22,820 nt of DNA from a virus. Shown piece after piece: positions 1 to 22,820 of this stretch. Both the position numbers and the translations under genes were made by a program. The notes under the pieces were generated by a model. The model searched no databases and had not been told where the DNA came from. It worked only from the letters and a program-made list of their open reading frames with translations. The stretch spans positions 1 through 22,820 of IMG/VR virus record IMGVR_UViG_3300030389_000458. One strand, written 5' to 3'. How positions within the stretch are numbered: position 1 is the first letter of the stretch; each line of letters opens with the position of its first letter.

Positions 1-1
1 C

Positions 2-133
2 TCACACTCATGGGGCTGTGGTAGGGTAAGAAGTTTCGCTACTGGTAAAGGCGGTGCACGTAAAGCTGACGCTGACCTTTTAGGTAAAGGTAAGAAGAAA
101 AAAAGAACTAAAAAATCCACAGGAGGTGGAGTC
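2..133 (+). other. Open frame running in from the left edge, in phase with the next gene
   Basis: No stop codon occurs in this frame from base 2 to the ATG at 134, and the frame then continues through the next gene to 352. The translation is Gly/Lys/Arg-rich with a WGCGRVRS motif near the edge and a run of lysines before the junction, the same style as neighbouring small phage proteins. It contains no ATG, GTG or TTG, so any start lies outside the window. Either 134-352 is the C-terminal part of a longer protein, or this is the unstopped leader of a gene starting at 134. The strong AGGAGG before 134 favours an initiation there, but both may be used. Confidence 0.4.
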
Positions 134-352
134 ATGAATAATAGTCAAGAACGTAAGTTGAAAAACACTAGCAAAGCTGATCTAAATAGAGACGGCAGAT
201 TATCATCCTATGAAAAGGCTAGAGGTTTAGCTATTGAAAAAGCTATGGCTAAAGATAGTCAAACTCCGGTTAAAAAGAATAAGGGCGGAGTTATAGCTAG
301 AGCTTGTGGTGCTGTTATGGAGAATAAGCGTAAAAAAACTAAAATGCTATAA
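134..352 (+). CDS. Small basic phage protein with an EF-hand-like calcium loop
   Basis: Encodes 72 residues, rich in lysine. Residues 16-27 (DLNRDGRLSSYE) fit the 12-residue EF-hand calcium loop: Asp1, Asn3, Asp5, Gly6, Leu8 and Glu12 are in place. The C-terminal part has an ARACGAVMENKRKKTK segment, a style of ending I recall from small proteins of uncultured marine phages. The ATG is preceded by AGGAGG at good spacing, which supports this start, although the frame is open back to the window edge. The stop overlaps the next ATG by one base (TAATG). Its role is unknown; position before the head genes suggests a late or virion-associated protein. A single EF-hand loop may bind calcium or may be only a structural turn. 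Confidence 0.7.
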   Translation: MNNSQERKLKNTSKADLNRDGRLSSYEKARGLAIEKAMAKDSQTPVKKNKGGVIARACGAVMENKRKKTKML

Positions 353-618
353 TGGCTAAGTATCAGGGTAAAACAGTAAAACTAAATACTCCTAGACCTT
401 TACGTAAAGGTGAGACGGGGTACGGTAAAAAACGTAAAGTAGTTTTTGTTAAAAACCCTAGTACTGGTAAAGTTAAAAAAATAACTTTTGGGGACGCTAA
501 TTTAGGTATGCATAAAAATGACCCCAAACGTAAAAAAGCTTACTGCTCACGTAGTAAAGGTTTAGGTAGCGATAGAATGAAAGCTAACTACTGGGCACGT
601 AGAGACTGGGGCTGTTGA
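352..618 (+). CDS. Conserved small basic phage protein, function unknown
   Basis: Encodes 88 residues, strongly basic. It carries a VKKITFGDANLGMHKNDPKR segment followed by a C-terminal KANYWARRDWGC. This layout (KKI/V-x-FGDP-like segment, a basic patch, then a Y-W-x-x-x-x-W ending) matches a small protein family common near the head genes of many marine and tailed phages, as I recall it. No catalytic motif is visible. The start overlaps the previous stop by one base and its own stop overlaps the nuclease ATG by one base, so it is probably translated by coupling. Nucleic-acid binding is conceivable from charge alone but is not shown. Confidence 0.75.
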   Translation: MAKYQGKTVKLNTPRPLRKGETGYGKKRKVVFVKNPSTGKVKKITFGDANLGMHKNDPKRKKAYCSRSKGLGSDRMKANYWARRDWGC

Positions 619-983
619 TGAGTGATCCCTATTACTATAACTGCACACTAGTAAGGGTGATAGATGGTGATACTATAGACGTAGATATTGATTTAGGGTT
701 TAGCGTAACTTTAGTTAAACAAAGAGTTAGGTTAGCTGGTATTGATACCCCTGAATCACGTACCCGTAACTTAGCAGAAAAAGCGTTAGGTTTAAAAGCT
801 AAGGAACGTTTAAAAGAACTTTGCGGTACTAAACTACAGGTTAAATCACTAGGTAAAGGTAAATACGGCAGAATATTAGGCATACCTCACACTATAGAAG
901 GTGAAGATATTTGTCAAAAACTTATTAACGAAGGTCACGCAGTAGAGTATAATGGCGGTACTAAAACTAAAGTTTGGGCATAA
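618..983 (+). CDS. Staphylococcal nuclease-like (SNase/thermonuclease) enzyme
   Basis: Encodes 121 residues of the SNase OB-fold family, Ca2+-dependent phosphodiesterases of DNA or RNA. The active-site set of the Staphylococcus enzyme is recognisable: Asp18 in IDGDTI (D21), Arg38 in VRLAGIDTPE (R35), Asp43 and Thr44 (D40, T41), Glu46 (E43) and Arg85 in GKYGRILG (R87). No signal peptide is seen, so it should act in the cytoplasm. A TTG in frame lies one codon upstream, but ATG at 618 overlaps the preceding stop exactly as in neighbouring genes. Host nucleic-acid breakdown or packaging-related trimming are possible roles; placement among virion genes hints at late expression. It is short, so the C-terminal helix region is reduced. 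Confidence 0.88.
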   Translation: MSDPYYYNCTLVRVIDGDTIDVDIDLGFSVTLVKQRVRLAGIDTPESRTRNLAEKALGLKAKERLKELCGTKLQVKSLGKGKYGRILGIPHTIEGEDICQKLINEGHAVEYNGGTKTKVWA

Positions 984-1159
984 TGGATAAATTATTAAAA
1001 TTACTTGAGGAACGGCAAGAACAATTAAAAGATTCTCTAGCAGCAGGTAATATACAAAACTTTGAAAGTTATCAAAAAGTCGTAGGCGAAATAACAGGTC
1101 TGTCGTTTGCGATTCACAGTATTAGAGACCTGCACAAAAAGGAAGAAGAATATGACTAA
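983..1159 (+). CDS. Small helical protein of unknown function
   Basis: Encodes 58 residues from MDKLLKLLEERQEQLKD onward. Charge pattern and leucine spacing suggest two short helices or a helical hairpin. The ATG overlaps the nuclease stop by one base (TAATG); an in-frame TTG nine bases upstream is less likely. Its 3' end overlaps the GroES-like start by eight bases, so the three genes are probably translated together. Small helical proteins of this sort occur beside the SNase and GroES-like genes in marine phages in my recollection, but I cannot name a family or role. Confidence 0.7.
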   Translation: MDKLLKLLEERQEQLKDSLAAGNIQNFESYQKVVGEITGLSFAIHSIRDLHKKEEEYD

Positions 1160-1625
1160 AGAAGTCGCAAGTTTTGGTAAAGGTGGTCAACCTATACCTG
1201 ACACAGTAGAAAGATTCAAGGACGTAAAACTTGAAGCACAAGTAGAAGAAAAAACCTTCACCCCCGAAGAAATACATAGTGATGAGGAGTTACAGAGTAA
1301 ACTACCTCAACCCACAGGTTATAGAATGCTTATCCTACCTTTTAGCCGTAAAGCTAAAACTAAGGGCGGTATTTTATTAGCAGAGTCAACATTAGAAAAA
1401 GAACGTATATCTACTAATGTTGGTTTCGTAGTATCGCTTGGTCCCGACGCTTATAAAGATGAATCTAAGTTTCCTGACGGAGCTTGGTGTAAGCCTAGAG
1501 ACTGGGTGATATTTGGCAGGTATGCAGGTGCTAGACTCAAAATTGAGGGTGGTGAACTGCGTTTATTAAACGATGATGAAATACTAGCTGTTATTGATAA
1601 TCCTGAAGATATTCAATCAGCTTAA
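1152..1625 (+). CDS. GroES-like co-chaperonin with N-terminal extension
   Basis: Encodes 157 residues. The C-terminal two thirds match the GroES fold: PTGYRMLI opens the barrel, RKAKTKGGILLAES is the mobile loop with the GGI-L-L motif that docks on GroEL, GFVVSLGPDAY follows, and WVIFGRYAG aligns with the GroES strand before the roof. Residues 1-50 form a charged extension not present in bacterial GroES. By analogy with T4 gp31, it probably pairs with host GroEL, here for folding the capsid protein encoded downstream. I prefer ATG 1152, preceded by AAGGAAG, over the GTG-like upstream starts that would only extend into the previous gene. Phage co-chaperonins are known, but this is an auxiliary gene worth noting. 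Confidence 0.85.
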   Translation: MTKEVASFGKGGQPIPDTVERFKDVKLEAQVEEKTFTPEEIHSDEELQSKLPQPTGYRMLILPFSRKAKTKGGILLAESTLEKERISTNVGFVVSLGPDAYKDESKFPDGAWCKPRDWVIFGRYAGARLKIEGGELRLLNDDEILAVIDNPEDIQSA

Positions 1626-1652
1626 TTAATCACGCACATAAGGAGAAAAAAC

Positions 1653-2573
1653 ATGGCAGAAGAAGCTATGCAACAAGTTGAAGATAACGAAGAGGTGACT
1701 GAAGTAGAATTACCTGAACCAGAAGGTGATGATGATTCCGAAGGAGCCGTAGTAGAACAAGAACCAGAAACAATAGAAAATAAAAAACAAGAATCATCTG
1801 ACGAAGAAATAGAAGACTATAGTGACGGTGTTAAAAAACGAATAAATAAACTAACCTACAAGATTCGAGAAGCTGAAAGAAGAGAACAAGCAGCAGTTGA
1901 ATACGCTAAAGGTATACAAGAAGAATTAAATAAAACTAAAAACACCCTTTCAAAAACAGATAAAAACCTTTATGATGAATACTCAGCTAGAGTAGAAACT
2001 CAGTTGAAGGCAGCAGAGTCTGACTACAAAAAAGCTTATGAGTCTGGTGATACAGATGCCATGCTACAAGCTCAAAAGGAAGTCGCTAAGTATGCCGTAG
2101 AACAAGAGTCTCTCTCTAGGGTACAGTCTCGACAGACTAATGATGAGCAGGAAGTTGTAGAGCAACCAGTTCAAAGTCAAGGGCAACCCCAACCTTTACC
2201 TGAACCTGCGTTAACTCCTCAACCTGATCCTAAAGCTCAAGAGTGGGCAAGTCGTAACGAATGGTTTGGTGACGACATAGCCATGACTACTTCAGCTTTT
2301 GCTTTTCATAGAGAGTTGGTTGAGAAAGAAGGTTTTGACCCTACATCTGATGAATATTATTCAGAAATAGATAAAAGGTTAAAAGAAGCGTTTCCTCATA
2401 AATTAGGTAACACTTCACAAGGTAACGTGAACGAAGTTGTAACTGGTTCAAGCAGAGGTGCTAATACCACTAGAGCTAGGTCACGTAGAAAAGTAAAACT
2501 CACACCGAGTCAAGTAGCAATAGCAAAGAGATTAGGTGTGCCACTAGAAGAATATGCTAAGCATGTTAAGTAA
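1653..2573 (+). CDS. Putative capsid scaffolding protein
   Basis: Encodes 306 residues with the composition of a scaffold: the first 60 residues are very acidic, residues 60-170 are charged helical/coiled-coil, residues 175-200 are Pro/Gln-rich, and the C-terminus is basic (RARSRRKVKLTPS) as expected for the capsid-binding tail. It lies three genes before the capsid candidate, the usual place for a scaffold, and has a strong AAGGAG ribosome site six bases before the ATG. A helix-turn-helix-like VAIAKRLGVPLEEYAKHV closes the protein. No protease motif is visible, so it is not an obvious protease-scaffold fusion. Function is inferred from composition and position rather than from a signature motif. 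Confidence 0.75.
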   Translation: MAEEAMQQVEDNEEVTEVELPEPEGDDDSEGAVVEQEPETIENKKQESSDEEIEDYSDGVKKRINKLTYKIREAERREQAAVEYAKGIQEELNKTKNTLSKTDKNLYDEYSARVETQLKAAESDYKKAYESGDTDAMLQAQKEVAKYAVEQESLSRVQSRQTNDEQEVVEQPVQSQGQPQPLPEPALTPQPDPKAQEWASRNEWFGDDIAMTTSAFAFHRELVEKEGFDPTSDEYYSEIDKRLKEAFPHKLGNTSQGNVNEVVTGSSRGANTTRARSRRKVKLTPSQVAIAKRLGVPLEEYAKHVK

Positions 2574-2584
2574 AGGAGAAAAAA

Positions 2585-3073
2585 ATGGTAGATAAAAATA
2601 ACACTACTGAAACAGATCGAACTCCTAGATCTGCATCTACTCGAGAAAATAATACTCGTAGAAAACCATGGAGCCCACCGTCATTATTAGACGCACCTAA
2701 CCCACCAGAGGGTTATGTCTACAGATGGTTACGTGAATCAATGGTAGGACAATTAGACCAAGCGAATATGTCAAAACGTATACGTGAGGGATGGGAACCA
2801 GTGAGAGCTGAGGAACATCCAGAGTTTGAGGCACCTACTATCGAGGACGGTAAACACGCTGGAGTCATAGGAGTTGGTGGCTTGATACTCGCTAAAATGC
2901 CCATGGAAACTGTTCAACAAAGAAGAGAATATTATGCCAACTTGGCTAATGCTCAAATGGAGGCAGTAGACAATAATTTGATGCGAGAAAGTAACGATGC
3001 GATGCCTATTAGTAAACCTAATAGAACAACGCAAGTTACCTTTGGAAAAGGTAGTGGATTTGATGGAAGTTAA
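2585..3073 (+). CDS. Conserved phage protein in the head module, probably virion-associated
   Basis: Encodes 162 residues. The N-terminus is polar and disordered (many Thr, Asn and Arg). The core has PPEGYVYRWLRESMVG, then a region ending GWEPVRAEEHPEF, a glycine-rich HAGVIGVGGLILAKMP segment, and a helix around QQRREYYANL. This layout recurs next to capsid genes in marine phages as I recall, but I know no established function. A strong AAAGGAG lies before the ATG and only 11 bases separate it from the scaffold stop, so it is co-transcribed with scaffold and capsid. The hydrophobic GVIGVGGLIL stretch is too short to be a confident membrane helix. Confidence 0.72.
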   Translation: MVDKNNTTETDRTPRSASTRENNTRRKPWSPPSLLDAPNPPEGYVYRWLRESMVGQLDQANMSKRIREGWEPVRAEEHPEFEAPTIEDGKHAGVIGVGGLILAKMPMETVQQRREYYANLANAQMEAVDNNLMRESNDAMPISKPNRTTQVTFGKGSGFDGS

Positions 3074-3112
3074 ATCCGCTGTATTTAAACTTATAATAAA
3101 AGGTGATTAATT

Positions 3113-3652
3113 ATGGCTAACGTCAATGATCCAAATGGTTTTACACCAGCGTATCATATGTCAGGCGGTACTATTAGACCTAGTGAGTTTGCTATCCAAA
3201 GTGGAGCTACAGGTGATATTTTTTCAGGCGATGTAGTGAAGCTTGCTAGTGGATATGTATTACAAGCTGGGGCGACAGACGCACCGCTAGGCGTATTTTA
3301 TGGTGTAGAATATACAGCGACAGATGGTGAAATCATTTTCTCACGAAAATGGCCAAGCGCCACAACTACGCTAGGTTCTGCAGATGCTAAAGCTCTTGTA
3401 TATGCTGACCCTAATATTGTTTATGAGGCACAGTACACAGGTACTCCAACTCAAGCCGATATAGGTAAAGTTCATACAATCTCTACAACTGCAGGTGATA
3501 CTAACAACAACCGTTCAAAAGAAGGTGTGACTACTACAACCAATAGTGGCATCGCTAAACAAGTTGCTTTCGTGGATAACCCGAACAACTCTATAGGCGA
3601 GTTTGCTAGAGGTTACTTTATATTCCCAGCTTCTACTTTCGGTAACGACTAA
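3113..3652 (+). CDS. Virion structural protein, head decoration-like
   Basis: Encodes 179 residues, rich in Thr, Gly, Ala and beta-prone. It opens MANVNDPNGFTPAYHMSGG and contains a GDVVKLASGYV segment followed by APLGVFYGVEY, resembling the beta-barrel of lambda gpD-type decoration proteins and of similar proteins placed directly before the capsid gene in many marine phages. The C-terminus is hydrophobic-aromatic (ARGYFIFPASTF). The ribosome site is AAAGGTGAT, complementary to the inner part of the anti-SD, and the same site precedes the capsid gene 12 bases downstream. Decoration is inferred from size, fold style and gene order. Confidence 0.7.
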   Translation: MANVNDPNGFTPAYHMSGGTIRPSEFAIQSGATGDIFSGDVVKLASGYVLQAGATDAPLGVFYGVEYTATDGEIIFSRKWPSATTTLGSADAKALVYADPNIVYEAQYTGTPTQADIGKVHTISTTAGDTNNNRSKEGVTTTTNSGIAKQVAFVDNPNNSIGEFARGYFIFPASTFGND

Positions 3653-3664
3653 AAGGTGATATAG

Positions 3665-4573
3665 ATGGCAATTAATAGAGCTCAATTAGTAAAAGAACTC
3701 GAACCAGGACTAAATGCACTTTTTGGTCTTGAGTACGATAGGTACGAGAACGAACATGCTGAAATTTTTGATACTGAAAATTCAGATAGAGCGTTTGAAG
3801 AAGAAGTTATGTTATCAGGTTTCGGGCAAGCTCCTGTAAAAGGTGAGGGTGCTGCGGTATCTTATGACACAGCTCAAGAAACTTTCACAGCTAGATACAG
3901 CCACGAGACTGTAGCTTTAGCGTTTGCGTTAACAGAAGAGGCTATTGAAGATAATCTTTATGATAGTCTTTCTTCAAGATACACAAGAGCTTTAGCTAGA
4001 TCAATGGCTAATACTAAGCAAGTGAAAGCAGCAAATGTACTTAATAATGGTTTCTCAACTTCCTTCCCAGGAGGCGACGGTAAACCACTCATGACAACTG
4101 ACCACCCATCTTTAACAGGTGGCGATCAGGCGAATGAGCCAAGCACTGCAGCTGACTTGAATGAAACTTCATTAGAAAATGCTTTAATTGATATTTCAGC
4201 TTATAAAGATGAAAGAGGCTTGAAAGTAAATGTACAAGCAAGAAAATTAATTATTCCACCACAACTACAGTTTGTGGCTGAGAGAATATTACAATCTCCA
4301 GGAAGAGTTAATACTTCTGATAATGACATCAACGCAATGAAAAACATGGGTATGTTCCCAGAAGGTTACGTTGTAAATCATTATCTTACAGATACTGATG
4401 CTTTCTTCATTAAGACTGACGCTCCTAACGGGTTAAAACACTTCGTAAGGTCGCCAATGTCAACTGGTATGGAAGGAGACTTCGAAACTGGAAATGTACG
4501 ATACAAAGCTAGAGAAAGATATTCTTTCGGATTTAGTGATTGGAGAGGCATTTACGGTTCACCAGGAGCATAA
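3665..4573 (+). CDS. Major capsid protein candidate, Mu gpT-like
   Basis: Encodes 302 residues, the usual size for a Mu gpT-type major head subunit. The N-terminus is helical and acidic; a central region carries FALTEEAIEDNLYDSL and the segment GDGKPLMTTDHPSL, resembling the G-x-P-L-x-x-x-DHP motif common in these capsids; the C-terminus has an R-Y-K-A-R-E-R-Y-S-F-G-F-S-D-W element typical of the final strand and helix of HK97-fold capsids. It follows scaffold and decoration-type genes, has a good ribosome site (AAAGGTGAT) and is followed by a strong intrinsic terminator, all expected of the most highly expressed virion gene. Assignment to the gpT family is from memory of the pattern. Confidence 0.83.
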   Translation: MAINRAQLVKELEPGLNALFGLEYDRYENEHAEIFDTENSDRAFEEEVMLSGFGQAPVKGEGAAVSYDTAQETFTARYSHETVALAFALTEEAIEDNLYDSLSSRYTRALARSMANTKQVKAANVLNNGFSTSFPGGDGKPLMTTDHPSLTGGDQANEPSTAADLNETSLENALIDISAYKDERGLKVNVQARKLIIPPQLQFVAERILQSPGRVNTSDNDINAMKNMGMFPEGYVVNHYLTDTDAFFIKTDAPNGLKHFVRSPMSTGMEGDFETGNVRYKARERYSFGFSDWRGIYGSPGA

Positions 4574-4584
4574 TGTTTGGGGTG

Positions 4585-4601
4585 ACGTTTATTATAAACG
4601 T
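4585..4601 (+). other. Small hairpin ahead of the terminator
   Basis: ACGTTTA and TAAACGT form a perfect 7-bp inverted repeat around a TTA loop, 12 bases after the capsid stop. No T-tract follows directly. It may stabilise the 3' end of capsid mRNA against nucleases or act with the stronger hairpin at 4608. Confidence 0.6.
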
Positions 4602-4607
4602 TAAGTT

Positions 4608-4633
4608 AGGGAGCTTCGGCTCCCTTTCTTTTT
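4608..4633 (+). terminator. Rho-independent terminator after the capsid gene
   Basis: A perfect 7-bp stem, AGGGAGC paired with GCTCCCT, closes on the very stable TTCG tetraloop (4615-4618) and is followed by TTCTTTTT. It is the only convincing intrinsic terminator I see in the window. It should end or attenuate transcripts carrying scaffold and capsid, giving high capsid mRNA relative to downstream genes. Confidence 0.92.
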
Positions 4634-4647
4634 GGGGGTAATTAAGT

Positions 4648-4662
4648 TAGAATTAAATTCTA
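4648..4662. promoter_or_regulatory. Perfect 15-base palindrome, possible operator or promoter part
   Basis: TAGAATT-A-AATTCTA is a perfect palindrome around one central A, in the 159-base gap between the capsid terminator and the next gene. Its TAGAAT half is one base from a TATAAT -10 box, but I find no good -35 at normal spacing. A protein-binding site or phage-specific promoter element is possible. The gap must hold a promoter if the terminator is efficient. Confidence 0.4.
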
Positions 4663-4674
4663 GGAATATTAACA

Positions 4675-4714
4675 ATCTATCGACTGACCTAGCAGACAAG
4701 CCAAGACGATAGAT
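4675..4714 (+). promoter_or_regulatory. Leader stem-loop before the gene at 4733
   Basis: ATCTATCG at 4675-4682 and CGATAGAT at 4707-4714 form a perfect 8-bp stem around a 24-base loop, ending a few bases before the AAGGAG ribosome site of the next gene. I do not recognise a known riboswitch class. It may shield or stabilise the translation start of the downstream message. Confidence 0.5.
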
Positions 4715-4732
4715 AAATTAAGGAGACTTAAT

Positions 4733-5239
4733 ATGGCAAAATCGACATTTTCAGGACCAGTTAAATCTTTAGCTGGTTTTATTTCAGCAGGTAATGCTAA
4801 CGTAGTTAGTTTGACTGCAGACACATCTTTAACAGTAGAAGCACACTCAGGTAAGGTTCTTACTTGTAATGACGCTGACGGTAAGTTCACTTTACCTAGT
4901 ATAGTAGCTACTGCTCCTGGCAGAGATGATGATCCTAACCAGTTAAATAACTTAGGTGCTACTTTTACTTTTGTTATAGAAACTGCAGCTACAGACTTAG
5001 ATATCAAAACTGACGGAACTGATAAGTTCGTCGGTGGGTTATACATGGGCAAAAGTGACGCAGCAGGTAAAACATTCTTTTCAGGTGCTAGTAATGACGT
5101 TATCACGTTAAACGGTACTACAAAAGGTGGTATAGTTGGTACTATTATTAAAGTAACCGCTATTGGTGCAGCCAAATACGCAGTAGAAGGTATTAACCTT
5201 GCTTCTGGTACTGTGGTTACTCCATTCGCAGACGCGTAA
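4733..5239 (+). CDS. Virion structural protein, beta-rich
   Basis: Encodes 168 residues, Gly/Thr/Ala-rich with alternating hydrophobic strands. It starts MAKSTFSGPVKSLAGFISAG; the middle has FTFVIETAATDLDI and the C-terminus KVTAIGAAKYAVEGINLASG. Such proteins follow the capsid in many marine podovirus-type genomes and are commonly regarded as head decoration or minor head proteins, but I see no diagnostic motif. It is the first gene after the terminator, carries a strong AAGGAG ribosome site, and probably starts a new transcription unit from the preceding gap. Confidence 0.7.
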   Translation: MAKSTFSGPVKSLAGFISAGNANVVSLTADTSLTVEAHSGKVLTCNDADGKFTLPSIVATAPGRDDDPNQLNNLGATFTFVIETAATDLDIKTDGTDKFVGGLYMGKSDAAGKTFFSGASNDVITLNGTTKGGIVGTIIKVTAIGAAKYAVEGINLASGTVVTPFADA

Positions 5240-5251
5240 GGGAGGTAAACT

Positions 5252-5662
5252 ATGGCTGATGCAGTAACATCAACAACCATTTTAGATGGTGATAAAGATT
5301 TTATAGTTCAGCTGACTAATGTTAGTGACGGTACTGGTGAAAGTGCCGTCGCTAAAGTAGATGTGAGTAGTTTAACAGCACGTAAAAGTGACGGAGCAGC
5401 ATGTACAGGAGTAAAATTAAATAAAGTTTATTATTCAATATTAGGCTTTACTAAAATAGGTTTATTCTGGAATGCTACTAGTAACACTTTATGTATGGAG
5501 TTAAACCCTAGTGCCGACGGTATTTTAGATTTTGGACCCTTTGGTGGTTTACAAAATACAGCAGGCTCTGGTAAAAATGGAGACTTACTACTTACAACTA
5601 CTGGGCATAGTTCAGGCGATACTTATTTAATAGTCCTACACTGTATAAAGGATTATGAATAA
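5252..5662 (+). CDS. Virion structural protein, function unresolved
   Basis: Encodes 136 residues, beta-rich. Features include NVSDGTGESAVAKVDVSSL, a YYSILGFTKIGLFWNAT strand pair, and a C-terminal GDTYLIVLHCIKDYE. The sequence style, an N-terminal polar segment followed by a jelly-roll-like domain, is that of head or head-tail proteins in marine phages. A very strong GGGAGGT lies ahead of the ATG, suggesting high expression suited to a structural protein. The stop overlaps the next ATG by one base. The exact role is unknown. Confidence 0.68.
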   Translation: MADAVTSTTILDGDKDFIVQLTNVSDGTGESAVAKVDVSSLTARKSDGAACTGVKLNKVYYSILGFTKIGLFWNATSNTLCMELNPSADGILDFGPFGGLQNTAGSGKNGDLLLTTTGHSSGDTYLIVLHCIKDYE

Positions 5663-6336
5663 TGGCAACCTCTGGTACTAAAACTTTTTCATTAAGTATA
5701 GCTGACGCTATAGAAGAAGCTTTTGAACTAGCAGGTATTGAACTTAGAACTGGGTACGACGCAGAGACTGCTCGGCGTTCATTAAATATAATGTTCGCCG
5801 ATTGGTCTAACAGAGGTGTCAATCTCTGGACTATAGAGCAAGTAACTACTAACCTAACGGCTGGTACATCTAGTTATACTTTTAATAGTTTTGATATAGA
5901 TATATTAAGTGCCGTAATAAGAAAAACCGACTCAGGTAACGATACTGATTTACAGATAGAACGTATAGGTAGAAGTGAATACTTAAACATACCAGATAAA
6001 GATGCTAAGGGCAGACCTACACAGTATTTTGTAGATAGACAAATTAGTCCGGTAGTAAAGCTATGGCCAACACCAGATACAGCGTCTACTTATAAATTAA
6101 TTAGTTATAATGTACAACGTATAGATGACGTTAGTACCTCAGCTGAGGATCCTGAGATACCTTCAAGATTCATGCCCTGTTTAACTAGCGGTTTAGCTTA
6201 TTATATAGCTATGAAAAAGAACCCTGAGAGAGTGGGTTTATTAAAACAACAATACGAACAAGATTTTAAATTAGCAGCAGATGAAGACTCACCTAGAGTT
6301 TCATTAAGATTAACACCTGCTAGGAGCAGTTATTAA
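5662..6336 (+). CDS. Head-tail adaptor / tail accessory factor, P22 gp4-like
   Basis: Encodes 224 residues. The N-terminal half is helical with AIEEAFELAGIELRTGYDAE followed by RRSLNIMFADWSNRGVNLW, a pattern typical of P22 gp4-like neck proteins that bind under the portal. Next come a beta-region (SSYTFNSFDIDILSAVIRK), a RIGRSEYLNIPDKDAKGRP loop and a PVVKLWPTPD motif, which are recurrent in this family. The C-terminal helix region (LTSGLAYYIAMKK) ends the domain. The gene touches its neighbours by one base at both ends. Together with the gp10-like protein at 20147 it marks a short-tailed P22-type tail. Confidence 0.8.
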   Translation: MATSGTKTFSLSIADAIEEAFELAGIELRTGYDAETARRSLNIMFADWSNRGVNLWTIEQVTTNLTAGTSSYTFNSFDIDILSAVIRKTDSGNDTDLQIERIGRSEYLNIPDKDAKGRPTQYFVDRQISPVVKLWPTPDTASTYKLISYNVQRIDDVSTSAEDPEIPSRFMPCLTSGLAYYIAMKKNPERVGLLKQQYEQDFKLAADEDSPRVSLRLTPARSSY

Positions 6337-6506
6337 TGCCTACGCATAGAAAAGGTCTTTGGGCTAATATACACGCTAAACGTAAAAGAATCAAAGCAGG
6401 TTCAGGTGAAAAAATGCGTAAAAAAGGTGCTAAAGGTGCACCCACCAAAGCTCAAATGAGTGCTGCTAAAAGAGGTTCAAAAAGACGTGCCAAGAAAAAA
6501 AGGTAG
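6336..6506 (+). CDS. Conserved 56-residue basic phage protein
   Basis: Too short for many gene callers. ATG overlaps the previous stop by one base and the frame runs 56 residues to TAG at 6504-6506. It begins MPTHRKGLWANIHAKRKRIK and continues AGSGEKMRKKGAKGAPTKAQ, a very recognisable G-L-W-x-N-I-H-x-K-R-x-R-I-K-x-G-S-G-E signature seen in many marine phage genomes, then ends in a Lys/Arg tail. About half the residues are basic or glycine, so nucleic-acid contact is plausible. The function is unknown; conservation and position suggest a small virion or packaging component. Confidence 0.85.
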   Translation: MPTHRKGLWANIHAKRKRIKAGSGEKMRKKGAKGAPTKAQMSAAKRGSKRRAKKKR

Positions 6507-6783
6507 AGACCCTAAAGTAGGTACAGGTAAAAAACCTAAAGGTAGTGGTAGAAGATTATACACTGATGAAAACCCTAAGGATACAGTCAGTATAAAATTT
6601 GCTACACCAGAAGATGCTAGAAAAACAGTAGCTAAAGTAAAAAAGATTAAAAAACCTTTTGCACGTAAAATACAAATACTTACGGTAGGTGAACAAAGGG
6701 CTAAGGTGATGGGTAAAACTTTTGTAGCTAGTATATTTAAAAAAGGTAAAGAGGCTATAAGAAAAAGTAGGAAGAAAAAATAA
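6487..6783 (+). CDS. Conserved basic phage protein, GTG start
   Basis: From GTG at 6487 it encodes 98 residues starting MPRKKGRDPKVGTGKKPKGS. A conserved centre reads GRRLYTDENPKDTVSIKFAT and a later part has RKIQILTVGEQRAKVMGKT. I prefer this GTG to the GTG at 6460 because the family I recall begins near this point, and an AGAGG lies 11 bases upstream; the spacing is a little long. It overlaps the preceding gene by 20 bases and abuts the next by one. The protein is rich in Lys and has no catalytic motif. It is probably a small conserved protein of the virion module with unknown function. Confidence 0.75.
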   Translation: MPRKKGRDPKVGTGKKPKGSGRRLYTDENPKDTVSIKFATPEDARKTVAKVKKIKKPFARKIQILTVGEQRAKVMGKTFVASIFKKGKEAIRKSRKKK

Positions 6784-7142
6784 TGGCTTATGCTGCAGGT
6801 AAAAAATCAAGAGCTAGATGCGATAGATGTGGGTTTGTTTATAAATATACAGAACTTAAAAAAGAGTGGAACGGTTTAAAAACTTGTCCTGAATGTTTTG
6901 AGCCTAAACACCCACAATTAGAACCTATATTACAACCTGTTGACCCTGAGGCTTTAAGGCAAGCTAGACCTACAGAACCCGCCCCAACCACAGGGTACGG
7001 TATAGTAAGAACAGAAAACACTAAAGACTCATTAGGTATAAGTGCCCCCTCGATGGATATAAGTCACAACGATCCTATAGGCTCAAGTTTTGATCTTCAA
7101 ACTTTAGAGGCTAGTCTAGGAAGCGTAACTATAGTAACATAA
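6783..7142 (+). CDS. Zinc-ribbon small phage protein
   Basis: Encodes 119 residues. Residues 13-38 form a zinc ribbon: Cys13-x2-Cys16 in ARCDRCGFVYK and Cys35-x2-Cys38 in KTCPECF, separated by 18 residues with a W-N-G-L-K knuckle before the second pair. The rest is a Pro/Thr/Ser-rich linker and a short beta-prone C-terminus (LEASLGSVTIVT). The zinc-ribbon part matches a small protein common beside tail-adaptor genes in marine phages. It may bind nucleic acid or stabilise a tail or neck part. The start overlaps the preceding stop by one base. Confidence 0.8.
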   Translation: MAYAAGKKSRARCDRCGFVYKYTELKKEWNGLKTCPECFEPKHPQLEPILQPVDPEALRQARPTEPAPTTGYGIVRTENTKDSLGISAPSMDISHNDPIGSSFDLQTLEASLGSVTIVT

Positions 7143-7146
7143 TACC

Positions 7147-7794
7147 ATGAGTTGGACTTTATCATCATTAAAAACAGCTATACAAGATTACGCAGAAAGC
7201 ACTGAGTCAAGTTTTGTAACACATTTACCAGACTTTATAAAAAGTGCAGAAGAGCGTATATTAAAAAGTGTACAGCTTGATGTATTTAGAAAAAATGTAA
7301 CAGGTGCAGGTACAGCTAGTAATACTTACTTAGCTATGCCCACTGATTTTTTATCACCTTTTAGTTTAGCTGTAATAGATTCAAGTAATAAATATCACAT
7401 GTTAAAATTAAAACATGTATCATTTATACGTGATTTTACTCCTGCTGAAGGAACTACAGCACAACCTAAATATTACGCAGAGTTTGATGAGAATAGTTTT
7501 ATACTAGCCCCTACACCAGATTCAAATTATAACTTTGAGTTACATTATTTTTATAGACCAACTTCGCTAACCGCTACAGCCACAGGTAGCACTTGGCTCT
7601 CTACTAATGCAGTAAACGCTATGTTATACGGCAGTTTAGTAGAAGCTAATACTTACTTGAAAACTTTTGAAACAACACCAGTTTATGAGGCAAGGTTTCA
7701 AGAGGCTATAGCTACACTTAAAAATCTTGGTGAGGGTAAATCTACCCGAGACCAAAATAGATACGATGAAGTACGGAGAACACCCCAGTCATGA
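7147..7794 (+). CDS. Tail/neck adaptor-type protein
   Basis: Encodes 215 residues. It starts with an amphipathic helix (LSSLKTAIQDYAES), a segment DFIKSAEERILKSVQLDVFR, then LAMPTDFLSPFSLAVIDS and a YAEFDENSFILAPTPDSNYN beta-hairpin followed by FELHYFYRPTSL. This order, helices first, then P-x-D-F-L and a P-x-P-D-x-x-Y motif with an aromatic strand, is seen in phage neck and adaptor proteins related in layout to the gp4-like protein at 5662. C-terminal helices contain NAMLYGSLVEANTYLK. Two adaptor-like proteins close together are common in marine podovirus-type genomes. It overlaps the next gene by four bases (ATGA). Confidence 0.75.
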   Translation: MSWTLSSLKTAIQDYAESTESSFVTHLPDFIKSAEERILKSVQLDVFRKNVTGAGTASNTYLAMPTDFLSPFSLAVIDSSNKYHMLKLKHVSFIRDFTPAEGTTAQPKYYAEFDENSFILAPTPDSNYNFELHYFYRPTSLTATATGSTWLSTNAVNAMLYGSLVEANTYLKTFETTPVYEARFQEAIATLKNLGEGKSTRDQNRYDEVRRTPQS

Positions 7795-8525
7795 TAGAAA
7801 AAGAATTAGAAGGCAAGAGTATTGCCATAGTTGCTATGGGCGAGAGTCAGCTAGACTTTCACCTAAGTTTAATACACTCAAATGTTTACGATGAAGTTTG
7901 GGGAATAAATTGTATGGGGGCTATCACTAAATGTGATAGAGTCTTCATGTTAGACCCACCAAGTAGGTTTTTAGATACTGACGACGCAGGAACTCAAACA
8001 GGTATAATGCGTAGATGGTTGCCTGAAAACAAAGTACCTATTTACACCTGCACACTCGATGAAAGAGTACCTTCAGCTATACTCTACCCTTTAGAAGAAG
8101 TAGCTCAGGCTACTGATTGTGCTTACTTTAATAACACCATACCGTATGCTTTTGCTTTTGCTTTGTATAATAAAGTTAAAGCATTAAATTTATTTGGTAT
8201 AGATTTTAGTTATAAAGGTAACGTACACTTTGCCGAAGCTGGTAAAGGTTGTTGTGAGTACTGGTTAGCTAAATGTGTTGAGGCTGGTATGATTATCAAC
8301 GTAGCACCACGCTCAGGTTTATTAGATACTAACTCACCTATAGAGGAAAGGTTGTATGGTTATCATAGACTTGATGACCCAGATATATTAATAATAGATT
8401 CTGAGGGAACATACAGACAGGTTAAACTATCTTGGTATAACGATAAACTAAGAGAGGAACAACTTAAAAATATAACTGAAATTAGAACGGTTATGGACGG
8501 ACCACCTGAGGCTAAAAGATACTAA
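7791..8525 (+). CDS. MptE/DUF115-like Rossmann-fold protein
   Basis: Encodes 244 residues. KSIAIVAMGESQLDFHLS looks like a Rossmann strand and glycine/serine loop, followed by DEVWGINCMGAITKCDRVFM and a LDPPSRF turn. Later segments are KVKALNLFGIDFSYKGN, with a G-I-D-F/Y motif, and INVAPRSGLLDT. This pattern resembles the MptE-like/DUF115 group of small-molecule transferases and sialyltransferase-like proteins. The same type of protein occurs in marine phages between adaptor and tail genes. No signal peptide or membrane helix is visible. Enzyme activity and substrate are unknown; modification of a virion or host glycan or of a nucleotide is only a guess. ATGA overlaps the previous gene. Confidence 0.62.
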   Translation: MIEKELEGKSIAIVAMGESQLDFHLSLIHSNVYDEVWGINCMGAITKCDRVFMLDPPSRFLDTDDAGTQTGIMRRWLPENKVPIYTCTLDERVPSAILYPLEEVAQATDCAYFNNTIPYAFAFALYNKVKALNLFGIDFSYKGNVHFAEAGKGCCEYWLAKCVEAGMIINVAPRSGLLDTNSPIEERLYGYHRLDDPDILIIDSEGTYRQVKLSWYNDKLREEQLKNITEIRTVMDGPPEAKRY

Positions 8526-8815
8526 TGTTAGATAATTCAGAAAGTGGTTTAGGTTTAATAACGGTAGCTACTGAAAATAATAAAGGTCATTCAGCGGAGT
8601 ACTGGGCAGAAAGAGCTACAGCTAGAATATGCGGAATATCGGAAAATGCAGCACCACATATTAGGCAACAAGCTGAAGCTTATAAACTTGCTATTTACGA
8701 AACAATACTATATCATATTAAACAGGCGATCAACAGTGAACGTTGTACTATAAGTAACTCGTTGATCAAACAAGGTAATAAAGATTTAGCTAATATTTTA
8801 AAGGAGATTAAATAA
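8525..8815 (+). CDS. Small conserved helical phage protein
   Basis: Encodes 96 residues. After a short polar N-terminus, HSAEYWAERATARICGISENAAPHIRQQAE leads into a long helix (YKLAIYETILYHIKQAIN) and a second helix to the end. Helical proteins with A-x-x-I-x-x-I/V-S-x-x-A-P-x-x-I-R-x-Q-A layout lie between tail-adaptor and tail-fibre-type genes in many marine phages. No role is established to my knowledge. Start and stop each overlap a neighbour by one base. Confidence 0.72.
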   Translation: MLDNSESGLGLITVATENNKGHSAEYWAERATARICGISENAAPHIRQQAEAYKLAIYETILYHIKQAINSERCTISNSLIKQGNKDLANILKEIK

Positions 8816-9243
8816 TGGCGATATCATCAACATTAGTAACTAGTTTTAAAAAGGAACTGCTGACAGCTACACATAACTTTACTGCCAGTTCTGGTCATAC
8901 TTTTAAATTAGCATTATACACTAGCTCAGCTACATTAGGTGCTACCACTACAGCTTTTACTACAACAGGACAAGCAAGTGGTACTAACTACACTTCTGGT
9001 GGTGCTAATTTAACAGCAGTGACACCTACGTCAAGTGGTACCACAGGTTTTACAGATTTTAGTGATTTAACTTTTGGTACAGCTACTATTACTGCTAGAG
9101 GTTGTTTAATTTATAATAGCTCACAAAGTAATAAAGCAGTAGCTTCTATCGACTTTGGTGGAGATAAAACTTCAACAGCTGGTGACTTTACAATACAGTT
9201 TCCCGCAGCAGCAGCAAGCACGGCGATTATACGTATAGCCTAA
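8815..9243 (+). CDS. Small beta-rich tail-associated protein
   Basis: Encodes 142 residues. It begins with SSTLVTSFKKELLTATHNFT, followed by TFKLALYTSSATLGATTTAF, and has repeating Ser/Thr/Gly segments ending in a hydrophobic strand (ASTAIIRIA). This is a recurrent protein placed directly before repeat and fibre genes in marine phage genomes. No catalytic or binding motif is visible. An AAAGGAG site precedes ATG, which overlaps the previous stop by one base. It is probably a minor tail or baseplate component, inferred from position and composition. Confidence 0.68.
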   Translation: MAISSTLVTSFKKELLTATHNFTASSGHTFKLALYTSSATLGATTTAFTTTGQASGTNYTSGGANLTAVTPTSSGTTGFTDFSDLTFGTATITARGCLIYNSSQSNKAVASIDFGGDKTSTAGDFTIQFPAAAASTAIIRIA

Positions 9244-9246
9244 AAT

Positions 9247-10146
9247 ATGGCTATAATAAACGGCTGGGGTCGAGGCACTTGGGGTGAAGGTGCATGGAGC
9301 AGTGAATTACCCGTAACCTTAACTGGTTTAAGTGCAACATCAGCCGTAGGCTCAGTAAGTGTAGTAGCTGAAGCTAATCTTACTTTATCAGGTTTAAGTT
9401 CTACTAGTGCTTTAGGCACTCCAACTATCATAGCTAAAGCTGAAGTTACCGTTACTGGTTTATCTTCTACTTCAGCGTTAGGCTCAGTTTCAACGGTAGG
9501 TAAGGCTAATGTAGTACCTAGCGGTCAAGCGGGTACTTCATCCGTAGGCACTCCCTCTATAAGTGGTGACGCTAACTTCTCATTAAGTGGTGTAAGTTCT
9601 ACCTCAGCGTTGGGTAGTGTAAGTACAGTAGCTGAGGCTAACGTTACACCTAGCGGACAAGCAGGCACTACCGCATTAGGCACTATAATAGCTAAAGGAA
9701 CAGCTAACGTAGGTTGTCCTGCAGTTTCAGCCACTTTAGGTAATGTTTCAGTTTCGATATCTGGTGATTGTAGTGTCATACTTACGACAGGTTTATCTGG
9801 TACAGGCAGTTTAGGTACATTAACTACCGTAGCAGACGCTAATGTTTCACCTACTTTATCCGCTTCAACGTCAGCTTTAGGTAGTGTTACCACTAGGACT
9901 CAGAACGTAGTTTCTATATCTGGAGTAGAAGGAGTTTCTTCTCTGGGAGAAATAGGTATAATTGGTAAGAGTGTTGTTATTCTAGATGGGTTAGTAATAA
10001 CAGCAGGGTCACCAAACGTAACAGTTTGGGGCTTAGTTGACGATAGTCAAACTCCTAACTGGAGTGGTGTTGACGATAGTCAGACACCTAACTGGACTGA
10101 GGTTGACGATAGTCAAACTACTAATTGGGAGGAAGAAGCAGCATAG
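9247..10146 (+). CDS. Repeat-built tail protein (22-residue and 11-residue repeats)
   Basis: Encodes 299 residues. Trp-rich INGWGRGTWGEGAWS opens the protein. From residue 27 a 22-residue unit recurs, typically G-L-S-S-T-S-A-L-G-S-V-S-T-V followed by A-E-A-N-V-T; glycines stand at 27, 49, 71, 93, 115 and 137, then less regularly to about residue 247. Such spacing suggests a beta-solenoid or stacked beta-strand rod. The C-terminus carries three tandem 11-residue units with DDSQTPNW. Repeat tail proteins of this type precede fibre genes in marine phages. There is no clear ribosome site, so translation is probably coupled to the preceding gene three bases upstream. Host-contact or a fibre-stem role is inferred. 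Confidence 0.72.
   Translation: MAIINGWGRGTWGEGAWSSELPVTLTGLSATSAVGSVSVVAEANLTLSGLSSTSALGTPTIIAKAEVTVTGLSSTSALGSVSTVGKANVVPSGQAGTSSVGTPSISGDANFSLSGVSSTSALGSVSTVAEANVTPSGQAGTTALGTIIAKGTANVGCPAVSATLGNVSVSISGDCSVILTTGLSGTGSLGTLTTVADANVSPTLSASTSALGSVTTRTQNVVSISGVEGVSSLGEIGIIGKSVVILDGLVITAGSPNVTVWGLVDDSQTPNWSGVDDSQTPNWTEVDDSQTTNWEEEAA
9325..9990 (+). repeat. Diverged 66-bp tandem repeats coding a 22-residue unit
   Basis: About ten units. The first six keep exact 66-bp phase (starting at bases 9325, 9391, 9457, 9523, 9589 and 9655); later units shift by a residue or two. DNA copies differ at many synonymous sites, so the array is old or maintained by selection on protein rather than recent slippage. 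Confidence 0.75.
10036..10134 (+). repeat. Three 33-bp tandem repeats coding VDDSQTPNW units
   Basis: Copies at 10036-10068, 10069-10101 and 10102-10134 each open GTTGACGATAGTCA and encode an 11-residue unit with conserved Asp-Asp-Ser-Gln-Thr and Asn-Trp. Higher DNA identity than in the 66-bp array suggests more recent duplication. Confidence 0.9.
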
Positions 10147-10153
10147 GTGAATT

Positions 10154-12493
10154 ATGGCAACATACGTAAATGATTTAAGATTAAAAGAAATAGCGACAGG
10201 TGACGAAGCAGGAACTTGGGGCACAAGCACTAATACTAATTTAGAATTAATAGCTGAGGCTTTTAGCTTTGGTACAGAGGCGATAACTACTAACGCCGAT
10301 ACTCATACCACTACTATAGCAGACGGTTCTACTGACCCTGGAAGAAGTCTATATCTCAAATACACAGGCACACTAGACTCAGCTTGTACTATTACTATCG
10401 GTCCAAATACAGTATCTAAACTTTGGTTTATAGAAAACGGAACATCAGGTTCACAAAACATAATTATATCGCAAGGTAGTGGTGCTAATGTAACTGTACC
10501 AGCAGGAGAAGTAAAAGCTATTTATTCTGATGGAGCTGGCTCAGGTGCAGCTATGGTAGATGCTTTTGCTAATTTAAAAGTATCAGATGCAGCACAAACT
10601 AATATTACAAGTCTTGGAACTCTTACTACTCTTACAGTAGACGATATAACAATTAATGGTTCTACTATTTCTGATAGTGGCGATTTAACACTAGATGTTG
10701 GTGGAGACATAATTCTTGATGCTGATGGTGATGGAGAAATATTCCTAAAAGATGGTGGAACTACTTATGGAAATTTTTATAACTCAAATACTAATTTTAT
10801 GATTTATTCTCCCGTCCAAGACCAAGATATATTTTTTCAAGGTAATGATGGTGGCTCAACAATTAATGCCCTTATTCTGGATATGTCAAATGCAGGTGCA
10901 GCTACTTTTAATGGTAACTTAACTGTAAATGGTGCTGATGTAACAATCACTTCAAATATAATTCATGCAGGAGATTCAAACACATTTTTTGGATTTAATG
11001 ATAATGATACATTTAGAGTTGTTACTAGTGGTTCTGAAGCATTAAGAGTCGCATCAAACCAACGAGTTGGAATAGGAACGAGTAGTCCTGATGCACCACT
11101 ACATATAAATGGCTCGGTAAATTCAGAACAAGTAATTATAACTGGTAACGCTAATGCAAGCAGAGGTTTATCAATACAAACTGCTGCTAGTGGTGGTCAA
11201 CAAGATGCTGGTGTAGTATTTGATGCACAAGATACAGAAGCTGGTGCTGCACCTTATCATTCTTTTGAAACTGCTGGTACAGAGGTAATGCGTATTCCTA
11301 GTACTGGATTAGTTACTATGACTCATTCAGCATCAGCACATACTGGGGGATTAACATTAACAAACTCACAAGCTGGTGGTTTTGGTTCTGGATTAACTTT
11401 TCAATCTGAAAGGTCAGACAATAACGCTTTAGTAGATGCAGCTAGAATAAGAACAGAGGGTGCTAGTAGTTGGAACTCTGATAGCACAACAGAAAGTAAT
11501 TTAATTTTTGAAACTTGTAATAATAATAGTTTAGCAGAAAGACTTAAAATTGCTAACGATGGAGTCACTACCATACAAGGTGATACAGGTATAAGAAGAG
11601 ATGGTAGTCAATCCGCAGGAGAACTCTTATTAGGTGGGACAACTGATGGTGGTTTTGTAGATTTTGATAGTACTTCTTTACAGTTAAATACACAAAGAGA
11701 CCCCAACACAGGTACTTTTGTAAATACTAGTAAATCTCATGGTGGTATTACTATAACTGGTTCTAGTGCGGATTCTCACATCAAATTTTTTACAGCATCA
11801 GCAAACAATACGACTGGAACTGAAAGAATGAGACTCGATAAAAATGGAGAGTTAAATATTGGTTGTTCTTCAAATACTGATGATGCAAAACTTTGTGTTG
11901 ATGGAACACTAACTGTTACAACTAATGGTAATGGAAATAGAAATTTTGCAGTCTTTAGAGTTTCTAATGAAAACTGGAATACTACTGATACAGCAATGAG
12001 GGTTGGTAGAAATGGTACAACAGGTCGTTCAATAAATGCTGGTGGAACTATAAACGCTTCAGGTGCAGACTACGCCGAATACATGAAAAAAGCTGATAGT
12101 TGTGGAACTATAGCAAAAGGTGATGTTTGTGGTGTAGATTCTACAGGCAAATTAACAGATGTATTTAATAATTCTATTTCTTTTGTTATTAAATCTACAG
12201 ACCCATCATATGTTGGTGGAGATACTTGGGGTGATGTAGGTTTAGGTTTATCAGATGAACAAGCAGAAATAGAAAGACAAAAACATGACAGAATAGCATT
12301 TAGTGGTCAAGTACCAGTAAATATAACAGGTTCATTTAATGTGGGTGATTATGTATATCCACAAGCAAATGGAACAGCTATACAATGTGTAGCTAAATCA
12401 AATCCTACATTTGAAGAATATCAATTATGTGTAGGAAAAATATGGGCAACTCAAAGTGATGGCAGACCTTTAGTTGCAGTAAAAATAGGATAA
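10154..12493 (+). CDS. Tail fibre with Peptidase_G2-like C-terminal domain
   Basis: Encodes 779 residues. The N-terminus (YVNDLRLKEIATGDEAGTWG) is the virion-attachment type common in marine phage fibres. Residues 130-630 form Gly/Ser/Asn-rich beta-repeats, including LTVNGADVTI, RVGIGTSSPDAPLHI and ERMRLDKNGELNIG, typical of trimeric fibre shafts. From residue 639 a G-A-D-Y-A-E-Y segment and a later S-F-V-I-K-S-T-D-P-S-Y-V-G-G segment resemble the Peptidase_G2 / intramolecular-chaperone domain that trims itself off after trimer folding. It binds the host receptor in most phages. The ribosome site is AGGTGA. From about base 10640 the gene becomes CpG-poor compared with its N-terminus and neighbours, suggesting exchange of the host-recognition part. 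Confidence 0.85.
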   Translation: MATYVNDLRLKEIATGDEAGTWGTSTNTNLELIAEAFSFGTEAITTNADTHTTTIADGSTDPGRSLYLKYTGTLDSACTITIGPNTVSKLWFIENGTSGSQNIIISQGSGANVTVPAGEVKAIYSDGAGSGAAMVDAFANLKVSDAAQTNITSLGTLTTLTVDDITINGSTISDSGDLTLDVGGDIILDADGDGEIFLKDGGTTYGNFYNSNTNFMIYSPVQDQDIFFQGNDGGSTINALILDMSNAGAATFNGNLTVNGADVTITSNIIHAGDSNTFFGFNDNDTFRVVTSGSEALRVASNQRVGIGTSSPDAPLHINGSVNSEQVIITGNANASRGLSIQTAASGGQQDAGVVFDAQDTEAGAAPYHSFETAGTEVMRIPSTGLVTMTHSASAHTGGLTLTNSQAGGFGSGLTFQSERSDNNALVDAARIRTEGASSWNSDSTTESNLIFETCNNNSLAERLKIANDGVTTIQGDTGIRRDGSQSAGELLLGGTTDGGFVDFDSTSLQLNTQRDPNTGTFVNTSKSHGGITITGSSADSHIKFFTASANNTTGTERMRLDKNGELNIGCSSNTDDAKLCVDGTLTVTTNGNGNRNFAVFRVSNENWNTTDTAMRVGRNGTTGRSINAGGTINASGADYAEYMKKADSCGTIAKGDVCGVDSTGKLTDVFNNSISFVIKSTDPSYVGGDTWGDVGLGLSDEQAEIERQKHDRIAFSGQVPVNITGSFNVGDYVYPQANGTAIQCVAKSNPTFEEYQLCVGKIWATQSDGRPLVAVKIG

Positions 12494-12505
12494 AAGGAGA
12501 ATAAT

Positions 12506-12853
12506 ATGGCAATATCATATTCTTGGGACTGTAAAACTTGTGATACATACCCAACTAAAAGCGGTAAATCAAATGTGGTTTACAACGTACATTGGAGACT
12601 TACTGCAACAGACGACACTAATAAAGATAGTGATGGCAATAATTGGACAGTATCTTCTTATGGTACACAGTCATTAGATACATCTGACTTATCTAATTTT
12701 AAAAACTGGTCAAGTCTTACTAATAGTGATGTGCAAGGCTGGGTAGAAGCTGCATTAGGTAGCGACACAGTAACTGATATGAAAGCTGGACTAGACGCAA
12801 GTATAGCTGAAAAAGTTACTCCAACTTCTGTACAAAAAGTATTGAGCTCTTAA
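12506..12853 (+). CDS. Conserved small phage protein, DUF7936-like
   Basis: Encodes 115 residues. It opens MAISYSWDCKTCDTYPTKSG and continues VVYNVHWRLTATDD, with a C-terminal NSDVQGWVEAALG. The Y-x-W-x-x-K-T-x-D-x-Y-P and V-H-W-R-L signatures are those of a small protein common directly after tail fibre genes in marine phages, which I recall under the DUF7936 name. No enzyme motif is seen. It may assist fibre assembly, inferred only from position. A strong AAAGGAG lies ahead of the ATG. The CpG-free tract that begins in the fibre gene reaches into its first 60 bases. Confidence 0.75.
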   Translation: MAISYSWDCKTCDTYPTKSGKSNVVYNVHWRLTATDDTNKDSDGNNWTVSSYGTQSLDTSDLSNFKNWSSLTNSDVQGWVEAALGSDTVTDMKAGLDASIAEKVTPTSVQKVLSS

Positions 12854-12854
12854 T

Positions 12855-13103
12855 ATGGCTACGCAAGAACCAGTAGTTATGATTGATGACAAAGAAATTA
12901 AAGTAAGCGAACTTACTAACGAACAACAATATTTTCATAGTCAAATACTAGATTTAACCAATAAACAAAAACGCATACAGTTTGAACTTGACCAAATTAA
13001 CGCCAGTTTAAGTGTGTTTCAAAACGCATTTATAGAGTCTGCTAAAGAAAAAGCAGATGAAGTCTTAAATAATCCAGAGGAGGATAAAAATGACGATACT
13101 TAA
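12855..13103 (+). CDS. Small coiled-coil protein, DUF6447-like
   Basis: Encodes 82 residues. A short N-terminal strand (VVMIDDKEIKVSELT) is followed by a helix from about residue 24 to 70 with heptad-like hydrophobic spacing (FHSQILDLTNKQKRIQFELD) and an acidic tail. This strand-plus-coiled-coil layout is the one I recall for DUF6447-type phage proteins, often next to the fibre gene. Its 3' end overlaps the next ATG by 14 bases, and the GAGGAGG within its end serves as ribosome site for that next gene. Role unknown. Confidence 0.7.
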   Translation: MATQEPVVMIDDKEIKVSELTNEQQYFHSQILDLTNKQKRIQFELDQINASLSVFQNAFIESAKEKADEVLNNPEEDKNDDT

Positions 13104-13251
13104 TATATTAATGTGGGTAACTGCAATTATATCTATAGCTTCAGTTATAGCAGCAATAACACCTACTCCAAAAGATGACCATTGGTTTAGTTACTTATAC
13201 AAAGTAATAGATTGGTGTGCATTAAATGTGCTAAGGGCAAAGGACAAGTAA
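13090..13251 (+). CDS. 53-residue membrane protein
   Basis: A short gene easily missed. It has one N-terminal transmembrane helix (NILMWVTAIISIASVIAAIT), a TPTPKDD turn and a C-terminal region with IDWCALNVLRAKDK. The helix-then-P-T-P-K-D-D pattern and A-L-N-V-x-x-A-K ending recur in marine phages as a stand-alone membrane protein. GAGGAGG lies seven bases before ATG, giving a very strong ribosome site. Candidate roles are an accessory holin or a membrane anchor; the family has no proven function that I know. Confidence 0.8.
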   Translation: MTILNILMWVTAIISIASVIAAITPTPKDDHWFSYLYKVIDWCALNVLRAKDK

Positions 13252-13252
13252 T

Positions 13253-13552
13253 ATGAAAATATCAAGAATAATTAAACATCATTCAATAATTATAGTCTTA
13301 GGTGTTTCTATAGCTTCATGTGCAAGTATAGGGGCAGTTATAGAAGGCGGTAAAGATTTAACTACTAGCGTGATAGATTCAACAGTCACTACAGCAGGTA
13401 ATATAACAACTGCTGTAATTGATGACGCTGGGGCTGTTGTAAATACAGTAGGTGATTCTGTTTCTAATGTGGTTGATACTGTTGTAGAAAATGTTGACGA
13501 ACAAACAGACGCTATACAGGATTCTGAAGAAAAAGAAGAAGAGAGTAAGTAA
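13253..13552 (+). CDS. Small predicted lipoprotein
   Basis: Encodes 99 residues. A basic N-terminus (MKISRIIKHH) and hydrophobic SIIIVLGVSIASC form a lipoprotein signal with the modified Cys at about residue 23 (S-I-A-S-C lipobox). The mature part has a Val/Thr/Asp-rich pseudo-repeat (TTSVIDST, TTAVIDDAG, NTVGDSVSNVVDTV), predicted as an amphipathic helix, and an acidic tail. The start of the mature region recalls entericidin-like small lipoproteins. It sits one base after the previous gene, among membrane proteins. An outer-membrane accessory, toxin-like or spanin-like role is possible, but the proline-rich pattern of classical o-spanins is absent. Confidence 0.72.
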   Translation: MKISRIIKHHSIIIVLGVSIASCASIGAVIEGGKDLTTSVIDSTVTTAGNITTAVIDDAGAVVNTVGDSVSNVVDTVVENVDEQTDAIQDSEEKEEESK

Positions 13553-13553
13553 T

Positions 13554-13715
13554 ATGAGCTTTTTTAAAAATATATGGGATAAAGTTACTGGCACCGAAAG
13601 AGTAAAAGTAAGAGCTAGAAACAAAAAAGGACATTACGTAGCTGATGATAAATCAACGCCTGACGTTAATGAAGCCTACACCATAAAAAGAGTTAAGAAA
13701 ACCAAAGTTAAATAA
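13554..13715 (+). CDS. 53-residue basic protein
   Basis: Starts at ATG 13554, one base after the previous stop; an in-frame TTG further upstream would run inside the lipoprotein gene and is less likely. It has an amphipathic N-terminal helix (MSFFKNIWDKVTGTE), then VKVRARNKKGHYVADDKSTP with R-A-R-N-x-x-G-x-Y/F-V-A-D-D, and a basic C-terminus. This is another recurrent marine phage small protein by my recollection. No function is known to me. Confidence 0.68.
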   Translation: MSFFKNIWDKVTGTERVKVRARNKKGHYVADDKSTPDVNEAYTIKRVKKTKVK

Positions 13716-13720
13716 ACAGC

Positions 13721-14071
13721 ATGGAAAGTGCTGTCACTCTTATACAAGAGGTTGGTTTTCCTATCGCAGCTGCCGTAGGTTTAGGTTGGTTTATATACAA
13801 ACTTATTATGCGTATTGTTGATGGCATGGAGACTAAACTTGATACTGTTGATGAAAAAGTAGAAGGTCAAATATCAGCATTAGAAGAAAGGTTAGGTACT
13901 AAACTTGACTCTCAACACGGTATATTAGTAGCATTGATAGATAGAGTTAGGAGTTTAGATAACGAAATAATAAGGCAGGATACACTAGTTAAAACTATTT
14001 TAGGTGTCCCGCAACTTATTGATAGTAATAAAATAGCTAAGGCTGACAGAGATGACCAAAGGAAAGACTGA
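13721..14071 (+). CDS. Membrane-anchored coiled-coil protein, holin-like
   Basis: Encodes 116 residues. One transmembrane helix (VGFPIAAAVGLGWFIYKLIM) is followed by a long charged helix with regular hydrophobic spacing (METKLDTVDEKVEGQISALE) and a polar tail. N-out single-helix proteins with this ending resemble BhlA/UviB-type holin-like proteins and are frequent in marine phages. Its end overlaps the csgF-like start by 20 bases, tying it to the curli-like block. It could be a holin, an i-spanin-like protein or an inner-membrane partner of the export pore. Sequence alone does not decide. Confidence 0.7.
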   Translation: MESAVTLIQEVGFPIAAAVGLGWFIYKLIMRIVDGMETKLDTVDEKVEGQISALEERLGTKLDSQHGILVALIDRVRSLDNEIIRQDTLVKTILGVPQLIDSNKIAKADRDDQRKD

Positions 14072-14540
14072 CGACAATATTTGGATATATAGAATCGCAG
14101 GGTTTCTCTGTATTTTCTTTTTTCTTGCAATTTTAACTAATCCTTTGTGGGCGGACACTATAACTTTTAAATTCAAAAACCCTAGCTTTAGTGGTTTAAA
14201 CACTAGTTCACACTACCTCACGATAGAAAACCAAGAGTTCAACCGTAAAGAGGCACTTAAAGCAGAAATAAAAGCTCTACAAGAACAAATAGAAAGAGAT
14301 AAAGAAAACACTACACTCGCTAGATTTATAAGGAATTTAGAAAGTCGTATCTATGCACAGCTTTCTAGACAGCTGGTAGAAAATTTATTTGGGGAAACGC
14401 CCAGTACAGAGGGTACTTTAACCCTTGAAGGCAACACTATTAAATATAGTGTTGTTGACGGAATAATAACTTTAACGATAACAGATGCAGATGGGAATGT
14501 TACGACTATATCTTTACCCGTTGGTAATTTTACTTTCTAG
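14052..14540 (+). CDS. csgF: CsgF-like curli assembly factor
   Basis: Encodes 162 residues. A hydrophobic segment (IAGFLCIFFFLAILTNPLWA) gives a Sec signal with predicted cleavage before DTITFKFKNPSFSG. That mature start is the CsgF signature: the E. coli protein begins with T-F-x-F-R-N-P-x-F-x-G, the segment that inserts into the CsgG channel. The middle is helical (residues about 68-115), and the C-terminus (LTLEGNTIKYSVVDGIITLT) matches the CsgF beta-domain D-Y-I-V-D-x-x-x-x-D-G-x-L-x-L pattern. Mature length near 128 residues compares with about 119 in E. coli. CsgF binds CsgG and positions the nucleator outside the outer membrane. It starts inside the upstream gene with AAGG nine bases ahead. 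Confidence 0.9.
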   Translation: MTKGKTDDNIWIYRIAGFLCIFFFLAILTNPLWADTITFKFKNPSFSGLNTSSHYLTIENQEFNRKEALKAEIKALQEQIERDKENTTLARFIRNLESRIYAQLSRQLVENLFGETPSTEGTLTLEGNTIKYSVVDGIITLTITDADGNVTTISLPVGNFTF

Positions 14541-15354
14541 TTGTAGCCTTACGCCTGTAGATAAAAGTCTTACAACTGCTGAAACTTTACCAAGTATTTT
14601 ACAAGCACAGTCTGAGGAGCTGTATAACGTAGCAGAACCTAAAATACCTATAGTGGTAGCAGTTTACCCTAATAGTTTTACCGATCAAACAGGTCAGCGT
14701 AAAAGTAATAGTGAGTTCGCTTTATTTAGCACAGCTTTGACACAAGCTCCTAATCATTTATTAATACGTTCGCTTAAAAATGCTTCAGGCGGTAAATTTT
14801 TTAGAGTAGCTGAAAGAGTAGGCTTAGATAACTTAACTAAAGAACGACAGTTAATACGTTCAGCTAGAGAACAAAATGAAGATAAGGACGGAGCTAAACC
14901 ACTTATGCCTTTGTTATTCGCTGGTGTTTTAGTGGAAGGTGCAGTGATAGGTTATGACACCAATACTAAAAGTGGTGGTATAGGAGCTAGGTATTTAGGC
15001 ATAGGCACTAGTAAACAATACAGAATAGATAATATTACCGTATCTTTACGTATGGTTAGTGTAGCCACGGGTGAAGTCCTTATAGATGTTTTAGTAAGTA
15101 AAGAAATTTATAGTTACGGTCAATCACAAGACGTATTTAAGTTCATTGAAGCGGGTACAGAGCTAGTAGAAATAGAGATGGGCGACACTCAAAATGAAAT
15201 TACTACACTAGCACTTTTAAGAGCTATAGAGAGCGGAGTTTTAGAAATTATAAAAATAGGGTATGATAAAGGTTTCTGGGAGGAAAAATATGAAACAATC
15301 GATATTGATAAGCCTGATTGTGATGCTGAGTGCATCGACAATATACGGGGCTGA
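14485..15354 (+). CDS. csgG: CsgG-like outer-membrane curli secretion channel
   Basis: Encodes 289 residues. Lipobox LLSSC places the lipid-anchored Cys near residue 20. Matches to E. coli CsgG run along its length: VVAVYPNSFTDQTGQ, FSTALTQ, ERVGLDNLTKERQLIRSARE, LVEGAVIGYDTNTKSGGIGA, ARYLGIG, RMVSVATGEVLI and ALLRAIESGVLEI. CsgG forms a nonameric lipoprotein channel that secretes curlin subunits. The lipobox requires one of the starts at 14485, 14491 or 14497, so overlap with csgF is 44-56 bases. In the constriction loop Phe56 of E. coli is kept before S-T-A, but Asn55 aligns with Leu and Tyr51 with a small polar residue. The C-terminal tail has a C-x3-C pair and overlaps the next gene by 65 bases. 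No good ribosome site is visible, suggesting coupling. Confidence 0.94.
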   Translation: MQMGMLRLYLYPLVILLSSCSLTPVDKSLTTAETLPSILQAQSEELYNVAEPKIPIVVAVYPNSFTDQTGQRKSNSEFALFSTALTQAPNHLLIRSLKNASGGKFFRVAERVGLDNLTKERQLIRSAREQNEDKDGAKPLMPLLFAGVLVEGAVIGYDTNTKSGGIGARYLGIGTSKQYRIDNITVSLRMVSVATGEVLIDVLVSKEIYSYGQSQDVFKFIEAGTELVEIEMGDTQNEITTLALLRAIESGVLEIIKIGYDKGFWEEKYETIDIDKPDCDAECIDNIRG

Positions 15355-16006
15355 TAATGAAATACATGTTGACCAAAGTGGAGCTACAGCTAATATAGAT
15401 TTAGAACAGTTAGGTTCTGGTAATATAATAGGTGGTTTAAATTCTGCAGCGGGCAGTTTAACTGCTTTAGATTTAGATGGGTTAAGTCTAACACTTGATA
15501 TAAATCAATTAGGAGACACAAATAAGTTTTTAGGTGACATACTAGGTGATAGTATTACAGGCTTTTTTGAGTTTGACGGTGATAGTAACACTTTTACTAT
15601 ACAGGGCGACCCTACTGATACTTACGGTATTGACAGTTCTAATTACAACGTAAGCGTAACAGGTAGTACTAATACCTTTACATTAGACCACGGTACAAGT
15701 GCTCTTGCTGCTACGTTAGATTTAGATTGGATTATACAGGGTGACGGTAACACTTTTGATTTTGATATAAATTACGATGGTGCTACTAACTATGTTGATG
15801 TTGACGGTGATAGCAATACAGTAAACTTTACAGGTTCTGGTTATGCTGGTGCTTACTTTTATTTAGATCAAACAGGTAACAGTAGAACTTTTAACATACA
15901 ACAACTGAGTACACAAGATAATGACTGGCTCAAGATTATTTCTAACGGTAATAATGGTACTGTTTGCGTCATTCAAAACGACCAAGGTACAAGCACAAGC
16001 TGTTGA
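15290..16006 (+). CDS. Secreted curlin-like repeat protein
   Basis: Encodes 238 residues. A signal peptide (MKQSILISLIVMLSASTIYG, cleavage near A-D-N) leads to about eight irregular repeats of form hydrophobic-x-hydrophobic-x-x-G-x-x-N-T-F-x-hydrophobic: FEFDGDSNTFTIQGD, VSVTGSTNTFTLDHG, WIIQGDGNTFDFD, VDVDGDSNTVNFTG and FYLDQTGNSRTFNIQQ among them. Curlin repeats share the Q/G-x-G-x-x-N ladder that forms amyloid beta-solenoids, and the gene directly follows csgG, so it is the likely export substrate (CsgA/CsgB analogue). Repeats vary in length and are rich in Asp. Two Cys, at about 226 and the last residue, could form a disulphide. GGGAGG six bases before ATG is the strongest ribosome site in the block, fitting high subunit supply. 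Earlier in-frame starts add nothing to the signal. Confidence 0.82.
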   Translation: MKQSILISLIVMLSASTIYGADNEIHVDQSGATANIDLEQLGSGNIIGGLNSAAGSLTALDLDGLSLTLDINQLGDTNKFLGDILGDSITGFFEFDGDSNTFTIQGDPTDTYGIDSSNYNVSVTGSTNTFTLDHGTSALAATLDLDWIIQGDGNTFDFDINYDGATNYVDVDGDSNTVNFTGSGYAGAYFYLDQTGNSRTFNIQQLSTQDNDWLKIISNGNNGTVCVIQNDQGTSTSC

Positions 16007-17033
16007 TATAGGGGATATTTCTGAATTAAGAGGTAACGCTCAAATAGTAAGGGATAAACCTTATCAGGCTGACCTTAAATTTGCTATACAAAGCAATGAT
16101 GAAGCTATTACTACTGATGGTAGGATGGCTATTACTTTTTTAGATGCATCTACAGTAAAACTTACTGAACACTCACAACTACTCATAGATGAATATATCT
16201 ATGACCCTGACCCTAGTAAATCAAAAATGTCTCTTAACTTTGCTTTAGGTACAGCTAGGTTTATAACGGGTAACTTAAACCGCATAGATAAACAGAACAT
16301 AAAACTAAGCACACCTACAGCGAATATCGCTATACGTGGCACAGATTTTACTGCTACTGTAGATGAACTAGGTAGAAGTTTAATCATACTTTTACCAGAC
16401 GCTTTGGGTTTATCAAGCGGTGAAATAGAGGTAGTTACCGCTATGGGTACAGTTATACTAAATAAACCTTATCAAGCTACTACGGTAAATGTTTTTGAGT
16501 CTGCACCTAGTAAACCAGTCATATTAGATTTAAGCTTAGATATTATTGATAACATGCTAATAGTCACACCGCCTAAAGAGGAACAAGTTTTAACAGAAGA
16601 AGCTAATGTTGTAAAAACTAATAATTTTTTAGATTTTAATGATTTAGATATAGATTACTTAGCTGAAGATTTTTTAGATGACAACAGTTTAGAATTTACA
16701 GAACTAGACATAAACTATTTAGATGTAAATTTTTTAGAAGACTTACTTGATATTCTTGACGTATTAGCTATAGAAGAGGAAAAAGATCAATTAGCTTTAG
16801 CTACAGGTATCAACGTAAGCGGAACTTTAATAGGTCAAGACGCTAACACTCAAATAACTACTATAATAACAGGTCAAACTATAAGCTTACGTAGAAAAGT
16901 GAGTGAAACTGCTAGAGTTGATTTAAATGTAGAAGGTAGTTACACAGTTATATTTATACAAGATGGTGTCTCTAATACAGTTAAAATAAACGGTGGTGGT
17001 GACTCAGTTATAACTATTAAACAGAGCAGTTAA
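15921..17033 (+). CDS. Secreted FecR-domain protein with curlin-like C-terminus
   Basis: Encodes 370 residues. Residues 1-27 are a signal peptide (LFLTVIMVLFASF, ending V-Q-A-Q-A). Residues about 28-170 are a FecR domain: ITTDGRMAITFLDASTVKLT, LLIDEYIYDP, the L-N-x-A-L-G-T-A-R-F-I-T-G strand and TPTANIAIRGTDFTATVDE are its landmarks. There is no DUF4880 or membrane segment, so this is a free periplasmic or exported form rather than an anti-sigma regulator. Residues 236-276 hold an acidic Leu/Asp duplication. The last 35 residues (FIQDGVSNTVKINGGGDS, then ITIKQS) follow the curlin Q-x-G-x-x-N ladder. It overlaps the curlin gene by 86 bases (53 if ATG 15954 is used). It may be a ligand of the CHASE2 cyclase next door, or a nucleator. 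Confidence 0.83.
   Translation: MTGSRLFLTVIMVLFASFKTTKVQAQAVDIGDISELRGNAQIVRDKPYQADLKFAIQSNDEAITTDGRMAITFLDASTVKLTEHSQLLIDEYIYDPDPSKSKMSLNFALGTARFITGNLNRIDKQNIKLSTPTANIAIRGTDFTATVDELGRSLIILLPDALGLSSGEIEVVTAMGTVILNKPYQATTVNVFESAPSKPVILDLSLDIIDNMLIVTPPKEEQVLTEEANVVKTNNFLDFNDLDIDYLAEDFLDDNSLEFTELDINYLDVNFLEDLLDILDVLAIEEEKDQLALATGINVSGTLIGQDANTQITTIITGQTISLRRKVSETARVDLNVEGSYTVIFIQDGVSNTVKINGGGDSVITIKQSS
16628..16747 (+). repeat. Two 60-bp tandem units inside the FecR-domain gene
   Basis: Units at 16628-16687 and 16688-16747 each open TTTAGA and encode about 20 acidic residues: LDFNDLDIDYLAEDFLDDNS then LEFTELDINYLDVNFLEDLL. The copies are clearly diverged, so the duplication is not recent. Confidence 0.75.
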
Positions 17034-17034
17034 T

Positions 17035-18783
17035 GTGAAAAAATATGTAATACCTTTATTGTTAATATTAGCTTTACCCTTAATATTTCAAAGTACACCT
17101 ACTGAAATATTAAAACTAAAAACCTTTGATGCATTGATAAAAACACCAGAGCACAGCGGTAATTTTATGATACTTAACATTACTGAAGAAGATATTGAAC
17201 GTGAGGGTGGTTACCCTTTACCTAGAAAAAGATTAGCAGATATACAGTTAGAAATACTGGGTAAGGGGGCGTTAGGTGTGGGTTGGGTTATATCTTTTCC
17301 ACAAGCTGATAGATTAGGTGGTGATGAAGACTTTGCTAGGTCTTTAGGTTATGCACCTAGTGTTTTAGCTACTTTTGAAACACCTAATAATTTATACCCT
17401 AAAACTACAGGTACAGTTATAAAAGGTCAAGATACTGGCGGTATATCGGTAAGCGGTGTAAAAGAAAATTATAATGCTTATGATAAAATACTTCAAGGTA
17501 TGGCCATAGCTCCCGTTGAAGCTGATCAATTAGTAAGGAGGATTCCCCTGTTACTTAAAACACCAGACGGTTGGTCAGCTTCTTTTGGGACTCAAGTTTT
17601 AAAAGTTCTTACTAATACACCCACTTACATAATAACTACTAACGAAAACGGTATACAAGAAATAGCGGTTAGGGGTTTACCACCAGTTAAAACCGACAGC
17701 TTAGGGCGTAAGTGGATTAGTTGGGTTGATACGCCTCAAACAGATTTACAAGAAATGAACGTAAACGGTAAGTTTGTGTTTGTAGGTATAACAGCTAACG
17801 GCGTTATGCCACAAGTTGCTACTCCAGTTGGGTTACTAGAACCACACAAAATACAAGCAGCATTATCAGAAAGTATCCTTATTGAAAATAGTCCTTACAT
17901 ACCTGATTGGGCTTTAGCTCTTGAGTTATTAATATTATTGACTACAGTTATTTTAGTTTGGTTTTTATTAATAAAACTAGGTATTACATGGGGGTTAGTA
18001 TTAAGCTTCCTTACGGCGTCTGTAACGGCTTTAGGGGGCTACTATTTAATTAGTAAAGGTTTACTTATAGACGTTACTTGGACTCTTATTAGCCAGTTTA
18101 TAAGCGGGGCTTTAGCTTTTTACCTTAGGTTTAGAGAACAATATAAATTACGTTTACTAATTAAAAAACAGTTTGAACACTACCTTGACCCGCGTCAAGT
18201 AAAACGTTTACAGAATAATCCTGATTTATTGAAGTTAGGCGGGGAAACTAGACGTTGTACGTTTTTATTCACTGACGTTAGAGGCTTTACTAATTTAAGT
18301 GAAAAACTACCACCTGAACAAGTAACTGAAATAATGAACAAAGTATTAACAGTACAAGTAACTTGTATTCAGGCACACGGAGGTATGGTAGATAAATTTA
18401 TAGGCGACGCATGTATGGCTATATTTAATGCCCCATTAGAATTAGATAATCATGAATTAAGAGCTATAACATGTGCTCAAGATATACGCACTGGTATACG
18501 TATGTTACAAAAAGAATTACCTGAACCTATATCAATAGGTATAGGCATTAACACTGGTGAAGCTGTAATAGGTAACATGGGCAGTGATACAAGGTTTGAT
18601 TACAGTGCTATAGGAGACGCTGTTAATACTGCTGCTAGACTTGAATCAGCAACCAAAGAAGTAGGCGTAGATTTATTAATAGGAGAAAATACTAAAAAAA
18701 GTTGTGATTTTAAGTTAAAATTATTAGATCCTATAAAAGTAAAGGGTAAAAAAGATTATTTAAAAATATATACGGTAAGGTAA
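17035..18783 (+). CDS. CHASE2-domain transmembrane adenylate cyclase (class III)
   Basis: Encodes 582 residues from GTG (the overlapping ATG is followed at once by TGA). Order: transmembrane helix at 4-20; CHASE2 extracytoplasmic sensor about 28-280, with FDALIKTPEHSGNFMILNIT and GKFVFVGITANGV landmarks; three helices about 290-375; class III cyclase domain about 400-582. Catalytic residues are present: metal Asp414 (FTDVRGFT) and Asp458 (DKFIGDACM), adenine-type Lys454, Ser524 at the Asp/Thr purine position, and Asn531 and Arg535 (VNTAARLE) for the transition state. It should make cAMP from ATP at the inner membrane in response to a periplasmic cue. FecR-CHASE2-cyclase neighbours are known in bacterial operons; finding the set in a phage is unusual. 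It starts one base after the FecR gene. Confidence 0.92.
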   Translation: MKKYVIPLLLILALPLIFQSTPTEILKLKTFDALIKTPEHSGNFMILNITEEDIEREGGYPLPRKRLADIQLEILGKGALGVGWVISFPQADRLGGDEDFARSLGYAPSVLATFETPNNLYPKTTGTVIKGQDTGGISVSGVKENYNAYDKILQGMAIAPVEADQLVRRIPLLLKTPDGWSASFGTQVLKVLTNTPTYIITTNENGIQEIAVRGLPPVKTDSLGRKWISWVDTPQTDLQEMNVNGKFVFVGITANGVMPQVATPVGLLEPHKIQAALSESILIENSPYIPDWALALELLILLTTVILVWFLLIKLGITWGLVLSFLTASVTALGGYYLISKGLLIDVTWTLISQFISGALAFYLRFREQYKLRLLIKKQFEHYLDPRQVKRLQNNPDLLKLGGETRRCTFLFTDVRGFTNLSEKLPPEQVTEIMNKVLTVQVTCIQAHGGMVDKFIGDACMAIFNAPLELDNHELRAITCAQDIRTGIRMLQKELPEPISIGIGINTGEAVIGNMGSDTRFDYSAIGDAVNTAARLESATKEVGVDLLIGENTKKSCDFKLKLLDPIKVKGKKDYLKIYTVR

Positions 18784-18785
18784 TT

Positions 18786-19022
18786 ATGAAAATAAATAGA
18801 TTAAAACTTAGTGATGGTGGTGTTGGCAGTAAAAAGAAAACTAAAAAAGTTACTGTTAAAGGCGTAGATATATCAGGTCTTAATACTAGACAACAAAATT
18901 TAATGAAAGATCATTCTGTTCATCATACTAAAAAACATATGAAAATGATGGCGACTATGATGAAGAATGGTAAAACTTTTACTGAATCACATAAAGCAGC
19001 ACAGAAAAAAGTAGGTACATGA
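18786..19022 (+). CDS. Conserved small His/Lys-rich phage protein
   Basis: Encodes 78 residues. After a basic N-terminus comes VKGVDISGLNTRQQNLMKDH followed by SVHHTKKHMKMMATMM and TFTESHKAAQKKVG. The V-K-G-V-D-I-S-x-L-x-x-R-Q-Q and H-S-x-H-H-T-x-K-H signatures mark a small protein found in many marine phages, usually near virion or lysis genes. The His/Lys-rich helix could bind metal or nucleic acid, but this is speculation. The stop overlaps the next ATG (ATGA). It marks the return from the curli-like block to ordinary phage genes. Confidence 0.78.
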   Translation: MKINRLKLSDGGVGSKKKTKKVTVKGVDISGLNTRQQNLMKDHSVHHTKKHMKMMATMMKNGKTFTESHKAAQKKVGT

Positions 19023-19225
19023 GAACTCCTACAGTACAAGATGTAGCTAAAGATTTAGCAGTATCTAAAAAAGAAAACGCAGAACGTTGGAAAACTGCTT
19101 TTAACGAGTTTGCTGATATTAAACAAGAAATAGCTTCGATAAACAATACTATAAAAATGGCTACGTTTGGCGTATTTAGTTTCATAGGAGCATTAACTAT
19201 AGCGGTAGTAACGGTGATTATATGA
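19019..19225 (+). CDS. Small tail-anchored membrane protein, holin- or XhlA-like
   Basis: Encodes 68 residues. The N-terminal 45 residues are charged and helical (VAKDLAVSKKENAERWKTAF), and a C-terminal membrane helix (MATFGVFSFIGALTIAVVTV) ends the protein. This soluble-helix then C-terminal-anchor design resembles XhlA/hemolysin-associated proteins that act with a holin. It overlaps both neighbours by four bases, and the next gene is a clear holin-like protein, so it is part of the lysis module. Cell membrane location is predicted from the helix. Confidence 0.72.
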   Translation: MRTPTVQDVAKDLAVSKKENAERWKTAFNEFADIKQEIASINNTIKMATFGVFSFIGALTIAVVTVII

Positions 19226-19701
19226 AAGGATTATTAAAAAATATAGTGGGGGCTGTAGCTCCTACACTAGGAACAGCCATAGCTGGACCTATGGGTAATA
19301 TGGCTTTAGGTAAAATAGCTGAAGTATTAGGTTGTCCATCAGACCAAAAATCTGTAGAAAAAGCAGTACAAAATGCAACACCAGAACAAATGATTGAGCT
19401 TAAAAAAGCTGAACAAGAGTTTGAAGTACAGATGAAAAAACTTGATGTAGATGTTTTTAAACTTGAAGCACAAGAAAAACAACATGCTAGGGGTATGTTT
19501 AGTAAAGATTGGACTGCTCGTATTATAGGCTTATTTACTATAGGTGGTTTTTTAGGCTACATATTTTTAGTAACGTTACAACCACCTGAACAAAACAGTG
19601 AAGCACTGATTAATTTAGTGTTAGGTTATTTAGGGGGATTAGCGAGTGCAATTATTTCGTTTTATTTCGGAGCGTCTCACACCAACGATAAAGGAGAGTA
19701 A
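19222..19701 (+). CDS. Phage holin, three-hydrophobic-segment type
   Basis: Encodes 159 residues. A Gly/Ala-rich hydrophobic N-terminus (VGAVAPTLGTAIAGPMGNMA) is followed by a charged helix of about 55 residues (LKKAEQEFEVQMKKLDVDVF) and two strong membrane helices: RIIGLFTIGGFLGYIFLVTL and LVLGYLGGLASAIISFYFGA. This layout with K-D-W-T-A-R-x-I-G before the first helix is that of the marine and proteobacterial 3TM holin family. The gene immediately precedes the lysozyme, with one base between them. It should control the time at which the endolysin reaches the cell wall. Confidence 0.82.
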   Translation: MKGLLKNIVGAVAPTLGTAIAGPMGNMALGKIAEVLGCPSDQKSVEKAVQNATPEQMIELKKAEQEFEVQMKKLDVDVFKLEAQEKQHARGMFSKDWTARIIGLFTIGGFLGYIFLVTLQPPEQNSEALINLVLGYLGGLASAIISFYFGASHTNDKGE

Positions 19702-19702
19702 T

Positions 19703-20146
19703 ATGAAAATATCACAAGAAGGATTATCTTTGATAAAAAAATTCGAGGGCTGTGAGCTTGAAGCGTATAAGTGTGCTGCGGGTGTTTGGACAATAGGTTA
19801 TGGCTCAACTAAAGGCGTAAAAGAAGGCGATACTATTAAACAAGAAGACGCTGATAAATTACTTACTGAAGAGATGAGTGAGTACGAGGGTTACATAAAT
19901 GATATGGTAGAGTCTGATTTAAAACAGAATGAGTTTGACGCTTTAGTATCATGGGTTTACAACCTTGGACCATCTAACTTATCTTCAAGTACGCTCCTAC
20001 AAAGGTTAAATAATAAAGATTGGGATGATATTCCTAATCAAATAAAAAGGTGGAATAAGGCTGGGGGCGTAGTGAAACAAGGTTTAATACGCAGACGTGA
20101 AGCAGAAGCTTTATTATTTGAAGGTAAGGAGTGGCACGAGGTTTAA
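19703..20146 (+). CDS. GH24 endolysin (T4-type lysozyme family)
   Basis: Encodes 147 residues from ATG 19703, which has AAGGAGAG ahead of it; the upstream in-frame ATG at 19646 lies inside the holin gene and lacks a site. Glu15 in KKFEGCELEAYKC is the catalytic acid, Thr30 in GVWTIGYGST the catalytic threonine, and Cys24 takes the place of the T4 Asp, a known E-C-T variant in GH24 endolysins. Later conserved parts are FDALVSWVYNLGPSNLSSST, LLQRLNNKDWDDIP and GLIRRREAEALLFEG. No signal or SAR helix is seen, so release depends on a holin. It cleaves N-acetylmuramic acid-N-acetylglucosamine bonds. Confidence 0.95.
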   Translation: MKISQEGLSLIKKFEGCELEAYKCAAGVWTIGYGSTKGVKEGDTIKQEDADKLLTEEMSEYEGYINDMVESDLKQNEFDALVSWVYNLGPSNLSSSTLLQRLNNKDWDDIPNQIKRWNKAGGVVKQGLIRRREAEALLFEGKEWHEV

Positions 20147-22012
20147 ATGGCTATAAGTAAAATCAACTTTAGACCTGGGATTATGCGTGAAGGTACAGCA
20201 TATTCTAATGAGGGCGGTTGGTTTGACGTTAATAAAGTAAGGTTTAAAGCTGGTTTACCACAAAAAATAGGTGGTTGGCAAAAAGATAACTTAAATACTT
20301 TTTTAGGTACTTGTAGAGCTTTGATAGGTTGGATTGATTTAGAGGGTACTAAATATTTAGGCTTAGGTACACATTTAAAATACTATATTGAACTAGGTGC
20401 TACTTTTAATGATGTTACTCCTTTACGTACTACTACTAGTGCGGGTGATGTTACCTTTAGTGCTACTAACGGTAGTAGTTCAATAACCGTAACTGATACA
20501 GCACACGGAGCAGTACTAAATGATTTTGTTACTTTTAGCGGTGCAGCATCTTTAGGTGGTAATATAACCGCAGCAGTTTTAAATCAAGAATATCAAATAG
20601 TTAGTATTACTAATAATAATAGTTACGTTATAACCGCTAAAGATACTAGTGGTAGTACTGTTACGGCTAATTCAAGTGATAGCGGTAACGGGGGGAGTAG
20701 CGTAGTAGGAGCTTACCAAATAAACGTAGGTTTAGATGTATACATAGACAGCTCAGGTTTCGGTAGTGGTACATGGAACTCTGGTACTTGGGGCGGTAAT
20801 ACAGCCCTTACTGACTCTAATCAATTAAGATTGTGGACACACGATCATTTTGGTGAAGATTTATTAATCAATGTCCGTGGTGGAGGAATATATTACTGGG
20901 ATGAAAGTAGCGGAGTCACTAGTAGAGCCGTAGAACTTTCTAGTTTAAGCGGTAGTAACTTAGCTCCTACTAAAGGTAGTCAGGTATTAGTATCAGAAAC
21001 TGATAGACATATAATAGTTTTAGGAGCTGACCCTATAGTAGGTAGTTCACGTAGCGGTATAAGTGACCCTATGTTAATAGCTTTTGGTGACCAAGAAAGT
21101 GCCACTGAGTTTGAGCCTTTACTAACTAATACAGCGGGTGATTTAAGATTATCTGAAGGTAGTAAAATCATAGGCGGGGTAAAAGCTAGGCAAGAAGTAT
21201 TAGTATGGACTGATACCGCATTATATAGCATGCAATTTATTGGACCGCCTTTTACTTTCGGTTTAAATTTAATTAATAACGCTAGTGGTTTAATATCGCC
21301 TAACGGGGCAGTGGTCGCTCCTAACGGTGTGTTTTGGATGGGTTACGATAACTTTTACGTTTATACAGGTAACGTACAAAAACTACCGTGCACCGTGCTA
21401 AGCTACGTATTTGATGATTTAAACAGTAGCCAAGCACATAAATTTTTTGGGTTTACTAATACGGAGTTTGATGAAGTAGGTTGGTTTTACTGCTCAGCTG
21501 ATAGTATAGAGATAGACCGTTACGTAGTTTTTGATTACGCTGATAAAGTTTGGACTTACGGTCAAATATCACGTACAGCTTGGCTTGATCAAGGCACAGT
21601 AGATTATCCTAGAGCTACAGCTGATAATTATTTGTATCAACACGAGTTCGGTTATAACGATGACGGTAATCCTATGACTGATGTATTTATAGAAAGCTCA
21701 GATTTTGATATAGGCGACGGTGATCAGTTCGCTTTTATAAGAAGAATAATACCTGACGTTAGGTTTTTAAATAATAGTAATGGCGGTCAGGTAAACATTG
21801 TATTAAAAACAAGAAATTTTCCAGGTGAGTCACTAAGTACTTCAAGCACTAACGCTATAAGCGGTTCCACTACGCAATCACACGTTAGAGCCAGAGGTAG
21901 ACAAGCCGTAGTACGTTTAGAATCAGACGATGATGATACTAACGCAAACGATGATACAGGGTGGAGACTAGGTTTACTCAGGATGGATATACAGAATGAC
22001 GGTAGACGATGA
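20147..22012 (+). CDS. P22 gp10-like tail stabilisation protein
   Basis: Encodes 621 residues. The N-terminus ISKINFRPGIMREGTAYSNE and the next GGWFDVNKVRFKAGLPQKIG are highly typical of the marine phage version of this tail hub protein. Beta-propeller-like repeats follow (RALIGWIDLEGTKYLGLGTH, LWTHDHFGEDLLINVRGGGI, RQEVLVWTDTALYSMQFIGP, VFWMGYDNFYVYTG). Residues about 100-190 form a Ser/Thr-rich inserted domain with repeated Asn/Ser strands. The C-terminus (GWRLGLLRMDIQNDGRR) closes the last blade. In P22, gp10 plugs and stabilises the portal-tail channel. Together with the gp4-like protein it supports a short-tailed virion. ATG directly follows the lysozyme stop. Confidence 0.85.
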   Translation: MAISKINFRPGIMREGTAYSNEGGWFDVNKVRFKAGLPQKIGGWQKDNLNTFLGTCRALIGWIDLEGTKYLGLGTHLKYYIELGATFNDVTPLRTTTSAGDVTFSATNGSSSITVTDTAHGAVLNDFVTFSGAASLGGNITAAVLNQEYQIVSITNNNSYVITAKDTSGSTVTANSSDSGNGGSSVVGAYQINVGLDVYIDSSGFGSGTWNSGTWGGNTALTDSNQLRLWTHDHFGEDLLINVRGGGIYYWDESSGVTSRAVELSSLSGSNLAPTKGSQVLVSETDRHIIVLGADPIVGSSRSGISDPMLIAFGDQESATEFEPLLTNTAGDLRLSEGSKIIGGVKARQEVLVWTDTALYSMQFIGPPFTFGLNLINNASGLISPNGAVVAPNGVFWMGYDNFYVYTGNVQKLPCTVLSYVFDDLNSSQAHKFFGFTNTEFDEVGWFYCSADSIEIDRYVVFDYADKVWTYGQISRTAWLDQGTVDYPRATADNYLYQHEFGYNDDGNPMTDVFIESSDFDIGDGDQFAFIRRIIPDVRFLNNSNGGQVNIVLKTRNFPGESLSTSSTNAISGSTTQSHVRARGRQAVVRLESDDDDTNANDDTGWRLGLLRMDIQNDGRR

Positions 22013-22338
22013 GTAAACTTTTAGCAACTAATTTACCATTAGAGATGGGCGATAATGTAACGCCTTTAACTTACAATAAATTAGTAAGAATACTTGAACT
22101 TAACTTGGGTCAGTTTGATCCCGATAATATTAGACAAATAGATGGAGAAACGTTAAACAAGGTAAATTTTAATGCGGGTAGTATAGTGTGGAACACGACT
22201 ATAGAAGCTTTACAAGTGTATACGGGTAATAAATGGGAGAACATAAGTACCCCTAAAAAGCCACAAGGCTTTGAAGCTTCAGGTTCAGTAGGTAAAGTGA
22301 CCATAGTCAACAAAGGAGATACCACTATAATTATTTGA
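22009..22338 (+). CDS. Conserved small phage protein, tail module
   Basis: Encodes 109 residues. Landmarks are NVTPLTYNKLVRILELNLGQ, a FDPDNIRQIDG segment, and SIVWNTTIEALQVYTGNKWE, followed by a beta-rich C-terminus. The N-S/T-x-x-x-L-Q-x-Y-x-G-x-x-W pattern is reminiscent of short trimerising segments in phage tail proteins. It overlaps the gp10-like gene by four bases (ATGA), a strong sign of coupling. No function is known to me; tail or fibre attachment is inferred from position. Confidence 0.72.
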   Translation: MSKLLATNLPLEMGDNVTPLTYNKLVRILELNLGQFDPDNIRQIDGETLNKVNFNAGSIVWNTTIEALQVYTGNKWENISTPKKPQGFEASGSVGKVTIVNKGDTTIII

Positions 22339-22363
22339 TTTTTGCCTTTATAATAGAAGAAGC

Positions 22364-22820
22364 ATGGGTTTTATAAAGAAGATAGGCAAGTTTTTAAAGA
22401 AGAGCACTCGTGACATAGCGACTGTTGTAGGGTTCGCTATCGGTGGACCAGCAGGTGCTGCCATAGGTCAAGGTATAGGCTCATTAGCTGAAGGCAGAGG
22501 TTTAAAGAAAAGTGCCATTAGTGCTTTAAAAGTCCGTGGCGGTGCGGGTATGCTACAAGGTGCAGGTCTGCAAGGTGGTATGGGATTACAATCACTCAAC
22601 CCTTTTAGTCAAGATTTTTTACTACGACCATCAAATATACTTGACGCTGCAGGTGGTAAAACAGTTACGAGTGGAGGTCTTCCAGGACTTTTTGAAAGTA
22701 TAGGGGCTGACTTCCAAAACTTATTAACTGGTAACATGGCGGGTGCTAGTTTAACTAGCCCAGCTTTTAAAGGTTTAAGCACACTCGAAAAAGGTATTTT
22801 AGCAGGCGGATTACTTAGTG
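22364..22820 (+). CDS. Gly/Ala-rich virion-type protein, 3' end outside the window
   Basis: ATG 22364 opens a frame that stays open for 152 codons to the window end, so the gene is partial. It begins MGFIKKIGKFLKKSTRDIAT, an amphipathic basic helix, then VVGFAIGGPAGAAIGQGIGS, a glycine-zipper-like hydrophobic stretch, followed by Gly/Leu/Ser-rich sequence (GAGMLQGAGLQGGMG, LEKGILAGGLLS). Basic helix plus glycine zipper is typical of marine phage internal virion or membrane-penetrating tail proteins. It could be an ejection protein or tape-measure-like component. The 25-base gap before it includes TATAAT at 22349 but no clear -35. Confidence 0.72.
   Translation, partial: MGFIKKIGKFLKKSTRDIATVVGFAIGGPAGAAIGQGIGSLAEGRGLKKSAISALKVRGGAGMLQGAGLQGGMGLQSLNPFSQDFLLRPSNILDAAGGKTVTSGGLPGLFESIGADFQNLLTGNMAGASLTSPAFKGLSTLEKGILAGGLLS

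Follow-up and report, generated by a model that had tools for sequence, protein, structure and literature searches.

A marine phage, probably of the HTVC023P type, carries a whole and seemingly active alphaproteobacterial type VIII (curli) operon together with its envelope sensor; surface fibres may well be exported late in infection and coupled to FecR-CHASE2-cAMP signalling, a reading that we hold with middling confidence. The window (the whole 22,820-nucleotide stretch analysed here) is a podovirus contig in which the genes for CsgF, CsgG, a curlin-type protein, a secreted FecR-domain protein, and a CHASE2-adenylate cyclase follow one another on the + strand (14052-18783; open reading frame list and Pfam), 5' of holin-like and endolysin genes. 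The original prediction had placed these five genes in a row among phage genes, and they were found there, with phage genes on both flanks (GroES, major head protein, tail and stabilisation proteins, endolysin). It had also described the export block as fused to the cyclase, which in fact has an open reading frame of its own; what is fused is a CHASE2 domain with a cyclase domain. The features are as follows.

13721..14071, + strand: small membrane protein, 116 aa, one TM helix and a coiled coil (family alignment)
14052..14540, + strand: CsgF-like protein (Pfam CsgF 3e-19, cut-off passed)
14485..15354, + strand: CsgG outer-membrane curli secretion pore (Pfam CsgG 3e-46)
15263..16006, + strand: curlin-type (CsgA/B-like) secreted protein (family alignment, GxxN repeats, AlphaFold model)
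15921..17033, + strand: secreted FecR-domain protein (Pfam FecR 7e-10; AlphaFold model)
17035..18783, + strand: CHASE2 sensor and class IIIb adenylate cyclase, membrane anchored (Pfam CHASE2 9e-23, Guanylate_cyc 2e-20)
19222..19701, + strand: holin-like protein, lysis-block neighbour (phrog_1544 2e-23; weak GTA_holin_3TM)
19646..20146, + strand: endolysin, lysis-block neighbour (Pfam Phage_lysozyme 2e-47)
20147..22012, + strand: head-tail stabilisation/structural protein, neighbour (phrog_3287 3e-62; tblastn to HTVC023P/027P and DSL-LC04)

The module is a conserved block in phages

The profile searches and the survey of viral contigs proposed with the original prediction both turned out in its favour: Pfam CsgG, CsgF, FecR, CHASE2, and Guanylate_cyc all matched module proteins, and the gene order was identical in 28/28 independent podovirus contigs having enough flank. 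Because these contigs share the order, an assembly chimera was ruled out. Among myovirus loci with enough flank, the order was fixed in 17 of 18. Every gene of the module had a dN/dS of 0.03-0.13 in one comparison, and the sequences indicate purifying selection on all module genes and their inheritance as one block.

The window major capsid protein is 72% and 67% identical to those of HTVC023P/027P and 75% identical to that of lake phage DSL-LC04; this points to an HTVC023P-type podovirus, with a capsid equally near the lake phage and a SAR11-family host that is presumed only. A PolA similarity of at least 45% has been used to define the HTVC023P type (PMC9599517); no polA was recognised in the window, a 22.8 kb fragment. 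Scans of the window for tRNA and Rfam families gave no matches, and a promoter scan gave fewer matches than in shuffles.

The conserved block also takes in the small membrane protein gene (13721-14071), a gene that all 28 podovirus loci with flank contain and that had a dN/dS of 0.03; in phages, one or two copies of it precede csgF. No kinase domain (HisKA or HATPase_c) was detected in 14 members of its family, and HATPase_c was not found in 16 phage records (the window and 15 others; control 14/14). The "histidine kinase" reported before csgF in PMC9599517 is most likely this one-helix coiled-coil protein, to which it corresponds in position and copy number, and the kinase label was rejected for want of either domain.

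CsgF and CsgG resemble the curli secretion pore

The CsgF-like protein has a signal sequence followed by a retained N-terminal FxNPxFxG motif, of which F41, P44, F46, and G48 are invariant in the family alignment; solved E. coli CsgF gave a weak N-terminal match (E=0.045). Window CsgG matched the E. coli CsgG structure 3x2r at 5e-68 and bears a lipoprotein signal whose lipobox residue C20 is invariant in the family alignment. The two proteins have the features of a type VIII secretion pair, that is, a predicted CsgG-family outer-membrane lipoprotein pore with CsgF. The periplasmic CsgE gate had no match among the module open reading frames scanned with Pfam, and it is reported to be missing from alphaproteobacterial modules as well (PMC9599517).

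For the phage Melnitz, it has been suggested that CsgG/CsgF are repurposed into a pinholin- or secretin-like channel related to lysis, and a narrowed CsgG barrel was modelled (PMC9004378); the other module genes would then regulate the opening of the channel. Holin-like and endolysin genes do lie directly after the module here and in many relatives. We consider this use unlikely, given that CsgG retains its lipobox and resembles E. coli CsgG over its full length, that the pore is of the outer-membrane type whereas holins work at the inner membrane, and that the adjacent curlin, with its CsgA-like model, is kept under purifying selection. Moreover, bacteria carry the same operon without lysis genes, and in myophages the module neighbours are baseplate genes rather than lysis genes.

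The curlin-type protein

Translation more likely starts at 15290 (codon 10, an invariant Met) than at 15263. Support for the predicted secreted curlin-repeat gene came from its family and from its modelled fold, while the 15263-16006 product itself had no Pfam curlin match. Curlin_rpt was matched by 10 of the 34 members of the family, and a bacterial homologue passed the Pfam cut-off for curlin. The GxxN motif occurs 10 times in the window protein against 2.7 expected from shuffles. Foldseek alone found no confident PDB match to the AlphaFold model (pLDDT 79.5; best E 0.4); solved CsgA came first only after VIA realignment, as the best alignment of the model (8c50, Z 19.1; 8enq, Z 12.0). At the family level and by the match of the model to CsgA, the module includes a secreted curlin-repeat substrate.

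The FecR-domain protein

This protein comprises a signal peptide, a FecR domain (about 30-190), a linker, and a C-terminal beta domain (about 300-370). Foldseek matched its model to the PupR cell-surface-signalling domain (6ovk, 6e-5) and a putative anti-sigma factor (4m0n, 4e-5). Pfam gave no anti-sigma domain in the protein, and the module has no sigma gene. Since it starts with a signal peptide and the Pfam scan showed no anti-sigma region, an iron-signalling sigma regulator of the FecR type was rejected. Among the alphaproteobacterial CHASE2-cyclases listed, 24/93 have FecR within 6 kb.

The family name and the lack of a CsgE match among the scanned module open reading frames would suit a pore that imports scarce solutes (siderophores, vitamins) with FecR as iron regulator, one option raised in PMC9599517. 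Such import is very unlikely in our view: the partner of the FecR protein is a CHASE2 cyclase instead of a TonB receptor or a sigma factor, its architecture is not that of the regulator, and the curlin gene would be left unexplained.

As a side remark, the FecR C-terminus (QDGVSN, terminal ITIxQ) was considered as a candidate curlin repeat and rejected, profile comparison with the curlin family giving only 3.7% probability and shuffles p about 0.05.

The CHASE2-adenylate cyclase and its apparently missing receptor

The cyclase gene has FecR, a 78-aa open reading frame, and the lysis genes as neighbours. Its CHASE2 domain is flanked by hydrophobic segments 1-26 (N-terminal TM helix) and 288-339 (C-terminal TM region), the arrangement of a CHASE2 sensor, and its solved relatives are CyaB (3r5g, 2w01) and CyaC (1wc1). 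The class IIIb signature, namely two metal Asp (D414, D458), purine residues K454 and S/T524, and transition-state residues N531 and R535, is conserved in all 99 phage cyclases and 4 further ones. An intact class III (IIIb) adenylate cyclase active site is thereby predicted in every phage copy, with cAMP as the product.

PADLOC PycC models matched the cyclase domain at 4e-29, as they might if it were a defence or counter-defence enzyme of Pycsar-like cyclic nucleotide signalling, independent of export. PycC models belong, however, to the same class III superfamily, the cyclase has adenylate cyclases as its closest relatives of solved structure, and the conserved K and S/T residues are of the purine type; no Pycsar effector lies adjacent, and in both phages and bacteria the cyclase is firmly tied to curli genes. 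A Pycsar-like role is thus barely credible.

Recognisable domains that bind cNMP were found in only 11/197 SAR11-family genomes and in none of the 15 phage records searched, which speaks against the cAMP step. We found no report of this apparent lack of a receptor in the literature. An orphan second-messenger circuit could be imagined, in which the amyloid-export sensor makes cAMP and a non-CRP target times lysis or another late step in a host lineage largely without cAMP receptors; we think it distinctly improbable. That the cyclase site is so strictly conserved while recognised cAMP receptors are nearly absent makes a precise, testable puzzle.

A bacterial source operon

An operon of csgF, csgG, one or two curlin genes, fecR, and the CHASE2 cyclase gene was found with chromosomal flanks in three alphaproteobacterial genomes (Hyphomonas sp. 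TMED17 and two Caulobacteraceae MAGs). In the CsgG tree, phage modules join the bacterial fecR/cyclase operons against other homologues (support 100/100), and the cyclase tree likewise groups the phage copies with the same operons (SH-aLRT 100). Since both trees join them, the phages received FecR and the cyclase as parts of the operon. In these trees, which gave no firm branching order, podovirus module copies were not nested inside myovirus copies, a point of difference from PMC9599517. We found no literature report of this source operon, which shows where FecR and the cyclase originated and allows their role to be studied in a possibly culturable bacterium, without a SAR11 phage system.

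Discussion

In the proposed sequence of events, the infected cell would insert a CsgG-CsgF pore late in infection, a timing suggested solely by the position of the genes among tail and lysis genes. Curlin would pass through the pore and form fibres on the cell surface. The periplasmic FecR protein, judged solely by gene adjacency, may contact CHASE2 and report secretion or envelope state, and this input could switch cAMP synthesis. Export with sensing is favoured by the fixed order, purifying selection, intact catalytic residues, bacterial operons, and both trees. The original prediction of amyloid export with cAMP sensing holds as far as its parts fit (CsgG at 5e-68, the CsgA-like model, the intact cyclase site); the cAMP step is weakened by the scarcity of cNMP-binding domains, which that prediction had not anticipated.

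Of the possible benefits, we rank first a fibre coat that would hold debris or adjacent cells close to the progeny after release, and second a protection from late superinfection. Against the overall reading, no clumping was seen with the OM43 phage Melnitz, a module carrier (PMC9004378). A surface amyloid could cover receptors, and fibres that mainly block superinfection or mask receptors of the infected cell were proposed in PMC9599517; exclusion genes are usually early, whereas the position of the module suggests late expression, and we regard blocking or masking as unlikely to be the main role of the fibres. With fibre export as the preferred reading, phages infecting the ocean's most abundant bacteria would supply a complete amyloid export device that their cells lack.

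Comparison with known systems

The five-gene combination with a cyclase, at first thought new, is already known from HTVC023P-type podoviruses and pelagimyophages, in which Wittmers et al. 2022 (PMC9599517) described it and reported its metatranscriptomic expression; CsgG/CsgF do occur in phages that infect streamlined bacteria, as the original prediction stated, and the window adds another example of the described T8SS module. The phage type and order ("HK", CsgF, CsgG, CsgA/B, FecR, adenylate cyclase) are the same. The window differs in that no second curlin gene stands between its fecR and cyclase genes and in having the small TM/coiled-coil protein in the "HK" slot, and, against that report, fecR and the cyclase gene do occur together in a bacterial operon. 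The Hyphomonas sp. TMED17 and Caulobacteraceae operons, the nearest sampled bacterial relatives in both trees, have the same gene row; unlike the phage module they lie on a chromosome, lack the small TM gene, encode a cyclase of about 690 aa that is extended at its C-terminus, and have more canonical curlin repeats.

Pelagibacter phage HTVC008M and Methylophilales phage Melnitz carry CsgF, CsgG, curlin-repeat, FecR, and CHASE2-cyclase homologues (the cyclases 32-33% identical to that of the window) in a like order, but they are myoviruses in which an additional gene separates fecR from the cyclase gene, and their module lies beside baseplate genes, not endolysin. E. coli curli (T8SS) shares the CsgG pore, CsgF, and a curlin substrate with the window, in which CsgE, CsgD, and CsgC were not recognised, FecR and a cyclase are added, and one curlin is present. 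A FecR/CHASE2-kinase pair occurs in a biofilm operon (BiofilmReg; PMC5192318), and S. meliloti CHASE2 cyclases act through outer-membrane NsrA (PMC13001267). These systems have a histidine-kinase output, a LysM domain, or NsrA in place of curli; in them, as here, a periplasmic or outer-membrane partner is tied to a CHASE2 output enzyme.

Module genes and their products

The module lies entirely on the plus strand of the window and consists of the following genes:

13721-14071, +, small transmembrane (TM)/coiled-coil protein, directly before csgF (alignment A3)
14052-14540, +, csgF
14485-15354, +, csgG
15263-16006, +, curlin-like gene
15921-17033, +, fecR
17035-18783, +, CHASE2-cyclase gene

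The original prediction of a five-gene row at 14052-18783 was confirmed: CsgF, CsgG, FecR, CHASE2, and the cyclase each matched their profiles strongly, and the window CsgG aligned over its full length with the solved E. coli CsgG. The curlin-like product contained GxxN 10 times (2.7 expected), its homologous family included Pfam curlin matches, and its AlphaFold model (pLDDT 79.5) aligned best with the solved CsgA structure 8c50 (Z 19.1, 195 residues). Because beta-solenoids look alike and Foldseek on its own gave CsgA no confident rank for this model, the assignment of this fourth product as curlin-like rests on the GxxN excess, the family matches, and the structural match combined.

Among 80 related viral loci retrieved with the cyclase, 28 had csgG and sufficient flank, and all 28 showed the order tm(1-2)-csgF-csgG-curlin-fecR-cyclase, so the gene row is genuine. 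The cyclase was also present in 17 of 18 myovirus loci with sufficient flank that were retrieved by CsgG. A single comparison, between the window and the related viral locus L002, gave dN/dS values of 0.03-0.13 for all module genes, somewhat biased by gene overlap. Overlaps measured about 56 nt (14485-14540), 92 nt (15263-15354; about 65 nt if the curlin gene starts at 15290), and 86 nt (15921-16006). Overlaps of adjacent module genes recurred in relatives, which suggests translational coupling.

Phage context

The window is a viral record of 22,820 bases. Its left part encodes a nuclease, a GroES-like co-chaperonin, the major head protein, and tail proteins; a 244-aa protein in the tail-gene region (7791-8525) had no Pfam or PHROG match. 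The capsid protein was 72% identical to that of pelagiphage HTVC023P, 67% to HTVC027P, and 75% to lake phage DSL-LC04, which identifies the window, by sequence, as a piece of an HTVC023P-like podovirus genome. Judged from these phage relatives, the host is likely SAR11.

Bacterial operons related to the module

In the 80 bacterial CsgG loci nearest to phage CsgG, the row csgF-csgG-curlin(1-2)-fecR-CHASE2/adenylate cyclase was found three times, in two Caulobacteraceae MAGs (L084, L086) and on a 705 kb contig of Hyphomonas sp. TMED17 (L085); the genes around it were chromosomal, TonB receptors and acyl-CoA dehydrogenase among them. In the CsgG tree these operons grouped with the phages to the exclusion of 32 other bacterial rows (support 100/100), and in the cyclase tree to the exclusion of 29 alphaproteobacterial CHASE2 cyclases (SH-aLRT 100); the trees fix this joint grouping, not the order among podovirus, myovirus, and bacterial lineages or the direction of transfer, myovirus to podovirus included. 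Gene row and trees together indicate that the curli operon existed as a unit with its putative sensor. The published view places FecR and the cyclase outside bacterial curli operons (PMC9599517) and needs revision.

The phage-type operon looks rare among bacteria: CsgF occurred in 34 of 299 genomes drawn from the bacterial order, and phage-type CsgF stood out in only one genome of a second draw. Contigs L087, L088, and L124, assigned to Sphingobacteriales, Candidatus Pelagibacter, and Pirellulales genomes, carry phage-type curli modules and seem to be phage contigs that ended up in bacterial bins. The 1499-base record OR851715.1, named Salmonella phage S.Kent, encodes CsgG and may be a piece of host DNA deposited under a phage name.

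The small TM gene was absent from the three bacterial operons and is therefore an addition on the phage side. Its product (93-116 aa) has a single helix and a coiled coil, and in phages one or two copies always precede csgF. A 'histidine kinase' before csgF, likewise in one or two copies, has been described (PMC9599517). No kinase domain was detected in 14 members of the small TM protein family, and HATPase_c was likewise missing from the window and from 15 phage records (control positive in 14/14); the two are probably the same gene, possibly mislabelled.

Cyclase and putative sensor

Asp414, Asp458, Lys454, Ser/Thr524, Asn531, and Arg535 were retained in every cyclase copy examined, so that, on sequence grounds, the active site is intact. 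The roles of such residues are established for class III cyclases, and we take Asp414 and Asp458 to be the metal-binding positions. The closest solved relatives were the class III adenylate cyclases CyaB, Anabaena 2w01, and CyaC.

The FecR model resembled the cell-surface-signalling domain of PupR. Since the window FecR has a signal peptide at its start and the search revealed no anti-sigma region in it, a role as FecR-type iron sigma regulator was rejected. A conserved GG..ITIxQ stretch at the C-terminus of the FecR proteins is similar to the final curlin repeat; homology was not supported by a profile comparison with the curlin family. Outside curli loci, too, FecR often lies near CHASE2 cyclases, with a FecR match within 6 kb of 24 of 93 alphaproteobacterial CHASE2 cyclases (among the matches listed). 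These counts, a FecR/CHASE2-kinase pair in a biofilm operon (PMC5192318), and S. meliloti CHASE2 cyclases acting via outer-membrane NsrA (PMC13001267) support a putative relay from a periplasmic partner to CHASE2.

A search for cNMP-binding domains, blind to other kinds of cAMP receptor, gave matches in 11 of 197 SAR11-family genomes, mostly weak and in proteins of 870-1000 aa; the 15 phage records searched, complete HTVC008M and Melnitz among them, had none. The phage is thus predicted to make cAMP in a setting with no obvious standard receptor. Three SAR11-family genomes had class III cyclases and likewise three had CsgG; in two of these, both genes lay about 3-4 kb apart on a single contig, as expected for phage contigs within bins.

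Proposed function and published modules

Our preferred reading is that the module, acting late, would export curlin fibres, while FecR would sense secretion or envelope state and report it through a change in cAMP. The most likely benefit would be that fibres keep cells or debris close to progeny; Melnitz showed no clumping (PMC9004378), which counts against this reading. The same paper calls csgA and csgB missing from Melnitz, contrary to its record (L083, MZ577097.1), which lists two curlin-associated repeat genes along with FecR and a cyclase.

The original prediction regarded the five-gene combination with a cyclase as new. However, Wittmers et al. (2022; PMC9599517) had already described the module with FecR and adenylate cyclase in HTVC023P-type podoviruses and pelagimyophages, along with its ocean-wide distribution and its expression, and CsgF/CsgG were reported in related myophages (Zaragoza-Solas, 2020, PMC7029224; Buchholz, 2022, PMC9004378). 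The CHASE2 domain is unnamed in these three papers. The window module is thus another member of the known pelagiphage module.

Follow-up and report, generated by a model that had tools for sequence, protein, structure and literature searches.

Why should a phage encode a complete receptor adenylate cyclase, and what might such an enzyme report on in the infected cell? The question is raised by a gene in a 22,820-bp linear virus record, analyzed over its whole length and termed here the window. The original prediction described positions 17035-18783 as a complete membrane adenylate cyclase with a CHASE2 sensor encoded by a phage, and this holds: the reading frame is intact, both Pfam domains are found, and the contig is that of a phage, with genes for capsid, tail, lysozyme and further virion proteins around the cyclase. 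What was overlooked is the company that the gene keeps. The genes for CsgF, CsgG, a curlin-like protein and a FecR-domain protein form one module together with the cyclase.

The cyclase and the operon that it closes

The features of the window are as follows.

615-983: endonuclease-like protein (phrog_452)
1107-1625: GroES-like co-chaperonin (phrog_3188)
13721..14071, + strand: small protein upstream of csgF (phrog_18771)
14052..14540, + strand: CsgF curli assembly factor (PF10614, E 3.3e-19)
14485..15354, + strand: CsgG outer-membrane curli pore (PF03783, E 3.2e-46)
15263..16006, + strand: curlin-like repeat protein (from position and QLGxxN motifs; likely start 15290 by eye)
15921..17033, + strand: FecR-domain secreted or periplasmic protein, 370 aa, with an N-terminal hydrophobic signal-like segment (PF04773 at aa 64-149, E 7.4e-10)
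17035..18783, + strand: CHASE2 receptor adenylate cyclase, 582 aa (PF05226 and PF00211, catalytic residues, AlphaFold2 model, VIA matches to CyaC and CyaB)
19222..19701, + strand: holin-like membrane protein, a weak assignment (phrog_1544; GTA_holin_3TM only at E 0.085)
19646..20146, + strand: lysozyme, the lysis gene downstream of the cyclase (PF00959, E 1.7e-47)

The CsgF, CsgG, curlin-like and FecR genes overlap or nearly touch one another upstream of the cyclase, whose GTG start lies two bases past the last base (17033) of the TAA stop of the FecR gene. The cyclase thus closes a curli secretion operon, in which the FecR-domain protein is the presumed partner of the CHASE2 receptor. CsgG carries a lipobox-like LSSC near its N terminus (by eye), and is 50.5% identical to the CsgG of phage HTVC008M over 73% of the protein. 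The curlin is identified in the window by position and motif only: no Pfam match lies above the cut-off, and the gene occupies the place of the 'curlin-associated protein' CsgB of HTVC008M and of the 'curlin associated repeat protein' of Melnitz. The small protein preceding CsgF has a hydrophobic segment at its N terminus and, after it, a helical stretch resembling a coiled coil (by eye). The capsid protein is closest to those of Phage DSL-LC04 (74.8% identity), HTVC023P (71.8%), 023Pt_psg01 (70.6%) and HTVC027P (67.2%), and the contig is therefore a relative of the HTVC023P type; the capsid relatives also include Roseobacter and gammaproteobacterial phages.

Within the cyclase, Pfam places the CHASE2 domain (PF05226) at aa 11-306 (E 8.9e-23) and the Guanylate_cyc domain (PF00211) at aa 406-579 (E 1.9e-20), both far above cut-off. 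An AlphaFold2 model built from 39 sequences (mean pLDDT 86.8, pTM 0.62) has an N-terminal helix, a periplasmic alpha/beta CHASE2 domain, a helical bundle at 293-380 and a cyclase fold at 404-581. Domain match and model together give the layout of a CHASE2 receptor, with an N-terminal transmembrane segment, periplasmic CHASE2, a transmembrane bundle and a cytoplasmic output. The full-length layout that had been proposed is thus borne out, while the number of three helices after CHASE2 comes from the family layout, because a Kyte-Doolittle scan flags only 1-26 and 288-339; in the model the helices are fused into 293-340 and 348-380.

The solved fold closest to the cyclase domain is that of CyaC (1wc1; Z 26.2, rmsd 2.2 over 180 residues), followed by that of Pseudomonas aeruginosa CyaB (3r5g; Z 25.9, rmsd 2.1 over 179 residues), and the match to CyaC identifies the class III catalytic fold. 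Both enzymes have the catalytic fold and residues of the phage cyclase and differ from it in the sensor domain; we take the solved structures to be of constructs lacking CHASE2. The matches of the whole model were all taken up by the cyclase domain, so that none informs the CHASE2 fold, and a search of solved structures with the N-terminal 392 residues found no sequence relative beyond one match at E 0.2.

The active site is complete. The residues named in the original prediction, D414, K454, D458, S524, N531 and R535, are all at those positions, and we have aligned them in 83 phage sequences, comprising the window, the best 80 of at least 600 IMG/VR loci, HTVC008M and Melnitz. In this set D414, K454, D458 and R535 are present in 83/83, so that the metal-binding Asp residues, the Lys and the Arg are nowhere broken in these related phages, and N531 is present in 82/83. 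Position 524 is variable, being S in 50, T in 32 and D in one. We take D414 and D458 to be the metal-binding residues, K454 to select adenine, and N531 and R535 to act on the transition state. An ATP-type purine pocket is, as we understand it, formed by Lys with Asp, Thr or Ser, as opposed to Glu with Cys; the alignment places K454 with S, T or D at 524, and hence a pocket of the ATP type. The cyclase is predicted to make cAMP, and this enzymatic part of the assignment is well supported by the sequence.

Purifying selection acts on the gene, with a median dN/dS of 0.208 (346 pairs, dS 0.1-1); the corresponding values for its partners are 0.155 (FecR), 0.147 (CsgG), 0.156 (CsgF) and 0.144 (curlin). 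Median identity to the window among the best 80 of the at least 600 phage loci is 0.73 for CHASE2 and 0.68 for the cyclase domain. The sensor is as conserved as the catalytic domain, and together with the dN/dS and the retained catalytic residues this indicates that the gene is maintained as a sensor-enzyme.

The curli-cyclase module in other phages

How general is the arrangement? A scan of viral contigs found at least 600 stretches encoding relatives of the cyclase. The original prediction regarded phage-encoded receptor cyclases as rare; these numbers, the cultured carriers HTVC008M and Melnitz, and the earlier description of the module (PMC9599517) speak against that. We analyzed 82 loci, namely the 80 best-scoring of the at least 600 together with HTVC008M and Melnitz, so the counts describe near relatives. 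Wherever enough upstream sequence is available in this set, curlin (48/48), CsgG (42/42) and CsgF (37/37) are present, and the small protein before csgF is found in every one of the 33 loci whose upstream sequence reaches 4.7 kb or more. Of the 58 loci whose upstream sequence is 1.3 kb or longer, 57 have FecR ahead of the cyclase; the sole exception is L079, with no FecR match within 1.6 kb upstream. Of the 72 loci having both genes, 57 have FecR and cyclase less than 100 bp apart, and 15 have a spacing of 377-1553 bp.

The two cultured phages carry full-length relatives of the cyclase (HTVC008M AGE60353, Melnitz QZI94833) in the same module, at only 32-33% identity to that of the window. In both an additional gene separates FecR from the cyclase, a Curlin_rpt protein in HTVC008M and the 'curlin associated repeat protein' in Melnitz. 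The HTVC008M record itself names its cyclase.

Some records touching on this distribution should be read with care. Contigs carrying the phage module, or just the cyclase from it, have been binned into bacterial MAGs (L084, L085, L086, L087, L088, L097 and L118), namely those of Pelagibacter, Neomarinimicrobiota, Maricaulis and Flavobacteriaceae, and are a trap for claims of curli or cAMP genes in those bacteria. In one such misbinned phage contig the cyclase frame is broken into two ORFs (L087:4825-6663), which counts against the explanation favored below. The 1.5-kb entry OR851715.1, titled Salmonella phage S.Kent 1-2-1, contains a CsgG gene and may be bacterial DNA. Acinetobacter phage MD-2021a (CAKLQH020000011.1, CAKLQF020000009.1) has a different kind of class III cyclase, whose identity of about 30% extends over the catalytic domain only.

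The core of this finding is not new, because Wittmers et al. (2022; PMC9599517) already describe a phage curli (T8SS) operon including FecR and adenylate cyclase, with the same genes in the same order (CsgF, CsgG, CsgA/B, FecR, adenylate cyclase), which the window matches. As available to us, their paper reports the operon in HTVC023P-type podoviruses and in pelagimyophages, argues for an alphaproteobacterial origin with transfer among phage families, and reports expression in metatranscriptomes; CsgF and CsgG are also given as part of the phage module in the accessible parts of PMC7029224 and PMC9004378. Our analysis differs in several respects. The CHASE2 sensor, identified here, is never named in PMC9599517 (0 occurrences). 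The 'histidine kinase' placed there before csgF contrasts with the proteins that we find at that position, for which no kinase domain was detected in the window or in HTVC008M (Pfam, E 0.1). The available part of the paper regards FecR and the cyclase as departures from bacterial curli operons, and contains no remark on FecR-CHASE2 as a bacterial pair. What is added here is thus the CHASE2 sensor, the recognition of FecR plus CHASE2 as a bacterial pair, the lack of a kinase-domain match in the gene before csgF, and the finding of no convincing cAMP receptor or chromosomal cyclase in the phages and Pelagibacteraceae surveyed.

FecR and CHASE2 as a bacterial pair

The adjacency of FecR and CHASE2 genes seen in the phage has counterparts in bacteria. 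The list of CHASE2 matches spans 187 of 386 alphaproteobacterial genomes, and we inspected 40 neighborhoods, of which 38 came from the upper part of that list and two from Pelagibacteraceae. FecR is nearby in 26/40, and CsgG or CsgF in 0/40; of the 10 bacterial loci closest to the cyclase of the phage, four have FecR. The four bacterial FecR proteins that were scanned are large, with RTX, cadherin/Ig, nidogen or VWA domains (Pfam), and type I secretion genes lie near an RTX-FecR protein in four of the 40 neighborhoods (L157, L160, L172 and L182).

Published systems, as far as the accessible parts of the papers go, show the same pairing, with the genes for a FecR envelope protein and a CHASE2 receptor side by side. 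In the Burkholderia BiofilmReg operon FecR accompanies a CHASE2 histidine kinase, and disruption abolished biofilm (PMC5192318). The output is a cyclase in the other two, as in the phage: Campylobacterota CHASE2 cyclases cluster with a FecR outer-membrane protein (PMC9239204), and in Sinorhizobium meliloti CyaD1 (SMc02176) of the cAMP/Clr system lies beside the FecR-domain protein SMc02177, whose gene was dispensable for signal perception (PMC5498481). Two Pelagibacteraceae genomes encode a further variation, a CHASE2-SpoIIE phosphatase with a FecR gene nearby (L187:8923-10971, L188:8962-10959).

Unlike the phage pair, the bacterial pairs lie outside curli operons in the loci inspected. CsgF was matched in six of the 386 alphaproteobacterial genomes, five of them over cut-off. 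The five corresponding curli loci, inspected to about 10 kb on each side, have CsgG and in 5/5 curlin-type ORFs (motif count), and none contains FecR or a cyclase. On this sample, a bacterial curli operon was accordingly rejected as the origin of the full set of genes (0/5). The absence of FecR and cyclase from bacterial curli operons agrees with the accessible text of PMC9599517, our own sample being of Alphaproteobacteria. FecR-CHASE2 is therefore a bacterial pair that exists without curli, and phages seem to have joined this envelope-sensor pair to a curli operon.

A tree built by a quick method from 28 phage and 43 alphaproteobacterial cyclases places the phage sequences on one side of a branch with SH-aLRT 100. 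The comparison with bacterial cyclases suggested in the original prediction therefore separates the phage group, and leaves the donor unplaced because Alphaproteobacteria are the only bacterial class in the sample.

The model of the phage FecR protein is of low confidence (mean pLDDT 45), such that no FecR-CHASE2 contact can be derived from it. The C-termini of the phage FecR proteins (16950-17030 in the window) are alike, with the pattern Q-x-G-x-x-N/D in 55/73, a hint of a curlin-like strand. The best match to a curlin-repeat profile starts in the last 45 residues in 61 of the 65 proteins with any match. As a curlin-like strand this segment was rejected, since the profile scored at best 3.5 bits against up to 6.0 bits for shuffles (730 shuffles), and no match in the fold comparison exceeded Z 3.4.

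What might the cyclase signal?

We consider it probable, though by no means certain, that FecR and the CHASE2 cyclase constitute a two-protein envelope sensor with the cyclase as its output, at the tail of the phage curli secretion operon. During infection the phage would make CsgG/CsgF pores along with curlin; FecR, once secreted, might then signal to CHASE2 the condition of the periplasm or of fiber secretion, and this would lead the cyclase to make cAMP inside the cell. The coupling of FecR to CHASE2 in this scheme is inferred from the pairing of their genes. The scheme is supported by the catalytic residues, the dN/dS, the conservation of CHASE2, the fixed gene order, the bacterial and published pairs, and the folds of CyaC and CyaB. 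Against it stand the dispensable FecR gene of S. meliloti (in the available part of that report), the 15 of 72 loci with a gap of 100 bp or more, the loci L079 and L087, and a pathway with no evident receptor.

That last point bears on where the cAMP might act. The cAMP-receptor domain PF00027 was found in 0/17 phage contigs of 31-63 kb, which being incomplete provide no proof, and in 0/2 complete isolate phage genomes. As a sample of hosts we took 98 genomes of the family (Pelagibacteraceae) of a Ca. Pelagibacter MAG, which may not be the host group of the contig. PF00027 was matched in seven of these. Four of the proteins were inspected: one is FNR-like by its cysteine pattern, a second looks by eye like an ABC exporter carrying an extra domain, and the remaining two share a single large multidomain architecture. 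Thus we found no convincing CRP-type receptor in the 98 genomes. Class III cyclases occur in 2/98, both on phage curli module contigs, and the class I cyclase PF01295 in 0/98. As a positive control, CHASE2 was detected in 15/98 of the same genomes, two of these on phage-module contigs and 13 on others. With no CRP-type receptor in the phages, and none convincing in Pelagibacteraceae, the target of the cAMP would be either a non-CRP binder or the CRP of a host from another group. One could go further and suppose that marine phages supply bacteria devoid of a native cAMP system with an entire sensor-to-cAMP circuit, in which FecR/CHASE2 watches phage curli secretion and a non-CRP receptor in host or phage reads the messenger; this we regard as a doubtful, tentative extension.

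The alternatives place the signal elsewhere. The phage cAMP might act through a CRP-type regulator of the host on host surface or metabolic genes. The Roseobacter and gammaproteobacterial phages among the capsid relatives lend this some plausibility, for their hosts may have CRP. There is also a precedent in Sinorhizobium, where CHASE2 cyclases act via Clr (CyaD1/CyaD2/CyaK-Clr; in the accessible part of PMC5498481). Against this, the recorded host of HTVC008M is Ca. Pelagibacter ubique, and the PF00027 proteins inspected among the seven Pelagibacteraceae matches are, apart from the FNR-like one, three large multidomain proteins or pieces. The suggestion of the original prediction that the phage raises cAMP to redirect host metabolism is thus weakened for SAR11-type hosts, where cyclases were seen solely on phage-module contigs, and we think the route through a host CRP unlikely. 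Interference with nucleotide-based defense signaling, likewise suggested there, drew no support from the analysis. A second proposal concerns the timing of lysis, with CHASE2 sensing pore opening or envelope damage and feeding back on lysis via the curli pore, FecR and cyclase. In its favor, 39 of the 54 analyzed loci with enough sequence have a lysozyme no more than 2.5 kb past the cyclase, the weak holin-like gene lies between the two in the window, and the Melnitz authors propose that CsgGF is a secretin or pinholin (in the available text of PMC9004378). Yet the adjacent lysozyme is missing from the other 15 of the 54; the module of HTVC008M adjoins tail genes, so the lysis neighborhood does not travel with it; and the curlin genes point to a fiber. 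A role in lysis timing is weakened by these observations, and seems to us improbable.

Lastly, the cyclase could be ancestral baggage that arrived with a bacterial FecR-CHASE2 module, having no signaling role now or a product that is irrelevant. The missing receptor in the 17 contigs and two complete isolates would fit this, as would the existence of bacterial FecR-CHASE2 pairs without curli. The low dN/dS, conserved catalytic residues and retained sensor domain are unlike decay, and 1.7 kb of phage genome is kept for the cyclase; we therefore hold this to be the least credible of the readings, and very improbable.

The envelope sensor of FecR and cyclase remains the account that we favor. The ocean is rich in phage curli operons, going by both the accessible part of PMC9599517 and the at least 600 stretches found here. 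What they are for is still open, and with likely hosts that seem to lack a cAMP receptor this turns into a sharp question, that of the role of cAMP in SAR11-type cells. Taking FecR and the cyclase as one envelope sensor of bacterial type provides a model for the control of the module that can be tested directly.
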